Both the position numbers and the translations under genes were made by a program. Below are positions 1 to 64,000 of a DNA stretch of 64,000 nt, one piece after another (position 1 is the first letter of the stretch; the number at the start of each line of letters is the position of its first letter). Source of the stretch: Solitalea longa (GTDB lineage Bacteria > Bacteroidota > Bacteroidia > Sphingobacteriales > Sphingobacteriaceae); the NCBI RefSeq assembly GCF_002920915.1, contig NZ_PQVF01000006.1, positions 186,001-250,000 on the forward strand. The letters run 5' to 3'. The notes below the pieces were generated by a model. The model saw nothing but the letters and a program-made list of their open reading frames with translations, was not told the DNA's origin and searched no databases.

Positions 1-16
1 CTTTATATGTACTACT

Positions 17-1615
17 TTATTTGTGGCCTTTTTGTTTAGAATGAAAGCCTCCTCCATAAAGAACCTTTCCATTTTTTGCTCCGGTGTGTTTTCCGCTAGT
101 TAATGTGAGAACTCCATTAACAATTACATATTCAAATCCTGTGGAAAAAGCATGTGGTTTATCATAAGTGGATAGGTCCTCAACCTTAGTTTCATCAAAA
201 ACAACAATATCTGCATCCATTCCTTCTCGTATTAATCCTTTGCCTTTTAAATTAAACCGTTGAGCCGGCGCAGAGGTCATTCGCCTGATAGCGTCTTCTA
301 GCTTAATTACCTGACGCTCCCGTACATATTTGCCTAAAACCCTTGCATTGGTTCCATAGCTCCGCGGGTGTGGCATCCCTTTTCCAAACTCACGTATCGA
401 ACCGTCACTGGCTACCATGGTGAAGGGATATTTCATAATGGTTTCAATGTCATCTTCATTCATGCCATGAAAAACCATCTGTACCCATCCCTGATCCACC
501 AAATCGAGCATTGTATTTATTTCATCAGTTAAATTTTCACCACGGCCTTTTAACTTGTTTATCTGAGTGATACTTTTTCCGTTAAGTGCAGTATCGGCAT
601 TGCAATAAGCCACCACCGCATAAGAAAAATCTTTGTTGCCCCTTCTCGCTGCATCGTTAAGCATTTCATTAACCAATTTGCGGCGTGCTGCAGTATCGGT
701 TAAGCGCTTGTGATAAGTGCTGTCGTTACCTGCAAATGCCCAGGCAGGGATCAACGACCGAAGCGAGGTGCTGCTAGCCGAATAAGGATATTGGTCACAG
801 GTTACATCATAACCTTCTGATCGTGCCTTTTCAATGAGTTTTAGCGTCTCTGCCGAACGATTCAGATTAGGGCGGCCAACTTTAAGGTGCGATATTTCAA
901 CGGGAATATTGGCTTGCTTTCCAATATTAATAGCCTCATCAATGGCCTCAAAAACCTTGACTGTTTCGCTACGCATGTGTGTAGTATAAATGCCATGATA
1001 GCGTGCAACCACTTTGGCTAGTCCCACAATTTCTTCTGTAGTTGAATAAGTCCCTGGAACATAAATCAAACCGGTAGACAATCCCATTGCCCCGTTTTTC
1101 ATTGCTTCCTCAACAATAGTTTCCATCTCTTTTTGTTGCGCAAGAGTAGGAGGCAGGTTTGAATCATTCATTACCTGGCTCCGAACGCTCCCCTGGCCAA
1201 TTAATGAACCAATGTTGATGGAGGTTTTTATTTGGGTGAGTTTGTTAAAATAGCTCTTAAAATCGAGGTTGGAGCTGCCGCAGTTTCCAGTAATTACAGA
1301 AGTCACTCCATCGTAAATAAAATTATCAGCCGTTGGAGTTTTTTCCTCATCATCTTCAATATGCGTATGGATGTCAATAAATCCCGGAGCAATGATCATA
1401 TTTTTGACATCAATGATCTTTCTGGCATTTTTTGAGTCGAAATAGCCGATGGCTACAATCTTGCCTTTTGCAATACCTACATTGCCTTTGAACCAGGTAT
1501 TTCCTGAACCATCGATAATTCGGCCGTTCATTAAAACCAAATCATACTGCGGCATTTGCGCAAAACTGAAAAATGGAAATAAACAGGTAAAAAAGAGAAA
1601 TAGCGCTTTCTTCAT
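17..1615 (-). CDS. N-acyl-D-amino-acid deacylase family amidohydrolase (secreted)
   Basis: Metal-dependent amidohydrolase expected to remove the acyl group from N-acyl-D-amino acids in the periplasm. The protein is 532 aa. Residues 1-19 form a signal peptide (MKKALFLFF..., cut near SFA-Q). The metal-binding HTH lies at H83/H85 and a GNCG motif at about 110-113. Further family blocks are HMRSE, ISHLKVG and HPRSYGT, which fit the D-aminoacylase branch. The reading frame is open 46 codons further upstream, but that extension is not signal-like and runs through a repeat tract and a terminator, so I chose the MKKAL start. Exact substrate is not determined; dihydropyrimidinase-like activity is a less likely alternative. 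Confidence 0.85.
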   Translation of the reverse strand: MKKALFLFFTCLFPFFSFAQMPQYDLVLMNGRIIDGSGNTWFKGNVGIAKGKIVAIGYFDSKNARKIIDVKNMIIAPGFIDIHTHIEDDEEKTPTADNFIYDGVTSVITGNCGSSNLDFKSYFNKLTQIKTSINIGSLIGQGSVRSQVMNDSNLPPTLAQQKEMETIVEEAMKNGAMGLSTGLIYVPGTYSTTEEIVGLAKVVARYHGIYTTHMRSETVKVFEAIDEAINIGKQANIPVEISHLKVGRPNLNRSAETLKLIEKARSEGYDVTCDQYPYSASSTSLRSLIPAWAFAGNDSTYHKRLTDTAARRKLVNEMLNDAARRGNKDFSYAVVAYCNADTALNGKSITQINKLKGRGENLTDEINTMLDLVDQGWVQMVFHGMNEDDIETIMKYPFTMVASDGSIREFGKGMPHPRSYGTNARVLGKYVRERQVIKLEDAIRRMTSAPAQRFNLKGKGLIREGMDADIVVFDETKVEDLSTYDKPHAFSTGFEYVIVNGVLTLTSGKHTGAKNGKVLYGGGFHSKQKGHK

Positions 1616-1670
1616 CAAATTAACTTTGTCGAAAAATAAGAAAACAGGGTGTAAGTACCTAATGTCAGAA

Positions 1671-1705
1671 TCCAGTCGCCAGTCTTGAGTCTCCAGTCCT
1701 CTGTC
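1671..1705. repeat. Heptad repeat tract (AGTC type)
   Basis: Five consecutive 7-bp units ending in AGTC or TGTC (TCCAGTC, GCCAGTC, TTGAGTC and so on), noncoding, between an amidohydrolase start and the terminator of the next gene. No inverted partner arm is seen here. It belongs to the class of heptad elements found at other intergenic sites in this window. Confidence 0.6.
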
Positions 1706-1714
1706 AGCAGTTTT

Positions 1715-1750
1715 AAAAAAAACAAGCCTGCCGATAAATCGACAGGCTTG
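1715..1750 (-). terminator. Rho-independent terminator
   Basis: A 13-bp arm hairpin (1723-1735 with 1738-1750, GC-rich CAAGCCTG core) is followed on the minus strand by a run of T (plus-strand A run at 1715-1722). It ends the upstream minus-strand lipoprotein gene. Confidence 0.8.
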
Positions 1751-1774
1751 CATTTTTATCTTTTTCAGTCAGAA

Positions 1775-2830
1775 TTATTGATATTGAATGTATAATGGTT
1801 GCGGGTAAAGCGTTAGTACTTGTGATGGAGTCATGATTGGTTTACCGCATTTAATATCGTTCTTATAAAACAATTTGAATCCGGTATATTGAACAGGCTC
1901 CTTATATACATAGCTTTTATACGAATCTCTTTTTAATGTCGAAGGTCCCCATCCATCCATGTGCATTACCACCTGAACCTCACGATTAAGTTTAATGTTT
2001 TGCGAGTTGGACACCATTTTACGAGTGAAGCGGTGAACAACCAAAATTTTAGGAGGCAGATTATAAGTTTTAACAAGGTTCTGTAAGAATTCACTTGCGT
2101 AGTTTATATCAGCCGCATCGTAGGTGCCGATTTTCTTGCCTGGCAACGAACCGTCTTTCATCGAAAATTCAGGGTCGATACCTAAGTGCACATTAGGCAA
2201 TTTTAAGTATGGCTCTAATAATGGAATTTCTTCTTTAAGCGTACTGTGACCTACCTGAATATCTAAGAAAACAATAGCATTACGTTTTTTAGCAATCGAC
2301 AAGGTACTATCAATCATTTTAAACGGCATGCGTAAGCTATAACGGTTTTTCTTACCTGGAGCACCTTGAGCAGTAACCACAATCAGGTGAAGGGCCGGTT
2401 TTACAGGTGTTTTAGGGTCTGCTGCTTCCCAGCTTTTTACTTCCGCATCCAATCTGCTTAACATATCGTTGGTTGGATATTCTCCCAACACACCCATTTT
2501 CTTTGAATACAGGTTTCCGTAGTAAGCGATAATACGGTTGTTTGGTAAAATAGCACCTTCTTTAGGTTTAGGACCATTAACGATCCATTTACCGGCGGTA
2601 TCAATTTTAATTGGCTGGTAAGGAATTTTATCTTCCGGATCTTCTTTTTTTACTGACTCTGCTTCAGTAGAACCTGAAAGTGAACCAGCATCAGCATTTG
2701 CCGATGTTTTATCATTAACAACTGAGCCGGTTGAAACCTTGTTTGAACGATCACAACTTGTGAAGAATGCTGATGAAACAGCTGAAATAACTAATAAAGT
2801 TAGAAGAGGGATTTTTTTACTTAAATGCAT
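1775..2830 (-). CDS. Lipoprotein of unknown function
   Basis: A 351-aa protein with a lipoprotein signal: hydrophobic segment 8-22, then a FFTSC lipobox with C26. Residues 27-65 are a polar linker rich in S, D, E and K. The rest (about 70-351) looks like one globular domain with alternating beta and helix segments and acidic patches such as LGIDPEFSMKDG and VVMHMDGWGP. That suggests a TIM-barrel-like hydrolase fold, but I do not recognise the family. It stands alone, with its own terminator at 1715-1750. Likely anchored in the outer or inner membrane facing the periplasm. The start is the first ATG giving a proper signal peptide. Confidence 0.7.
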   Translation of the reverse strand: MHLSKKIPLLTLLVISAVSSAFFTSCDRSNKVSTGSVVNDKTSANADAGSLSGSTEAESVKKEDPEDKIPYQPIKIDTAGKWIVNGPKPKEGAILPNNRIIAYYGNLYSKKMGVLGEYPTNDMLSRLDAEVKSWEAADPKTPVKPALHLIVVTAQGAPGKKNRYSLRMPFKMIDSTLSIAKKRNAIVFLDIQVGHSTLKEEIPLLEPYLKLPNVHLGIDPEFSMKDGSLPGKKIGTYDAADINYASEFLQNLVKTYNLPPKILVVHRFTRKMVSNSQNIKLNREVQVVMHMDGWGPSTLKRDSYKSYVYKEPVQYTGFKLFYKNDIKCGKPIMTPSQVLTLYPQPLYIQYQ

Positions 2831-3035
2831 GATTGATTTTAACTTTTAAATACACGTATTCACAAATCCGTAACTGTTCATGCATCTTCTGACGAAAGCG
2901 CTCATAAAGAGGAAAAGTTTGGTTTTTGGAATGGTTATTAGATGTTTACGATTTGAATGTGTTTAGGGTTACATCGATTTTATATTTTTTGGATATTAGA
3001 TTTCACCCCTATTGAAATTGTTTAATTAATATTAA

Positions 3036-3062
3036 TAAAAAGCCGACCCCTTAGAGTCGGCT
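3036..3062 (-). terminator. Rho-independent terminator
   Basis: Stem AGCCGAC (3041-3047) with GTCGGCT (3056-3062) followed by a T run on the minus strand, just past the stop of the methyltransferase gene at 3070. A T run on the plus strand makes it plausibly bidirectional. Confidence 0.8.
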
Positions 3063-3069
3063 TAGTTTT

Positions 3070-3951
3070 TTAAAACGATCTGAATTTACCCCACACGCCC
3101 AGCGGAAGTTTACATCCTGCTGTGGCCTGAAGGTATAGTTCTCCAATATCAAGGTTTTTAACGGTTGGCATCGAGCTCTTTACCAAATTCTCAACAATTA
3201 ATGAGGAGAAGCCAAGCGAATAGGTATTTAAGATCAGGAAATGTTCCTTTTCATCCAGCAATTTCACCACATCCTTCATCATCTCGTTGATCTGATCTTC
3301 GAGCTTCCATTTTTCACCTTTTGGTCCGTTGCCATACGCCGGTGGGTCCAGAATAATACCGTTGTATTTTTTACCGCGTTTAACTTCTCGTTGTACAAAT
3401 TTCAAAGCATCTTCCACTACCCAACGTATATCTTTTAAGCCCGAAAGCTCCATATTTTCATTGGCCCAGGTTACCACCTGCTTAATTGAATCAACATGAG
3501 TGGTATCGGCACCGGCATTGCGGGCAGCTATTGAAGCCCCTCCGGTATAAGCGAAAATGTTTAAGAATTTAGGCTCCGGAGTTTTCATTAGTTTGATCGA
3601 CTCGGCTATATAATCCCAGTTGGCCGCTTGCTCCGGAAAAATTCCCACATGTTTAAATGAGGTTAAACCAAGGCGAAACTTAAGATCAAGGTCCTTGGTT
3701 TTGTATTCGATATGCCAACGATCGGGAGCTGATTTGTCTTTTTTGAACCAATCACCCGAAGTGGCTGTACGTCCTCTGAACTTAATATGATGAAGTTTTT
3801 GCCATTCTCCTTCGCTCAATGTTTTGTCCCAAACAGCTTGTGGTTCGGGGCGGATAAGGATGTATTTCCCAAAACGCTCCAGTTTTTCAAAGTTACCACA
3901 GTCTATCAGCTCATAATCATTCCAGTTGCTTGGAGTAAGGAGGTTTATCAT
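3070..3951 (-). CDS. Class I SAM-dependent methyltransferase (RlmI/RlmK-like)
   Basis: A 293-aa S-adenosylmethionine-dependent methyltransferase. The SAM-binding motif I is NIFAYTGGAS at 131-140 and the catalytic motif IV is DPPAYG at 202-207. That D/N-PP-Y/F type is used by N- and C5-methyltransferases of rRNA. The fold resembles the C-terminal half of RlmI/RlmK large-subunit rRNA methyltransferases, without an N-terminal PUA domain. The first 100 residues form an N-terminal beta domain. The actual RNA target is unknown. It is monocistronic and ends at a strong hairpin. Confidence 0.8.
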   Translation of the reverse strand: MINLLTPSNWNDYELIDCGNFEKLERFGKYILIRPEPQAVWDKTLSEGEWQKLHHIKFRGRTATSGDWFKKDKSAPDRWHIEYKTKDLDLKFRLGLTSFKHVGIFPEQAANWDYIAESIKLMKTPEPKFLNIFAYTGGASIAARNAGADTTHVDSIKQVVTWANENMELSGLKDIRWVVEDALKFVQREVKRGKKYNGIILDPPAYGNGPKGEKWKLEDQINEMMKDVVKLLDEKEHFLILNTYSLGFSSLIVENLVKSSMPTVKNLDIGELYLQATAGCKLPLGVWGKFRSF

Positions 3952-4043
3952 TTTTTATATGGATTACATCGATTATGGATGATTATACCAATAATCGAAT
4001 CGTTCAATAAATCTAAAATTGTACTTCTAAAATTGTACTTCTA

Positions 4044-4790
4044 TTATTTCTGCATTTCTTTAAAATGCTTTGAGGCAAAAACGAAGTCGTTCAGTTCAGT
4101 GTTATCGGTATGCTTAATATCTTTATTGCTGCCTTCCCACCATTTTTGTCCCTGGTGTAAGAAAACCACATTGTCGCCAATTTCCATTACCGAGTTCATA
4201 TCATGAGTGTTCACAATGGTGGTGATTTTAAACTCATCGGTAATTTCCTGGATCAGATTATCAATTACAATCGAGGTTTTCGGATCCAAGCCCGAGTTAG
4301 GTTCGTCGCAGTAGAGATACTTCGGATTCATGGCAATGGCACGGGCAATACCCACACGTTTTTTCATTCCTCCCGATAGTTCTGCCGGGAACTTCTTGTT
4401 TACGTTTTCAAGATTTACACGGTTTAAGCAGAAATTAACACGATCCAGTTTTTCCGAATGCTCCATTTCGGTAAACATGTTTAACGCAAACATTACATTA
4501 TCCTGCACTGTCAGGGAGTCAAACAGGGCTGAGCCCTGAAACAGCATTCCGATCTCTTTGCGGATAGGTATACGGTCTTCGAAATTCAACTTGGTAAAAT
4601 CACGGTCGTCATATAAAACTTCACCTGAATCCACTTCGTGTAAACCCACCATACATTTAATCAGAGTGGTTTTACCCGAGCCGCTACCCCCAATGATCAT
4701 ATTACATGATCCCGACATAAATGTTGCAGATATGCCTTTTAGCACTTCTTTATCGTCGAATGACTTTCTAATTTCTTTAATCTCAATCAT
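4044..4790 (-). CDS. MlaF-like ABC transporter ATP-binding protein
   Basis: The ATPase subunit of an Mla-type phospholipid (MCE) transporter, cytoplasmic face of the inner membrane. The 248-aa protein has Walker A GGSGSGKTT at 34-42, signature LSGGM at 138-142 and Walker B YLYCDEP at 158-164. The GGM signature variant and the PNSGLDP segment are typical of MlaF/Mkl ATPases. Its ATG overlaps the stop of the upstream permease gene by 4 bp, so the two are translationally coupled. No MCE (MlaD) gene follows here; the partner must be encoded elsewhere. Confidence 0.88.
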   Translation of the reverse strand: MIEIKEIRKSFDDKEVLKGISATFMSGSCNMIIGGSGSGKTTLIKCMVGLHEVDSGEVLYDDRDFTKLNFEDRIPIRKEIGMLFQGSALFDSLTVQDNVMFALNMFTEMEHSEKLDRVNFCLNRVNLENVNKKFPAELSGGMKKRVGIARAIAMNPKYLYCDEPNSGLDPKTSIVIDNLIQEITDEFKITTIVNTHDMNSVMEIGDNVVFLHQGQKWWEGSNKDIKHTDNTELNDFVFASKHFKEMQK

Positions 4791-5521
4791 AGTAATAGTT
4801 GAGCAACAATGTAATCAGCACATAAAATTAAAATACAGCTTACCACCACCGCACGCGTGCTCGATTCACCAACTTCTAAAGCCCCGCCACTGGTATAAAA
4901 GCCCTGGTAAGCCGATACCGAAGTGATAATGAATGCGTAGATCACGGATTTAACCATACCTGCAATTAAAATGGTATTATTAAACTCGGCCTGAACACCG
5001 GTGATATAATCGGCCTGGCTTAAAGCTCCCGATAAAACCCCGGCAACTCCACCACCCACAATACTCAAAGTAATGGATATAATTACCAGCATTGGGATCA
5101 TGGTTACTCCTGCAATGATCTTTGGAAAAATTAAATAACCGGGAGAGTTTACTCCCATTACCTCCAAAGCATCAATTTGCTCGGTAACACGCATTGTACC
5201 AATTTGTGATGCAATATTTGAACCTGTTTTTCCGGCTAATACCAATGCCCCAATGGTAGGACTTAATTCCAAAATTGAGTTATCACGAGTGATCTGGCCA
5301 ATTACTGAACTGGAAATTAAATTGCTGATCAATTGAAAAGCGGTTTGAACGGAGGTTACCGCACCCATGAAAATAGAGATGATGCTGATGATTCCCAATG
5401 AACCTACACCAATAGAAACCATTTCACGGGCGATCTCTTTCCAGTAAAAACTCCATTTTTCGGGGCGTTTCAGCGCCGCTTTCATCAATAAAACGTACTT
5501 TCCTAAATGGTAGAATAGCAT
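4787..5521 (-). CDS. MlaE-like ABC transporter permease
   Basis: The 244-aa integral inner-membrane permease of the MlaFE-type lipid transporter. About five hydrophobic segments are seen, with family landmarks in the middle: LSPTIGALVLAGKTGSNIASQIGTM (in pieces), then QIDALEVMG, the conserved amphipathic loop. It is the first gene of a two-gene operon and overlaps the ATPase gene by 4 bp. The organisation indicates a complete permease/ATPase pair for moving lipid between membranes. The minus-strand upstream sequence has a TATTTTCG box resembling the -7 element. Confidence 0.88.
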   Translation of the reverse strand: MLFYHLGKYVLLMKAALKRPEKWSFYWKEIAREMVSIGVGSLGIISIISIFMGAVTSVQTAFQLISNLISSSVIGQITRDNSILELSPTIGALVLAGKTGSNIASQIGTMRVTEQIDALEVMGVNSPGYLIFPKIIAGVTMIPMLVIISITLSIVGGGVAGVLSGALSQADYITGVQAEFNNTILIAGMVKSVIYAFIITSVSAYQGFYTSGGALEVGESSTRAVVVSCILILCADYIVAQLLL

Positions 5522-5549
5522 AAAATAATTTTTGCGAAAATAAGGAAAA

Positions 5550-5651
5550 TATAGTTAATGGTTGATAGATCAACGTCCATAGTTAATAATGCATTTGTAT
5601 TTATTGCGATGGATTTATTCTTAAACTATGGTCTGTGAGCTATGAACTATA
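5550..5651. repeat. Inverted heptad element (AACTATG type)
   Basis: Left arm 5550-5584 is five 7-bp units (TATAGTT, AATGGTT, GATAGAT...). The right arm 5624-5651 is four 7-bp units (AACTATG, GTCTGTG, AGCTATG...). Read as reverse complement, the left arm starts AACTATG and ends AACTATA, exactly as the right arm does. It occupies the spacer between the divergent mlaE-like and SDR genes, ending about 24 bp before the SDR start. Confidence 0.6.
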
Positions 5652-5675
5652 AAGCAAACATATTACTTTTACGTT

Positions 5676-6377
5676 ATGCTGGCAGTTATAACAGGAGCCT
5701 CAAAAGGTATAGGCAAAGCCGTAGCCGAGGCCTTAGCAAAAGAAGGTTACGATTTGGCCATTTGCGCCCGTAATGCAAAAGATCTGAATGAACTTGTTTC
5801 GGAGCTAAAGGAACAATATCCCACTATTCAGGTATTTCAACAAGCATTTGATTGCTCAAACCGTGAATTATTGTTAGCTTTTGTTGATGATGTGCTTGAG
5901 CAATTTGAAACGGTTGATGTGCTGGTGAACAATGTGGGTTTATATATTCCGGGGTCGATCATGGATGAAGAAGATGGACAGCTGGAACAAATGATCAACA
6001 CAAATTTGTACGCGGCTTATTATCTTTCTAAGTATTTTGCCGGCGAAATGATTGAGGAAGGAAAGGGACATATTTTTAATATCTGTTCAACAGCTTCCAT
6101 AAAACCGGTGGTGGCAGCCGGTTCATATACCATTTCGAAATTTGCATTAATGGGCTTGACAAAAGTGCTGCGTGAAGAGTTAATGCACAACGGCATAAAA
6201 GTAACTGCCGTACTGCCGGGTTCAACATTAACCGATTCATGGTCAGGGACAACCATTCCTGCCTCAAGATTTGTTTTGCCCGAAGATGTAGCTTCTGCAA
6301 TAGTAAATGCGCTTAACATGAGCCAGGGAGCAGTAGTTGATGAAATATTAGTGCGACCCATGCTTGGAGAAGTGTAA
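5676..6377 (+). CDS. SDR family oxidoreductase
   Basis: A short-chain dehydrogenase/reductase of 233 aa. It has the NAD(P) motif TGASKGIG at 6-13, NNVG at 85-88 and the catalytic triad S138, Y151, K155. R32 after the second beta strand suggests NADP preference (inference). The substrate cannot be read from sequence. It resembles the 3-ketoacyl-ACP reductase/sepiapterin-type small SDRs. The gene stands alone, transcribed away from the mla pair. A TACTTTTA box just upstream resembles a -7 element. Confidence 0.85.
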   Translation: MLAVITGASKGIGKAVAEALAKEGYDLAICARNAKDLNELVSELKEQYPTIQVFQQAFDCSNRELLLAFVDDVLEQFETVDVLVNNVGLYIPGSIMDEEDGQLEQMINTNLYAAYYLSKYFAGEMIEEGKGHIFNICSTASIKPVVAAGSYTISKFALMGLTKVLREELMHNGIKVTAVLPGSTLTDSWSGTTIPASRFVLPEDVASAIVNALNMSQGAVVDEILVRPMLGEV

Positions 6378-6427
6378 CTTTATTTTAATTAACAGACTCT
6401 AAATAAATAATAAAACAATTAAAACTG

Positions 6428-6625
6428 ATGGAAAAACGTTTGTATAAAAACCCTGATAACAAAGTTATTGGCGGTGTTTGTTCAGGTTTAGGTGAGTATT
6501 TTAACATGGATACTACCATTGTGCGTATTATCTTTTTGATTTTATTTTTTGGACTCGGTACGGGTGTTCTTGTTTATTTGATTTTATGGGTGGTAATGCC
6601 TGATAAACCAACTTATATTCAATAA
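6428..6625 (+). CDS. PspC domain protein
   Basis: A 65-aa protein that is essentially one PspC domain: a basic N-terminus, a KVIGGVCSGLGEYF core, then one transmembrane helix (about residues 35-58) and a short tail. PspC proteins sit in the inner membrane and in other bacteria modulate envelope-stress responses. No PspA or PspB partner is nearby, so a role here is inference. A hairpin terminator follows at 6658. Confidence 0.85.
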   Translation: MEKRLYKNPDNKVIGGVCSGLGEYFNMDTTIVRIIFLILFFGLGTGVLVYLILWVVMPDKPTYIQ

Positions 6626-6657
6626 CCTTTATAGGAACTTCAAAAGAATTTTGAGTT

Positions 6658-6685
6658 AGCCCGAGGTCTGAGCTTCGGGCTATTT
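6658..6685 (+). terminator. Rho-independent terminator
   Basis: Stem AGCCCGA (6658-6664) with TCGGGCT (6675-6681) followed by ATTTTATT. It ends the pspC transcript and separates it from ispG. Confidence 0.7.
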
Positions 6686-6700
6686 TATTAACCTTTTTAT

Positions 6701-6708
6701 TACTTTTG
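6701..6708 (+). promoter_or_regulatory. -7 box of ispG promoter
   Basis: TACTTTTG is an exact match to the Bacteroidota -7 consensus TAnnTTTG. It ends only 4 bp before the ispG ATG, implying a very short or absent 5' leader. No good -33 TTTG is present at standard spacing. Confidence 0.45.
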
Positions 6709-6712
6709 CTGC

Positions 6713-8728
6713 ATGAATTCGGTTGTAGATTTAAATCAGTTAAAGGCATTAAAGGGGAAGTATTGCAATTCATTAAATAGCTATTCTCGTTTTATTACCC
6801 GTGAAGTTAAGATTGGGGATATTGCAATGGGTGCTCATCACCCAATTCGTATCCAATCAATGACTACAACCGATACCATGGATACAAAGGCAACGGTTGA
6901 ACAAACTATCCGAATGGTTGAAGCCGGTTGTGAATATGTTCGTATTACGGCTCCAAGTATTAAGGAAGCTCAAAACCTGGCTGAAATAAAAAAGGAACTT
7001 CGCATTCGCGGTTATAATGTCCCATTAATCGCCGATATCCATTTCACACCCAATGCCGCTGAATTAGCTGCCCGCCTCATTGAAAAGGTCCGTGTAAATC
7101 CGGGAAACTATATTGATAAGAAGAAGTTTCAACAGATAGACTATACCGATGCTGAATACATGCAGGAAGTGGAGCGTATTCAAAAACGTTTTTCACCATT
7201 GGTGAAAATTTGTAAAGAATACGGAACCGCAATGCGTATTGGTACCAACCATGGATCTCTTTCTGATCGGATCATGAGCCGTTACGGCGATACACCAATT
7301 GGTATGGTTGAATCAGCGATGGAGTTTATGCGTATTTGTGCTGATTTGGATTATCATAACCTGGTAATTTCAATGAAAGCCAGCAATCCTAAAGTAATGG
7401 TACAGGCGTATCGCATGTTGGTGGAGAAAATGGTGGCTGAAGGCATGAATTATCCATTGCATTTAGGGGTTACCGAAGCCGGTGACGGCGAAGACGGACG
7501 TATCAAATCAGCGGTGGGTATTGGTACTTTGCTTGAAGATGGCTTAGGCGATACCATTCGTGTTTCATTGACAGAAGAACCGGAGTTTGAAGCGCCGGTT
7601 GCGGCAGCACTCGCCAAACGCTATGAGTTAAGAGCTAAGGATTTCGAGTTACTAAAACCTGAAAGCCTTGATTCTCACCCCGAAATTATTATCCCTTCTA
7701 ATTTCGATCCTTATTCTTATCAGAGAAGAAAAACACATGCAGTAGAAAATATCGGTGACCATAATGTTCCTCGTGTTATTGTTGACCTTTCTAATCAAAA
7801 TCTGAAAGATCCTTTTATTCTGTCTGCCATTGGATATAATTATTCAGCTGCTTTGGATAAATACAATATGAATGAGCAAACCGCTGATTTTGCTTATTTG
7901 GGCGATGCATTGCCATCGTTTACATTCCCGGGTAATTTAAAACAGCTTTATAATTATTCTACCTGGAGAAATTTATCAGATAAACAAAACTCCCACCCAT
8001 TGTTTTCGGTAGAGGAGTACCTTAATACAGAACAAAAGGATGCGTCTTTAAACTTTATAGAAACTGATATAAAAGTATTTTTTGAATCGTCAGATAAGGT
8101 TTACAACGGGTTTATTAATGCCTTAACCAATGATCCAACCGTTGTATTGATTTTAACCACCGAAAATGATCATGGTATGGCTGAACAACGCCAGTTCATT
8201 TTCGATTTGCTCAATCAGCAATTACGGGTTCCGGTAATCATCAAACGATCTTATACGTCAATGGCTGAAGACAATTTTATGCTGCATGCCTCAACAGATA
8301 TCGGGGCACTTTTAACAGATGGTTTAGTGGATGGAATGTGGTTGCAGTCCGCAGATATTTCAACTAAAATCATCAATTCGGTTGCATTCGGCATTTTGCA
8401 GGCAACCAGAACCCGTATCTCAAAAACCGAATATATTTCTTGCCCGTCATGTGGTCGTACCTTGTTTGATCTGCAGGAAACCACGCAGCTGATTCGTAGT
8501 CGTACTGATCATTTGAAAGGTATTAAAATAGGCATTATGGGCTGTATTGTTAATGGCCCCGGCGAAATGGCCGACGCCGATTACGGTTACGTAGGTACAG
8601 GCCCTGGAGTAATTACTTTATACAAAGAAAAAGAAGTGGTGAAACGCAATGTGCCTGCAGACAAAGCTGTTGATGAGCTGATCGATTTGATTAAGGAACA
8701 TGGGGATTGGGTGGAACCTGCGCTTTAG
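6713..8728 (+). CDS. ispG: 4-hydroxy-3-methylbut-2-enyl-diphosphate synthase (large form)
   Basis: The iron-sulfur enzyme converting methylerythritol cyclodiphosphate to HMBPP in the MEP isoprenoid pathway. At 671 aa it is the long type with a roughly 250-residue insert (about 330-560) between the N-terminal TIM barrel and the C-terminal reductase domain, as in other Bacteroidota, chlamydiae and plants. The barrel shows IRIQSMTTTDTMD, PLIADIHF and KVRVNPGNY. The [4Fe-4S] ligands are C577 and C580 (CPSC) and C611 in GCIVNGPGE, with E618 the expected fourth ligand. It stands alone between pspC and the haem cluster. Confidence 0.95.
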   Translation: MNSVVDLNQLKALKGKYCNSLNSYSRFITREVKIGDIAMGAHHPIRIQSMTTTDTMDTKATVEQTIRMVEAGCEYVRITAPSIKEAQNLAEIKKELRIRGYNVPLIADIHFTPNAAELAARLIEKVRVNPGNYIDKKKFQQIDYTDAEYMQEVERIQKRFSPLVKICKEYGTAMRIGTNHGSLSDRIMSRYGDTPIGMVESAMEFMRICADLDYHNLVISMKASNPKVMVQAYRMLVEKMVAEGMNYPLHLGVTEAGDGEDGRIKSAVGIGTLLEDGLGDTIRVSLTEEPEFEAPVAAALAKRYELRAKDFELLKPESLDSHPEIIIPSNFDPYSYQRRKTHAVENIGDHNVPRVIVDLSNQNLKDPFILSAIGYNYSAALDKYNMNEQTADFAYLGDALPSFTFPGNLKQLYNYSTWRNLSDKQNSHPLFSVEEYLNTEQKDASLNFIETDIKVFFESSDKVYNGFINALTNDPTVVLILTTENDHGMAEQRQFIFDLLNQQLRVPVIIKRSYTSMAEDNFMLHASTDIGALLTDGLVDGMWLQSADISTKIINSVAFGILQATRTRISKTEYISCPSCGRTLFDLQETTQLIRSRTDHLKGIKIGIMGCIVNGPGEMADADYGYVGTGPGVITLYKEKEVVKRNVPADKAVDELIDLIKEHGDWVEPAL

Positions 8729-8745
8729 TCAAGAGCCATGAATCC

Positions 8746-8907
8746 AGAGTCAGGAGTTAAGAATTAGGATAAGGAAATAGCTGGAGTAAATAATCAATAT
8801 CTCCTAACCCGAAATCTGCAACCCGTAACCCGTAATCTTCTGTATCTCGTAACCCAAAATCCGTAACCATCAGTACGCGTAACCCGTAACTAATAACCCG
8901 CAATGCG
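8746..8907. repeat. Heptad repeat element upstream of hemA (CCGTAAC type)
   Basis: This gene-free stretch (8729-9116) is dominated by 7-bp units. The left arm 8746-8780 has AGAGTCA, GGAGTTA, AGAATTA, GGATAAG and GAAATAG. The right arm 8802-8907 has many copies of CCGTAAC or CCGTAAT with variants and a few longer spacers. TTAGGA and TCCTAA link the arms as an inverted pair. No open reading frame is credible. The remaining 8908-9030 is AT-rich with no recognisable motif. Confidence 0.6.
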
Positions 8908-9116
8908 GATTTTATGGGGAGTCTTGATGAACTAATAAGCATAAGAAATTTCCATTCTAAGCATCTATTTAAATTGATTCTAAATAAATCGATTTACAAT
9001 CGAGTGACAATTAAAAAAGCTGCTATTCGTCATATTTGCAATGTGGGAAATCTGTTAAATCAGCAGGATCTTTTCACAGCCATTATAAGGCAAAGGTTTA
9101 TTTAAAAGTGTTGATT

Positions 9117-10340
9117 TTGAAAGCTCTAAAGGTTATTGCGTATACGTTTAAAAATTGTACATTAGATGAAGTTGGAAGTTTGGTTCTTGAAAGGGAAACT
9201 CGTTCAGCTCGTTTAAAATCTTTAAAAGAGAAATTTAATTTTGGCGAGCTTTTCTATATAGCCACCTGTAACCGTGTTGAGTTTATTTTTACCTCCGATA
9301 AAGAACTCGATTCAGCCTTTACCAAAAAAATCATCAAATTTTTATTCCCTGATTTTACAGCCGAGCAGCATGATTACTATTCGGTAAACGCAGCCATTTA
9401 TTCAAATGTATCAGCTTTGGATCATTTGATGCGTGTTTCCTGCTCATTGGAATCGTTGGTGGTAGGGGAAAAGGAGATTTTGGCGCAAATCCGAGAGATG
9501 TATGAAGAATGTCGTGATTGGGGTTTAACCGGCGATTTCTTCCGTTTGATGATGAACAGAGTGGTAAAAGCTTCGAAAGAAGTATATACCAACACCAAAA
9601 TTTCTGATAAGCCAGTATCGGTAGCGTCATTGGCTTGCCGTATGCTTCGCCATTACAATGTTGGCTTTGATGCCAGGTTTTTGATTATCGGCGCAGGCGA
9701 GACCATTCAGTTGTTAACAAAATACCTTCAAAAACATAACCTTAAAGATTGTGTGATCTTTAATCGCACATTGGCCAAGGCTCAGGTTTTAGCTGATGAG
9801 TTAGGGGCAAAGGCCTATCCATTGGAAGAGCTAAAAAATTACCGTGAGGGTTTTGATGTAATCCTTACTTGTACCGGAGCTACGGAACCGGTAATTACCA
9901 AAGAAATTTATGAAGGCTTGATCAACGGTTCAACCGAACAAAAGGTAATTGTTGACCTGGCTATTCCTAATGATACTGCTGCAGAAGTAATTGAACATTT
10001 CTCTCCGGCTTTCATCTCAGTTGAGCAAATTCAGGAGATCGCCAGCCGTAACCTGGAGGAGCGCAAAGGGGAGCTGGTAAATGCAGAAGCAATAATTGAA
10101 GAAAATATCCGCGAATTTATTCCGATCCTTAAACAGCGCCGTGTTGAACTGGCTATGCGTGAGGTTCCGGAAAAAATAAAGGAAATTAAAGCCAAAGCCG
10201 TTGATTCAGTGTTTGCCAATGAGATCAATGCACTGGACGAAAATTCGCGCGAAGTACTTGAAAAAGTGCTAAATTACGTCGAAAAAAAATACATCAGCGT
10301 TCCAATGGTGATGGCTAAGGAAATTCTGATGCAACAATAA
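9117..10340 (+). CDS. hemA: Glutamyl-tRNA reductase
   Basis: First committed enzyme of C5-pathway haem synthesis, reducing Glu-tRNA to glutamate-1-semialdehyde. Catalytic cysteine C51 lies in YIATCNRVEF. The substrate-binding block SCSLESLVVGEKEIL follows, then a Rossmann NADPH domain (IIGAGE) and a C-terminal dimerisation helix. There is no in-frame ATG near the start: TTG 9036, GTG 9108, TTG 9111 and TTG 9117 are the options. I chose TTG 9117 because it gives the family-like N-terminus MKALKVIAYTFKN; GTG 9108 is nearly as likely. It heads the haem gene run. Confidence 0.93.
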   Translation: MKALKVIAYTFKNCTLDEVGSLVLERETRSARLKSLKEKFNFGELFYIATCNRVEFIFTSDKELDSAFTKKIIKFLFPDFTAEQHDYYSVNAAIYSNVSALDHLMRVSCSLESLVVGEKEILAQIREMYEECRDWGLTGDFFRLMMNRVVKASKEVYTNTKISDKPVSVASLACRMLRHYNVGFDARFLIIGAGETIQLLTKYLQKHNLKDCVIFNRTLAKAQVLADELGAKAYPLEELKNYREGFDVILTCTGATEPVITKEIYEGLINGSTEQKVIVDLAIPNDTAAEVIEHFSPAFISVEQIQEIASRNLEERKGELVNAEAIIEENIREFIPILKQRRVELAMREVPEKIKEIKAKAVDSVFANEINALDENSREVLEKVLNYVEKKYISVPMVMAKEILMQQ

Positions 10341-10384
10341 TGAAGACGGAAAAATTGCGCTTTTAACCTCTCTAATTACACAGC

Positions 10385-11968
10385 ATGAGTAAAACTATCG
10401 TTATAGGCTCTAGAGGCAGTGATCTTGCTTTGTGGCAAGCCAACCATGTAAAGGCTAAGCTCGAAGCTATCGGACTGCAATCAGAGATTAAAATTATCAA
10501 AACGCAAGGCGATAACTTTTTCAATCTTTCATTTTCTAAACTTGAAGGAAAAGGGTTCTTTACCAAAGAACTTGAAGACGAATTATTACAGGGACATATT
10601 GATCTGGCAGTGCATTCACATAAGGATCTGCCTACAGAATCTCCTGAAGGGCTGACTATCGCAGCTGTTTCTGAACGTGAAGATCCTACTGAACTTTTGA
10701 TCATTCTTAAAGATTGCGTGGATTTAAGCCTGCAGTTTTCAGTAAGATATAATGGTATTGTAGGTACTTCTTCCAATCGCCGTAAAGCACAATTCAGAAG
10801 CTTACGACCCGATATTGAGTTTGAAGAATTGCGAGGTAATGTTCCAACTCGTATACAAAAACTACGTGATGGAAACTATCATGCCATTATTTTGGCTAAA
10901 GCCGGTGTTCAACGACTTCAAATCGACCTAAGCGAGTTCCATGTAGAAGAAATTGATCCGGTTGAAATGGTTCCGGCTCCTGCACAGGGAGTATTGGCAC
11001 TGCAAACACGTTCAAATAATTTCGAATTAATTGAAGCTCTTCAAACCATTCATAATAAGGAAGTGGCAGAAACCATTTCTGTTGAACGTAAAGTGTTAAA
11101 TATGTTCGACGGTGGTTGCCATATGCCTTTGGGGGTTTATTGCAAAAAAGAAGATGGACAATTTGAAGTTTGGACTTCAAAAGCAACAGATGATGAAGAT
11201 TTTCCGGAGCGCTTATTCCTGCGTTCGAAAACTTCAGAAGGCCTTGCCGAACAAATTGTTGACCACTATACTAAGGAAAAGAATACGGTTAAATCATTGT
11301 TCATTTCACGCGAACTATCAGAAGAAAGCTTTTTCCGCCGTTCGTTAGAGAAATTCAATTTGGATATTGAAGATCGTTCGTTGATACGCACATTCCCCAT
11401 TATCAATACGTTTGATTCTTTTATTCTGAAGCAGGTTGATTGGATTTTTTTCAACAGTAAAAATGGAGTTGAAAACTTTTTCCGTTTAGAACCTGTTATT
11501 CCAAAACGTGTAAAAATAGGTGTAATGGGCAGAGGCTCAGAAAATGAACTTCGCCATTTTAACCGTATGGCCGACTTTGTAGGAGAGTCTGGCGATATCA
11601 GGGATGTTGCTGAAAGCTTGCTGCCACTAGTGCAAAACCAAACCGTTTTGTTCCCACAAGCGAAAGATTCATTAAGAACCATTCAGGTACAACTGGCTGA
11701 TAAAATTAACAGTATTGATTTGCCGGTTTATGAAACAGTGAAGGAAAAAGAAATTAATCAGTCATCTGCTGATATTTTAGTCTTCACCAGTCCATCCAAT
11801 GTTGAAGCTTACTTATCAAACGATAATGTGATCTTCGCGAATCAAAAAGTAGTTGCCATTGGTAAATCAACTGGAAATAAGCTGGAAGAGTTTGGCTATA
11901 CCAATTATGTAATTCCTTATTCGCCCGATGAAATTGGCTTATCAGAAGCTGTATACGGGTTATTATAA
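10385..11968 (+). CDS. hemC: Fused hydroxymethylbilane synthase / uroporphyrinogen-III synthase
   Basis: A 527-aa protein fusing two successive haem enzymes. Residues 1-about 300 are porphobilinogen deaminase: GSRGSDLALWQA at the N-terminus, FFTKELEDELL, HSHKDLPT, and the dipyrromethane cofactor cysteine C245 in DGGCHMPLG. Residues about 303-527 resemble HemD: SLFISRELSEES start, IFFNSKNGVENFF, LVFTSPSNVEAY and a C-terminal KVVAIGKSTGNKLEE block. HemD is poorly conserved, so the second half rests on position and these blocks. The fusion would channel unstable hydroxymethylbilane directly to ring closure. It is 44 bp after hemA, probably one transcript. Confidence 0.9.
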   Translation: MSKTIVIGSRGSDLALWQANHVKAKLEAIGLQSEIKIIKTQGDNFFNLSFSKLEGKGFFTKELEDELLQGHIDLAVHSHKDLPTESPEGLTIAAVSEREDPTELLIILKDCVDLSLQFSVRYNGIVGTSSNRRKAQFRSLRPDIEFEELRGNVPTRIQKLRDGNYHAIILAKAGVQRLQIDLSEFHVEEIDPVEMVPAPAQGVLALQTRSNNFELIEALQTIHNKEVAETISVERKVLNMFDGGCHMPLGVYCKKEDGQFEVWTSKATDDEDFPERLFLRSKTSEGLAEQIVDHYTKEKNTVKSLFISRELSEESFFRRSLEKFNLDIEDRSLIRTFPIINTFDSFILKQVDWIFFNSKNGVENFFRLEPVIPKRVKIGVMGRGSENELRHFNRMADFVGESGDIRDVAESLLPLVQNQTVLFPQAKDSLRTIQVQLADKINSIDLPVYETVKEKEINQSSADILVFTSPSNVEAYLSNDNVIFANQKVVAIGKSTGNKLEEFGYTNYVIPYSPDEIGLSEAVYGLL

Positions 11969-11979
11969 ATAAATTGAGC

Positions 11980-12045
11980 ATTACGGGCTTCGAGTTACGG
12001 GTAATCCCTTAATTTGTAGCCCGTAACTCATAACACGAAATTCAA
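11980..12045. repeat. Inverted heptad element upstream of hemB
   Basis: Left 7-bp units ATTACGG, GCTTCGA, GTTACGG, GTAATCC (11980-12007) and right units AGCCCGT, AACTCAT, AACACGA, AATTCAA (12018-12045). A perfect 10-bp inverted repeat GAGTTACGGG / CCCGTAACTC lies at 11992-12001 and 12020-12029. The last unit ends 1 bp before the hemB ATG, so the hemB initiation region is built from repeat units. Confidence 0.65.
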
Positions 12046-12046
12046 T

Positions 12047-13015
12047 ATGCTGCACCGTCCCCGTCGTTTAAGAAAAAATCCTGTTGTTAGAGAAATGATT
12101 GCCGAAACACGTATCTCAAAAGATATGTTCATGTACCCTTATTTTGTGGTGCCAGGCACTAACATTGTTCATCCTATTGATGCGATGCCTGGAATCAGCC
12201 ATTTTTCAGTAGATACATTATTGAAAGATGTTGAGGAAGGCTTGAAACTGGGAATTAATAAGATCTTACTTTTCGGCGTGGGTGAAGAAAAATGTGAAGA
12301 CGCTCATTCGGCACATTCTCATGATTCGGTAGTGTACAACGCTGTAAGAGCCCTGAAAGAGAAGTTCAAAGATGAATTATACGTGGCAACGGATGTTTGT
12401 ACTTGTGCTTATACCACCCATGGACATTGTGGGATTTTAAAAGATGATTACGTACAGAATGACGAAACCGTAGAAGTGCTGGCTAAAATGGCATTGAGCC
12501 ATGCCGAAGCCGGAGCTGATATGGTGGCGCCTTCAGATATGATGGATGGTCGTATTGAAGCCATGCGCAATAAACTTGATGAACATGGGTTTGTAAACAC
12601 GGCAATCATGTCGTATTCTATTAAATTTGCATCAGCGTATTATGGTCCTTTCCGTGAGGCTGCCGATTCGGCTCCAAACAAAGGTGACCGCAAAGCATAC
12701 CAAATGGATTTTCGTAATCCTCGCGAAACCATGCGTGAAGCAGAACTAGATGAAGCGGAAGGTGCAGATGTTTTAATGGTTAAACCGGCATTAGCTTACC
12801 TGGATGTTATCAGAGATTTGCGTCAAAATACTAACTTGCCGGTAGCTTGTTACAATGTTTCAGGTGAATACTCCATGATAAAAGCGGCGGCTCAAAAAGG
12901 CTGGATCGACGAACAGAAAGTGGTAATGGAAAATATGTATGCATTTGCCCGTGCCGGGTCTAACATCATTATCACCTATCATGCTCGCGATATTGTTGCC
13001 AATAAATGGTTATAA
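12047..13015 (+). CDS. hemB: Delta-aminolevulinic acid dehydratase (porphobilinogen synthase)
   Basis: Condenses two 5-aminolevulinate molecules to porphobilinogen. 322 aa, normal length. The zinc-site cysteines C118, C120 and C128 are present (DVCTCAYTTHGHC), so this is the zinc-dependent form. The two active-site lysines sit in YSIKFASAYYGPF and MVKPALAYLDV. Order in the window is hemA-hemCD-hemB-hemL, consistent with one pathway operon. The upstream spacer is a heptad element reaching the start codon, and no Shine-Dalgarno sequence is visible. Confidence 0.96.
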   Translation: MLHRPRRLRKNPVVREMIAETRISKDMFMYPYFVVPGTNIVHPIDAMPGISHFSVDTLLKDVEEGLKLGINKILLFGVGEEKCEDAHSAHSHDSVVYNAVRALKEKFKDELYVATDVCTCAYTTHGHCGILKDDYVQNDETVEVLAKMALSHAEAGADMVAPSDMMDGRIEAMRNKLDEHGFVNTAIMSYSIKFASAYYGPFREAADSAPNKGDRKAYQMDFRNPRETMREAELDEAEGADVLMVKPALAYLDVIRDLRQNTNLPVACYNVSGEYSMIKAAAQKGWIDEQKVVMENMYAFARAGSNIIITYHARDIVANKWL

Positions 13016-13098
13016 TTGTTTGTTATTAAGTTGTTTTCTAATAAGTTTTAAAACGTTAGCGTTATAAATTAAATTGATCTTCATTTTACGTTTAATAT

Positions 13099-14460
13099 AT
13101 GTTTGGATTATTTAAGAAAGGTTCTGAAGCTGATCAGCCGGTAGCAACTACCGGAAAAGCGGATATTTCAAGAGAGAAATCTGCAGAGTTATACGAAAAG
13201 TCAAAAGAGTATTTCCCTGGAGGAGTGAACTCTCCTGTACGTGCATTTAAATCGGTTTACGGAACACCATTATTTATCGACAAAGGTGATGGACCCTACA
13301 TTTGGGATGTGGATGGGAATAAGTTCATTGATTTTTGCGCATCATGGGGGCCGCTTATTTTGGGTCATAATAATCCGAAAATTCGTGAAAAAGTGACGGA
13401 AACTGCTTTAAAAGGCATGTCTTTTGGGGCACCAACAGCTATTGAAAATGAGCTGGCAGAATTGATACTGAAAAACAATAAGTTCATTCAAAAACTTCGG
13501 TTCGTAAGCTCAGGAACTGAGGCGGTAATGAGTGCTATTCGTTTAGCCAGAGGTTATACCAAACGTGATAAGATCCTGAAATTTGAAGGTTGTTATCATG
13601 GTCATATCGATAGTTTATTGGTAAAAGCCGGTTCGGGTTTGGTTACATTTGGCGAAACAAGTTCAGCAGGTGTTCCTGAATCGTTTGCCAAAGAAACTAT
13701 TGTTGTTGAACTAAATAATATTGATGCCGTAAAACAGGCATTTAAAGAATATAAAGATCAAATTGCGGCGGTTATTATTGAGCCTATTCCGGCAAATAAT
13801 GGCCTTTTGTTGCAGGAGCCTGAATTCTTACAAGCGCTTCGTGACATTACCTCCAAAGAAAAAGCTTTATTGATCTTTGATGAGGTTATCTCAGGGTTTA
13901 GGGTAGGTTTTGAAGGAGCAGCAGGATATTACCAGATTCAACCTGATATTATCACCTATGGTAAAATTATTGGTGGAGGAATGCCGGTAGGAGCCTATGG
14001 GGCCAGCCGCGAGATCATGGCAAATGTTTCTCCTGAAGGAGCAGTGTATCAAGCTGGTACTTTATCTGGTAATCCTATTGCAATGGCTGCAGGTATTGCA
14101 CAACTTACCGAGCTGAGCCGTTCAGGTTTCTATAAAGATCTGAATAACAAAACCCAGGAGTTTGCAGAATCAATACAGCGCTTTGCTTCTGCAAGAAATT
14201 ATAAGGTTCGTATTCAGCAAATTGGATCAATTTTTTGGATCGCTTTTACTGATAGGGAGAAAACTCAGGCTGCTTCACAAATTGATCCAGCCAGTATGGA
14301 GAAATTTAAAGTGTTCCATCGCGAGTGCCTGAACCGTGGGATTTATTTCGGTCCATCAGGTTATGAGGTTGGTTTTATCTCTTCAACACATACTAAAACC
14401 GACTTGGAAGTTGCCAAACGAGCAATTTTCGAAGCGCTGGATCTTACATTCAAACATTAG
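13099..14460 (+). CDS. hemL: Glutamate-1-semialdehyde 2,1-aminomutase
   Basis: PLP enzyme converting glutamate-1-semialdehyde to 5-aminolevulinate. 453 aa, with the class III aminotransferase fold. The PLP Schiff-base lysine is K289 in ITYGKIIGGGMP. Family blocks FPGGVNSPVRAF, CASWGPLILGH and GTEAVMSAIRLARG are present. The N-terminal 24 residues before SAELYEKS form an unusual short extension (MFGLFKKGSEADQP...) absent from many homologues. They are kept because ATG 13099 is the only good start. It precedes a two-component gene set. Confidence 0.95.
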   Translation: MFGLFKKGSEADQPVATTGKADISREKSAELYEKSKEYFPGGVNSPVRAFKSVYGTPLFIDKGDGPYIWDVDGNKFIDFCASWGPLILGHNNPKIREKVTETALKGMSFGAPTAIENELAELILKNNKFIQKLRFVSSGTEAVMSAIRLARGYTKRDKILKFEGCYHGHIDSLLVKAGSGLVTFGETSSAGVPESFAKETIVVELNNIDAVKQAFKEYKDQIAAVIIEPIPANNGLLLQEPEFLQALRDITSKEKALLIFDEVISGFRVGFEGAAGYYQIQPDIITYGKIIGGGMPVGAYGASREIMANVSPEGAVYQAGTLSGNPIAMAAGIAQLTELSRSGFYKDLNNKTQEFAESIQRFASARNYKVRIQQIGSIFWIAFTDREKTQAASQIDPASMEKFKVFHRECLNRGIYFGPSGYEVGFISSTHTKTDLEVAKRAIFEALDLTFKH

Positions 14461-14507
14461 TAGAGCTCAATCTGGAGCTTTTCCCTCTTAGCTCAAATAG
14501 TTAAAAA

Positions 14508-15374
14508 ATGAAACATAAAGTTCGCCCGCTTACTTTGTTTTATGTTTTGATTGCGTATGTATTGTTTCAACTGATGTGGTGGGGACAATTGCTTATTAAT
14601 GCGCAACCACATAAAACATCAATGGTGGTAGGCGAATTTTCTGTTTTCGTGGTTATCCTGCTTTGGGGCGCCTTTTCTATTAAGCGGTCCATTCAGGAAG
14701 AGATAGCGCTGAGCCGTCGGCAGAAGAACTTTTTGTTAAGTGTAACCCATGAACTCAAATCACCCCTGGCATCCATCAAACTCTATCTTCAAACTATCTT
14801 AAAACGCGATCTGGATAAAGAAAAACAACAAGCCTTTATCCGTAATTCTTTAATGGATATTGAACGTTTAGATGATTTGGTGGAGAACATGTTGATGGCC
14901 ACAAAAATTGAGAATAATTCCTACAGTTATCCGAAAGAACAGTTTAACCTTTCTAATGCTGTTCAGGAGGTGGTTCAACGTCATCAGAATATTCTGCAAA
15001 AGCGGGTTGTAAAATCAGACATTACTCCTGATATTTTAATGATTGGCGATGAATTTACAATTGACCTGGTCGTGTCAAATCTTCTTGAAAACGCCGTTAA
15101 ATATTCAGCAGAAGGTACAGAGGTTAACATTGTACTCTACAAAAAAAATAACCGTATTATATTAATGGTTAATGACCAGGGGATAGGTATTTCTGATGAA
15201 GAAAAATCCAAAATTTTTGATAAATTTTATCGTATTGGCCAGGAAGATACACGTAAAACGAAAGGAACCGGTCTGGGTTTGTTTATTGTAAAGCAGGTGT
15301 TGGACAATCATGGCGCTACCATTCATGTAAAAAATAATAAGCCTCGGGGAACGGTGTTTGAAGTTGTTTTTTAG
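14508..15374 (+). CDS. Sensor histidine kinase
   Basis: A 288-aa inner-membrane histidine kinase. TM helices lie at about 8-30 and 43-57 with only about 12 residues between them, so there is almost no periplasmic sensor domain. The phospho-acceptor is H81 in SVTHELKSPL. The HATPase domain has NLLENAVKYS (N box), NDQGIGI (G1) and GTGLGLF (G2). The likely partner is the OmpR-type regulator at 16160, separated by a Uma2-family gene. Location inside the haem cluster suggests, but does not prove, a link to haem or redox sensing. Confidence 0.9.
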   Translation: MKHKVRPLTLFYVLIAYVLFQLMWWGQLLINAQPHKTSMVVGEFSVFVVILLWGAFSIKRSIQEEIALSRRQKNFLLSVTHELKSPLASIKLYLQTILKRDLDKEKQQAFIRNSLMDIERLDDLVENMLMATKIENNSYSYPKEQFNLSNAVQEVVQRHQNILQKRVVKSDITPDILMIGDEFTIDLVVSNLLENAVKYSAEGTEVNIVLYKKNNRIILMVNDQGIGISDEEKSKIFDKFYRIGQEDTRKTKGTGLGLFIVKQVLDNHGATIHVKNNKPRGTVFEVVF

Positions 15375-15451
15375 ATTAAATGCCTGGTTTTCTTTGAGTT
15401 TTGTTGAGTGAAAAGTAAGGGAACGTTCAGAACTTTGCTTATCTTTCTTAA

Positions 15452-16057
15452 ATGAATAGCATGAAAAACGAAGTACATGAGCCCGATTTTACCTACGGCG
15501 GTCAATATACTTATGCCGATTATCTGCAATGGACGATTGACGAACGCCTGGAGCTCATAAACGGTAAAATATTTAAGATGAGTCCTGGTCCTAACCGGGT
15601 TCATCAGTCCTTAACGGGTTCTATCTATGTATTTTTATTCAACTTTTTAAAGCACAAATCCTGTAAAGTATTTATTGCACCTTTTGATATTCGTTTGCCA
15701 AGAAAATCTAAAGAAGATAAGGATATCATTACCGTAGTTCAGCCGGATGTATGTGTGGTGTGTGATTCGGAAAAGATTGATGATAAAGGAGTGGTTGGAG
15801 CACCTGATATTGTAGTGGAAGTTCTATCGCCGGGAAACAATGCAAAAGAACTGAAATACAAATACGAGGTTTACGAAGAGTCAGGTGTAAAAGAATATTG
15901 GATCGTATCTCCCCAGAATAAAACCTTTTTGATTTATACGCTAAAAGAGGGTCAATTTCAGCCTTCAAAACTGATGACAAGCGGAGATACAATTACAACC
16001 TCAATTTTGCCTGGGTTTGTTTTGGATCTAACGGAATTGTTTGATGATTTAGATTAA
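15452..16057 (+). CDS. Uma2 family (DUF820) endonuclease-like protein
   Basis: A 201-aa member of the Uma2/DUF820 group, with a PD-(D/E)XK nuclease-like fold. The diagnostic core is VQPDVCVVCD, then GAPDIVVEVLSPGNNAKEL, a K, and YEESGVKEYWIV. That supplies the D, E and K of the putative active site. The family is very abundant in cyanobacteria and scattered in other phyla, and its cellular role is unresolved. Here it separates a histidine kinase from its likely response regulator on the same strand, which looks like an insertion. Confidence 0.88.
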   Translation: MNSMKNEVHEPDFTYGGQYTYADYLQWTIDERLELINGKIFKMSPGPNRVHQSLTGSIYVFLFNFLKHKSCKVFIAPFDIRLPRKSKEDKDIITVVQPDVCVVCDSEKIDDKGVVGAPDIVVEVLSPGNNAKELKYKYEVYEESGVKEYWIVSPQNKTFLIYTLKEGQFQPSKLMTSGDTITTSILPGFVLDLTELFDDLD

Positions 16058-16159
16058 ACAATCTTATTTATAATTAGCTGAATTAATTAAAATGACATTG
16101 GCATTACCGAAAACAGCCAATCAAATTCATAAACTTGCATTTAAATTAACATCCCTCAA

Positions 16160-16858
16160 ATGAGTCAATCACGCATATTATTGGTTGAAGATGAAGAGCA
16201 TTTGCTCGAAGCCATTAAACTAAATCTGGAGTTAGAAGGCTATCATGTTACCACCGCTATGGATGGGAAGAAAGCGCTGAGATTAATTAAAGAGGAGCGT
16301 TTTAACCTGGTGTTGCTGGATGTTATGCTGCCGGAAATTGATGGTTTTCAGGTTGCCGAAACAATTAGGCTTCAAAATTATGATGTGCCTATTTTGTTCT
16401 TGACAGCTAAAAATACCAGTGAAGACCGAGTAATGGGATTGAAAAAGGGTGCAGATGATTATCTAACCAAGCCATTTAACCTCGAAGAATTGATCTTAAG
16501 AGTAGGGATTTTGGTGAAACGAAGCCTTCGAAATACTGAAGAAGGAAAATCATTCAATACCTACAAAATTGGCGACAAAGAGATCAATTTTATCAGTTTT
16601 GAACTTACGTCTGATGATGGTATAACCACTATGCTTACCAAGAAAGAGGTGATGCTTTTGAAATTATTAATTGAACGAAAAGGAGAGGTGGTTTCGCGTG
16701 AGCAGATACTTGAAACGGTTTGGAACTACGACGTTTTTCCTTCAACCCGCACCATTGATAATTTTATACTTTCTTTCCGTAAATATTTCGAGCCTAACCC
16801 TAAAGAACCACGATATTTTCATTCGGTGCGTGGTGTTGGTTATAAATTCACAGAATAA
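16160..16858 (+). CDS. OmpR/PhoB-family response regulator
   Basis: A 232-aa two-component regulator. The receiver domain (1-about 120) has acidic pocket D11/E12, phospho-acceptor D54 (LLDVMLP), T82 and K104 (LTKPF). The C-terminal winged-helix domain (about 135-231) shows LTKKEVMLLKLL, SREQILETVW and the end motif VRGVGYKF. It most likely pairs with the kinase at 14508. Target genes cannot be read directly; flanking hemL and hemE are the obvious candidates. Confidence 0.92.
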   Translation: MSQSRILLVEDEEHLLEAIKLNLELEGYHVTTAMDGKKALRLIKEERFNLVLLDVMLPEIDGFQVAETIRLQNYDVPILFLTAKNTSEDRVMGLKKGADDYLTKPFNLEELILRVGILVKRSLRNTEEGKSFNTYKIGDKEINFISFELTSDDGITTMLTKKEVMLLKLLIERKGEVVSREQILETVWNYDVFPSTRTIDNFILSFRKYFEPNPKEPRYFHSVRGVGYKFTE

Positions 16859-16867
16859 TAATTAAAA

Positions 16868-16939
16868 TTTCGAGTTTTAAATTGCTAGTTGCGGGTTTAA
16901 CTCCAATTCGTAATTCACAACCCGTAATCCGTAATCCAT
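16868..16939. repeat. Inverted heptad element upstream of hemE
   Basis: Left 7-bp units all begin TT (TTTCGAG, TTTTAAA, TTGCTAG, TTGCGGG, TTTAACT; 16868-16902). The right units all begin AA (AATTCGT, AATTCAC, AACCCGT, AATCCGT, AATCCAT; 16905-16939). The arms are inverted copies (TTGCGGGTT against AACCCGTAA). The next 7 bp contain the hemE ATG at 16943. Confidence 0.65.
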
Positions 16940-16942
16940 AAT

Positions 16943-17971
16943 ATGAGTAATTTATTTATAGATGCCGCTTTTTCGCGGCCAACAGAACGTCCGCCCGTGT
17001 GGATGATGCGTCAGGCAGGTCGTTTCATGAAAGAATACTGGGAGATCAAGAATAAATATTCGTTCCTGGAAATGTGTAAAACTCCTGAAATTGCAGCTGA
17101 TGTAACAATGTTGCCGGTTGATCTTTTAGGTATTGATGCGGCTATCCTATTTTCTGATATTTTGGTTACCGCCGAAGCGATGGGTGGTCAGCTTTCATTT
17201 GAGCAAGGGGTTGGTCCTCAGTTTGCCAACCCAGTGCGTACTTTGAAAGATGTGGAAGCTCTTGACGTTCCTCCTGCAAAAGAATCTTTAAAATACGTTG
17301 CTGATGCTATTAAAATTATAAAGGAACGCCTTGCTCCTCATAAAACTCCTTTAATTGGTTTTGCAGGTGCTCCCTTTACAGTAATGAGTTATTTGGTTGA
17401 AGGAAAGTCGTCAAAAGACTTTAAACAAACCAAACTAATGTTACACAACGATCCTGAAACAGCCAAGGCTCTATTGTCAAAACTGGCAGTTATTACTGCC
17501 GATTATTTGAACATGCAAATTGAAGCAGGTGTTGATGCTATTCAGATTTTCGATAGCTGGGCGCAAGCTTTAGCTTGGGACGATTATAAAGAGTTTTCTC
17601 ATTATTATATTACAGAGATCATTTCTAAACTTAATCGTAAAGACATCCCCGTTATTTCTTTCTGTAAAGGAAGTTCGGTTTTTGCTCCCTTAATGGCGGA
17701 AGCCAAACCTGATGTTATTTCAATTGACTGGAACGTTGATCTGTTAGACATTAAAAATCGATTGCCATCAAACATTGCCGTTCAAGGTAATTTCGATCCA
17801 CATATTTTGTATGCTGATAAGAAAGTGATAAAAGAGCGTGTTTTACGTTTATTGGAAAGAATGCGTGGCGAAAACGGTTTTATTTTCAACTTAGGACATG
17901 GTATTATGCCTGACCTTCCGTTTGACAATGTGAAGTACGCCATTGAGGTGATTAAGGAATTTAAGTATTAA
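16943..17971 (+). CDS. hemE: Uroporphyrinogen decarboxylase
   Basis: Converts uroporphyrinogen III to coproporphyrinogen III in the cytoplasm. 342 aa, usual length. The signature RPPVWMMRQAGRFMKEY is near the N-terminus, with the catalytic aspartate in the FSDILV block (AAILFSDILVT) and a terminal NLGHGIMPD. It follows the regulator gene by 84 bp, within which lies a heptad element reaching the ATG. It belongs functionally with hemA/CD/B/L upstream and hemJ downstream. Confidence 0.96.
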   Translation: MSNLFIDAAFSRPTERPPVWMMRQAGRFMKEYWEIKNKYSFLEMCKTPEIAADVTMLPVDLLGIDAAILFSDILVTAEAMGGQLSFEQGVGPQFANPVRTLKDVEALDVPPAKESLKYVADAIKIIKERLAPHKTPLIGFAGAPFTVMSYLVEGKSSKDFKQTKLMLHNDPETAKALLSKLAVITADYLNMQIEAGVDAIQIFDSWAQALAWDDYKEFSHYYITEIISKLNRKDIPVISFCKGSSVFAPLMAEAKPDVISIDWNVDLLDIKNRLPSNIAVQGNFDPHILYADKKVIKERVLRLLERMRGENGFIFNLGHGIMPDLPFDNVKYAIEVIKEFKY

Positions 17972-17981
17972 TAGCCCTAAT

Positions 17982-18051
17982 TGCACGAATTATTCGAATT
18001 GCATTAAAGTTCTTCGTTTCATTCGTGCATAAAATTCGTTCAATTCGTGTA
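17982..18051. repeat. Inverted 9-mer repeat element at hemJ start
   Basis: TGCACGAAT (17982-17990) is a perfect inverted partner of ATTCGTGCA (18021-18029). Related 9-mers follow: ATTCGTTCA (18034-18042) and ATTCGTGTA (18043-18051). The GTG start assigned to hemJ (18047) falls inside the last unit. Confidence 0.5.
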
Positions 18052-18580
18052 TTTATACATAAAAGCCGTTCATATCATTTTTGTAGTAAGCTGGTTCGCC
18101 GGCTTATTTTACATGGTCCGTTTGTTTATTTACCATACTGAGGCAAACGATCGTGAAGAATCGGAACGCAAGGTTTTACAAAAGCAGTTTGAATTGATGG
18201 AATCCAAACTTTGGAACATCATTACTGTTCCTTCGATGATTCTAACCGTTTGCAGCGGCCTATGGATGATGATAGAACTTAAATGGTATCATCATCCCTG
18301 GATGATAGTAAAGTTCCTTTTTGTATTAGGCTTGCTTTGGTATCATTTCAAATGCCAGGTATTTATGAAACAAATGAGAGAGGGTATGTTTAAATGGACT
18401 TCCACTCAGTTGAGAATTTGGAATGAAGTAGCTACCATTTTTCTATTTGCGATCGTTTTTCTGGTGGTTTTGAAAAGTGCAGTATCGTGGCTTTGGGGTT
18501 TTGTCGGACTGATTTTGTTTAGCATGATCATTATGCTGGCCGTTAAGATCTACAAGAAAGCCCGTATGCGGAAAGGGTAA
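18047..18580 (+). CDS. hemJ: Protoporphyrinogen oxidase HemJ
   Basis: A small four-helix inner-membrane protein (177 aa) of the HemJ/UPF0093 family, which oxidises protoporphyrinogen IX to protoporphyrin IX. The conserved first helix is YIKAVHIIFVVSWFAGLFYMVRLFIYH, seen here in two pieces (3-22 and 23-29). Later come SKLWNIITVPSM, HPWMIVKFLFV and LRIWNEVATIFLF. The start is GTG at 18047 (MYLYIKAVH); no in-frame ATG gives a complete first helix. It sits 75 bp after hemE, completing the local pathway except for coproporphyrinogen oxidase and ferrochelatase. Confidence 0.9.
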   Translation: MYLYIKAVHIIFVVSWFAGLFYMVRLFIYHTEANDREESERKVLQKQFELMESKLWNIITVPSMILTVCSGLWMMIELKWYHHPWMIVKFLFVLGLLWYHFKCQVFMKQMREGMFKWTSTQLRIWNEVATIFLFAIVFLVVLKSAVSWLWGFVGLILFSMIIMLAVKIYKKARMRKG

Positions 18581-18612
18581 ACCTTAGGTGTAATAAGAAA
18601 GTTATTTTATTT

Positions 18613-18647
18613 AAAGGCCTGTCATCTAAATCAGACGACAGGCCTTT
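18613..18647. terminator. Bidirectional terminator
   Basis: Perfect 11-bp stem AAAGGCCTGTC (18613-18623) / GACAGGCCTTT (18637-18647) between convergent hemJ and a GH92 gene. Confidence 0.85.
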
Positions 18648-18651
18648 ACGT

Positions 18652-20937
18652 TTAGTTCTTTTTCGGTTTAGCACTCATGTAGAACACCAGTTTGCCACCA
18701 TTCATAATATCTGAATGCTTCACCGTGTAACCCGTAAGAGGCTTCCCATTCAGCTCAATTTTTTGCACATATACATTTTTTTCGCTTTGGTTAACGGTTG
18801 CAATTGAAAACGTTTTGCCGTTTTCTAGTTGTAACTCAGCTGATTTAACAGCAGGACTTCCAATCGAATATTCATCAGATCCCGGAGCGACTGGATAAAA
18901 TCCTAGTGAAGTGAAAATGTACCATGCACTCATCTGTCCGCAATCATCATTACCTCCTAAACCATCAGGAGTTGGCTTGTATTGATGCTTAAGGATCATC
19001 CTTACCTTATCCTGAGTTTTCCATGGTTGATTGGTCCAGTTATAAAGGTAAGCTACATGATGAGCTGGCTCATTGCCATGTACATAATTGCCAATGATCC
19101 CATCGCGGGTAATATCTTCGGTTTCTGCAAAAAACTCATCCGGTAAATGCATGGAGAACAACGAATCAAGATGTTTGGTAAATCGGTCCTTGCCACCCAT
19201 CATCTCAACCAGTTGGGCAGGGTTTTGAGGTACATATAAGCTGTAATTCCAGGCGTTTCCTTCGATATAACCCTGTCCGTTGGTGCTCAATGCATCAAAG
19301 CCACTTTTCCAGGTTCCATCATTTAGTTTAGGCCGCATGTAACCTGTGGAAGCATCGTAAACGTTTTTATAGTTTTCTGATCGCTTGATAAACTCTTCAT
19401 AAATATCATTACGTCCAAGTTTTTTGGCCATTTGGGCAATACACCAGTCATCATAGGCATACTCAAGGGTCTTAGAAACTGAAGAAGAGTTTTTATCTTC
19501 AGGAACATAACCCATCTTCATATAGTAGGACAACCCGTCATAATATTGATTTCGGGCAGTTGTTACACAAGCTTCTAGAGCTTTGTTTACGTCAAAGTTT
19601 GCATTACCTTTTATAACAGCATCCGCAATAACCGAAACACTGTGGTAGCCAATCATACACCAGTTCTCATTAGCATAATGCGACCAAACCGGTAGCATTT
19701 TATGAACGCCTTGATCATAATGAGCCATCATCGATTGGATCATATCCTGATTACGTTTAGGCTGGATAAGATTGAAGAACGGATGTAAAGCCCGATAAGT
19801 GTCCCAAAGCGAGAACGTCGTGTAATTGGTGAAGTTTTCAGCTTTATGAATGTTCTGATCTAAACCTTTATAGCTTCCATCCAGATCCATATACGTTGTC
19901 GGGCTCAAAAACGCATGATACATTGCAGTGTAAAAGTTGATCTGTTCATTGTTGGTTAAGCTTTCTACCTTGATTTTATTCAATTCTTTGTTCCATTGCT
20001 GCTGGCCTTCGCGTTTTACACTGTCAAAATCCCAGTGAGGAATTTCGGCTTGTAAATTTTTTAAAGCTCCTTCGGTGCTTACGGGCGACAATGCAAACTT
20101 GATTTTGATCTTTTCTCCTTCTTCGGTATTGAAATCAAACCATGCCTTTATTTGCTTTCCGGCTATTTCAGGGAAGTTCTTCGACTGATCGAATTTTCTC
20201 CAAAAACCTTTGTAAACATCAGTTGCCTGATTTTTAAAGCCATATTCTTTAAATGGTTTAGAGAACTTCATGGCGAAATAAACCGTACGGGTACGAGCCC
20301 AGCCGTTAGTTTGACGAAACCCGGTTATTGTTGAATCATTTTCAACCCGAACAAAGGTCCAAACGTTTTTATTTTCGTAGTTATATATCCCCGACATCAG
20401 ATCGAGAATAATATGGGCATTATCTGATTTAGGGAAGGTATACTGATGAAACCCAACTCGTGTTGTAGCAGTTAGTTCAGCCAAAATAGCATGATCATCG
20501 AGCTTTACTTTATAATAGGCGGGTTCAGCAATTTCGTTGGCATGTGAAAATTTAGATCTATAGCCATTCTCCGGATGGTCAGCAGTGCCAGGATTTAATT
20601 GTAATTGGCCGGTTGTTGGCATGATTAAAAAATCGCCCAAATCGGAGTGGCCGGTTCCGCTAAAATGAGTGTGACTAAAACCGACAATCGTTTTATCGTC
20701 ATATTGGTAGCCCGCGCAATATTTATAAACATCACCATTGTACTTTCCATTTTTTTCATAGCTCAACGTATCTGTTTCAGGACTCAACTGAACCGATCCA
20801 AAAGGTACAGTTGCTCCGGGATAAGTATGTCCCATGCGCTGGGTACCGATTAGCGGTTTTACAAATTGGACGAAGTTTTTTTCTTGGGCTAAAGCAAAAA
20901 GAGGTAGTAAAGAGATGACAAGTAAAAGTTTCTTCAT
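18652..20937 (-). CDS. GH92 alpha-mannosidase
   Basis: Calcium-dependent exo-acting alpha-mannosidase of family GH92, exported (signal peptide 1-17, cut near ALA-Q). 761 aa, full length. N-terminal beta-sandwich domain: VKPLIGTQRMGHTYPGA, SHTHFSGTGHSDLGD. C-terminal (alpha/alpha)6 domain: SLWDTYRALHPFFNL, GNEPAHHVAYLYN, and GGNDDCGQMSAWYIF near the end. The GNDDCGQMSAW block is the usual GH92 catalytic region. It is last in an apparent operon GH92-GH13-GH92 (gaps of 166 and 45 bp). The linkage it cleaves is not predictable. Confidence 0.93.
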   Translation of the reverse strand: MKKLLLVISLLPLFALAQEKNFVQFVKPLIGTQRMGHTYPGATVPFGSVQLSPETDTLSYEKNGKYNGDVYKYCAGYQYDDKTIVGFSHTHFSGTGHSDLGDFLIMPTTGQLQLNPGTADHPENGYRSKFSHANEIAEPAYYKVKLDDHAILAELTATTRVGFHQYTFPKSDNAHIILDLMSGIYNYENKNVWTFVRVENDSTITGFRQTNGWARTRTVYFAMKFSKPFKEYGFKNQATDVYKGFWRKFDQSKNFPEIAGKQIKAWFDFNTEEGEKIKIKFALSPVSTEGALKNLQAEIPHWDFDSVKREGQQQWNKELNKIKVESLTNNEQINFYTAMYHAFLSPTTYMDLDGSYKGLDQNIHKAENFTNYTTFSLWDTYRALHPFFNLIQPKRNQDMIQSMMAHYDQGVHKMLPVWSHYANENWCMIGYHSVSVIADAVIKGNANFDVNKALEACVTTARNQYYDGLSYYMKMGYVPEDKNSSSVSKTLEYAYDDWCIAQMAKKLGRNDIYEEFIKRSENYKNVYDASTGYMRPKLNDGTWKSGFDALSTNGQGYIEGNAWNYSLYVPQNPAQLVEMMGGKDRFTKHLDSLFSMHLPDEFFAETEDITRDGIIGNYVHGNEPAHHVAYLYNWTNQPWKTQDKVRMILKHQYKPTPDGLGGNDDCGQMSAWYIFTSLGFYPVAPGSDEYSIGSPAVKSAELQLENGKTFSIATVNQSEKNVYVQKIELNGKPLTGYTVKHSDIMNGGKLVFYMSAKPKKN

Positions 20938-20982
20938 GAGTTATTTAACGATGGATAAAGCTAAAATAACAACAAACATTAA

Positions 20983-22650
20983 TTATTGGACTTTAAAAAT
21001 GCCGTAAGAAACACCCTTCATGTTTATTTCAATATGGTTAGTTAGTTTAATAATACAGTTCGATGAATAAACAGGAATTAGATGGTGTACATTTTCTAAT
21101 TCAAATTTAGCAGTAACATTGCCTGCTGATGGATTTATTGCAATTACATAGCGTTCAGTTCCAGACGAACGCAGATAAACTACAGGGTAGGTTTTCTCAT
21201 GAATATACAAAGCTTCAATTGCGCCATCATTGCTCAAAGCAGGTGAGGAAGATCGCAGTTTTATCAGTGACTTAACAAAGTTTAACAGAGAGTTTTTATC
21301 TGCGGTTTCTTGTTCAACTGTTGGCCGTTTAGGATTAGGATCAATTGGTAAATAAGTAGCTGGTGCTATTGAAAAACCTGCATTTGCTGTTGAATTCCAT
21401 TGCATGGGTGTACGAGTTCCGGCTCTGTTGTTCCCATCCGGCAAAACACTTCCTTCCTCGTTCGGCAAATCTTCGATAAAACGCATTCCAATCTCATCTC
21501 CATAATAAATAAAAGGAATACCCGGCATGGTGAGCAGAAAAGCCATAACGGTTTTTAGTTCCTGTACAGAATTTCTGTTACCACAATTAGGCCGTTGAAA
21601 ATCATGATTGGCAGAAGGAATGGCAATATAACCTTTACCCTTTGTGGAATTTATCTGTTGAATATAATTCTGCCAAAACAATAGGAAATCACCTTTGCCG
21701 CTTTTGTCAAAAAAGGGATGTTCGCCTTTAAAAGTCCCGTGTTCATTAAAGAATAATGAGGGATAGCCTGCCACTCCAAAGTGCATCATAAAATCGATAT
21801 GGAAACCTGCATTTATCGAATTCGAGGGATTACTCCACTCGGCTATTAAAACACCTTCAGGGTGTTTTTGCTCAAACCAGCTACGAGTTTCCGTCCACAA
21901 TTTTTTTGTTTCCGTCAGGTTGTTATCGTCTTTAATTAACGAAAAAGCCATGTCAACTCTGAAACCATCTACTCCTTTATCCATCCAAAAAGTAATGATC
22001 TTTTTCAATTCATCGCGCGTTGCTTTAGGGCCTGGAGCATCAACAGGTTCTTGCCAGGGTTGGGTTATATCAGGATTCGCATAGCCGTAGTTTAGGGCAG
22101 GCTGGTAGTCAAAGAAATTCTTTAGATAGTTTCCATTGCGCGGATAATTGTTTTTAATAAAGAAACTTCCCGGAACGATAGCTTTTGAGGGTGTCCAAAT
22201 GTAGCGATGCGTAAATTCATTTGAATCTGCGCGAGTTGAAGCCTGAAACCATGCGTGCTGATCAGAAGTATGCCCCGCTACCAAATCGAGGCATATTTTT
22301 ATCCCTCGTTTATGAGCAGCTGTTAATAGCTGTTTTAAGTCTTCTTCCGTTCCGTATCGTGGAGCTATTTTGTAAAAGTCACTAACGTCATAACCTGCGT
22401 CTCTGAACGGGGATTCGAAGATAGGATTCATCCAAATGGCTGTAATTCCTAAGTTTTGCAAATAATCCAGTTCTTGTTCAATACCCTTTAAATCACCAAT
22501 TCCATCACCATCCGAATCTTTAAAACTTTGGGGGTACAGTTGGTAAAAGACCGCATTACTCAACCATTTTGGTTTTTTCCATTGAGCATTCGCGTCAATA
22601 AAATATAAGCTGAAAACGATAAGAAGGGCAACTTTAACAAATTTGCTCAT
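20983..22650 (-). CDS. GH13 alpha-amylase family glycosidase
   Basis: Secreted alpha-glucan or alpha-glucoside hydrolase of family GH13, 555 aa. Signal peptide about 1-22. The TIM barrel begins AVFYQLYPQSFKDSDGDGIGD (in pieces 34-54). Region I is DLVAGHTSD, the nucleophile D233 is in GFRVDMAF, the acid/base E271 is in LIAEWSNP, and the transition-state aspartate D350 is in ANHD. It resembles oligo-1,6-glucosidase/trehalose-synthase-like members. An alpha-glucan enzyme inside a mannosidase operon suggests mixed fungal or yeast wall glycans as substrate (inference). Confidence 0.9.
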   Translation of the reverse strand: MSKFVKVALLIVFSLYFIDANAQWKKPKWLSNAVFYQLYPQSFKDSDGDGIGDLKGIEQELDYLQNLGITAIWMNPIFESPFRDAGYDVSDFYKIAPRYGTEEDLKQLLTAAHKRGIKICLDLVAGHTSDQHAWFQASTRADSNEFTHRYIWTPSKAIVPGSFFIKNNYPRNGNYLKNFFDYQPALNYGYANPDITQPWQEPVDAPGPKATRDELKKIITFWMDKGVDGFRVDMAFSLIKDDNNLTETKKLWTETRSWFEQKHPEGVLIAEWSNPSNSINAGFHIDFMMHFGVAGYPSLFFNEHGTFKGEHPFFDKSGKGDFLLFWQNYIQQINSTKGKGYIAIPSANHDFQRPNCGNRNSVQELKTVMAFLLTMPGIPFIYYGDEIGMRFIEDLPNEEGSVLPDGNNRAGTRTPMQWNSTANAGFSIAPATYLPIDPNPKRPTVEQETADKNSLLNFVKSLIKLRSSSPALSNDGAIEALYIHEKTYPVVYLRSSGTERYVIAINPSAGNVTAKFELENVHHLIPVYSSNCIIKLTNHIEINMKGVSYGIFKVQ

Positions 22651-22710
22651 GTGATTTGATTAAAAAATAGAGACGGGCTAAAAGTCTTGACTTAGTTACC
22701 TAGAGCGAGG

Positions 22711-22766
22711 CTTCGACTCCGCTCAGCCTGACATTAACCAGTTAGTCAGCCTGAGCGAAGTCGAAG
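22711..22766. repeat. REP-like palindromic repeat
   Basis: Two 22-bp arms (22711-22732 and 22745-22766) match as inverted repeats at 20 of 22 positions. The arms are built on CTTCGACTCCGCTCAG and its complement, with a short TAAC-GTTA inner stem. It fills the 165-bp gap between GH92 and GH13 coding regions. Similar palindromes are common in Bacteroidota intergenic DNA as I recall; not verified. Confidence 0.75.
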
Positions 22767-22815
22767 GGCAGACTATCTGGTTTGTGACTATTTAGGCAGC
22801 CTCTTTATTTGACTA

Positions 22816-25104
22816 TTATTTCTCGTCTTTGCTAAATGAATAAGGTTCGTCTTCAATACGAGTTCCTTTATTCGTATTAGGAGTATCACTCATATCAAAT
22901 GAAATTGATCCTCCTTTTAATAAATCGAAATGACTGATCCAGTTTTTGGAATAAGGCTTAGTGTTAAACAGCGCAGATTTAACATATAAGTTTTTATCAC
23001 TGTTTTTCGGAGCCTCGATCACAAATGATTTTCCGTTTTCTAGTTTTAACGTGATTTTTTTAAACAATGGAGCCCCTAAAACGTATTGGTCAGTTGCCGG
23101 GCAAACAGGGTAGAAGCCCATTGCCGAAAATACATACCAGGCAGAAGTTTGTCCGTTATCTTCGTCACCACAATATCCATCAGGAGTGGCTTTGTAGAAA
23201 TTATCTAATACTTTACGAGTCCAATACTGCGTTTTCCAAGGTTGAGCGGCATAGTTGTACAAATAGATCAAATGCTGAATGGGCTGGTTGCCATGCGCAT
23301 ATTGTCCCATATTCATGATCTGCATTTCTCTGATCTCATGAATAACGGTTCCGTAATAGCTTTCATCAAAAACGGGAGGCATTACAAAAACAGAATCGAG
23401 CATTTTGGCAAACTGTGCTTTGCCGCCCATTAAATCCGAAAGTCCTTTAATATCATGAAATACGCTCCATGAATAATGCCAGCTATTACCCTCGGTAAAG
23501 GCATCACCCCATTTAAAAGGATTGAACGGAGTTTGAAAAGTTCCATTCTGATTCTTTCCTCGCATTAACTTGGTTTCCGCGTCAAACAAATTGCGGTAAT
23601 TCTGTGCTCTTTTCGCAAACAGCTCCTGTTCCTCTTTAGGTTTATTTAAGGCCTTTGCAAGTTTATAAATGGTAAAGTCGTCGTATGCATATTCCAGTGT
23701 TCTCGCGGCATTCTCATTGATTTTTACATCATAGGGAACATAACCGAGTTTGTTGTAGTATTCAACACCTTTCCTACCAACGGCGTCTAATGGTCCTTCA
23801 TTGTTAGCTCCATGTTTTAATGCTTCATAAAGTGTGTTGATATCGTATCCTCTTAAACCTTTTATGTAAGCGTCGGCAACAACTGCTGCAGAATTATTAC
23901 CCACCATTACATTTCTAAAGCCCGGACTTGACCATTCAGGTAAAAAGCCGCCTTCTTTGTAGGCGTTTAATAATCCTTCCTGCATTTGCTTGTTGATACC
24001 CGGATACATTAGGTTTAAAAATGGATATAAAGCTCTGAATGTATCCCAAAAGCCAGTTCCGGCAAATAAGTACCCGGGTAAAACCTGGCCGTTATAAGGG
24101 CTATAATGAACAACTTTATTACTGGCATCTAATTCATAATGCTTCTGCGGAAACTGAAGTGTTCGATACATGCAAGAATAGAAAGTGCGAGTCTGGTCAA
24201 CTGTTCCACCTTCTACTGTAATACGACTTAGTTCTTTATTCCAGGCTGTCTTGGCCTTTTGTTTGGTCTGCTCAAAGTTATCAGTTCCAATTTCTCGCTT
24301 CAGGTTAAGTTCTGCTTGTTCAAAGCTGATAAAGGATGAGGCAACCTGTAAGTTTACTTTTTCTCCTTTCGAGGTTTTAAAACCGATAACCGCTCCTACA
24401 TGATTAGCCTGATATTCGAGCGTGTCATTGGCTAGCAGGTTGTTATGCCAGGCCGCAGCCAATGTAAATGGCTTATCAATATAAATAACAAAGTAGTTTT
24501 TAAAATTAGCAGGTACTCCACCGCTGTTTCTGGTTGTGTAGCCTATAATTTTATTTTCTTTTGGCAGAATTTTGACGTAAGAACCTTTATCAAAAGCATC
24601 GATTACAACAAAAGAACTGTCGGTTTTAGGGAACGTAAATCGAAACTGGGCAGCCCTTTCTGTTGGAGTAATTTCGGTGGTTACGTCAGCATCAGCTAAA
24701 TAAACACTGTAGTAGTAAGGCTTAGAAACCTCAGCCTTATGCGAAAACCAGCTCGACCTGGTATTTTGTTCAAACTTTAAGCTTTGCGTAACAGGCATTA
24801 TCGCAAATTGACCGTAATCATTCATCCAGGGTGAAGGTTGATGGGTTTGCTTGAACCCTCTAATTTTATCAGCTGCATATTGGTAGGCCCATCCATCGCC
24901 CATAACATTGGTTTGCGGAAGCCAAAAATTCATTCCCCAGGGTACTGCAATGGCAGGGTAGGTGTTCCCATTCGATAAACTCACCTTAGAGTCGGTTCCC
25001 ATCAATGGATTGATCCATTCAACGGGGTCGGTGATTTTGGTAACTGTTTGAGCATATAAAAAAGAGCTGTAGAAAAGAAAGAAGAGGGCACAGAGTTTTT
25101 TCAT
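22816..25104 (-). CDS. GH92 alpha-mannosidase (divergent paralogue)
   Basis: A second exported GH92 enzyme, 762 aa, with signal peptide (MKKLCALFFLF..., cut near YAQ). The fold markers are the same (WINPLMGTDSKVSLSNGNTYPA, GFWDTFRALYPFLNL, GNQPIQHLIYLYN). The catalytic block instead reads GDEDNGQTSAWYVF rather than GNDDCGQMSAW, and the early GHSDLGD block is replaced by MNDYGQFAIMP. That points to a different linkage specificity from the neighbour. It is first in the operon; candidate LacI operators lie upstream. Confidence 0.92.
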   Translation of the reverse strand: MKKLCALFFLFYSSFLYAQTVTKITDPVEWINPLMGTDSKVSLSNGNTYPAIAVPWGMNFWLPQTNVMGDGWAYQYAADKIRGFKQTHQPSPWMNDYGQFAIMPVTQSLKFEQNTRSSWFSHKAEVSKPYYYSVYLADADVTTEITPTERAAQFRFTFPKTDSSFVVIDAFDKGSYVKILPKENKIIGYTTRNSGGVPANFKNYFVIYIDKPFTLAAAWHNNLLANDTLEYQANHVGAVIGFKTSKGEKVNLQVASSFISFEQAELNLKREIGTDNFEQTKQKAKTAWNKELSRITVEGGTVDQTRTFYSCMYRTLQFPQKHYELDASNKVVHYSPYNGQVLPGYLFAGTGFWDTFRALYPFLNLMYPGINKQMQEGLLNAYKEGGFLPEWSSPGFRNVMVGNNSAAVVADAYIKGLRGYDINTLYEALKHGANNEGPLDAVGRKGVEYYNKLGYVPYDVKINENAARTLEYAYDDFTIYKLAKALNKPKEEQELFAKRAQNYRNLFDAETKLMRGKNQNGTFQTPFNPFKWGDAFTEGNSWHYSWSVFHDIKGLSDLMGGKAQFAKMLDSVFVMPPVFDESYYGTVIHEIREMQIMNMGQYAHGNQPIQHLIYLYNYAAQPWKTQYWTRKVLDNFYKATPDGYCGDEDNGQTSAWYVFSAMGFYPVCPATDQYVLGAPLFKKITLKLENGKSFVIEAPKNSDKNLYVKSALFNTKPYSKNWISHFDLLKGGSISFDMSDTPNTNKGTRIEDEPYSFSKDEK

Positions 25105-25202
25105 AATAATCGTTAATCAAAGAAACGATGCTTTATAAGGTTGATTACAGCCCCCTTTGCTTAAGAACTAAGTGATTGAGGCCTTCAGGAATTAAATATA
25201 AG

Positions 25203-25218
25203 TTAAAAACGTTTTAGC
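25203..25218. promoter_or_regulatory. Candidate LacI-family operator, half-conserved
   Basis: TTAAAAACGTTTTAGC: the right half-site matches GTTTTAGC exactly, while the left half has three mismatches to GCTAAAAC. Located about 100 bp upstream of the GH92 start in a gene-free stretch (25105-25483). Confidence 0.45.
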
Positions 25219-25350
25219 TACAGTGTTTAATAGTTATTATTCATTAAAACATTGTTGTTTACGAAATGGGTAATTGAGAGAGTCGGGGGAAGACCACAGA
25301 TGGTTTTCTATTTTCAATCGTATAAAACATCTGATCAATTTTTGTAAACT

Positions 25351-25370
25351 TAACTAAAACGTTTTAGCTA
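25351..25370. promoter_or_regulatory. Candidate LacI-family operator upstream of GH92-GH13-GH92 operon
   Basis: TAACTAAAACGTTTTAGCTA is a 20-bp palindrome centred on CG with one mismatched pair, typical of LacI-family operators. It sits 247 bp before the GH92 start. The rest of the 379-bp gap is AT-rich with no gene. Confidence 0.65.
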
Positions 25371-25483
25371 AAATATGAAATCTGGTTATAGCAATGATGA
25401 AAAAAATAAAATTATTGTGTTAAATTTTCTGAGTAGAACTTTATTGAATGTTTATTAATCAGTTTAATTGTTAATTGACCTGA

Positions 25484-25987
25484 TTAATTCCGTCCAAAGT
25501 CATCTTGTAAACGCACTATATCATCTTCATCAGAAGGGTTTTCAATATCAGTATGTTGCCAAATTTCAGCCACAACGCCCCATTCATTTAAACCAATTAA
25601 GCGATGGCGTTGGCCTTTTTGTAAAACAATAATTTCACCTGGTTGAAAATTGTTTATATCCTTTTCCTCGTCAGTATCGCTGGTTGCTATAGCCACCTTG
25701 CCATTTACAACGCGCCATATTTCGGCTCTGCGAAAGTGATATTGCCATGATAATCGTTTACCTGGAGCTACCATCAAAATTTTAGGACTTAATTTATTTC
25801 CGATCAATAACTGTTCTTTGCTGTAGCCCGGAAAGTATAATTCAATAAATTTTTCCGCATCATTTTCGTCCAGTACAAAAAATCCACCCCATGGACGTTG
25901 GTCATCCTTACTGATAATGGTAAACCCTTGTTCTTTTAACTGGGCTTCCACGGTGTTAAATAAGCTCGTATTAGATTGTGCTTGCAT
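25484..25987 (-). CDS. Mannose-6-phosphate isomerase-like cupin
   Basis: A 167-aa single-cupin protein resembling the C-terminal domain of type II phosphomannose isomerase. The cupin core LSWQYHFRRAEIWRVVNG aligns with the usual LSLQ-x-H-H-H-RAE-H-W-VV-G block, but one metal-ligand histidine appears replaced (HF-R). The second motif is PGEIIVLQKGQRHRLIG. Isomerase activity is therefore uncertain. The start MQAQSNTS was chosen over an upstream extension that overlaps the preceding gene. It is 37 bp behind GH125, likely converting or sensing released mannose phosphate. Confidence 0.75.
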   Translation of the reverse strand: MQAQSNTSLFNTVEAQLKEQGFTIISKDDQRPWGGFFVLDENDAEKFIELYFPGYSKEQLLIGNKLSPKILMVAPGKRLSWQYHFRRAEIWRVVNGKVAIATSDTDEEKDINNFQPGEIIVLQKGQRHRLIGLNEWGVVAEIWQHTDIENPSDEDDIVRLQDDFGRN

Positions 25988-26024
25988 TTTATATGTAGTG
26001 TTAGTTGTTAACCTTACGTTTTTT

Positions 26025-27458
26025 TTAGATCTGTTTGAGCAATGCAGGTTTGCTAAGCCATGTTTCATAAATTAACTCACCAAATAAGGTATTTGCCCAG
26101 GCAAACCATTTGCGAGTAAAGTTTTTAGGATCATCTTTATGAAACGATTCGTGCATAAAACCCGTATCTCCATGCGTTTGAATTAACGTTTTAATACATT
26201 GCTTAATTTCGGTTTCGTTGGATGAAGTGAGCCCCCTCATGATAATACTTAAGGGCCAAATCATATTAATACCGACATGAGGGCCTCCAATACCTTCACC
26301 GGCTTTACCTTTATAAAAGAAGGGGTTATAGTCTGATAAAATGAGCCTGCGGGTATTTTGATAGATGGTGTCATTTTGAGCTACACCATTTAAATAAGGT
26401 AATGATAATAATCCTGGAACATTGGCATCGTCCATCAGGTTAAAACTGCCAAATCCATTCACCTCAAATGCGTAAACCTTACCTTTTATAGGATGGACAA
26501 CAGTTGAATATTGTTTTAATGCATTGCTCACTTCAGTTGCTAATTCACGGCAACTTGTAGCTAATGCTTTGTCGTTATGAATTTTTTCAACCATTTCGGC
26601 TGCTTGCTTCAATGAAACAACGGCAAAGAAATTAGAAGGCACAAGGAAAGGGTAGATAGTTGCATCATCACTCGGACGGAAAATAGAGCAGATCAATCCA
26701 ACTGGTTTTACGGGATATCCATATCCTGCTAATGGAACGCCATCCGTTGCCCAGGCTGTGGTACGCTGAAAGGTATATGGACCGTTATCTGTTTTCCGTT
26801 GCTGTTCTTTAAATGTTTGTAAGGTTAATTGAATACCTTCTTTCCAATAAGCACTAAAAGGTGAAGTGTCTCCAGTTAATTTCCAATATTGATGAGCCAG
26901 CCTGATCGGATAGCATAATGAGTCAATTTCCCATTTTCGCTCATGAACACCCGGTTTCATATCAGTTATATCCGAATGTTTCCATTCACTTACTTTCGTT
27001 TCATCTTTATAAAAAGCATTGGCGTAAGGGTCTTTATGAATACACTTTGTTTGTCGGTTAATAACACCGGCAATAAGTTGTTGAAGGGCGGCATCCTGAG
27101 GCATTAGTGATAAATACGGCCAAACTTGTGCTGTACTATCTCGCAACCACATCGCATCAATGTCACCTGTAATTACATAAGTATCAGGTTTGCCATCGAT
27201 CATTTCGAAATCAACAGTCGTATCCAGGGTATTTGGAAAGCAGTTTTCGAAAAGCCAGCCAAGCTCTTTATTTGGTAATTCGGCTTTAATTTTTTTGATG
27301 GCTTCCTCAACGGCTTTACTTGTAAATTTTCGATGAGCAACCGGAGGCCGTTTACTTTCAAAACTATTATCAGCGAAAGCGAACAATTCTTTAGGTTGAA
27401 GAGCTAGTCCGGCTCCAACAACACCTGCTGCCTGGATAAATTTTTTGCGAGAAAGCAT
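26025..27458 (-). CDS. GH125 exo-alpha-1,6-mannosidase family protein
   Basis: A metal-independent exo-alpha-mannosidase of family GH125 (formerly DUF1237), 477 aa. The (alpha/alpha)6 barrel shows VITGDIDAMWLRDSTAQVWPYL, GIGGPHVGINMIWPLS and FAWANTLFGELIYE. The N-terminus MLSRKKFIQAAGVVGAGLAL looks like a Tat-type signal with SRKKF in place of twin arginine. In characterised members the substrate is alpha-1,6-linked mannose. It is first in a two-gene operon with the cupin. A LacI-type operator sits 244 bp upstream. Confidence 0.92.
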   Translation of the reverse strand: MLSRKKFIQAAGVVGAGLALQPKELFAFADNSFESKRPPVAHRKFTSKAVEEAIKKIKAELPNKELGWLFENCFPNTLDTTVDFEMIDGKPDTYVITGDIDAMWLRDSTAQVWPYLSLMPQDAALQQLIAGVINRQTKCIHKDPYANAFYKDETKVSEWKHSDITDMKPGVHERKWEIDSLCYPIRLAHQYWKLTGDTSPFSAYWKEGIQLTLQTFKEQQRKTDNGPYTFQRTTAWATDGVPLAGYGYPVKPVGLICSIFRPSDDATIYPFLVPSNFFAVVSLKQAAEMVEKIHNDKALATSCRELATEVSNALKQYSTVVHPIKGKVYAFEVNGFGSFNLMDDANVPGLLSLPYLNGVAQNDTIYQNTRRLILSDYNPFFYKGKAGEGIGGPHVGINMIWPLSIIMRGLTSSNETEIKQCIKTLIQTHGDTGFMHESFHKDDPKNFTRKWFAWANTLFGELIYETWLSKPALLKQI

Positions 27459-27565
27459 GTGATTATGGTTTTTATTAAATTAAAAGTAAAACAACACGGA
27501 AAGATGCTTGCGCAGTTTTACGATAAGTGATTTAATATAAAAATAAGATTTGTTAACACAAATAA

Positions 27566-27587
27566 TACCTCCGCCTAAGCGGAGGTA
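27566..27587. repeat. Short perfect palindrome
   Basis: TACCTCCGC (27566-27574) and GCGGAGGTA (27579-27587) with a CTAA loop. No T run follows in either direction, so it looks like a short REP-type palindrome rather than a terminator. It lies in the leader region of the GH125 gene. Confidence 0.6.
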
Positions 27588-27669
27588 GATTAAAACAACC
27601 AATTTGTTTTTATGAATGAAAACTAACCTATTCTTAATTTATCTATTATAAGTGTTTCAATAGTAAGGG

Positions 27670-27684
27670 TTACCCTAAGGGTAA
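27670..27684. promoter_or_regulatory. Perfect 15-bp palindrome near GH125 operator
   Basis: TTACCCTAAGGGTAA, 7-bp arms around one base, 18 bp from the LacI-type palindrome at 27702. Possible site for a second regulator. The remaining 27459-27846 spacer shows no gene. Confidence 0.35.
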
Positions 27685-27701
27685 AGTCCCATTTATTTCA
27701 C

Positions 27702-27717
27702 GCTATAACGTTTTAGC
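27702..27717. promoter_or_regulatory. Candidate LacI-family operator upstream of GH125-cupin operon
   Basis: GCTATAACGTTTTAGC, a 16-bp palindrome with one mismatch, matches the consensus GCTAAAACGTTTTAGC seen before the GH92 operon. It is 244 bp before the GH125 start, almost the same distance as at the other operon. Confidence 0.6.
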
Positions 27718-27846
27718 ATGATGATCAAAAAAAATCAGGAAAACAAGCCTGAGTTTTTGAGTAAGTAACTACTAAACTAATTATAATATCAATAATAGCT
27801 ATGATAAATCGATTTTGCAAGTTTTTTACTTTTTTTCAGAGTTTAA

Positions 27847-28863
27847 TTAAGTAGAACCTCTTACAATAAGTTTTAATGGTAAGCTCTGATTAGAAAGAGT
27901 AATGGAATAGTCAGATTTGTCGAGCATGTCTGTAAGTACTTTAGTGGCTGTTCTCGCAATTTCTTCAACCGGTTGTTGAATACAGGTAATTCCCGGTGGA
28001 TATAAACGGAATACATCATGATCATCAAAACAGATCATTTTAATATCGGCAGGTATTCGCAAACCGAGGTTTAAAATACTTTCTAAGCCGATGATTCCTA
28101 AATAGTTGGTGGCAAAAAAGATAGTGTCCAACTCCGGGTGTTTCAGTAGCCAATTGTTAATCAAACTTAAAGCACTTTCTTTTTCGTAATTATAAGGAAG
28201 TTGCAGTATATATTCTTCCTTCACCTCTAGTCCATTTTCTTTTAGGCTGTTGATATAAGCATTGCTGCGTTGCTTCATGTGCTCGAGCTCAATGTCTATG
28301 GTCACAAAGCCTATGCTTTTATATCCTTTAGCTATTAAATGATCCATACCCATTTGAACCCCGGCATAATTATCTACGGCAATATATGGCACTGAAAAAT
28401 CGGGTAGGTTACTGTCAACAAATACTACCGGTTTTTTATGTGCTATTAATTCCTTTATGGCGCTTTCCATACCCAATGCCGGAGAAATGAGATACCCGTC
28501 TACCTGACGTTGGGCAAGCATATTGATTATTTCACTTCCTTTTTCACTATTATTATTAGTACTGCTCAATACCACTTTATAGCCATGTTTTTGGGCCTCG
28601 TTTTCAATTGTTTTTGCCAAAGAACTAAAAAAATCGCTGGTAATGGTCTCAATAATAACGCCCAGCATTTTTGATCTTCCTGTTCGCAAAGAAACTGCCA
28701 CCTGGTTTGGCTGATATCCCACTTCCTGAATCACTGTTAAGATTTTGTTCTTCATCTCTTCACTGATACGCATTTCTTTGGCTTTACCATTAATTACAAA
28801 CGAGATAGTAGAAGGAGATGCCCCGGTGAGTTTGGCAATATCTTTCAGAGAAACTTTTTTCAT
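27847..28863 (-). CDS. LacI family transcriptional regulator
   Basis: A 338-aa repressor-type regulator. The N-terminal helix-turn-helix (about 1-50) reads VSLKDIAKLTGASPSTISFVI, with the hinge segment YQPNQVAVSLRTGRS. A periplasmic-binding-protein-like sugar domain covers 60-338. It is transcribed in the same direction as the glycosidase genes and lies at the upstream edge of the mannosidase locus. It is the natural candidate for the CG-centred palindromes at 25351 and 27702. The effector is presumably a mannose-containing sugar or its phosphate (inference). Confidence 0.9.
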   Translation of the reverse strand: MKKVSLKDIAKLTGASPSTISFVINGKAKEMRISEEMKNKILTVIQEVGYQPNQVAVSLRTGRSKMLGVIIETITSDFFSSLAKTIENEAQKHGYKVVLSSTNNNSEKGSEIINMLAQRQVDGYLISPALGMESAIKELIAHKKPVVFVDSNLPDFSVPYIAVDNYAGVQMGMDHLIAKGYKSIGFVTIDIELEHMKQRSNAYINSLKENGLEVKEEYILQLPYNYEKESALSLINNWLLKHPELDTIFFATNYLGIIGLESILNLGLRIPADIKMICFDDHDVFRLYPPGITCIQQPVEEIARTATKVLTDMLDKSDYSITLSNQSLPLKLIVRGST

Positions 28864-29031
28864 TGTGCCTAAACAGTATTAAAACGGTGAAGATAGTATA
28901 TAACCAAGTTATTGTGTAAACATCATTTATAAATCTGAACTAACAAGTGTTTATTTTAGTAAAAAAAATGAAAAAATATAAAATATCGTGCAACCATTGT
29001 GTTAGCGGAGTCATCTTGTTAACGAAACCAA

Positions 29032-29601
29032 ATGAAACTGATGCATAAAATAGGGCTGGATGAATTAGTGGTCGGCTGTCGGAATGGAAACCGAAAGTCG
29101 CAGGAAGCCTTGTATAAGCATTTTTCATCAAAGATGATGGGTGTTTGCCTGCGCTATACCCGCGACAGAGATGAGGCAGAAGATGTATTGCAGGTTGGTT
29201 TTGTGAGGATGTTTGAAAAACTGCATTTATACAAAGGAGAAGGGTCATTTGAAGGATGGTTACGTCGCATCATGGTGAATACGGCAATTGAGTTTTACCG
29301 ACGTAATTCCAGGATGTATCCGATGGTTGATTTAGAAGAGGCCGAAAATCAGAGTAGTAATGACTTGCCTTTAAGCAATCTAAATGTACAGGAATTATTA
29401 AAACTGGTACAGAATTTACCCCCGGGATATCGGATGGTGTTTAACATGTATGCAATTGAAGGTTATGGACATAAGGAAATAGCCGATCAATTGGGAATAA
29501 GCGAAGGAACATCAAAATCGCAGTTAAACCGAGCCCGGACACAATTAAAAGAATGGATTTTAAACATGGAGGGAGGCAGTAATGTCGCAACTATCAGATA
29601 A
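29032..29601 (+). CDS. ECF sigma-70 factor
   Basis: A 189-aa extracytoplasmic-function sigma factor. Region 2 covers about 24-95 (YKHFSSKMMGVCLRYTRDRDEAEDVLQVGFVRMFEKL, in pieces). Region 4 covers about 125-180 (LPPGYRMVFNMYAIEGYGHKEIADQLGISEGTSKSQLNRAR, in pieces). There is no region 3. It overlaps the next gene by 20 bp, so the two are co-translated, which is the usual arrangement with an anti-sigma factor. Target promoters are unknown. Confidence 0.93.
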   Translation: MKLMHKIGLDELVVGCRNGNRKSQEALYKHFSSKMMGVCLRYTRDRDEAEDVLQVGFVRMFEKLHLYKGEGSFEGWLRRIMVNTAIEFYRRNSRMYPMVDLEEAENQSSNDLPLSNLNVQELLKLVQNLPPGYRMVFNMYAIEGYGHKEIADQLGISEGTSKSQLNRARTQLKEWILNMEGGSNVATIR

Positions 29602-30376
29602 AGATTTCGATAAGCTTTTTAGCGAGGTATTTGAAAATTTCAGCGAAGAACCGTCATCAAAAGTATGGTTTTCAGTTGAAAATGATTTGGAACGTCAGCA
29701 GCGTGCAAACAAAAAGATACGATTGGCTCAGTGGTCAGTTGCCGCTTCAGTGGTTCTATGTTTGGCTACAGCAGCATTGTATTTAACCAATAAACAGCAT
29801 TTGAAAGGTGATCAGGTTGCTGTTGTAAATACTAATGACCCTAACCCCGATAAAGAGACAAGGAATCGGGCCGTGATCATTCAGTCGCCTAAGATCCGTG
29901 CTTCACAGCCTGAAACTGAGGTTCGGTCAGAAGGCAAGGAAAACAAAGAAAGCAAAGAGCAAAAAAATGTTCCGGTACGCAAAAAGGAAAGCAGTAAAAG
30001 TAAAGCTGGAACAACACAATGGAATGCAGAAAGCAGTGAAACTCGATTGGCTAAAATTTCAACAACTGAGCCGAGTTTAATTCAATCGAAAGGCAATGTT
30101 AAAGCGGTTCCTTCAGATCAATGTATTCCGGTAGTGGAACCCAAACTATTACACCAGGCATTGGTAGCTTACGATGAATCAGAAGATGGAAAAGCGATTC
30201 CAACTGTGGGCGATGCGTTGAATTACATCGCTGCTAAAGTGGATAAAAGGGATAAAAAGTTCTTAGCTATCAATAAAAAAGGGAGTAACTTTTCGTTGAA
30301 CCTGGGCTTGGTAAAAATTGAGCGCAAACGTCAACAGGAAGAAGAGGAAAGTTCATCAGAAACGGAAGTCCGTTAA
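29582..30376 (+). CDS. Putative membrane anti-sigma factor
   Basis: A 264-aa single-pass protein. Cytoplasmic 1-48 contains a P..VWFSVENDL motif often found in Bacteroidota anti-sigma-like proteins. TM helix about 49-69. The periplasmic 70-264 is low-complexity and K/E/S-rich up to about 190, then a conserved-looking tail (GDALNYIAAKVDKRDKKFLAI). It overlaps the sigma gene by 20 bp. The function follows from context; no zinc anti-sigma motif is seen. Confidence 0.7.
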   Translation: MSQLSDKDFDKLFSEVFENFSEEPSSKVWFSVENDLERQQRANKKIRLAQWSVAASVVLCLATAALYLTNKQHLKGDQVAVVNTNDPNPDKETRNRAVIIQSPKIRASQPETEVRSEGKENKESKEQKNVPVRKKESSKSKAGTTQWNAESSETRLAKISTTEPSLIQSKGNVKAVPSDQCIPVVEPKLLHQALVAYDESEDGKAIPTVGDALNYIAAKVDKRDKKFLAINKKGSNFSLNLGLVKIERKRQQEEEESSSETEVR

Positions 30377-30465
30377 TTCAATATAAATTTTAGAGAATAA
30401 CTAATGGTCTGCTGGTTAAAATAAGCAGGTAGACCTCCTTTTGTCAAACAATTATTCAATATAGA

Positions 30466-31284
30466 ATGAAACATTTACTAACACTGGCTGCACTCTTAAC
30501 GATAATAGGAGTTCATGGAACAAGTGCTCAAGCAGTCGACACGATCAAGAAAGATACTGTTAAAGCAAAAGCCGATTCAACGATTATTAAACTTGGTCCA
30601 AAAGATAATGTTACAGTTATTATCCGTTCAGATGAGGATGCTCCATATCACCATAAAGATAAAAGCCCGTTCCGTTTCACCTGTTTAGGAGGTATTGATT
30701 GGGGGTTCACCAACTGGCTCGATAATGGCAGTTTTTCAACTTCGGATCCCAATCTTGAGCTTCAAACTAATAAATCATCAAACTTTACCTTGAATTTAGT
30801 TTCAGGAAGCTTAAATATCTACAAAAAGAAATTGAAACTGAATGCCTATTTAGGTATCGACTGGCAGAATTATCGATTTAAGAATGATATTACTCCGCAA
30901 GCAAACAAGCCAACTTTTACCTATGTGCAGTCGGATGTTGATTTAAGTAAAAATAAGCTGATGTCGAAATATATAGTGTTACCGGTTGTGTTTCACTATC
31001 AGCCTAAATCAGCCAATAGAAATAAAGGTTTTTTTGTTGAGGCAGGCATGGATTTCGGCTACTTGTTAAGCGGCCGAACAAAACAGATCAGCGATGAGTA
31101 TGGAAAGGTTAAGGTAGATGACGATTTTAACTTTAATACTTTTAGATATGGTGTTTTAGGTCGCATTGGTTACGATTATGCATCTATTTACTGCAAGTAT
31201 TATATGAGTGATGTTTTTTCTGAAAATCAAGGTCCTCAGCTAAATAATATTTCATTTGGAATTTCATTGAGTGGATTTTATTAG
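30466..31284 (+). CDS. Outer-membrane beta-barrel protein of the ECF module
   Basis: A 272-aa protein with signal peptide 1-22 (cut near TSAQA), a short charged linker (25-65), then about 200 residues of alternating amphipathic strands ending in an aromatic residue (SGFY), as in outer-membrane beta barrels. It follows the sigma/anti-sigma pair by 89 bp on the same strand and ends at a strong terminator. It may be the output or sensor of that module. The specific function is unknown. Confidence 0.7.
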   Translation: MKHLLTLAALLTIIGVHGTSAQAVDTIKKDTVKAKADSTIIKLGPKDNVTVIIRSDEDAPYHHKDKSPFRFTCLGGIDWGFTNWLDNGSFSTSDPNLELQTNKSSNFTLNLVSGSLNIYKKKLKLNAYLGIDWQNYRFKNDITPQANKPTFTYVQSDVDLSKNKLMSKYIVLPVVFHYQPKSANRNKGFFVEAGMDFGYLLSGRTKQISDEYGKVKVDDDFNFNTFRYGVLGRIGYDYASIYCKYYMSDVFSENQGPQLNNISFGISLSGFY

Positions 31285-31303
31285 GATTCAATTTAAAATA
31301 ATG

Positions 31304-31345
31304 AAGAGGCCGGTTTGATATTTTTCAAACCGGCCTCTTATTTTT
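31304..31345 (+). terminator. Rho-independent terminator
   Basis: Perfect 14-bp stem AAGAGGCCGGTTTG (31304-31317) / CAAACCGGCCTCTT (31326-31339) followed by ATTTTT. Confidence 0.9.
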
Positions 31346-31390
31346 AAAATAGTTTAGTTTAATCAATTTGTGTTATTATTTTTAACGCGT

Positions 31391-32386
31391 ATGCTAGTTA
31401 TCCGAAACCTCCATAAGCAATATCCAAACAATCAACAGTTTTCTTTAAATAACGTCAATTGTGAAATTGGCAAGGGTGAGATTGTAAGCCTTGTGGGTGC
31501 CAGTGGTGGTGGAAAAAGTACCTTATTAAAGCTTATTTACGGAATGTTGGATGCCGATAGCGGGGAAATTCTTTTTAATGATAAACGAGTTTATGGGCCC
31601 TCTGTAAACCTGTTGCCGGGAGCTAAAGGAATGCATTTTGTACAACAGGATTATAACCTGAATCCTTACGCCAAGGTTTATGATAACATAGCTCCGGTAT
31701 TACCCAATACCGATTTAGAGTTTAAAAAGAATCGAATCCATGAGATTTTGGAGCTGCTCAATATTTTTGATTTAAAAGATAAACAAGCCATTAATTTAAG
31801 CGGTGGACAACAGCAGCGTGTTGCTATTGCAAGGGCGTTGGCTTCGGGACCTGATTTACTGTTGCTGGATGAACCATTCAGTAACCTCGATGTGATCCTT
31901 AAAAATCATTTAAAAAGAGATTTAGAAGCGTTAGTAGAAAAAACTGGTGTTTCTATTTTGATGGTCACGCATGATTCGAATGATGCCCTTTCGCTGTCTC
32001 ATCGGATCATCGTTCTGCAAAATGGTCAGGTTGTTCAGGTTGGTTGCCCAAAAGAAGTTTATAATCGACCAAAATCTACTTATGTGGCCCGTTTATTCGG
32101 AGCCATCAATATTTTGGAAGCTTCGGCATTTTCGAAGGTTTTCAATAGGGAAGTTCCTAAAAGCGGTAAGCTGTTAATTCATCCACATGATATTGGCATT
32201 TCATCAGTTTCAGGTATTCCGGCTAAAATTCTTAAAACTGAATACAATGGCAGTTTCGAATTGATCATTGCAGAGGTTGAAGGTTTGGGTAGAAAACTGC
32301 AGATCAATTATCCCTACATTGGACGGTTCAAAGCGGGCGATCATGTGTTTATTAGTGTAATGAGCTTTGCTGAAGTGGAAGAGTAG
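31391..32386 (+). CDS. ABC transporter ATP-binding protein (CysA/PotA-like)
   Basis: A 331-aa ATPase with a C-terminal extension. Walker A GASGGGKS at 37-44, signature LSGGQQQRVAIARA, Walker B LLLLDEPF and a switch histidine (MVTHDS). The last 100 residues form a TOBE-like beta domain as in CysA, PotA and MalK importers. No permease or binding protein is adjacent, so it is an orphan subunit and its substrate is unknown. The start MLVIRNL (ATG 31391) is preferred to a GTG 7 codons upstream. Confidence 0.85.
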   Translation: MLVIRNLHKQYPNNQQFSLNNVNCEIGKGEIVSLVGASGGGKSTLLKLIYGMLDADSGEILFNDKRVYGPSVNLLPGAKGMHFVQQDYNLNPYAKVYDNIAPVLPNTDLEFKKNRIHEILELLNIFDLKDKQAINLSGGQQQRVAIARALASGPDLLLLDEPFSNLDVILKNHLKRDLEALVEKTGVSILMVTHDSNDALSLSHRIIVLQNGQVVQVGCPKEVYNRPKSTYVARLFGAINILEASAFSKVFNREVPKSGKLLIHPHDIGISSVSGIPAKILKTEYNGSFELIIAEVEGLGRKLQINYPYIGRFKAGDHVFISVMSFAEVEE

Positions 32387-32388
32387 GC

Positions 32389-32607
32389 TTATTCACAAAT
32401 TGTAAGGTAAAGTTCTTCGACTTTTTGCCTGGCCCAAGGGGTTTTTCTTAAGAATTTCAAACTCGATTTTATACTTGGATCGCTGATAAAGCAATTGATC
32501 CTGATTCGATAGCCCAATTCATTCCAGCCATAATGAGCAACTAGCTCATTCAAAATCATTTCAAGGGTTTTTCCATGCAGCGGATTGTTTTTTTGTTGTT
32601 CTGACAT
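32389..32607 (-). CDS. VF530/DUF2132 family small DNA-binding protein
   Basis: A 72-aa protein of the VF530 family (DUF2132). The characteristic sequence is [21 protein letters not shown], then [10 protein letters not shown] and [19 protein letters not shown], covering the full family length. VF530 has a DNA-binding-like helical fold but no known role. The start at 32607 was chosen because the 46-residue upstream extension is hydrophobic and unlike the family. It converges tail-to-tail with the ABC gene, 2 bp apart. Confidence 0.85.
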
Positions 32608-32708
32608 AGGTGCAAAAGTACAAATGAACCAGTGATTGTTCACTGACATAAAACAAATACCCAATATTATTGTCTTTAAATCTATCCTTAAGTAAGAAAA
32701 TAAGATAA

Positions 32709-33716
32709 ATGCGTTTACGATTAAGTGTTTTAGATCAGTCGCCAATACGAAAAGGTGGGACGGCCGAGCAAGCTATAAAAGAGACGGTTGAGTTAGCTAA
32801 ACTGACCGATAAATTAGGATACACCCGTTTTTGGGTTTCGGAACACCATAATACCAAAAGCTTGGCTGGTTCAACACCAGAAGTGTTGATTGCACATTTG
32901 GCTGGCCAAACAAAAAATATTAGAATCGGTTCGGGTGGAATAATGTTGCCTAATCATAGTGCGTTAAAAGTGGCTGAAAACTTTCGTATGCTCGAAACAA
33001 TTTTTCCCGGTCGTATTGATCTGGGAATGGGTAGAGCACCTGGAACTGATCGCATTACGGCTTCTATTTTAAATCCCTCAAATACTTTTAGCGAACAGGA
33101 CTTTATTGAACAGTTGTCGGATTTGCAGCATTATTTATATGATACAGCTGAGCCCGGAACCGTTCTCGGGAGAATAAATGTTACTCCTAACTCGCAATCA
33201 ATTCCGGAGCAATGGATATTAAGCTCAAGCGGACAAAGTGCTGTTTTTGCGGCTCACTTTGGTTTAGGGTTTTCATTTGCGCATTTTATTAATCCGGTAG
33301 GTGGATCAATGGCTGTTCAGATGTACAAGCAAAGCTTTAAGCCTAATGGACATTTTAAAGAACCCGAGGCAAATGCTGCATTTTTTGTGTTTTGTTCAGA
33401 AGATGAAGAAAAGATCAAACAGCAGCGCGAAATTATGAACTATCGTTTTGTTCAGTTAGAAAAAGGACGATTTGAACCGGTTTCATACGAAGATGTTCAG
33501 CAGTATGAATATACGGAGTATGAAAAGGAGAGGATCAATGCGAATTATGACCGAATGATTTGTGGTACTCCGGAACAGTTAAATTTAAAGCTTACACAAT
33601 TAGCTAAAGAATATAGTGTAAATGAATTGATGCTGGCAAACATTTCGCTCAATTTTGAAGATAGATTGCGTTCGTATGAATTATTAGCTGAAGTTTTTGA
33701 ATTAAAAGATAGGTAA
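32709..33716 (+). CDS. LLM class flavin-dependent oxidoreductase
   Basis: A luciferase-like monooxygenase family protein (MsnO8/YhbW type), 335 aa. Typical blocks are [12 protein letters not shown] at the N-terminus, [34 protein letters not shown] and [12 protein letters not shown]-like [12 protein letters not shown]. Such enzymes use FMNH2 and oxygen; the substrate is unknown. Monocistronic. Confidence 0.88.
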
Positions 33717-33822
33717 GTATATTTTTGGTTATGTAAATTAATTAATAGGTTATATTAGAAATTATGGTTTAATATCTTAATATCGCATTAAAATCTATTA
33801 TTAATTTTTAAACGCCACAGAA

Positions 33823-34470
33823 ATGATTATCTACGGTACAAAGGTCATTGGGAATACAATTCAAACAGGCAGGTTTAATTGCTCAAATTGCAGAAGAGAA
33901 GAAAACTATCAGCTAGTAAAGTACAAGAAATTCTTTCATATTTTCTTTATTCCATTAATACCGATCAATAATTTGGGCGATCAATTGGAATGTTATTGTT
34001 GTAAAACTGCCTATATCCCTGGTACTGTTTTATCTGAAAGTGAATATAACTCGGCACGAAGTGCTTCTGAAAATACAGTTGTTAATGCCGCTTATTTTGA
34101 TGCTATTCCGGCTAATTTTGGAAAAAGAGTAGGGGCCTTTATTATTGATCTGGCAATTATCTATTTGCTGACTTTTCTTACGGTAATGATTAGTAAAAGC
34201 ATAGTCCTTTTGTTAGGTTTAGGTTTCTTGTATTTTGCAACCTGTGATTTATTTCTTAAGGGATCATCAATTGGTAAACTAATACTTTCGATGAAAATTA
34301 CGGAGGCGGAAATAGATGAAAAAACGACTACTGTTAAAATAGTTCTTAGAAACCTGTTAAAAGGTATTTCAACCTTTTTTCCAGTTATCTTTTTGGTGGC
34401 CTTATTGAATGAAAGAAAACAAACCATCCATGATATGGTGGCCAGGACAGTTGTAACGGATCGAGTTTAA
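33823..34470 (+). CDS. RDD family membrane protein with N-terminal zinc ribbon
   Basis: A 215-aa protein. Residues 18-62 form a zinc-ribbon-like domain with C20-x2-C23 and C57-x2-C60. The C-terminal RDD domain (about 98-213) has KRVGAFIIDLAIIYLLTF and a second hydrophobic segment, with R..D motif residues R101 and D107. A third segment lies near 185-195. Function unknown; RDD proteins are membrane proteins sometimes tied to ion or envelope homeostasis. Confidence 0.8.
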   Translation: MIIYGTKVIGNTIQTGRFNCSNCRREENYQLVKYKKFFHIFFIPLIPINNLGDQLECYCCKTAYIPGTVLSESEYNSARSASENTVVNAAYFDAIPANFGKRVGAFIIDLAIIYLLTFLTVMISKSIVLLLGLGFLYFATCDLFLKGSSIGKLILSMKITEAEIDEKTTTVKIVLRNLLKGISTFFPVIFLVALLNERKQTIHDMVARTVVTDRV

Positions 34471-34564
34471 TCAATCAAAATAAAACATAAAAATAAATGC
34501 CGTTAATGGTGAATCAACAGCATTCTTAGCTCTATTTTTCATTCAAAACACCTTGATAAGGCAT

Positions 34565-34599
34565 AAAAAAAGCGTTCCGAAACTCGGAACGCTTTTTTT
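34565..34599. terminator. Bidirectional terminator
   Basis: AGCGTTCCGA (34571-34580) / TCGGAACGCT (34584-34593) flanked by A and T runs, between the RDD gene and the convergent atpC. Confidence 0.9.
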
Positions 34600-34612
34600 A
34601 TAATCAAAGTTC

Positions 34613-34864
34613 TTATTCTTCAACAACTCCGTCGGCAAGTACAACTACTTTGTTTTTAAGTACTTCTACAACACCGCCTTTAATGTTAAATAATTCCTGA
34701 GATTTATCAGTTAAGCGAATTTCTACCAATCCGTTATCTAAAGTTGAGATAATAGCAGCGTGGTTTTCCATAATTTGGAATGATCCTGCTTTACCCGGAA
34801 CGGTTACCGAAATAACTTCTCCTGAAAACACCTTTTTATCAGGTGTTAAAATATCTAAAATCAT
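34613..34864 (-). CDS. atpC: F1F0 ATP synthase epsilon subunit
   Basis: An 83-aa protein: the N-terminal beta-sandwich of the F1 epsilon subunit only (ILDILTPDKKVFSGEVISV, then PGKAGSFQIMENHAAIIS). The usual C-terminal two-helix domain, which inhibits ATP hydrolysis in other bacteria, is missing. The start at 34864 is preferred, as the 22-codon upstream extension lies in a repeat element. It follows atpD by 87 bp on the same strand and is transcribed from the atpD promoter. Confidence 0.93.
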   Translation of the reverse strand: MILDILTPDKKVFSGEVISVTVPGKAGSFQIMENHAAIISTLDNGLVEIRLTDKSQELFNIKGGVVEVLKNKVVVLADGVVEE

Positions 34865-34870
34865 AGTATT

Positions 34871-34951
34871 AAGATTTGAGATGTGAGATTTGAGATATGA
34901 AATTGAAGACTTTTTAGTCCCAAATCTCATATCCCATATCTCAAATCGAAA

Positions 34952-34952
<1 letters not shown>
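34871..34952. repeat. Inverted heptad element between atpD and atpC
   Basis: Left arm: five 7-bp units (AAGATTT, GAGATGT, GAGATTT, GAGATAT, GAAATTG; 34871-34905). Right arm: five 7-bp units (TCCCAAA, TCTCATA, TCCCATA, TCTCAAA, TCGAAAT; 34918-34952), the inverted form. GACT-TTTT-AGTC lies at the centre. It spans nearly the whole spacer and touches the atpD stop codon. In the mRNA it would fold into a long hairpin just before atpC. Confidence 0.75.
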
Positions 34953-36478
<1,526 letters not shown>

Positions 36479-36513
36479 TTATTAAGCCTTTTAAGGCTGA
36501 ATTTTAAGTGTCG

Positions 36514-36543
36514 CAAAGATAAATTATTTTAAAAAAATTCAAA
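36514..36543 (-). promoter_or_regulatory. Promoter of atpD-atpC
   Basis: On the minus strand a -33 TTTG (plus CAAA at 36540-36543) and a perfect -7 TATCTTTG (36514-36521), 18 bp apart. This matches the Bacteroidota primary-sigma consensus and implies a leader of roughly 50 nt. Confidence 0.75.
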
Positions 36544-36712
36544 CCCCTTTTTTAATCATTTTTTAACATTCTTTTGCCTGCTCACAATAAAATTTATTTA
36601 ATTCTAAAAATCTATTCTAAATACTCCTGTTTATTTTAAAAAAATGGCAAAATTTGTTCGCATAAATAAGAAATAGAAAATCCGTGCGATCACCTGTTTG
36701 CTTATAGATAAT

Positions 36713-37627
36713 ATGTCAAAAAAAGTATTGATAACTGGCAGCAACGGTTTGTTAGGACAAAAGTTGCTCGATAAACTTCGGAATAACTCATTGTATGAGA
36801 TAATAGCTACAGCCAAAGGTGAAGATCGATATCTCGAAAGTGGATATGTTTATGAGAGTTTGGATGTAACCAATAGGTCGGAAGTTTTGAATATCATGAA
36901 CCAGTATCGCCCTGATCATGTGATTCATACAGCAGCCATGACCAATGTGGATGCCTGTGAGTCGGATAAGGAGTTGTGTAAATTATTGAATGTGGATGCC
37001 GTAGCTTATTTTATTGAGGCTTGTAACACAGTTGGGTCACATTTTATTCACTTGTCAACTGATTTTATTTTCGATGGAGCTGATGGGCCTTATGATGAAG
37101 AAGCTTTACCTAACCCGCTTAGTTACTACGGACAAACAAAACTCGATTCGGAAGAACTTTTGAAGCAGAGTACTGTTGATTATGCTATATTGAGAACCAT
37201 TATTGTTTACGGTGTTGTGAAAGATATGAGCCGTAGCAACATTGTATTATGGGCTAAAGGCGCATTAGAAGCTAAGAAAGCTATTAATGTGGTGAATGAT
37301 CAATTCCGTAATCCAACCTTAGCCGAAGATCTGGCAGAGGCCTGTATTCTTGCGATGGAAAAAAGGGCGCAAGGGGTGTTTAATGCTTCGGGGAAAGATT
37401 TTATGAGCATTCTGGAGATCGTTGAACGCATTGCTGATTTTTGGAAGTTAGATAAGTCATTGATCACACCTATTTCAGCCGAAGGCTTAAACCAACCGGC
37501 AAAACGCCCTGTAAAAACAGGGTTTATTTTGGATAAATCAACGAGAGAGTTGGGCTACAAGCCTCATTCGTTTGAAGAAGGTTTGGCGATTGTGGATAAG
37601 CAGTTGAAAGCTATTCCTTCAAACTAG
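36713..37627 (+). CDS. RmlD-like NAD(P)-dependent sugar-nucleotide reductase / SDR
   Basis: An extended SDR of the dTDP-4-dehydrorhamnose reductase type, 304 aa. NAD(P)-binding GxxGxxG at G9, G12, G15 (TGSNGLLGQ), DVTNR, HTAAMTNVDACE, and the catalytic SYYGQTKLDSEE (Y-x3-K). The TAAMTNVD block is typical of RmlD. No other rhamnose genes are nearby, so the substrate is uncertain. The start ATG 36713 was chosen over TTG 36698. Confidence 0.82.
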   Translation: MSKKVLITGSNGLLGQKLLDKLRNNSLYEIIATAKGEDRYLESGYVYESLDVTNRSEVLNIMNQYRPDHVIHTAAMTNVDACESDKELCKLLNVDAVAYFIEACNTVGSHFIHLSTDFIFDGADGPYDEEALPNPLSYYGQTKLDSEELLKQSTVDYAILRTIIVYGVVKDMSRSNIVLWAKGALEAKKAINVVNDQFRNPTLAEDLAEACILAMEKRAQGVFNASGKDFMSILEIVERIADFWKLDKSLITPISAEGLNQPAKRPVKTGFILDKSTRELGYKPHSFEEGLAIVDKQLKAIPSN

Positions 37628-37663
37628 TTTTGTTAATAACATACATAATAATTATAAACGTAT

Positions 37664-38125
37664 ATGGCACTATCTATTGGCGACAAAGCCCCAGATTTTA
37701 AATTGTTTAATACTGAGAAGAATGAAGTTTCTTTAAGTGATTTCAAGGGTAAAAAAGTAATTATTCATTTTTTCCCTTTTGCGTTTACCAGTGTTTGTAC
37801 CACTCAATTATGTACCATGCGTGATAACTTTGGTCATTATGAAGGTTTGAACGCACAGGTTTTAGGTATTTCAATTGATACTCCTTTTACCTTAGCTAAG
37901 TTCAAGGAAGAGAATAACTATCAGTTTCCATTACTTTCTGATTTTAACAAAGAGGTATCAAAAGCCTTTGGTGCGCAATATGAAACATTTGCAATGGGCT
38001 TAAAAGGAGTGGCTAAAAGAGCTGCTTTTGTGATTGATGAAGAAGGATTTGTTAAATACGCTGAGGTGTTGGAGAATGCAGGTGAGCTGCCAAATTTTTC
38101 GGCAATAAACGAAGCGGTAAAGTAA
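37664..38125 (+). CDS. Peroxiredoxin (AhpC/TSA family, AhpE/BCP-like)
   Basis: A 153-aa thioredoxin-fold peroxidase. The peroxidatic cysteine is C45 in FAFTSVCTTQLC, with C50 five residues later as a possible resolving cysteine (BCP-like CxxxxC). Reduces hydroperoxides, cytoplasmic. It follows the RmlD-like gene by 36 bp and ends at a terminator, so it is probably cotranscribed. Confidence 0.9.
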   Translation: MALSIGDKAPDFKLFNTEKNEVSLSDFKGKKVIIHFFPFAFTSVCTTQLCTMRDNFGHYEGLNAQVLGISIDTPFTLAKFKEENNYQFPLLSDFNKEVSKAFGAQYETFAMGLKGVAKRAAFVIDEEGFVKYAEVLENAGELPNFSAINEAVK

Positions 38126-38147
38126 ATCGTTCGCAAAATATTAACCG

Positions 38148-38180
38148 AGCCGTAACCGTATTGGTTACGGCTTGTTTTTT
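38148..38180 (+). terminator. Rho-independent terminator
   Basis: AGCCGTAACC (38148-38157) / GGTTACGGCT (38163-38172) followed by TGTTTTTT. Confidence 0.88.
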
Positions 38181-38266
38181 ATAGCGAGGGTTTGTTTGAT
38201 TTTAATTTTTTATTGCATCTTTAGGCATAAAACAATCTATCTTTTAAACTAGATCTAGATAAATCA

Positions 38267-39238
38267 ATGGAGCCAATTACTGTAGTTTTATTTGTTGTAG
38301 GTGCTATTGTAGCGCTTTTCGTTTTTCTTTACCTTTTTCCTGTAAATCTATGGTTTACTGCCTGGCTTTCGGGAGCTCCGGTGAGCCTAATTAATCTGGT
38401 GCTTATGCGTTTACGTAAAGTGCCACCTGCGTTGGTGGTAAATGCTATGATCACTTCAACAAAAGCTGGTTTGAAAATAACGAGTAATGATATTGAAACG
38501 CACTATTTGGCTGGAGGGCACGTGAATAATGTAATTAAGGCATTAATATCAGCTGATAAAGCCAATATTCCTTTAGATTTTAAATTAGCTACAGCTATTG
38601 ATTTGGCTGGAAGGGATGTGTTTGAGGCAGTTCAGCTTTCAGTAAATCCTCGAGTAATAAATACACCGCCTGTGGCCGCTGTGGCTAAAGATGGTATTCA
38701 GTTGGTGGCTAAAGCTATGGTTACCGTTCGTGCTAATATTAATCAGTTAGTAGGAGGGGCAGGAGAAGAAACAATACTTGCCCGGGTAGGAGAAGGTATT
38801 GTAACCACCATCGGATCGGCGGTAAACCATAAAGAAGTTTTGGAGAATCCTGATCGAATTTCGAAAGTGGTTTTGGGAAAAGGATTGGATTCTGGAACGG
38901 CCTTCGAGATTCTTTCTATTGATATTGCTGATATTGATATTGGTGAAAATATTGGTGCAAAACTGCAAGCAGATCAGGCTGAAGCCGATTTAAAAGTGGC
39001 TAATGCTCGTGCCGAAGAGCGTAGAGCAATGGCTGTTGCGCTTGAGCAAGAGATGCGTGCTAAAGCACAGGATGCCCGTGCCAAAGTAATTGAAGCGGAA
39101 GCTGAAATTCCCAAAGCAATGGCAGATGCTTTTAAATCTGGAAATATGGGAATAATGGACTATTACCGTATGCAAAATATGAAAGCTGATACTGAAATGC
39201 GCGAATCAATTTCGAAACCTAAAGGAGATAAAAAATAA
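38267..39238 (+). CDS. floA: Flotillin-like protein FloA
   Basis: A 323-aa membrane-microdomain scaffold of the FloA (YqfA) type. The N-terminus is a membrane-inserted hydrophobic stretch (4-25, then 30-45). The SPFH-type body follows ([35 protein letters not shown], in pieces). The C-terminal third is an alanine/glutamate-rich coiled coil with [11 protein letters not shown]-like repeats. Present in one copy with no NfeD partner adjacent. Confidence 0.93.
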
Positions 39239-39260
39239 GGAGTTTACCTATTTTTAATAA

Positions 39261-39311
39261 AACAGGTTCGGACTTAAGAGGTATCTTTAAGGTTCGAACC
39301 TGTTTTTTTAT
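39261..39311 (+). terminator. Rho-independent terminator
   Basis: AACAGGTTCG (39261-39270) / CGAACCTGTT (39295-39304) with an inner stem, followed by a T run. Confidence 0.85.
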
Positions 39312-39458
39312 TAACTATACTTTAATAAACTTAAGGTTTGCTTTTTTTCATGGTGATGTATCCATGTTCTTTCAGTAAGATTTATATTTCTTTAAAATAG
39401 TAAATCGTTGTTTTTGTCATTATTTAAGGGTATTTTTTTATAACCTAAAAAATAATTT

Positions 39459-40022
39459 ATGAAAACATCAAATCCAGGTCCGCTCGGTTTATTCGGATTT
39501 GCTACCACCACTATCTTATTAAACTTACACAATGTTGGGCTCATTAATAAAAGTTCAGTCATTCTTGCAATGGCAGTGGCTCTTGGAGGCTTAGCCCAAA
39601 TTATAGCGGGTATATTTGAGTTTAAAAAGGAGAATACTTTCGGAGCAACCGCATTTTCAGCCTACGGCTTATTTTGGTTTTCATTGCTGTTAATTTGGAT
39701 CAATCCATTTAAAGGAATTGTAGACGCCTCTAAGACTGATATGGGGTGGTATTTAACATTATGGGCGATGTTTACATTCGTAATGTTTATCGGAGCTCTG
39801 AAACATGATGTGGCAACTCGAATAGTATTTGGCTCGCTTACCTTTTTATTTGTTTTGTTGGCATTGGCTGATTTCACTAATGACGAATCAATAACTCATA
39901 TAGCCGGAATTGTAGGAATATTTGTTGGATGTTCTGCATTTTATTCGGCATCTGCTCAGATCATTAATGGAGAATTTGGTCGTGAAATAGTGCCTCGGGG
40001 AGGTACAAAACCTAATGTTTAA
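39459..40022 (+). CDS. Acetate uptake transporter family (AceTr/SatP) protein
   Basis: A 187-aa six-helix membrane protein. The N-terminal signature NPGPLGLFGFATTT matches the NPAPLGL motif of the GPR1/FUN34/SatP (YaaH) family. Members carry acetate or succinate with protons. FGATAFSAYGLFWFS and the later TM helices follow the family pattern. Monocistronic. Confidence 0.88.
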   Translation: MKTSNPGPLGLFGFATTTILLNLHNVGLINKSSVILAMAVALGGLAQIIAGIFEFKKENTFGATAFSAYGLFWFSLLLIWINPFKGIVDASKTDMGWYLTLWAMFTFVMFIGALKHDVATRIVFGSLTFLFVLLALADFTNDESITHIAGIVGIFVGCSAFYSASAQIINGEFGREIVPRGGTKPNV

Positions 40023-40164
40023 GTTTGGTTAAGAAGGCGGCTTAATGCAGAAAAATAAAGCAAAAGACTTTGGACGACTGCTTTATGCGGAATATAAAAG
40101 CTGATAATGAAGATCGGATATCGATTTTGAAACTAAAAGAGGATAAAAAGTGGATCTGAAAATT

Positions 40165-40220
40165 AAGATGTGAGATATAACATAACTAGATATTTCTCAC
40201 ATCTCATATTTGATTATCTA
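40165..40220. repeat. Inverted heptad element downstream of an OMP gene
   Basis: 7-bp units AAGATGT, GAGATAT, AACATAA ... TTTCTCA, CATCTCA, TATTTGA. A perfect 10-bp inverted repeat AGATGTGAGA / TCTCACATCT lies at 40166-40175 and 40195-40204. It borders the stop codon of the minus-strand gene. Unit sequence is close to that of the atpD-atpC element. Confidence 0.6.
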
Positions 40221-40880
40221 GTTCAAGTTCAGCGTTAAGCCGCCGCCGAGCACCAATTGAAGCATTGAGGAGTACGAACTTACACCTGCTCCAGTACCTC
40301 CAGTTCCAAAGTACAAGCCACCGCCCACTGCCTGTACCGATGATAGTAAGCTGGCTTGTAGTTTTAGTGCAACTTTAGGCGTAACATAAATATTGGTACC
40401 TCCTTTTATACTCCATGCAAATTTTGTAGCACTATCACTATTATTATTGTCGGGGTTACTGAGGTCCAAAATGGCTACACCTGCCGCAAATCCTCCAAAT
40501 GGTTCCACTTTTGGATTTACTTTCACATAGCCATTTCCACCTAACATTATAAAGTTTAGTCCTAAATCGAAATTGGTGTTTTTTATATTATTAATGCCAG
40601 TTGGATCATAATAAGTTAAAGGAGCTTTGGTGTCTTGGCGTAAATAGCTGAGCTCTACACCATATTGTTTAGCACCTTGAGTAGGCAGTATGTATTCGAC
40701 ACCGAGACCCCATTGAAACCCGCCTTTAACTTGCCCTTCGAAAAATCTTGTTTCACTGTAATAAGAATCAACTGCATCATCAAATACATAAGCTGTATAA
40801 GCGTTGATTCTGAAGTGTTGCGCGGAGGCGCTTAATGAAGCGCCAATGATAATCAGGATAATGATAGAGAGCTTCTTCAT
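40218..40880 (-). CDS. Outer-membrane beta-barrel protein
   Basis: A 220-aa protein with signal peptide (MKKLSIIILIIIGASLSASA, cut before Q-H). The mature part is a small beta barrel with repeated amphipathic strands and a C-terminal LVLGGGLTLNLN strand. It resembles porin-family/OmpW-like proteins of Bacteroidota. The start was set at MKKLSI (40880); the upstream extension to 40925 is not signal-like. Function unknown. Confidence 0.75.
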   Translation of the reverse strand: MKKLSIIILIIIGASLSASAQHFRINAYTAYVFDDAVDSYYSETRFFEGQVKGGFQWGLGVEYILPTQGAKQYGVELSYLRQDTKAPLTYYDPTGINNIKNTNFDLGLNFIMLGGNGYVKVNPKVEPFGGFAAGVAILDLSNPDNNNSDSATKFAWSIKGGTNIYVTPKVALKLQASLLSSVQAVGGGLYFGTGGTGAGVSSYSSMLQLVLGGGLTLNLN

Positions 40881-41136
40881 AGTAAATTTATTTGTGTTTT
40901 TAAATGGTTTTAAATTTAGATACATCTCAATTTAATCATTAATCGTTGCATTTAAAAATGTTTCATTTAGCTTAATTGATGATTATTGTAAGAATAAAGT
41001 GATGATATGAGGTAAGTAAATGTTCTTAATGAGCCAATAAAAGCACTAAATGAAGCGCCATAATTCTAGTGATGAAAATTTATTTCACTGAGAATGAAGC
41101 AGAAATAAGAATCAGTCTGATTTTTTTTAAAAATCT
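40881..41136. other. Gene-free spacer
   Basis: AT-rich stretch between the OMP gene start and the tRNA-Arg promoter. No credible ORF or motif seen. Confidence 0.4.
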
Positions 41137-41167
41137 TTTGGCAAACTTGAAAACCTCCTTATATTTG
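41137..41167 (+). promoter_or_regulatory. Promoter of tRNA-Arg
   Basis: -33 TTTG (41137-41140) and -7 TATATTTG (41160-41167) with 19 bp between, an excellent match to the Bacteroidota consensus. The start site should lie about 33 bp before the mature tRNA. Confidence 0.8.
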
Positions 41168-41206
41168 CACTCCCGTTACAACGATAGCGGCCTTCGACAA
41201 AAAGAA

Positions 41207-41283
41207 GGACCCATAGCTTAATTGGATAGAGCATCTGACTACGGATCAGAAGGTTAGGGGTTCGACTCCCTTTGGGTCCACCA
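41207..41283 (+). tRNA. tRNA-Arg (ACG)
   Basis: Complete cloverleaf: acceptor GGACCCA pairing with TGGGTCC, anticodon stem TCTGA/TCAGA with loop CTACGGA (anticodon ACG at 41241-41243), T-arm with TTCGACT. The 3' CCA is encoded (41281-41283). The wobble A would be deaminated to inosine to read CGU/CGC/CGA. Confidence 0.97.
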
Positions 41284-41293
41284 AAATTCAATC

Positions 41294-41330
41294 AATAGCC
41301 TGTCAGCAAATGGCAGGCTATTTTAGTTTT
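41294..41330 (+). terminator. Terminator after tRNA-Arg
   Basis: AATAGCCTG (41294-41302) / CAGGCTATT (41314-41322) followed by TTAGTTTTT. Confidence 0.75.
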
Positions 41331-41344
41331 TAACCAACTTAAAC

Positions 41345-41917
41345 ATGCTGAACTTAGTTTTATTCGGCCCTCCGGGAGCAGGCAAAGGAACTCAATCACA
41401 AAAGTTAATCGACAAGTACCAGTTGGTGCACTTATCAACCGGAGATATTCTTCGTGCGGAAATTGCAGCTGGTACCGAATTGGGTTTAGAGGCAAAGAAG
41501 TTGATGGATCAGGGAGTTTTGGTGCCAGATGAAGTGGTGATTGGTATGATCAGCAATAAGCTTGATGCCAATTCAAACGCTAAAGGATTCATATTCGATG
41601 GATTTCCGCGTACTGTTGCTCAAGCAGAAGCGTTAGATCAATTATTAACTTCAAAAAATACGGCCATTTCTGGAATGATCGCATTGGAAGTTGAAAATGA
41701 AGAGTTGAAAAAACGTTTATTGCTTCGTGGTAAAGATTCGGGTCGTGCCGATGATCAAAATCCAGAGGTCATTCAAAAACGTATCGACGAATACAATAAT
41801 AAAACAGCTCCTGTAGCTAATTACTACCAGGGTCAAGATAAATTTACTGGTGTTTACGGTATTGGTGTTATTGATGAAATTTTCAGCAACATCTGTATTG
41901 TAGTTGACGCTTATTAA
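41345..41917 (+). CDS. adk: Adenylate kinase
   Basis: Catalyses ATP + AMP = 2 ADP. 190 aa, the short form: the lid after LLLRGKDSGRADD has no zinc-finger insertion. P-loop GPPGAGKGTQ at 8-17, then STGDILRAE and FDGFPRTVAQAEAL for AMP binding. It sits 15 bp after the tRNA-Arg terminator and before obg; the adk-obg order is common. Confidence 0.96.
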   Translation: MLNLVLFGPPGAGKGTQSQKLIDKYQLVHLSTGDILRAEIAAGTELGLEAKKLMDQGVLVPDEVVIGMISNKLDANSNAKGFIFDGFPRTVAQAEALDQLLTSKNTAISGMIALEVENEELKKRLLLRGKDSGRADDQNPEVIQKRIDEYNNKTAPVANYYQGQDKFTGVYGIGVIDEIFSNICIVVDAY

Positions 41918-41924
41918 TTTTAGA

Positions 41925-42006
41925 AATACGATTTAAGAAGTACGAAGTCAGAAGTAGGAATCTGTTTCCTCCTCTGGTTTCGTACTTCTTTCTTTTAATC
42001 GTAGTA
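41925..42006. repeat. Inverted heptad element between adk and obg
   Basis: Left 7-bp units AATACGA, TTTAAGA, AGTACGA, AGTCAGA, AGTAGGA (41925-41959). The right arm is an inverted copy. The perfect 11-bp inner pair is AGAAGTACGAA (41936-41946) / TTCGTACTTCT (41979-41989), and ACGATT/AATCGT extends it outward. Confidence 0.65.
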
Positions 42007-42049
42007 ATTAAATTTTAACTTAAAGAGTTTAAATCTTAAAAATCACCTT

Positions 42050-43045
42050 ATGAGTCAGGGTTCCAATTTTGTTGATTATGTGCGTATCTGTTGCCGTTCA
42101 GGAGCAGGTGGTGCCGGTTCGTCTCACTTACACCGTGATAAAAAGACAGCCAAAGGTGGTCCAGATGGTGGTGACGGCGGTCGCGGCGGGCATGTAATTG
42201 TAAAAGGGAACAGTCAGCTTTGGACATTACTGCACCTTAAATACCGTAAACACGTTATAGCCGAGAATGGTGAAGGTGGCAGAGCATCTTTGCAAACCGG
42301 GGCTCAAGGAAAGGATGAGGTTTTAGAGGTTCCATTAGGAACGGTAATTAAAGATGCCGAAACTGATGAGATCTTATTGGAAATCACTCAAGACGGAGAA
42401 ACGAAAGTTATAACACCAGGTGGAAGGGGAGGCTTGGGAAACTGGCATTTTAAATCACCAACTAATCAAACACCTCGATTTTCTCAACCTGGAGAATCAG
42501 GCTTGGAGGAATGGAGAGTTTTAGAATTGAAACTGCTGGCCGATGTAGGTTTAGTAGGTTTTCCAAATGCAGGTAAATCAACTTTATTATCAGTTGTATC
42601 GGCAGCAAAACCTGAAATTGCTGATTACCCGTTCACTACTATGGTGCCAAATCTGGGAGTTGTAGCTTATCGTAACAATAAATCATTTGTGATGGCTGAT
42701 ATTCCTGGAATTATTGAAGGTGCGGCGGAAGGCAGAGGTTTAGGATTACGTTTCTTACGTCATATCGAACGTAACTCAGTATTACTTTTCATGGTTCCGG
42801 CTGATAGCAAAGATATTAAGCAAGAATATGAAATTTTGTTAAGCGAAATTCGACAGTTCAACCCTGAGCTACTAGATAAACCACGTGTTTTAGCCATTAC
42901 CAAAAGTGATATGCTTGATGAGGAATTAATGGCTGAAATGAAGAAGGATTTGCCAAAAGGTATTCCCGCTCAATTCATTTCATCGGTTGCTCAAAAAGGC
43001 ATTACTGAACTTAAAGATTTATTGTGGACGGCGATCAATGGATAA
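42050..43045 (+). CDS. obgE: GTPase Obg/CgtA
   Basis: An essential ribosome-associated GTPase, 331 aa. The N-terminal glycine-rich Obg fold (about 1-158) contains [12 protein letters not shown]. The G domain has GFPNAGKST (G1), [16 protein letters not shown] (G3) and TKSD (G4). The usual C-terminal OCT domain is absent, so it ends soon after the G domain, as in many Bacteroidota. Downstream of adk. Confidence 0.96.
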
Positions 43046-43047
43046 TC

Positions 43048-43770
43048 TTAATGATTATCCACTTCCACTTCCCAAAATGCCGATGAAACGTCATTATCTT
43101 CATTGATCTGCTGAATGATTTTCATGATGTCGGAATTGTTAGCCCTTTCGCTTAAAATCTCCATCGAAATTAACGATTCCTTTTTCACCTTGTCATATTC
43201 AAGCGTCATATTAAGAATGCGCATTTTAAAATTTGCAATGTGATTTAGAAGAATGTCTCTTATTCGATCTTCAGCAGTCATTGCGCAACTCACTTTAAGC
43301 GAATAACGATGATCACCGGGTTCATATGTGGAATATTTGTTAACTACTTTTTTGCCTAAGGGACGGAGTAGTAAATGGGAAAGTAATACAAATCCGCTTC
43401 CTAAAATAGCTTCATACCAAAATCCTACACCACATAAGGCGCCAACAGCTCCCGAACACCAAATAGTAGCAGCAGTATTTAATCCCGTAATATTAAAACT
43501 GTCTTTCATAATTACTCCCGCACCTAAAAAACCAATACCTGATGCAATTTGAGCTACTACTCTCGCTGGGCTTGATTGGTCGACCGTTATATTTACACTT
43601 AATATCACAAAAAGAGCCGCACCAACAGATACTAATGCATTAGTGCGCATACCTGCCATTTTATGACGTAGCTGGCGTTCTGTGCCAATTAAGGCACCCA
43701 ATAGAAATGCTAACAGAATTCGAAGTTCCGGATAGTTGATTGTGAAATCACTGGGAATAAGAGTTTTCAA
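43048..43770 (-). CDS. MgtC/SapB family protein
   Basis: A 240-aa membrane protein of the MgtC/SapB family. N-terminal TM region with LLGALIGTERQLRHKMAGMRTNALVSVGAALF and RVVAQIASGIGFLGAGVIMKD (read in pieces), the family hallmark. The C-terminal about 90 residues are a cytoplasmic ACT-like domain. MgtC proteins affect magnesium and ATP homeostasis; role here is not known. Converges with obg, 2 bp apart. Confidence 0.9.
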   Translation of the reverse strand: MKTLIPSDFTINYPELRILLAFLLGALIGTERQLRHKMAGMRTNALVSVGAALFVILSVNITVDQSSPARVVAQIASGIGFLGAGVIMKDSFNITGLNTAATIWCSGAVGALCGVGFWYEAILGSGFVLLSHLLLRPLGKKVVNKYSTYEPGDHRYSLKVSCAMTAEDRIRDILLNHIANFKMRILNMTLEYDKVKKESLISMEILSERANNSDIMKIIQQINEDNDVSSAFWEVEVDNH

Positions 43771-43953
43771 ATTGGTCGGTGGTTAATACGAATTACAAAA
43801 ATAAAGAATTTTAAGCTTTGGAAGCTAAAGAGCATAGATCATTCTTTTTAATTAAAATTTAATCTATTAAATCAATAGGAAAACTATTTTATTGAATTAT
43901 TTGTTATTAAATTTGATTAGATTAAATGTTACAAAATAATAGAACAATATATT

Positions 43954-44589
43954 ATGGAATTAAAACTTGGAGACATTGCGCCTAACTTTAAGGCTCAAAC
44001 CACACTTGGTGAAATTGATTTTCATGAGTATTTAGGCAATAGCTGGGGTGTATTTTATTCCCATCCTGCAGATTATACACCTGTTTGTACTACCGAATTA
44101 GGGCGCACCGCACAATTAAAGGCAGAGTTTGATAAGCGTAATGTTAAAGTAATTGCGATCAGTGTTGATCCGATCGAATCACATCATGGTTGGATAAAAG
44201 ATATAAATGAAACGCAAAATACAGAGGTTAATTTCCCGATCATTGCTGATCCAAGCAAGGAAATAGCTAATTTATACGGGATGATCCATCCAAATGCTTC
44301 GGATACGTTGACGGTTCGATCTGTTTTTGTTATTGCGCCGGATAAGAAAATTAAATTAACCCTAACTTATCCTGCATCAACAGGCAGAAACTTCTATGAA
44401 ATTTTACGTGTTATCGATTCTTTACAGCTAACTGCTAACCATAGCGTGGCAACACCGGTAGATTGGAAAGACGGAGATGATTGTATCATTGTAAATTCAA
44501 TTCCAACTGAAGATGTGCCGGCTCGTTTTCCTAAGGGACATCGTATTGTAAAACCTTATTTGCGATATACACCGCAGCCTAACAAATAA
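43954..44589 (+). CDS. 1-Cys-type peroxiredoxin (Prx6-like)
   Basis: A 211-aa peroxidase. The peroxidatic cysteine is C45 in HPADYTPVCTTELG, the Prx6 signature. The extended C-terminal domain has PVDWKDGDDCIIVNSIP and ends KPYLRYTPQP, as in Prx6 proteins. Only one other cysteine (in GDDC) is visible, distant from the active site. Stands alone and ends at a very strong bidirectional terminator. Confidence 0.93.
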   Translation: MELKLGDIAPNFKAQTTLGEIDFHEYLGNSWGVFYSHPADYTPVCTTELGRTAQLKAEFDKRNVKVIAISVDPIESHHGWIKDINETQNTEVNFPIIADPSKEIANLYGMIHPNASDTLTVRSVFVIAPDKKIKLTLTYPASTGRNFYEILRVIDSLQLTANHSVATPVDWKDGDDCIIVNSIPTEDVPARFPKGHRIVKPYLRYTPQPNK

Positions 44590-44600
44590 GTTTTAGTTAG

Positions 44601-44644
44601 AAAATAGAAAGAGGAAATCTATTTGGGTTTCCTCTTTCTATTTT
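44601..44644. terminator. Bidirectional terminator
   Basis: A perfect 17-bp inverted repeat (44601-44617 with 44628-44644, AAAATAGAAAGAGGAAA type) with A/T-rich flanks, between convergent peroxiredoxin and TonB-receptor genes. Confidence 0.9.
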
Positions 44645-44660
44645 AAAGATAAACTTACTG

Positions 44661-47291
44661 TTAAAGATCAAAGCCAATACGACCGAAGAAGTAGGCTCCG
44701 CTAAAACCCATTTGAACAGCATCCCACATACCACCACTTTCGGTAAGTGCAGGGTCGTGGTGAGATGGATAAACATCAAAAATATTATTGCCCCCAACAG
44801 TTACATTAACGTGTTTACTCAATCGATAGCCAACTGAAATATCGGTGGTTAAACGAGGTGTATATTTGTCAGTTTCATCATTCCAATTAGCCAGAGACAC
44901 TTTTGAAAACTGATTGAATCTTAAAAATGCGCTAAAATTTTTAAGGCCGTAATCAAAACTCAAGTTAACTTTATAGAAAGGCGCAGAAGCTAGCAAAAAG
45001 GCTTTTTCTCGAGGTCCAAAGTAAATATCTTCTTTTCCGGCTAATGTAGGAGTGGTATGAATATTATCGACCTTCATATCATTGATGTTGGCGGTTATGG
45101 TAGTATTTAAATTGTTTGCACCCCAGGATGCTGTATAAACGGCTATAATGTCGAGTCCCTTGGTATGTGTATCAACTGCGTTAGTGAAAAACTGCGCCGC
45201 ACCTACATTCATTTCTTGCAAAACGGATCCGATAACATCATCATCACTTCCGAATAAACCTGTGAGTACAATGCGGTCTTTTACCTGAACCCAATATCCA
45301 TCAACAGTTAAGGATAGGTTGTTCAATGGCTTTGCGGTAAAACCCAAACTTGCATTTAACGAAGTTTCTTCTTTTAATCGAGGAATACCTACCTTAAAAG
45401 CCAGGTCGCTGTGGTTGGGGGCAATAACCTGGTCGACAATTTTACCGGCAGCAACATTGGTAAATGTTGAACTAAATGCCACTTGTGGTAACGAAGGAGC
45501 CCTGAATCCAGAGCTAAATGAACCTCTGATGTTTACATTTGGTAAAATCGAATAGCGACTGGCAATTTTAAAGTTCGTTGTTGAACCAAAATCGCTGTAG
45601 TTCTCCAATCGAACTGCTGCGGCAACCATCCAGGTTTTTGTAAGGTCGAATTCTGTATCAATATAACCTCCAACACTGTTACGTGTTTGTGATACTACAT
45701 CTTTAGGCTGAAATCCGGGAAATCCCTGAGCGCCTCCAGGTCTGAAGGTTGTGTCAGGTGGAGTAGTTGAATTGTCGATGCTGAAGATAACTGGCCCGTA
45801 TTGTTTCCATGAATCCTCATTTCCGGCAAAAATATTGTAATGTTCGTTTCGATATTCTAGCCCCCAGGCTATATTAATCCCATTGCCTCCCAAGGCACTT
45901 TCAAGCAGTTTGCTAAAGTCGGCACTTAAATTAAATTGGCCGAGTGCAAAACCTCCCGCCTGAAAACTGGTAGGAGAAGCAGTTTCTAAGGAGGCGTTTA
46001 GGGAGTGATTAACATCGTACTCAAAACGGTTTTTTCCATAGGTAAGGTTAAAGTCGGAGTTCCAGCCCAGTATTTTAGTTCTTAGCCCTCCAGATGCTGA
46101 GTAATCGCTTATATCCGAACCAATATGAGGATTAAAGCCATTAGGATAAATTTCTATTACATTTCGTTCACTTTCAGGGTCTCGGGTCCAGGCAAAGGCG
46201 TCGCCCTTGCGTTGGTTGAATCCTCCGAAAAAATAAACTTCGGCATCTTTTTGTAGCGGGATCCGACTGTTGATCATTGCTGAATAATTGGTGTAGGATG
46301 CATCACCAAATTCTACACGATAATTATCGGGATATAAACTTGTGTAATTTGGTCTTGCTGTTTTGTCTTTATGATCAATATCACCGGTAATATTAAAAAA
46401 GCCACCTTTCGTTCCTATTTTAAAACCGTAGTTAGCATTTCCATTGTATTGCTGCCCATCCCAAACTTTGGTAAGTAGCTTAGCAGAGCCTGCATCCAAA
46501 GAACTCCCATAGCCGGTAGTATTGGCGCCGGCAGTAAAGTTCGCTTCAAACTTATCTACTGATTGTTTCAATACAATATTTATTACGCCTGCAATTGCAT
46601 CTGATCCGTACTGCGCACTGGCTCCATCTCTCAATATCTCTATACGCTCAATGGATGAAGATGGAATTGCATTCATATCAGTGCCCGTATTACCCCGCCC
46701 GCGGGTGCCGTAAAGATTAACTAAAGAAGATTGATGTCTGCGTTTGCCATTAATAAGCACAAGGGTTTGGTCAGGGCCCATGCCGCGCAGTGTGGCAGGT
46801 TCAATATGATCTGCGCCGTCTGAACCGCTTTGTTTGTTGGCATTAAAAGAAGGTGCAGCATACTGCAAAATGGTGTTAATGTCAACCATACCGGTAGCAT
46901 TGGCAATTTTACTTACTGGGATCAAATCGACCGGAACAGGGGAGTCGGTGACCGTTCTTTTCAAATTTCTCGATCCAACCACTTCAACTTCAGAGAGAGA
47001 ACTCGTGTTTTCCTCTAAGCTCACGTTCAGGATTTTTTGACCGTTTAATATTATTTCTTTACTAAAATAGCCAATGTAAGAAAAAACGATAGTGGCTGTT
47101 GTGGAAGAGCAATTGAATGAATAGTTTCCATTGGCATCAGTGTTGGCGCCTAAAGCAGTTCCTTTTTGGGTAACACTTACACCAACTAACGGGCTCCCAT
47201 TTTTATCTGTAACTTTTCCTTTGAGTAAAAATTGCGCTAAAGCAAAATTGCTTACCGAGAGCGCAAGAATAATAAGTAATACTTTCTTCAT
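44661..47291 (-). CDS. TonB-dependent receptor
   Basis: An 876-aa outer-membrane active transporter. Signal peptide 1-19 (cut near ALAQ), CarboxypepD-like domain about 22-105 (GKVTDKNGSPLVGVSVTQKGT), then the plug domain from about 115 (DSPVPVDLIPVSKI, RGMGPDQTLVLINGKRRHQ, RIEILRDGASAQYGSDAIAGVINIVLK) and a 22-strand type barrel ending in FFGRIGFDL. The ligand is unknown; no lipoprotein partner (SusD) is adjacent, so it is not a classic SusCD pair. A 19-bp palindrome lies 19 bp upstream of the start. Confidence 0.93.
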   Translation of the reverse strand: MKKVLLIILALSVSNFALAQFLLKGKVTDKNGSPLVGVSVTQKGTALGANTDANGNYSFNCSSTTATIVFSYIGYFSKEIILNGQKILNVSLEENTSSLSEVEVVGSRNLKRTVTDSPVPVDLIPVSKIANATGMVDINTILQYAAPSFNANKQSGSDGADHIEPATLRGMGPDQTLVLINGKRRHQSSLVNLYGTRGRGNTGTDMNAIPSSSIERIEILRDGASAQYGSDAIAGVINIVLKQSVDKFEANFTAGANTTGYGSSLDAGSAKLLTKVWDGQQYNGNANYGFKIGTKGGFFNITGDIDHKDKTARPNYTSLYPDNYRVEFGDASYTNYSAMINSRIPLQKDAEVYFFGGFNQRKGDAFAWTRDPESERNVIEIYPNGFNPHIGSDISDYSASGGLRTKILGWNSDFNLTYGKNRFEYDVNHSLNASLETASPTSFQAGGFALGQFNLSADFSKLLESALGGNGINIAWGLEYRNEHYNIFAGNEDSWKQYGPVIFSIDNSTTPPDTTFRPGGAQGFPGFQPKDVVSQTRNSVGGYIDTEFDLTKTWMVAAAVRLENYSDFGSTTNFKIASRYSILPNVNIRGSFSSGFRAPSLPQVAFSSTFTNVAAGKIVDQVIAPNHSDLAFKVGIPRLKEETSLNASLGFTAKPLNNLSLTVDGYWVQVKDRIVLTGLFGSDDDVIGSVLQEMNVGAAQFFTNAVDTHTKGLDIIAVYTASWGANNLNTTITANINDMKVDNIHTTPTLAGKEDIYFGPREKAFLLASAPFYKVNLSFDYGLKNFSAFLRFNQFSKVSLANWNDETDKYTPRLTTDISVGYRLSKHVNVTVGGNNIFDVYPSHHDPALTESGGMWDAVQMGFSGAYFFGRIGFDL

Positions 47292-47309
47292 AATAAGTTT
47301 ATTTGGGGA

Positions 47310-47328
47310 TTAACTTATTATAAGTTAA
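47310..47328. promoter_or_regulatory. Candidate operator of the TonB receptor gene
   Basis: TTAACTTATTATAAGTTAA is a perfect 9-bp-arm palindrome, 19 bp before the start codon. A related half-site ATAAGTTTA lies at 47293-47301, even closer to the ATG. The position suits repression. Confidence 0.55.
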
Positions 47329-47443
47329 GACTATACGTTTGTAAAGTCAAGATTGCTCCGAGTTTTTGGATAAAAAATGCTCAATAATTGAATAATGTAA
47401 TTTATATGAACCATTGTTTAATTTACAATTATGGTATTACCGC

Positions 47444-47467
47444 AAAAAAGGCTGTCGGTTGACAGCC
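47444..47467 (-). terminator. Rho-independent terminator
   Basis: GGCTGTC (47450-47456) / GACAGCC (47461-47467) with a T run on the minus strand, ending the outer-membrane gene at 47495. Confidence 0.8.
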
Positions 47468-47494
47468 CTTCACTGAAAAGAATAAACACAACTA

Positions 47495-49966
47495 TTAATC
47501 TTTGCCTTGTTTTGCCCTGTTTGCTTCCTCATTACTGCTTGTATTGTTATGCTGAGCTGTTTTCAAGTTGGAATTTCCGAAGCGATAGGTAAACGAAAGG
47601 GTTGCAACCTGGCTATCCCAACGGTTTTTTACATCAATATCCATTGTTGAATATTTGATTTTACCTTTAAACTCCTGACTATTGAAAATATCGTTAACAT
47701 TTAGTTTAACAGAACCTTTTTTATTCAAAATGGCTTTTTGAATACCGGCAGAAATCATCCACATCGGATAAATATCAATAATACCCTCAATCATTTTCGA
47801 ATTATAAAATCCACTGATTTCGCCACTAAAACCATCGGCAAATGTGAATGTGTTTTGAGCATTAAAACTAAAGGTGGTTTGTTGACGGTTTACATTGTCA
47901 TTTAGGTATTTTCCTTTATAGCTATTATGAAAAACATTGGCATAGGCATTGGCACTCCACCATTTAGTAAAATTAATTGGAGCACTAAAACTGATTCCGT
48001 AGTTATCTAAGGTGCTTAAGTTGGCCTTGGTGATATAAACCGAATTTGGTTTTACTCCAGGAGCAGTTAAGTCAGTCATTACATCGGTTGTTTTACTATA
48101 ATTAATTGTAGTGGTGTATTTACCTTTCAGTACATGACTGAATTCAACGCCATTACTTATTTGCGGTTTTAAAAGTGGGTTTCCAAGTTGGTAGGTATAG
48201 GGGTCGATTTCGTTGCGGAAAGGATTCAAACTTTCATAGTCAGGACGATTTACCCTGCGGCTGTAGGAAACCTGTAAAGCATTGTTTTTATTTACTTCAT
48301 ATTTAACATATGCAGTTGGGAACAATTGAAAATAATTACGTTCAGCAACCTCGTTGGTTGCTCTTTGATTTCCTTTGGTACGGGTTTGTTCTCCCCTTAA
48401 TCCTAATTGGAAACTGAATTTCTTAATTTCTTTATTGAAGTTGATGTATGCAGCATTGATATTTTCATCATAGTCGAAATGATTGGATGTTTGGCCGTTC
48501 AATTGCCAATCGCCGTTATTTAATTGATCATAATAATCAATAGCGTTTTTTGTGGACACAAAACTGCTTTTCAAGCCGCCTTCAATTTTTGCAGATTTAC
48601 TTAATGGGTGAGTATAATCAACTTTTGCGGCAAAGATATTAGCACTTGAAGGAAGCAATCCTTTTTGAATCAATTGAGGAGTACCTGGGTCTTCCATTCC
48701 CTGTTCATTATAAAAAGTAGTATTGTATAATTGATTTGCGCCATATTTATTATGAGCAATATCTACGTCGGCGCTTAACTCACGCCCATTAGAATCAATG
48801 CTGTATTTATAGTTGGTGTTATAGGTAAAGTTATTCCAATCTTCATCAATATGATTTTGAGAATAGGAACTGCTTTCTGTTTGCAAATTAGGATTTACTT
48901 TTTTTGAATAGGTTGGATTTTGGCTTTCCCAAATGCCAACACTACCATTTACTAAAAAGCCAAGAGTTTGCTTAGGTGTCAAAAACACATCAATGCCTGC
49001 TTTAAAACGATTGTTATGTGAAGGCATTTCCATTTCGGCATTTTGTAGCATCATATGGCTTAAGGTGCCTTCGTTATAAAATCCACGCAAAAGATTAAGA
49101 TCCTGCATGTTGGTACGCTTACTAAAGTTATAATTACCAAATACATTGTAATAGTTCTGGCGGTAGTTCATATTAATACCGGCATTTCCCTTGCCATAGT
49201 TACCCTGACCCATAGAACCATTTACACTGCCATTAAAACCTGTATTTGTTCCCTTTTTAAGCTTGATATTTATAACCCCCGAATTGCCGGCTGCATCGTA
49301 TTTAGCCGGAGGGTTGGTCATAATTTCAACCTGGCTAATGCTGCTCGATGACATGTTTTTTAACATATCAGCAACCTCGCTATTTGACAAATAAGTTTGT
49401 TTGCCGTCAATCAGCACCACTACTCCGCTTTTTCCTTTCAGGCTGATATTTCCTTCATTGTCAACGGTAATGCCAGGCGCTTTTTGCAGTACTTCAATAG
49501 CTGTACTACCGTTGCTGGTAATGCTGCTTTCAACGTTTAATACTGTTTTGTCAAGCTTTTGCTCAATTAGCGGCCGCGAACCGGTAACAGTAACTTCCTT
49601 AAGGCTTTTCACAGCTTTAGCTAAGGTTATATCGGCAATGTTTTTCTCAGCATCGTTAGCTTTTATTTCAAAGGTGTTGGAATAGTAGGGTAGGTAGTCA
49701 AAGGAAGTAATAGAGAGCAAATATTTCCCTTCTTTAACTTTTACAAATTCAAATGTGCCTGTTGCATCAGTTGTTAGTCCTTTAACTGAAACCGAATCTT
49801 TAGCGCGTAGAAGAGCAATAGTTACATATTCAGCTGCCTTTTGATCGGGCGATTTTACGGCCCCATAAATTTTTGTTAGTCCGGCATTAGAAGGGATGGA
49901 TTGCGCATTGGCAGTAGAGGTAAAAAGTGCCATTACCCCGAGCGCAAAGGTAAATACTGTTTTCAT
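47495..49966 (-). CDS. Outer-membrane beta-barrel family protein with plug domain
   Basis: An 823-aa TonB-receptor-like outer-membrane protein of the OMP_b-brl_3 type. Signal peptide 1-21 (cut near ANAQ), a CarboxypepD-like domain about 30-115 (KIYGAVKSPDQKAAEYVTIALLRA), a plug with EVLQKAPGITVDNEGNISLKG and VLIDGKQTYLS, then an N-rich barrel with YKFGN-type end. It ends in a hydrophilic tail (SSNEEANRAKQGKD). Such proteins often lack a TonB box and their ligand is unknown. Upstream region carries 17-bp-spaced direct repeats. Confidence 0.88.
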   Translation of the reverse strand: MKTVFTFALGVMALFTSTANAQSIPSNAGLTKIYGAVKSPDQKAAEYVTIALLRAKDSVSVKGLTTDATGTFEFVKVKEGKYLLSITSFDYLPYYSNTFEIKANDAEKNIADITLAKAVKSLKEVTVTGSRPLIEQKLDKTVLNVESSITSNGSTAIEVLQKAPGITVDNEGNISLKGKSGVVVLIDGKQTYLSNSEVADMLKNMSSSSISQVEIMTNPPAKYDAAGNSGVINIKLKKGTNTGFNGSVNGSMGQGNYGKGNAGINMNYRQNYYNVFGNYNFSKRTNMQDLNLLRGFYNEGTLSHMMLQNAEMEMPSHNNRFKAGIDVFLTPKQTLGFLVNGSVGIWESQNPTYSKKVNPNLQTESSSYSQNHIDEDWNNFTYNTNYKYSIDSNGRELSADVDIAHNKYGANQLYNTTFYNEQGMEDPGTPQLIQKGLLPSSANIFAAKVDYTHPLSKSAKIEGGLKSSFVSTKNAIDYYDQLNNGDWQLNGQTSNHFDYDENINAAYINFNKEIKKFSFQLGLRGEQTRTKGNQRATNEVAERNYFQLFPTAYVKYEVNKNNALQVSYSRRVNRPDYESLNPFRNEIDPYTYQLGNPLLKPQISNGVEFSHVLKGKYTTTINYSKTTDVMTDLTAPGVKPNSVYITKANLSTLDNYGISFSAPINFTKWWSANAYANVFHNSYKGKYLNDNVNRQQTTFSFNAQNTFTFADGFSGEISGFYNSKMIEGIIDIYPMWMISAGIQKAILNKKGSVKLNVNDIFNSQEFKGKIKYSTMDIDVKNRWDSQVATLSFTYRFGNSNLKTAQHNNTSSNEEANRAKQGKD

Positions 49967-50110
49967 CGTTTTTCTGTTGTTAGTTAATAGTTAATGTTGT
50001 TGTTTTTCATTGACGGTTCCGGATCCGCCAACTGTTATGATGCTTCTGACGTCAAAAGTAGAATAGTGGTTGCAGAGAAATTGAAGTTTTGATGTAACAA
50101 AAATGCTATG

Positions 50111-50151
50111 CAATGTATATGTTACAACAATGTACCTTGTATAGCAATGTA
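50111..50151. promoter_or_regulatory. CAATGTA direct repeats, 17-bp period
   Basis: Three exact copies of CAATGTA at 50111, 50128 and 50145, each 17 bp apart. An inverted pair TGTAACA (50093) / TGTTACA (50120) overlaps. They lie about 145-185 bp upstream of the outer-membrane gene start at 49966. The rest of the 546-bp spacer (49967-50512) is AT-rich with no gene. A TATATTCG box before the lipoprotein gene at 50513 resembles a -7 element. Confidence 0.5.
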
Positions 50152-50512
50152 CACTTGGTTTTCAGATGGTTATTTCTTAATAGTTATGAATTCGAAAACA
50201 AAACGAATATGAAATGGAAACAATCTGTTGAAAACAACTAAAAACAATGTTTAAAGAATGGTTAACCAGAATGTATTTACCACCCAAATGGATGTGACAA
50301 TTTTTTGCTAATATTTTTTATTTTTTGGAATATTGATATAGTAAGCAGGCATGGATTTTGAACTAATAGTTGTATATTGATACTATAAATATGATTTTCA
50401 ATATTTATAGTATTGAAAGAATCTTTTTTATAAAGTATTTTAAATGAAGGTGTTGCGAATATTTTTAGAAAATTATTATATTCGTCGAAACATAAGCTCT
50501 TAACGAACGTGT

Positions 50513-51568
50513 ATGAAGAACGTTTACTATTTACTTAGCCTGGTATCTTTTGTTTTTTTGCTATCCTCATGCTTAAAAAACGAAAGATCAAATGCTGTTA
50601 TCCATGAAAAGGAGGAACGGCCCAAAAAAGCAGCGCCCGCTGTTATAGGTTCTGAAAAGCTCAATTTTAAAAAGACATTTACCGGCAAAATCAACAAACG
50701 AGAGGACGTGGTTGTAAATTTATCAGCAAAGGAGGGCAAGATTAAAGGCTTTGCCGTTATTAAGAAAAGTGGGAAGAGGATTCCGATAGAAGGAGAAATT
50801 GATGAAGAAGGTCACTTAGAGGCAAAGGCCCTTTTTGAAACTGGATTTAAGCAAGTTTTAAAAGCCGATATGGAAAACGGGGAATTGAAAGGCGGTATAA
50901 TTGACCCGAAGAATGAAAGAACTGACTCAGTAAGTTTAAAAGAAAACTTTGCTGCTGCGGCCACCCCTGATAAAGATCTGCAATGGGTTAAGGATCCTGG
51001 ATTGACAAGTAATGGATTTAAACAAATCTTGTGGCTCCAAAACCGCTTCGATCCGCAAATGAATGATTCGTTGATCACCATTACCGTTAATTCTGAATAC
51101 GTTTATACATGTCCAAAGCCCGTGAGAGCTGTCTTAGGCTATTACAGCACAATGGCCGGCGCCGATTATTCGGCTTCAGATGGCGAGCCTAATGCAAATT
51201 ACTCAGGTTTTAGAAACTTGCTGATTGATGCACTCGATTTTGATTTTCAGGGTTCTGATAAGCAGATTAGATATTTAAGCAATTGGTTTAGAAAAGAACC
51301 AAACGTTCTTAAACAAATAAATAACGGTTATTTTGTATCATATGGCTCGAGCTGGTTTCGTCAGTTCGATTCAATTAATATGAAGTATGAAGGCGACTCC
51401 ATTATTGTGAACTTTGCCTATTTTGATTGTGATATGAGCAAATCAGACAGATGGGAAATAATTGGTACCGGTAAATTCAAGGTGGTGGATGATATGATAC
51501 ACCTTATTGATCAAAAAGCAGATACGGTTAGGGTAGCTGCAATTCCTCAAATGGCTGTGACAAAATAA
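50513..51568 (+). CDS. Lipoprotein of unknown function
   Basis: A 351-aa lipoprotein: signal with LLSSC lipobox and C20. Residues 45-150 form a beta-rich repeat-like domain (GKINKREDVVVNLSAKEGKIKGF, IPIEGEIDEEGHLEAKALF). The C-terminal half (160-351) has FDFQGSDKQIRYLSNWF and VNFAYFDCDMSKSDRWE. I recognise no family; the first part resembles the beta-propeller-like or MORN-like pattern only loosely. It ends at a terminator shared with tRNA-Glu. The start is the first ATG giving a lipoprotein signal. Confidence 0.7.
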   Translation: MKNVYYLLSLVSFVFLLSSCLKNERSNAVIHEKEERPKKAAPAVIGSEKLNFKKTFTGKINKREDVVVNLSAKEGKIKGFAVIKKSGKRIPIEGEIDEEGHLEAKALFETGFKQVLKADMENGELKGGIIDPKNERTDSVSLKENFAAAATPDKDLQWVKDPGLTSNGFKQILWLQNRFDPQMNDSLITITVNSEYVYTCPKPVRAVLGYYSTMAGADYSASDGEPNANYSGFRNLLIDALDFDFQGSDKQIRYLSNWFRKEPNVLKQINNGYFVSYGSSWFRQFDSINMKYEGDSIIVNFAYFDCDMSKSDRWEIIGTGKFKVVDDMIHLIDQKADTVRVAAIPQMAVTK

Positions 51569-51590
51569 TTTTAAGCTATTATTAAACATA

Positions 51591-51624
51591 AAAAAAGCGT
51601 ACTGAACTTCAGTACGCTTTTTTT
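51591..51624. terminator. Bidirectional terminator at tRNA-Glu copy 1
   Basis: AGCGTACTGAA / TTCAGTACGCT with A and T runs. The core AGTACTGAA-type stem is also found beside tRNA-Glu copy 2. Confidence 0.85.
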
Positions 51625-51625
51625 G

Positions 51626-51697
51626 TAGCCCGTACGGGAATCGAACCCGTGTTTCCAGAATGAAAATCTGGCGTCCTAACCCCTAGACGAACGGGCC
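51626..51697 (-). tRNA. tRNA-Glu (TTC), copy 1
   Basis: 72-nt minus-strand tRNA: acceptor GGCCCGT / ACGGGCT, anticodon loop TTTTCAT (anticodon TTC), T-loop TTCGATT. No encoded CCA. It has its own consensus promoter and terminator and lies 249 bp past the rrf2 gene stop. Confidence 0.96.
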
Positions 51698-51710
51698 ATT
51701 TAACGTGGCG

Positions 51711-51741
51711 CAAAGGTACATAAATGAGCGTATGATGCAAA
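51711..51741 (-). promoter_or_regulatory. Promoter of tRNA-Glu copy 1
   Basis: Minus-strand -33 TTTG (plus CAAA, 51738-51741) and -7 TACCTTTG (plus CAAAGGTA, 51711-51718), 19 bp apart. Consensus match. Confidence 0.75.
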
Positions 51742-51872
51742 TGACTGATTCAATAAAATAAAAAATAAAGTATAAGTGATTGAATCATAGAATGATTTTT
51801 TTTCGATATTCTATTTGTACATAAAGCTAACGGGCCTTGTTCTTAGCTCTAAAAATCAGTCGGGATGCAAAA

Positions 51873-51924
51873 TGAAAAATGATATTCGATCCGCAAGATC
51901 TTAGCAAAAGTTCGAATATCATTT
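51873..51924 (-). terminator. Terminator of rrf2 gene
   Basis: A 13-bp perfect stem (51877-51889 with 51912-51924, AAATGATATTCGA type), followed on the minus strand by a T-rich tract. It is 21 bp past the Rrf2 stop. Confidence 0.75.
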
Positions 51925-51945
51925 CTTTTAACGGAGGGAAGTTTA

Positions 51946-52386
51946 TTATTCCCTCAGAAAATTATTGATTACATTTCCTTTTGAAATACTTATAGCCAGC
52001 TCTTGAATTGTTTTTGTGGAAAAGAGTTTCAGTAATTCAATTTTAATCGGTTTGTAATTATTGTGAAGCGGACAAGGATGTTTATCATCACATTCTCTGA
52101 GACCAAGCACACAAGCGCTAAAAGGGTTGGGCCCGTCAATGGCATAAATAACATCCATCACTGAAATAGGGGCTGCATTTTTTTCTAAAAAAAAGCCACC
52201 ATTTGGCCCTTTGGTTGATGATACAAGTCCTTGCTTAGAGAGTGTTTGGAGAATTTTAGCTATAAAATGTTCCGGGCTGCCTGTTTCTTTCGCAATATCT
52301 TTAATGCTAAGTTTGTCACCTTCGGTGCTTTTGTGAGCAATATAAATAAGAGCTCTTATGCCATATTCGCAAGCTTTAGAAAACAT
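51946..52386 (-). CDS. Rrf2 family regulator (NsrR/IscR-like)
   Basis: A 146-aa winged-helix regulator. DNA-binding part LSIKDIAKETGSPEHFIAKIL and wing SSTKGPNGGFFL. Three cysteines C92, C99 and C105 can hold a [2Fe-2S] or [4Fe-4S] cluster as in NsrR and IscR. Next to it lies a RIC di-iron repair gene, which in other bacteria is NsrR-controlled, so nitric oxide sensing is the best guess. It is downstream of that gene on the same strand with 84 bp between. Confidence 0.88.
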   Translation of the reverse strand: MFSKACEYGIRALIYIAHKSTEGDKLSIKDIAKETGSPEHFIAKILQTLSKQGLVSSTKGPNGGFFLEKNAAPISVMDVIYAIDGPNPFSACVLGLRECDDKHPCPLHNNYKPIKIELLKLFSTKTIQELAISISKGNVINNFLRE

Positions 52387-52470
52387 TTAATAGTGTTTTA
52401 GTTTCTAAAGGTAAATGTTCACAAAAAAAATAGAATTAAAAACCTAAGGGACTTAATTTCTGCAATCAAA

Positions 52471-53205
52471 TCACATTTCCGTTAATTCTTTTTCAAGTAA
52501 ATCAGCTTTTGGAAACAAAATGTTGTTTTCCAGGTGAATATGTGTATGCAGGTCATTCTCAAATTCCTCCAATTTTGAATATAAAATCATGTAAGTACTA
52601 CAGGCATGAAGAGGAGGTGTGTAATTAAACGACAATAATCGAATAGTTTTCATCAAATCACCGGCAATATCATGTTCCAACTCCATCATGTTGATAGGAT
52701 CTTTAACAGTTCCAAAAGCGGCAACTTTCATATGACCGTTTGTTCTTTTGCAATTCACCAGCTCTTTTACATACGGAAATAGAATTTGTTCTTCTTTGTA
52801 TAAATGGCATTGAAGTTCCGATGCTAGTTCATGTAATAACTCTGCAATTTTTATGTTTTCGGGATTGTGCTCCCCATGTACATGAGCCACTTTTGTTGCA
52901 TATTCAAGCAATAATGGTAGTGATTGATTTACGTACTTATGATGCTTATTGATAATGTGGTCAATCAAAACATCCAATTCCCAATCGTCGTAATTTTCTG
53001 CTTTCATGCTGGTGTTTTCAATCTCAAGCAGGGCTGCTTTCAGCTCTTCGTAATTAATGCCTTTTCGTAGGCAAGCTTCTTTCACAGAACTCCTCCCTCC
53101 ACAGCAAAAATCAATTCCATATGCTTTAAAGACATCTGCTTTGCGATAATCTTTAGAGACCAATTCTCCAATCGTCTGTCCGGTTAATTCGGTTATTGCA
53201 TTCAT
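52471..53205 (-). CDS. ric: Iron-sulfur cluster repair di-iron protein (RIC/ScdA/YtfE)
   Basis: A 244-aa repair protein for iron-sulfur clusters damaged by nitric oxide or oxidants. The N-terminal ScdA_N domain has the cysteine pair in GIDFCCGG. The hemerythrin-like domain (about 80-240) supplies His/Glu ligands in HIINKHHKYV, HVHGEHN, HLYKEEQILFP, ELEHDIAG and HTHIHLENNILFP. The start at 53205 (MNAITELTGQ) matches the family; the 52-codon upstream extension is rejected. It precedes the Rrf2 gene, likely an operon. Confidence 0.93.
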   Translation of the reverse strand: MNAITELTGQTIGELVSKDYRKADVFKAYGIDFCCGGRSSVKEACLRKGINYEELKAALLEIENTSMKAENYDDWELDVLIDHIINKHHKYVNQSLPLLLEYATKVAHVHGEHNPENIKIAELLHELASELQCHLYKEEQILFPYVKELVNCKRTNGHMKVAAFGTVKDPINMMELEHDIAGDLMKTIRLLSFNYTPPLHACSTYMILYSKLEEFENDLHTHIHLENNILFPKADLLEKELTEM

Positions 53206-53360
53206 AGCATTACTTTTTGATATCCTCAAATATACATGATGTTCTAAATAAGAGATAAAATTATCTTTTATTATTTTATTGAGCAGCGTTTCGAGGTCAA
53301 CTGTTAAATGATTTATTGCTGTAAGTTTTGGGAGCAGAGAATTGGAGCGAGGCTGAAACA

Positions 53361-53392
53361 AAAAAAGAGTACTGAAATTCAGTACTCTTTTT
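53361..53392 (-). terminator. Terminator of the tRNA-Glu array
   Basis: AGAGTACTGAA / TTCAGTACTCT hairpin with a T run on the minus strand directly after tRNA-Glu copy 2. Confidence 0.85.
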
Positions 53393-53394
53393 GG

Positions 53395-53466
53395 TAGCCC
53401 GTACGGGAATCGAACCCGTGTTTCCAGAATGAAAATCTGGCGTCCTAACCCCTAGACGAACGGGCC
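53395..53466 (-). tRNA. tRNA-Glu (TTC), copy 2
   Basis: Identical 72-nt body to copy 1. The plus-strand bases 53392-53394 are TGG, so a 3' CCA is encoded, unlike copies 1, 3 and 4. Last gene of a three-tRNA array. Confidence 0.96.
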
Positions 53467-53534
53467 AATTATTCAAAGTTTTGTTAAAATAGAAAAAGCT
53501 TACATCTTAAGCTTGCTACTAAAAGTAATTTCAG
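53467..53534. repeat. tRNA-Glu array spacer A
   Basis: A 68-bp spacer nearly identical to 53607-53673. On the minus strand it carries AGCTTA / TAAGCT followed by T bases, a weak terminator-like or processing hairpin. It shows that the tRNA unit (about 140 bp) was tandemly duplicated. Confidence 0.8.
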
Positions 53535-53606
53535 TAGCCCGTACGGGAATCGAACCCGTGTTTCCAGAATGAAAATCTGGCGTCCTAACCCCTAGACGAA
53601 CGGGCC
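53535..53606 (-). tRNA. tRNA-Glu (TTC), copy 3
   Basis: 72 nt, same sequence as the other copies, no encoded CCA. No promoter box directly upstream, so probably transcribed with copy 4. Confidence 0.96.
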
Positions 53607-53673
53607 AATCATTCAATTTTTGTTAAAATAAAAAAGCTTACATCTTAAGCTTTGCTACTAAAAATAATTTTAG
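53607..53673. repeat. tRNA-Glu array spacer B
   Basis: A 67-bp near-copy of spacer A (53467-53534), with the same AGCTTA / TAAGCT hairpin. Confidence 0.8.
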
Positions 53674-53745
53674 TAGCCCGTACGGGAATCGAACCCGTGT
53701 TTCCAGAATGAAAATCTGGCGTCCTAACCCCTAGACGAACGGGCC
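53674..53745 (-). tRNA. tRNA-Glu (TTC), copy 4
   Basis: 72 nt, same sequence. First gene of the three-tRNA array; a promoter lies just upstream. Confidence 0.96.
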
Positions 53746-53765
53746 TTTATTTTTTTAACGGACTG

Positions 53766-53773
53766 CAAAGATA
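53766..53773 (-). promoter_or_regulatory. -7 box of the tRNA-Glu array
   Basis: Minus-strand TATCTTTG, a perfect consensus -7 box. Flanking bases resemble those before copy 1 (TTTAACG followed by GCAAAG on the plus strand). No clean -33 TTTG. Confidence 0.65.
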
Positions 53774-53842
53774 AGAGAAAATTAATATGATTAAAATTTT
53801 TTTAAAAAATCATTTTTACGAGGTATTAGGCCTTTAAACTGA

Positions 53843-53850
53843 TATTTTTG
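53843..53850 (+). promoter_or_regulatory. -7 box of gap promoter
   Basis: TATTTTTG matches TAnnTTTG. A start site about 7 bp on would fall at the first ATG (53858), favouring translation from the second ATG at 53873. Confidence 0.5.
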
Positions 53851-53872
53851 CCTGCCAATGTATCAAGAGTTT

Positions 53873-54901
53873 ATGCCAAAAATAAAAGTCGCCATTAATG
53901 GTTTCGGTCGTATTGGGCGGGTCTTCCTTCGTCGCGCTTTAGCAAAACAAGAAATGGAAATAGTAGCCATCAATGATTTAACTGATGCAGCTACAATGGC
54001 ACATTTATTTAAATATGATTCCATTCACCGGTCTTTTCAGGGTGAGGTGAGCTTTGACTCGGAACATCTGATCATAAATGGAAATCCCATTAAAATCTTC
54101 AGAGAAAGCAATCCGGAGAATTTACCTTGGGCCCAATTAGATATAGACATAGTTATTGAATCTACAGGTAAGTTTACCCAAAAGGAAAAAGCCGAATTAC
54201 ATATTAAGGCAGGAGCCAAAAAAGTGATTATTTCGGCACCATCACCTGATAGGGAAGTTCCCACAATTGTACTGGGCATTAATGAGGAATTGTTGAAAGG
54301 CAATGAAAGGGTAATTTCGAACGCTTCATGCACAACCAATAATTTGGCTCCCATGATTAAGGTTCTTGATGATCTTTGGGGAATTGAAAGTGGTTATATA
54401 ACTACAGTGCATTCTTATACCGGCGATCAATCCTTGCACGATGCCCCACATAAAGATTTGCGACGAGCCCGTGCTGCCGCTCAATCGATCATACCTACAA
54501 CAACAGGTGCAGCCAAAGCTATTACTTCTGTTTTTCCTCATCTCGAAGGTAAATTGGGGGGAGCCGGAGTTAGGGTACCTGTTCCTAATGGTTCACTTAC
54601 TGATTTTACATGTGTGCTTAAGGTGGTTCCAACCGTTGAAGAAATCAACAAAGCTTTCTTAAAAGTATCAGAAAATGAACTTAAAGGAATAGTTCAATAC
54701 ACCTCAGACCCTATTGTTTCGGTGGATATTTTGGATAATCCTTACTCATGTATATTCGATTCTCAGCTTACTTCAGTGGTTGGTGAGATGGTAAAGGTGG
54801 TTGGATGGTATGATAATGAATACGGTTACTCGAGCCGGTTAACCGAACTTGTTATTAAATGGTGGCAGGAACAGTCTAGTATAGAGTTAGTTAATGAATG
54901 A
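53873..54901 (+). CDS. gap: Glyceraldehyde-3-phosphate dehydrogenase
   Basis: Glycolytic enzyme, 342 aa. Rossmann motif INGFGRIGR at 8-16, D35 after the second strand (NAD preference), catalytic C153 in SNASCTTNNLAP, and the GAGVRVPVPNGSLTD block. The frame also opens at ATG 53858 (five residues more). The MPKIKVAING start is the family-like one and leaves room for a leader after the -7 box. pgk follows 167 bp downstream. Confidence 0.96.
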   Translation: MPKIKVAINGFGRIGRVFLRRALAKQEMEIVAINDLTDAATMAHLFKYDSIHRSFQGEVSFDSEHLIINGNPIKIFRESNPENLPWAQLDIDIVIESTGKFTQKEKAELHIKAGAKKVIISAPSPDREVPTIVLGINEELLKGNERVISNASCTTNNLAPMIKVLDDLWGIESGYITTVHSYTGDQSLHDAPHKDLRRARAAAQSIIPTTTGAAKAITSVFPHLEGKLGGAGVRVPVPNGSLTDFTCVLKVVPTVEEINKAFLKVSENELKGIVQYTSDPIVSVDILDNPYSCIFDSQLTSVVGEMVKVVGWYDNEYGYSSRLTELVIKWWQEQSSIELVNE

Positions 54902-55068
54902 TGGTTCATTTTGCCGCTAGTTTATGCTATTTTATTATTGTTTTAACAAAAACTAAAGGATTATCGTATTTTCGCAGCGCTCAGAATCTATCGGGGAGGA
55001 TTCGTTGGAGTAAAATAGCAGATCAATTTACTCAATACGTATTTAGTTACTCATAGTTAATTAAAAAT

Positions 55069-56256
55069 ATGAAAACCATAGACAATTTTAATTTTTCAGG
55101 AAAGAAGGCATTGATCCGTGTAGATTTCAATGTGCCCCTTAACGAGAACTTTGAGATTACCGATGATACCCGAATTCAGGAATCGGCCCCAACCATTAAA
55201 AAGATTTTGGCTGATGGCGGAATGCCTATAATAATGTCACACTTAGGTCGTCCAAAAGGCGCCGAAGACAAATATTCATTAAAACATGTTAAAGATCATG
55301 TAGCAAAAGTGATGGGTGCTGAAGTTGTTTTTGCAACTGATTGCATTGGAGCCCCTGCTGAAGATGCAGCTGCTTCATTAAAACCTGGTCAGATCTTATT
55401 GCTGGAAAATCTTCGTTTTCATAAAGAAGAAGAAGCCGGTGATGAAGCCTTTGCTCAACAGTTGGCTAAATTAGGCGATGTATATGTAAACGATGCCTTT
55501 GGAACTGCACACCGTGCGCATGCTTCAACAGCTATTATCGCTAAATTCTTCCCTCAGGCTAAATGCTTTGGCTATTTAATGGCTAAAGAAATTGTAGCTA
55601 TTGATAAAGTATTGAAAAATGGTGAAAAACCGGTTACTGCCGTTTTAGGTGGTTCTAAGGTTTCTTCTAAAATTACCATTATCAATAAAATGCTGGATAC
55701 CGTTAACAACATCATTATTGGTGGCGGTATGACTTACACTTTTGTTAAAGCCAAAGGAGGTAAAGTTGGAAGCTCTATTTGTGAAGATGATAAAATGGAG
55801 CTTGCTCTAGATATATTAAAACAAGCAGAGGCAAAAGGGGTAAAGATCTATATCCCGGTTGATGTTGTTGCTGCTGATACTTTTGACAATAATGCCAAAA
55901 CCAAGATCGTTGCAGTAGATGCAATTCCTGATGGATGGCAAGGACTTGATGCAGGTCCTGAAACCCTTGCAAGTTTTGCTGAAGTGATCAAAAACTCTAA
56001 AACTATTTTATGGAATGGTCCTTTAGGCGTTTTTGAATTCGAGAATTTTTCTGCCGGAACAAAAGCTTTAGGCGATGCCATTGGCGCTGCTACTGCTAAC
56101 GGAGCATTTTCGCTTGTTGGTGGTGGTGACTCAGTTGCAGCGGTGAAGCAATTCGGATATCAGGATAAAGTAAGTTACGTTTCCACTGGCGGTGGCGCTA
56201 TGCTCGAATCGCTTGAAGGGAAAGAATTACCAGGTATTAAGGCAGTATTAGACTAA
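55069..56256 (+). CDS. pgk: Phosphoglycerate kinase
   Basis: Glycolytic kinase making ATP from 1,3-bisphosphoglycerate, 395 aa, usual length. RVDFNVPL at the N-terminus, [34 protein letters not shown] and the C-terminal [13 protein letters not shown] with FSLVGGG for nucleotide binding. Paired with gap. A 16-bp-stem terminator starts right at the stop codon. Confidence 0.98.
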
Positions 56257-56301
56257 AAAAAAATGAGGAAGCGGGTATTAATCGGCTTCCTCATTTTTTT
56301 G
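56257..56301 (+). terminator. Rho-independent terminator
   Basis: A perfect 16-bp inverted repeat AAAAAAATGAGGAAGC (56257-56272) / GCTTCCTCATTTTTTT (56285-56300). Confidence 0.92.
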
Positions 56302-56368
56302 TATATAAATTTTGTATTAAATTAATTTTCAATATCCTTTAGCTGCCTGTTAATCAACAAGCTGTGTT

Positions 56369-57016
56369 ATGTCGTTAAACTCAATTTTTCAATTTTTTGT
56401 TCCAAAGGACAAGAAATTCTTTCCTCTGTTCGAGCAAGCAACAGAAAATCTTACTACCATGTCGGCCGTAATGATCGAGCTGGTAAATTCAAAAACGGTG
56501 GATGAGCGCAATGCATTGATCCGAAAGATTGATGATCTAGAGCATGTGGGCGATAACATTACTCATAATATTCTAACTGAGTTGAGCCGTAATTTTATCA
56601 CTCCGTTTGATCGTGAAGATATTCATGATCTGGCATCCGTTATTGACGATGTGGCAGATTATCTGAATGGTTCGGCGAAGGATTTCTTGCTTTATGATAT
56701 AATGGATTATTCGCAGGCAATAAAAGATCTGGTGCATTTAATTCACGAAGGAGCCCAAGAGCTTCAAGTGGCTGTTAGAGAACTTAATGGTCTTAAAAAT
56801 ACTAAGTTAATCAGAGAAGCGATGGTTAAAATCCACAGTGTTGAAAATAAAGCCGACAATGTTTTGGATCAAGCTTTAGCGGATTTGTTTAAACACGAGG
56901 AAGATGTAAAAGAGTTGATCAAAATGAAGGAAGTGCTTTCAATGCTTGAATTAGCTACTGATAAGTGCGAAGACGCAGCTAACGTTATTTCTTCAATTGT
57001 ATTAAAGAACTCATAG
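56369..57016 (+). CDS. DUF47/PhoU-like protein
   Basis: A 215-aa all-helical protein of the DUF47 (PhoU-like) family, which accompanies Pit phosphate transporters. Metal-binding-type acidic/His motifs are in LEHVGDNITHNILTEL, DREDIHDLASVIDDVADYL (in pieces), and a later IHSVENKADNVL and ATDKCEDAANVI. The Pit gene begins 23 bp downstream, so the two form an operon; it likely modulates that transporter. Confidence 0.93.
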   Translation: MSLNSIFQFFVPKDKKFFPLFEQATENLTTMSAVMIELVNSKTVDERNALIRKIDDLEHVGDNITHNILTELSRNFITPFDREDIHDLASVIDDVADYLNGSAKDFLLYDIMDYSQAIKDLVHLIHEGAQELQVAVRELNGLKNTKLIREAMVKIHSVENKADNVLDQALADLFKHEEDVKELIKMKEVLSMLELATDKCEDAANVISSIVLKNS

Positions 57017-57039
57017 TTTAACAGCGAAAAGCTTTCCGA

Positions 57040-58080
57040 ATGACCCTGTTGATCATCATCATCGTTTTGGCCTTCATATTTGATTTTATCAATGGCTTTC
57101 ACGATGCAGCAAATTCTATTGCTACAATTGTTTCTACAAAAGTATTAACTCCGTTCCAGGCGGTTATCTGGGCCGCTTTTTTTAATGTAATGGCGTTTTG
57201 GATATTTGAACTTCACGTTGCAGATACCATCGCAAAAACCGTTAAAACTGATGCCATTAGCCTTGAGGTGATTTTTGCCGGGCTTTCTGCGGCCATCATC
57301 TGGAATTTAATTACCTGGTGGGCCGGTATTCCTTCCAGTTCATCCCATACTTTAATTGGTGGTTTCGCTGGTGCGGCCATTTCTCACGCCGGTTTCGGCG
57401 TAGTGAAACTGGAAGTAGTTATTCCCATTTTATTATTTATTGTAGCTGCTCCGATTATTGGTATGCTGGTTTCCTACACAATTTCTGTGATCATGCTCTG
57501 GTTGAGCAGGAGGGGGAATCCGTATAAACTCAATAACACATTTAAGGGGCTACAATTGCTTTCATCGGCCATGTTTAGTTTGGGACATGGTGGTAATGAT
57601 GCCCAAAAGGTAATGGGTATTATTGCTGCAGCCTTGGTTGTATATGCTAATCAGCATCCCGACAGTATTCCTGAATGGATGGTGGTAGTGCGCGAGGCCG
57701 GCAAAATTAAGCATATCCCTTCATGGGTGGTAATTGGCTGTTACTCGGCCATTGGTTTTGGTACCTTATTTGGCGGTTGGAAGATCGTTAAAACAATGGG
57801 TACGAAAATTACTAAAATGACTCCGTTTGAAGGAGTAGCTGCTGAAATGGCAGGTGCTGCTACACTTTTTACCACTGCCGAATTAGGAATTCCAGTTAGT
57901 ACAACACATACCATCACCGGTTCAATTATCGGTGTGGGACTTACAAAACGTATTTCCGCGGTACGATGGGGAGTTACCATTAGCCTCCTATGGGCTTGGG
58001 TGCTAACTATACCTGTTTCCGGATTATTTGCCGCCGGATTCTATTGGCTTTTAAAGATCCTGCATATTGTAGCCAGTTAA
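57040..58080 (+). CDS. Inorganic phosphate transporter, Pit family
   Basis: A 346-aa low-affinity phosphate (metal-phosphate) symporter of the PiT family. The duplicated PiT signatures are present: DFINGFHDAANSIATIVSTKVL near residue 12 and FSLGHGGNDAQKVMGI near 185. GIPVSTTHTITGSIIG lies towards the end. About ten TM helices. Second gene of the DUF47-Pit operon. Confidence 0.95.
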   Translation: MTLLIIIIVLAFIFDFINGFHDAANSIATIVSTKVLTPFQAVIWAAFFNVMAFWIFELHVADTIAKTVKTDAISLEVIFAGLSAAIIWNLITWWAGIPSSSSHTLIGGFAGAAISHAGFGVVKLEVVIPILLFIVAAPIIGMLVSYTISVIMLWLSRRGNPYKLNNTFKGLQLLSSAMFSLGHGGNDAQKVMGIIAAALVVYANQHPDSIPEWMVVVREAGKIKHIPSWVVIGCYSAIGFGTLFGGWKIVKTMGTKITKMTPFEGVAAEMAGAATLFTTAELGIPVSTTHTITGSIIGVGLTKRISAVRWGVTISLLWAWVLTIPVSGLFAAGFYWLLKILHIVAS

Positions 58081-58109
58081 TATAAACGTTCTCTTTTCCC
58101 TCCACTTTT

Positions 58110-58158
58110 CTCCACGCGAAAGAAGATTTTTGTAATTATATAGTTCTTTCGCCTGGAG
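58110..58158. other. Hairpin downstream of Pit
   Basis: GCGAAAGAA (58116-58124) / TTCTTTCGC (58144-58152) with CTCCA/GGAG outer bases. No clear T run. It may end the Pit transcript by another route or be a processing structure. Confidence 0.4.
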
Positions 58159-58263
58159 ATATATTTCTACCTCCTAATTTCTTCTTTCATTAAATCTGCG
58201 TTTTTAACATTGAAAATGTGGAAAATCTATGTTTTTGACTATCAGCTTTAAAGGGTGTTCCTG

Positions 58264-58317
58264 TGGAAAACTTTTGTGGTAAAATGTGGGAGTAAGTGGA
58301 AATAATATCTACCTTTA
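58264..58317 (+). promoter_or_regulatory. mraZ promoter with MraZ-type GTGG boxes
   Basis: TGG triplets at 58264, 58277, 58287 and 58297. The last three are exactly 10 bp apart as GTGGT, GTGGG, GTGGA with 5-bp spacers, matching the known MraZ box layout (TGGGN repeats with 5-bp spacing). They lie directly before a -7-like TACCTTTA (58310-58317), suggesting autorepression of the division cluster. Confidence 0.6.
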
Positions 58318-58346
58318 CATAGGTATTTTGGAAAAAGCCCACTTAC

Positions 58347-58823
58347 ATGACACAATTCATCGGAGAATATGACTGCAAAGTTGATCCCAAAGGAAGGATT
58401 ATGCTTCCGGCTGGGCTCAAAAAGCAGCTTCCTGAAGAAGCGTCGGATAAGTTTGTGATTAACAGAGGGTTTGAGAAATGTTTGGTGCTTTATCCTTTCA
58501 ATGTTTGGCAAAATATCAGTGCCGAAGTAAATAAGCTAAATCTTTATAATCAGAAGAACAGGAATTTTGCCCGCTATTTTTTTCGCGGAGCAACTGAACT
58601 AACACTCGATACTAATAACCGTTTGTTATTGCCTAAGTCATTACTTGATTACGCCGGTATCAATGGGGAGTTAGTACTGTTCCCGTATTCAGATCGGATA
58701 GAGATCTGGTCTAAAGAGGCTTATGATAATTTATTAAATGAAGAACCGGAGGATTTTGCTTTGTTAGCTGAAGAAGTGATGGGCGGAAAAGTCGGAGAAA
58801 GGAGTTTCGATGAGTTACCATAA
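58347..58823 (+). CDS. mraZ: Division/cell-wall cluster regulator MraZ
   Basis: A 158-aa DNA-binding protein with two tandem SpoVT-AbrB domains. First motif DPKGRIMLP, second DTNNRLLLP (the usual DxxGR has N in place of G). It represses its own dcw operon in other bacteria, and the repeated GTGG boxes upstream support that here. First gene of the cluster; it overlaps rsmH by 14 bp. Confidence 0.95.
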   Translation: MTQFIGEYDCKVDPKGRIMLPAGLKKQLPEEASDKFVINRGFEKCLVLYPFNVWQNISAEVNKLNLYNQKNRNFARYFFRGATELTLDTNNRLLLPKSLLDYAGINGELVLFPYSDRIEIWSKEAYDNLLNEEPEDFALLAEEVMGGKVGERSFDELP

Positions 58824-59706
58824 TCCCGTAATGTTAAATGAATGTTTGGAAGGATTGAATATCAATCCGGATGGTGTGTATGTGGATGTAACATTTGGTG
58901 GTGGCGGACATTCAAAAGCGATCTTATCGAAATTAGATAAAGGTACATTGATTTCCTTTGATCAGGATCCTGATGCGGAGGCAAATGCACCTGATGATGA
59001 TCGTTTTATTTTTGTAGCGCAGAACTTCAGGTACCTGAAAAAATTCTGTAAACTGAACGGATTTCCCAAAGTGGATGGAATTCTGGCTGATTTGGGGGTT
59101 TCTTCTCATCAGTTTGATAGTGCCGAAAGAGGTTTTTCTATACGCTTTGATGCCGATTTGGATATGCGAATGGATCAATCTTCAGAAATAACTGCCAAAA
59201 AGATCATTAATGAATATGCTGAAGCTGAATTACATCGGATTTTTGGCATGTACGGCGAGATTCAAAACTCGAAAACGCTGGCTAAAACAATTGTGATAGC
59301 CCGTTTGAGAGAACCAATTGAAACTGTTGCTCAGCTGAAAGAGGTGGTGAAACCACTTGTTAAACGAGGCAAGGAAAATCAGTATTACGCACAATTATTT
59401 CAGGCTATCAGGATTGAGGTAAACCAGGAACTGGAAGCATTAGTGGAAATGCTTGAACAAGCAGCGGAAATCTTAAACCCCGGAGGTCGACTGGTAGTAA
59501 TGTCATATCATTCGCTTGAAGATCGATTGGTAAAGAATTTCATCAATAAAGGAAAATTTAGGGGTGAGGTAGAAAAGGATTTCTTTGGAAATGAAATAAA
59601 GCCTTTTGAAGCATTTACTCGTAAGGCCATTATTCCTACTGATGATGAAATAAAAGAAAATAATCGTGCGCGTAGTGCAAAATTAAGAATAGGAGTGAAG
59701 TTATAG
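58810..59706 (+). CDS. rsmH: 16S rRNA (cytosine-N4)-methyltransferase
   Basis: Methylates C1402 (E. coli numbering) of 16S rRNA. 298 aa. The N-terminal SYHNPVMLNECLEGL, SAM motif VDVTFGGGGHSKAIL, ADLGVSSHQFD and the C-terminal MSYHSLEDRLVKNF are all characteristic. ATG 58810 overlaps the mraZ end by 14 bp, so the genes are coupled. Confidence 0.97.
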   Translation: MSYHNPVMLNECLEGLNINPDGVYVDVTFGGGGHSKAILSKLDKGTLISFDQDPDAEANAPDDDRFIFVAQNFRYLKKFCKLNGFPKVDGILADLGVSSHQFDSAERGFSIRFDADLDMRMDQSSEITAKKIINEYAEAELHRIFGMYGEIQNSKTLAKTIVIARLREPIETVAQLKEVVKPLVKRGKENQYYAQLFQAIRIEVNQELEALVEMLEQAAEILNPGGRLVVMSYHSLEDRLVKNFINKGKFRGEVEKDFFGNEIKPFEAFTRKAIIPTDDEIKENNRARSAKLRIGVKL

Positions 59707-59707
59707 G

Positions 59708-60109
59708 ATGAGCGAAAGAATACAAAATACACTCAGGGATGAACTTGAACCAAGGTTAAAGGAGATGCCGAAAGAGCCGAAGGCTATGCCGCGCAATTTC
59801 TTTACGCTTTTGTTAAAAGGTGATTTCATTACTGAGAACACTGCTGTAAGGTGGTTGCCGTTTTTTGTGTTTTTAGGAGGATTGGCAATGTTTTACATTA
59901 CTAACCGCCATTTTGCCGAACGAAACATCCGTGAGATTGATAAAGCCAATAAGGAACTTAAGGAACTCAGATGGGAATACATGACCACTAAAGCTGAACT
60001 GATGTTCTTAAGTAAACAAACCGAAGTGGCTGCAAGGGCCGAGAAAATTGGATTAAAAGAATCAATAGAACCACCAAAAAAAATAGTGATCCAAGAGAAT
60101 GAAAATTAA
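59708..60109 (+). CDS. FtsL-like cell division protein
   Basis: A 133-aa bitopic protein in the ftsL position. Cytoplasmic 1-47, one TM helix about 49-68 (FFVFLGGLAMFYITNR), then a periplasmic coiled coil (NIREIDKANKELKELRWEYMTTKAEL, in pieces). FtsL is poorly conserved, so the call rests on topology and order. It begins 2 bp after rsmH and overlaps ftsI by 11 bp. Confidence 0.85.
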   Translation: MSERIQNTLRDELEPRLKEMPKEPKAMPRNFFTLLLKGDFITENTAVRWLPFFVFLGGLAMFYITNRHFAERNIREIDKANKELKELRWEYMTTKAELMFLSKQTEVAARAEKIGLKESIEPPKKIVIQENEN

Positions 60110-62198
60110 AACTGACATAACACTCCGTGTTTACGTTGCGTATGCAGTCCTGTTTGTTTTCGCTTTTGCTATTGTTTTCAGGATTTGGCAGGTACAGTTT
60201 GTCCAAGGTGCAAAGTGGTCGAAAATGGCTGATAGCCTTTCAACCAAGTTTGTGAATGTAGAGGCTGTACGTGGCAGTATTTATTCTGAAGATGGAAGTT
60301 TGATCGCTACCTCAATGCCTGAATACGAGGTCCGCATGGATGTAAATGCCGATCCGATCACAGATGATCTATTTAAGGAAAAAGTTGACTCCCTGAGCCT
60401 TCGTTTGTCTCTTTTGTTTAAAGACAGAAGTAAAGATGAATACAACAGGGCGTTAAAAATGGCAAGGTCTGAGGGCCAACGTTATTTTCTGGTTCAGCGT
60501 AAAGTTGATTTTAACCAATTAAAAACCCTCAAATCCTTCCCGATCTTTAATATGGGACGTTATAAGGGTGGTTTAATTGTTCTTCAAAAAAATAAGCGAA
60601 TACTTCCTTTCAAGTTATTAGCATCAAGAACCATCGGTTATTATGTTGAGAAACAAAAACCAGTAGGACTTGAAGGGGCTTATAATGAATATATAGCCGG
60701 TAAAACCGGTAAACGTTTAATGCAACGCATTGCCGGAGGAGTTTGGATGCCTGTTAATGACGATGTTGAAATTGCGCCGGTTGATGGTAGCGATATCATT
60801 TCAACCTTAAACGTAAACATTCAGGACGTTGCTCAAAATGCATTGCAAAAGCAATTGATCGCCCAAAACGCTTCTAGTGGTACGGTGATATTAATGGAGG
60901 TGGCAACAGGAGAAATCCGAGCGATTGCCAACCTACAGCGAGTTGCTCCTCAGCAATATGAAGAAAAATATAATGTGGCCGTTGGTTCAGCTACTGAACC
61001 TGGTTCTACTTTCAAACTAGCTTCATTTCTTGTTGCACTTGAAGACAATAAATTTAGTTTAGATGATACCATTGATGTAAGCAAGGGCTATTGTGTTTAC
61101 CGAAACAGGATCATGAAAGACTCGCACCTGATCAAGGACAAGCGAGTGACCATGAAAAATGTTTTTGAGCAATCCTCAAACGTTGGAACTTCATTGGCTA
61201 TTACCAGGGCTTATAAAAATAATCCAGAGAAATTTGTTGAAGGCTTGGAACGATTGGGCTTAGGCCATCGTATGGGTATTCAGATTCCGGGAGAGGCTCG
61301 TCCAATGTTTAAGCATCCGGGAGATAAGGGGTGGTCAGGAACAACGCTGCCATGGCTATCCATAGGGTATGAGCAAACCATTACTCCGCTTCAAACACTT
61401 ACTTTATACAATGCTGTTGCCAACAATGGCACCATGGTGGCGCCTAAGTTTGTTAAGGAGATCAAGTACCTGGGTAAAACCATCGAAAAGTTTGATACCA
61501 AAGTGTTGGTAGAAAGAATAGCTTCAGAATCAACCATACAAAAAGCGCATGAGTTGTTAGAAGCAGTAGTTCAAAATGGCTCAGGTAAAGTGTTGAATAC
61601 TTCAGTATTTCCTATTGCCGGTAAAACAGGTACTGCTCAAATAGCGGATGGGAAATTGGGTTATAGAGTAAAACGTTATCAGGCTTCTTTCTGCGGATAT
61701 TTTCCGGCTAATAATCCTAAGTACTCCATGATTGTGGTAATCAATGAACCTACCAATCAGTTATATTATGGAGGTGCAGTGGCTGCTCCGGTATTTAAGG
61801 AAGTGGCAGATAAGGTGTATGCTACTCAATTGGAAATTCATCCGGGAGTAGAAAAACAATATGTTTTAAATGTCAGGGAAGTGCCTTTGGCAAAAGCCGG
61901 TTATAGAACAGAAACAGAATTTATCTACAATAAACTTAATGTGTCTTATAGTGAGAACACGAAAGGGAACTGGGTACAAACTGCACAGCATGATAATTCG
62001 GTAGAAGTGAATGAAAAGAATGTATCAGAGAAAGCTGTGCCGAATGTAGTGGGTATGGGCCTGAAGGATGCTATTTACATATTAGAAAATGCCGGTTTAA
62101 GGACAGTTGCAAGAGGTTGCGGTAAAGTTGTAGGGCAATCAATGACTGCGGGTACACCAATAGTTAAGGGTAGAACGATAGGATTAGAATTAAGGTAA
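60099..62198 (+). CDS. ftsI: Penicillin-binding protein FtsI/SpoVD with PASTA domain
   Basis: A septal peptidoglycan transpeptidase, 699 aa. TM helix about 10-30, PBP dimerisation domain, then the transpeptidase: S303-TFK306 (SxxK), SSN (SxN, in FEQSSNVGTS) and KTGTAQ (KTG). The C-terminal 60 residues form a PASTA domain (VPNVVGMGLKDAIYILENAGL). Overlaps ftsL by 11 bp; murE begins 2 bp after the stop. Confidence 0.96.
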   Translation: MKIKTDITLRVYVAYAVLFVFAFAIVFRIWQVQFVQGAKWSKMADSLSTKFVNVEAVRGSIYSEDGSLIATSMPEYEVRMDVNADPITDDLFKEKVDSLSLRLSLLFKDRSKDEYNRALKMARSEGQRYFLVQRKVDFNQLKTLKSFPIFNMGRYKGGLIVLQKNKRILPFKLLASRTIGYYVEKQKPVGLEGAYNEYIAGKTGKRLMQRIAGGVWMPVNDDVEIAPVDGSDIISTLNVNIQDVAQNALQKQLIAQNASSGTVILMEVATGEIRAIANLQRVAPQQYEEKYNVAVGSATEPGSTFKLASFLVALEDNKFSLDDTIDVSKGYCVYRNRIMKDSHLIKDKRVTMKNVFEQSSNVGTSLAITRAYKNNPEKFVEGLERLGLGHRMGIQIPGEARPMFKHPGDKGWSGTTLPWLSIGYEQTITPLQTLTLYNAVANNGTMVAPKFVKEIKYLGKTIEKFDTKVLVERIASESTIQKAHELLEAVVQNGSGKVLNTSVFPIAGKTGTAQIADGKLGYRVKRYQASFCGYFPANNPKYSMIVVINEPTNQLYYGGAVAAPVFKEVADKVYATQLEIHPGVEKQYVLNVREVPLAKAGYRTETEFIYNKLNVSYSENTKGNWVQTAQHDNSVEVNEKNVSEKAVPNVVGMGLKDAIYILENAGLRTVARGCGKVVGQSMTAGTPIVKGRTIGLELR

Positions 62199-62199
62199 A

Positions 62200-63663
62200 A
62201 TGAAACAGCTAAGCAATATTTTAGAAAACATTTCTGTGCTTGATGTTAAAGGTTCGCTGAATATTCCGGTGGCTTCTATCACATTTGACTCAAGGGCTGT
62301 GGGTAAAGATTGTTTGTTTGTTGCTGTTAAAGGTACCGCTGTTGATGGACATAAGTTTATTCTACAGTCGATAGAAAAAGGAGCAACTGCAATTCTATGC
62401 GAAGAGTTTCCAGCAGATATTCAGCCTAATGTAACCTATATTAAAGTTAATGACAGTCACGCCGCCTTAGGTTGGCTAGGAACTTCATTCTATAATCAAC
62501 CTTCTTCAAAATTAAAACTGGTAGGAGTAACCGGCACAAATGGTAAGACCACTTGCGCTACCTTGCTTTTCAATTTATTTAGAGGATTGGGTTATAAATG
62601 CGGGTTGCTGTCAACAGTTCAGAATCAAATTGAGGACAAAATAATTCCTTCAACACATACCACGCCTGATGCCATTGCCTTAAATGAGTTATTGGCTCAA
62701 ATGGTTGATTTTGGTTGCGAATATGTGTTCATGGAAGTTAGTTCTCACGCCGTTGCCCAAAAACGCATAGAAGGGCTGGAGTTTGCCGGTGGAATGTTCA
62801 CCAATATTACTCATGACCACCTCGATTTTCATAAAACCTTTGACGAATACTTAAAGGTTAAAAAGGCTTTCTTCGATCACTTGCCTGCCGGTGCTTTTGC
62901 ATTAAGTAATGTTGACGATAAGCGGGGAATGGTAATGCTTCAAAATACAAAGGCTAGTAGAAAAACCTACAGCTTACAAAGCATGGCCGATTTCAGAGCC
63001 AAACTATTAGAGGATCATTTTACCGGTATGCTTTTGCACATTGACGGTGTGGAGGCCTGGTTTAAAATGGTGGGTAAATTCAATGCTTATAATTTATTGG
63101 CTGTTTACGCTTCCGCAATTTTGTTGGGGCAGGACAAGCTAGAGGTCTTAAGTGTACTGAGTAATCTAACAGGAGCCGAAGGACGTTTTGATTATATAGT
63201 GGCACCGAATAAAGTAGTAGGTATTGTTGACTATGCTCATACTCCTGATGCGGTTGAAAATGTCTTGGAAACGATCCGCGAAATTCGTCGCCCTTCAGAA
63301 AAAATTATTACGGTAATTGGTTGTGGTGGTGATCGTGATAAAACCAAGCGCCCGGAAATGGCAAAAGTAGCCTGCGAATTAAGCGATAAAGTAATTCTTA
63401 CCTCTGATAATCCTCGCACTGAAGATCCTCAGTTGATTATTAAAGAAATGGAAGCTGGAGTTCCGATTACGAAAAAAGGTTCTACCGTTTCGATTACTGA
63501 TCGTCGTGAAGCAATTAAAACGGCCATTATGCTGGCGCAACCTGGTGATATCATCTTATTAGCCGGTAAGGGCCATGAAAAATACCAGGAAATCAATGGT
63601 GTAAAACATCATTTTGATGATAAAGAAGAAATATTATCTCAATTTGAAAATTTTAGAATTTGA
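62200..63663 (+). CDS. murE: UDP-MurNAc-tripeptide synthetase (meso-DAP adding)
   Basis: Adds the third residue of the peptidoglycan stem peptide. 487 aa. ATP-binding P-loop TGTNGKTT at 111-118, STHTTPDAIAL, ITHDHLDFHKTFDEY. The DNPR motif at 403-406 marks meso-diaminopimelate specificity. Last complete gene of the cluster. Its 3' end runs into an 8-bp-period repeat tract (63644-63675). Confidence 0.97.
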   Translation: MKQLSNILENISVLDVKGSLNIPVASITFDSRAVGKDCLFVAVKGTAVDGHKFILQSIEKGATAILCEEFPADIQPNVTYIKVNDSHAALGWLGTSFYNQPSSKLKLVGVTGTNGKTTCATLLFNLFRGLGYKCGLLSTVQNQIEDKIIPSTHTTPDAIALNELLAQMVDFGCEYVFMEVSSHAVAQKRIEGLEFAGGMFTNITHDHLDFHKTFDEYLKVKKAFFDHLPAGAFALSNVDDKRGMVMLQNTKASRKTYSLQSMADFRAKLLEDHFTGMLLHIDGVEAWFKMVGKFNAYNLLAVYASAILLGQDKLEVLSVLSNLTGAEGRFDYIVAPNKVVGIVDYAHTPDAVENVLETIREIRRPSEKIITVIGCGGDRDKTKRPEMAKVACELSDKVILTSDNPRTEDPQLIIKEMEAGVPITKKGSTVSITDRREAIKTAIMLAQPGDIILLAGKGHEKYQEINGVKHHFDDKEEILSQFENFRI

Positions 63664-63675
63664 AAATTTGAGAAT
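63644..63675. repeat. Octad repeat tract over the murE 3' end
   Basis: Four 8-bp units TTGAAAAT, TTTAGAAT, TTGAAAAT, TTGAGAAT covering the last murE codons and the following spacer. Likely the same class of element as the heptad tracts. Confidence 0.5.
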
Positions 63676-63680
63676 GAGCC

Positions 63681-64000
63681 ATGAGGAACGATAAGGATAA
63701 TTTAATTGTAACAATGACTTTTAAATACTCTCTTGAAATTATTGAGTATACAGAACAATTGGAACTCTTAAAAAAGTTTAACATGGCAAATCAGTTGTTT
63801 CGATCGGGAACAAGCATTGGAGCAAATGTTTGGGAGGCCCAGAATGCCGAAAGTAAAGCTGATTTTATTCACAAAATGAAGGTAGCAGCAAAGGAAGCGG
63901 ATGAAACGGAGTACTGGTTGAAACTATGTACAGAGAGTTCTAGCTATCCAAGGTGCGATAAATTGATAAATAAGTTAGAAGAAGTTATAAAAATACTGAG
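63681..64000 (+). CDS. Four-helix-bundle protein (23S rRNA intervening-sequence type), partial
   Basis: An open frame from ATG 63681 to the window edge, 106 residues visible, no stop. Sequence landmarks are TFKYSLEIIEYTEQL, ANQLFRSGTSIGANVWEAQNAESKADFIHKM (in pieces), and AAKEADETEYWLKLC, which match the four-helix-bundle (S23/IVS) family. Function unknown. Family members occur inside 23S rRNA intervening sequences or as scattered orphans. It occupies the spot where mraY normally follows murE. ATG 63714 is an alternative start. Confidence 0.8.
   Translation, partial: MRNDKDNLIVTMTFKYSLEIIEYTEQLELLKKFNMANQLFRSGTSIGANVWEAQNAESKADFIHKMKVAAKEADETEYWLKLCTESSSYPRCDKLINKLEEVIKIL

Follow-up and report, generated by a model that had tools for sequence, protein, structure and literature searches.

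A predicted NO-responsive ric-rrf2 operon within a tandem tRNA-Glu array of Solitalea longa, a probably derived layout

In Solitalea longa, the genes ric and rrf2 lie inside a tandem array of tRNA-Glu genes. We consider it quite probable that this pair, as an NO-responsive operon, entered an older array after the split from the nearest relative compared (G001). The locus is contained in a 64,000-nucleotide stretch of contig NZ_PQVF01000006.1 (positions 186,001 to 250,000), which we call the window and whose coordinates are used below.

The tRNA-Glu array and ric-rrf2 are flanked by gapA on one side and a lipoprotein gene on the other. Transcribed from the minus strand, in this order, are the -7 promoter box of the array (TATCTTTG, 53766-53773), tRNA-Glu(TTC) copy 4 (53673-53745, the first transcribed), copy 3 (53534-53606), copy 2 (53394-53466; 53392-53466 in the tRNA scan), an intrinsic-terminator-like site (53362-53392, stem GAGTACTGAA/TTCAGTACTC), ric (from the ATG at 53205 to 52471, 244 aa), rrf2 (51946-52386, 146 aa), the -7 box of copy 1 (TACCTTTG, 51711-51718), tRNA-Glu(TTC) copy 1 (51625-51697) and a second intrinsic-terminator-like site (51590-51624), homologous to the first. 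The boxes were assigned from the sequence; TAnnTTTG is the -7 promoter box of Bacteroidota. The operon is therefore located between the third- and the fourth-transcribed tRNA-Glu, on the strand of the tRNAs, and the insert contains no ORF of at least 80 aa other than ric and rrf2. The original prediction had placed copy 1 and copies 2-4 on either side of the pair, all on the minus strand, and these coordinates were confirmed, with Rfam and tRNA scan boundaries of the four tRNAs agreeing within 1-3 nt. Because the terminator after copy 1 is palindromic, it could also serve the lipoprotein gene, which ends at 51568 on the plus strand.

The four 73-nt tRNA-Glu genes are identical in sequence and are the only full-length ones found in the 4.5-Mb genome, where one short fragment also occurs inside a tRNA-Arg. 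Among the 56 tRNAs listed for the genome, there are nine tandem same-isotype clusters (Lys, Phe, Val, Gly, Asn, Asp, Pro, Met and Glu). The other eight resemble the Glu array in having one isotype and short spacing but, by coordinates, Glu alone has space for, and contains, protein genes between its copies. Each of the array spacers (53467-53533 and 53607-53672) has a pair of conserved hairpins, GCTACTAAAA../..TTTTAGTAGC and AAGCTTA../..TAAGCTT (the latter with a T after it), which perhaps have a role in processing or weak termination.

The tRNA gene and its terminator are duplicated as a block on both sides of ric-rrf2. A direct repeat of 74 identical bp is found at copies 1 and 2, at a distance of 1.77 kb, and the alignment of the two copies from the tRNA through the terminator end has 4 mismatches and 3 gap columns in 108 columns. 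The near-identical terminators that had been noted downstream of these copies were borne out, the two 3′ flanks scoring 52 against a maximum of 25 in 2000 shuffles. In a pattern scan, exact matches to the terminator stem were found at these two sites only. Allowing up to 2 mismatches added one more site, but the reversed control then gave 2 matches per strand, so that only exact matches count. Comparison of the two terminators shows 3 stem-loop differences, of which two make up a compensatory pair, indicating that the duplication is not very recent. An assembly misjoin is unlikely, given that the genome is in 36 contigs and the repeats at the locus are 74 bp long.

The locus was compared in four genomes of the genus, one per species: the window genome (G000), G001, G002 and G003. 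DNA identity to the window at the locus was highest in G001 (85%), and was 77% in both G002 and G003. The comparison of relatives proposed in the original prediction gave four tRNA-Glu genes in every genome, with the rrf2-ric pair at this site in 0/3 of the others; an arrangement identical in all relatives, which would mean that it is old and stable, was thus not found. In G001, the four-copy array is unbroken between gapA and the lipoprotein gene, without ric, and the single ric match of this genome is on a different contig from the array. G003 likewise has an unbroken four-copy array, which norB and an AbiEi-like gene separate from the lipoprotein gene. In G002 (L037, L038), the array is split 2+2, two copies being beside gapA and two 24 kb away. 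The 24-kb insert has an ISL3-type transposase piece at its left end and contains a ROK regulator gene, together with genes that, by sequence alone, look SusC/SusD-like and glycosidase-like. The left and right array terminators of G002 are weakly alike (score 20, reached by 13/1000 shuffles). This weak likeness and the transposase piece at which the insert opens disfavour an event of the same type as in the window, and a different cause for the G002 split is likely.

The unbroken four-copy arrays in G001 and G003 indicate that the array probably came before the pair. An array-end terminator (CCTGCAA) is common to G001 and G002 (score 32, 0/1000 shuffles) and absent in the window; other cross-genome pairs scored 14-23, with 23 (0/1000 shuffles) for G001 and G003. 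In addition, the third array spacer kept in G001 is missing in the window. Because both features are missing here, the window layout is probably derived. The third spacer and the different array-end terminator also imply that G001 is not a simple excision product of a crossover between copies 1 and 2. When compared with the lipoprotein-side terminator of G001, the copy 2 terminator scored 33 (0/1000 shuffles) and the copy 1 terminator 24 (16/1000 shuffles), the latter being near the 14-23 of other pairs; these shuffle tests are lenient, since other pairs at 20-23 were matched by just 0-13/1000 shuffles.

In G002 and G003, the tRNA-Glu copies are of two sequence types, and likeness among the spacers of one genome is 40-57%. 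The eight tRNA-Glu genes of G000 and G001 do not differ from one another, and their five spacers show 86-93% likeness; spacers of these two species are homologous, with 87-93% identity between species. This points to an array that was re-expanded or homogenised before G000 and G001 split, and the identical copies and similar spacers make it probable that recombination among tRNA-Glu copies has occurred. The site itself is old, as a tRNA-Glu was found divergent beside gapA, by coordinates, in 5 of 38 genomes from other genera that were searched for the two genes (G009, G012, G020, G033 and G034). ARAGORN applied to 30 gapA loci, which exclude those five genomes, found tRNA-Glu only at the four of the genus. 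In another genus, G039 (L182, 481-2883) has two promoter-tRNA-Glu-terminator units 2.33 kb apart, whose promoter flanks are alike at 25/26 nt and which bracket a 585-aa lipoprotein-like ORF. This layout is similar to that of the window and apparently independent of it.

RIC contains the ScdA_N and hemerythrin domains (PF04405 and PF01814) and matches the model of the iron-sulphur cluster repair di-iron protein (TIGR03652) with 243.3 bits against a cut-off of 204.7, while scoring under the cut-offs of the narrower YtfE, ScdA and DnrN equivalogs. These domains and the NCBIfam equivalog assign it to the RIC/YtfE/ScdA iron-sulphur repair family. In profile searches, the regulator belongs to the Rrf2 family (PF02082, 1.6e-29; TIGR00738, 102.7 against a cut-off of 73.3). 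It remained below the cut-off of the NsrR equivalog NF008240 (50 bits against the 182 needed) and below those of the IscR, RirA, CymR and SUF-regulator equivalogs. Cys 92, 99 and 105, which we take to be the ligand positions of an Fe-S cluster, are kept in 5/5 Rrf2 proteins compared.

Both proteins are closest to those of a pair in G002. Window RIC is 68% identical to the G002 protein and 59-60% to the nos-cluster RICs of G000, G001 and G003; for Rrf2, the values are 80% for G002 and 62-65% for the others compared. The window and G002 sequences were sisters in the ric tree (support 99/97; 65 rows) and in the rrf2 tree (98/91; 25 rows), the latter with a five-row genus group at 93/98. The ric tree used 60 of 61 RIC loci, with L163 (a weak partial match) dropped, and loci of the named-genome scan are among its rows; the rrf2 tree used the 20 loci with an Rrf2 match above the score limit and five genus proteins. 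The end branch of the window ric is long (0.5, median 0.16). For several genomes of the family, RIC was identical to that of named Sphingobacteriaceae from Desertivirga, Pedobacter, Daejeonella and Pelobium, which identifies the family. The G002 pair (L033, 5558-6804), at the head of its nos/N2O reductase cluster, has the gene order, palindrome and -7 box of the window pair and, like it, a RIC without the DUF2249 extension. In contrast to the window pair, it is not within a tRNA-Glu array, is followed by a cytochrome c gene (judged from its sequence) and nosZ, and has a tRNA-Ser upstream. A second RIC, fused to DUF2249, is encoded in the nos cluster that the window genome itself possesses.

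These data bear on the alternative of an ancestral pair in the array that disappeared elsewhere by recombination between tRNA copies, which we regard as unlikely. Although the direct repeats of tRNA plus terminator would permit a clean loss and the pair has its nearest relative in the same genus, losses would be required in three other genomes. A crossover between copies 1 and 2 predicts three tRNAs ending in the GTACTGAA terminator, whereas G001 has four tRNAs, the third spacer and the CCTGCAA terminator as in G002. Furthermore, a RIC match was found in 91 of 301 genomes of the family, and none of the 30 other ric loci scanned (from 30 of these 91 genomes, ~1.5 kb on each side) had a tRNA-Glu; 29 had no tRNA at all and one, that of G002, had the tRNA-Ser. 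The choice of a gain over repeated loss rests on parsimony across the four genus genomes, one per species, and on the terminator and spacer evidence.

Somewhat less probable still is the original proposal that a promoter-tRNA-terminator unit was duplicated locally round a resident pair. The duplicated terminator speaks for it, as do the two such units round the 585-aa ORF of G039 in another genus. However, a pair held in place while units duplicated round it is at odds with the unbroken, pair-free four-copy arrays of G001 and G003 and with the four copies present in all four genomes. In addition, the promoter flanks of copies 1 and 4, which had been described as similar, scored 18, a value reached by 35% of 2000 shuffles (701/2000 in the repeat test). 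When 53 tRNA upstream regions were ranked, copy 4 was 9th (tied) against copy 1, and copy 1 was 31st against copy 4. Rank 1 for copy 1 was the spacer before copy 3 (score 24, 22/2000 shuffles), through a 12-nt run of A/T only. The TAnnTTTG motif occurs within 90 nt in 19 of 50 other tRNA upstream regions read, followed by C in 18 of the 19, and 8 of the 19 read TTTGCAGTCCC. The likeness of the two promoters thus does not exceed what chance and the general tRNA promoter box together would give. Because this likeness is generic, duplication of a whole unit including the promoter was rejected; the repeated tRNA-terminator block is the part of that claim which stood.

As a separate observation, TAnnTTTGCAGTCCC, which is longer than the usual -7 box, is common to 8/50 tRNA upstream regions of G000 (L194-L236). 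The 248-bp region separating rrf2 from copy 1 gave no convincing match in the four genus genomes when searched with a 260-base query, the next best match having an E value of 0.006 over 25 bp.

tRNA genes are common attachment sites of integrative elements, but an integrase-borne genomic island that used a tRNA gene in this way is very improbable, as no site-specific integrase gene was found among the insert ORFs of at least 80 aa and the direct repeat comprises the whole tRNA gene and the terminator, beyond the tRNA 3′ end.

The sequence also suggests how the operon may be controlled. A pattern search with the palindrome AATAAAAGAY-N6-RTCTTTTATT identified a predicted operator upstream of ric (AATAAGAGATAAAATTATCTTTTATT, 53247-53272, no strand assigned, 1 mismatch), and a predicted -7 box of ric-rrf2 (TATATTTG, 53227-53234, minus strand) lies 12 nt downstream of it. 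With up to 2 mismatches, the palindrome has 4, 3, 3 and 3 sites in the four genus genomes (13 in total), against per-strand counts of 1, 0, 1 and 1 for the reversed control. All 13 sites are upstream of ric (5), nosD (4) or norB (4, two as rrf2-norB), of which the three sites used to build the pattern are no independent support. At 12 of the 13, TAnnTTTG follows 10-14 nt downstream, towards that gene. The exception, in G001, has no -7 box and is nearer a divergent TetR gene (~145 nt) than norB (~260 nt), so that its target is uncertain. The four palindromes of G000 are upstream of rrf2-norB (C33:3541-3566), nosD (C5:36533-36558), ric of the nos cluster (C5:44063-44088) and ric of the window. 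In G003 (L032, 9858-12179), a palindrome-bearing norB adjoins the tRNA-Glu array, so that another species has a second NO gene at this site; norB is elsewhere in the other three genomes.

These sites suggest that ric, nosD and norB form a compact predicted NO regulon with a single palindrome, and that ric-rrf2 is probably an autoregulated NO-responsive Fe-S repair operon. The basis is presumably that of the NsrR family, in which an Fe-S Rrf2 protein represses its targets until NO damages the cluster. The NsrR-ytfE/dnrN systems of Proteobacteria likewise have a cysteine-bearing Rrf2 regulator beside or controlling a RIC/YtfE gene; unlike their regulators, the window Rrf2 misses the NsrR equivalog cut-off. 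According to an excerpt of PMC1274295, the NO-related targets of NsrR systems include norB and the operator consensus is gATGyAT-N5-ATrCATc, to which, compared by consensus, the window palindrome is unlike. Among the literature titles and abstract beginnings listed, none seemed to describe the locus or the palindrome in Bacteroidota.

The proposed history would begin with tandem tRNA-Glu genes already present between gapA and the lipoprotein gene. A ric-rrf2 pair of the same branch as the G002 nos-cluster pair would have entered this array with the operator and promoter that it carries in the window. During entry, the array would have lost its third spacer and its former end terminator, and the tRNA-plus-terminator block would have ended up as the direct repeats that flank the pair; the most likely route is homologous recombination through tRNA/terminator repeats. 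In the present layout, tRNA transcription would stop at the copy 2 terminator before reaching ric, and copy 1 would be transcribed from its own promoter. Acting through the palindrome, Rrf2 probably keeps ric-rrf2 repressed; once NO has damaged the Fe-S cluster of the regulator, RIC would be made. A crossover between copies 1 and 2 could plausibly delete ric-rrf2 with one tRNA, or duplicate them.

It is conceivable but doubtful that the array is an integrase-free landing and loss site, where cargo enters by homologous recombination at the identical tRNA and terminator repeats, differs between species, and is excised or amplified together with tRNA copies. If so, the cargo would be NO repair here, norB beside the array in G003 and a glycan-type locus in G002. 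Most likely, an ordinary NO-repair operon was relocated into a changeable tRNA array, so that the layout is derived, a lineage-specific rearrangement at a changeable spot and not a new system. The locus clearly exemplifies how a stress operon can lie among tandem tRNA genes with no integrase present. Of the three other genus genomes compared, two have this array either interrupted or bordered by different cargo. An easily testable by-product is the predicted one-palindrome NO regulon of ric, nosD and norB for this genus of Sphingobacteriaceae.
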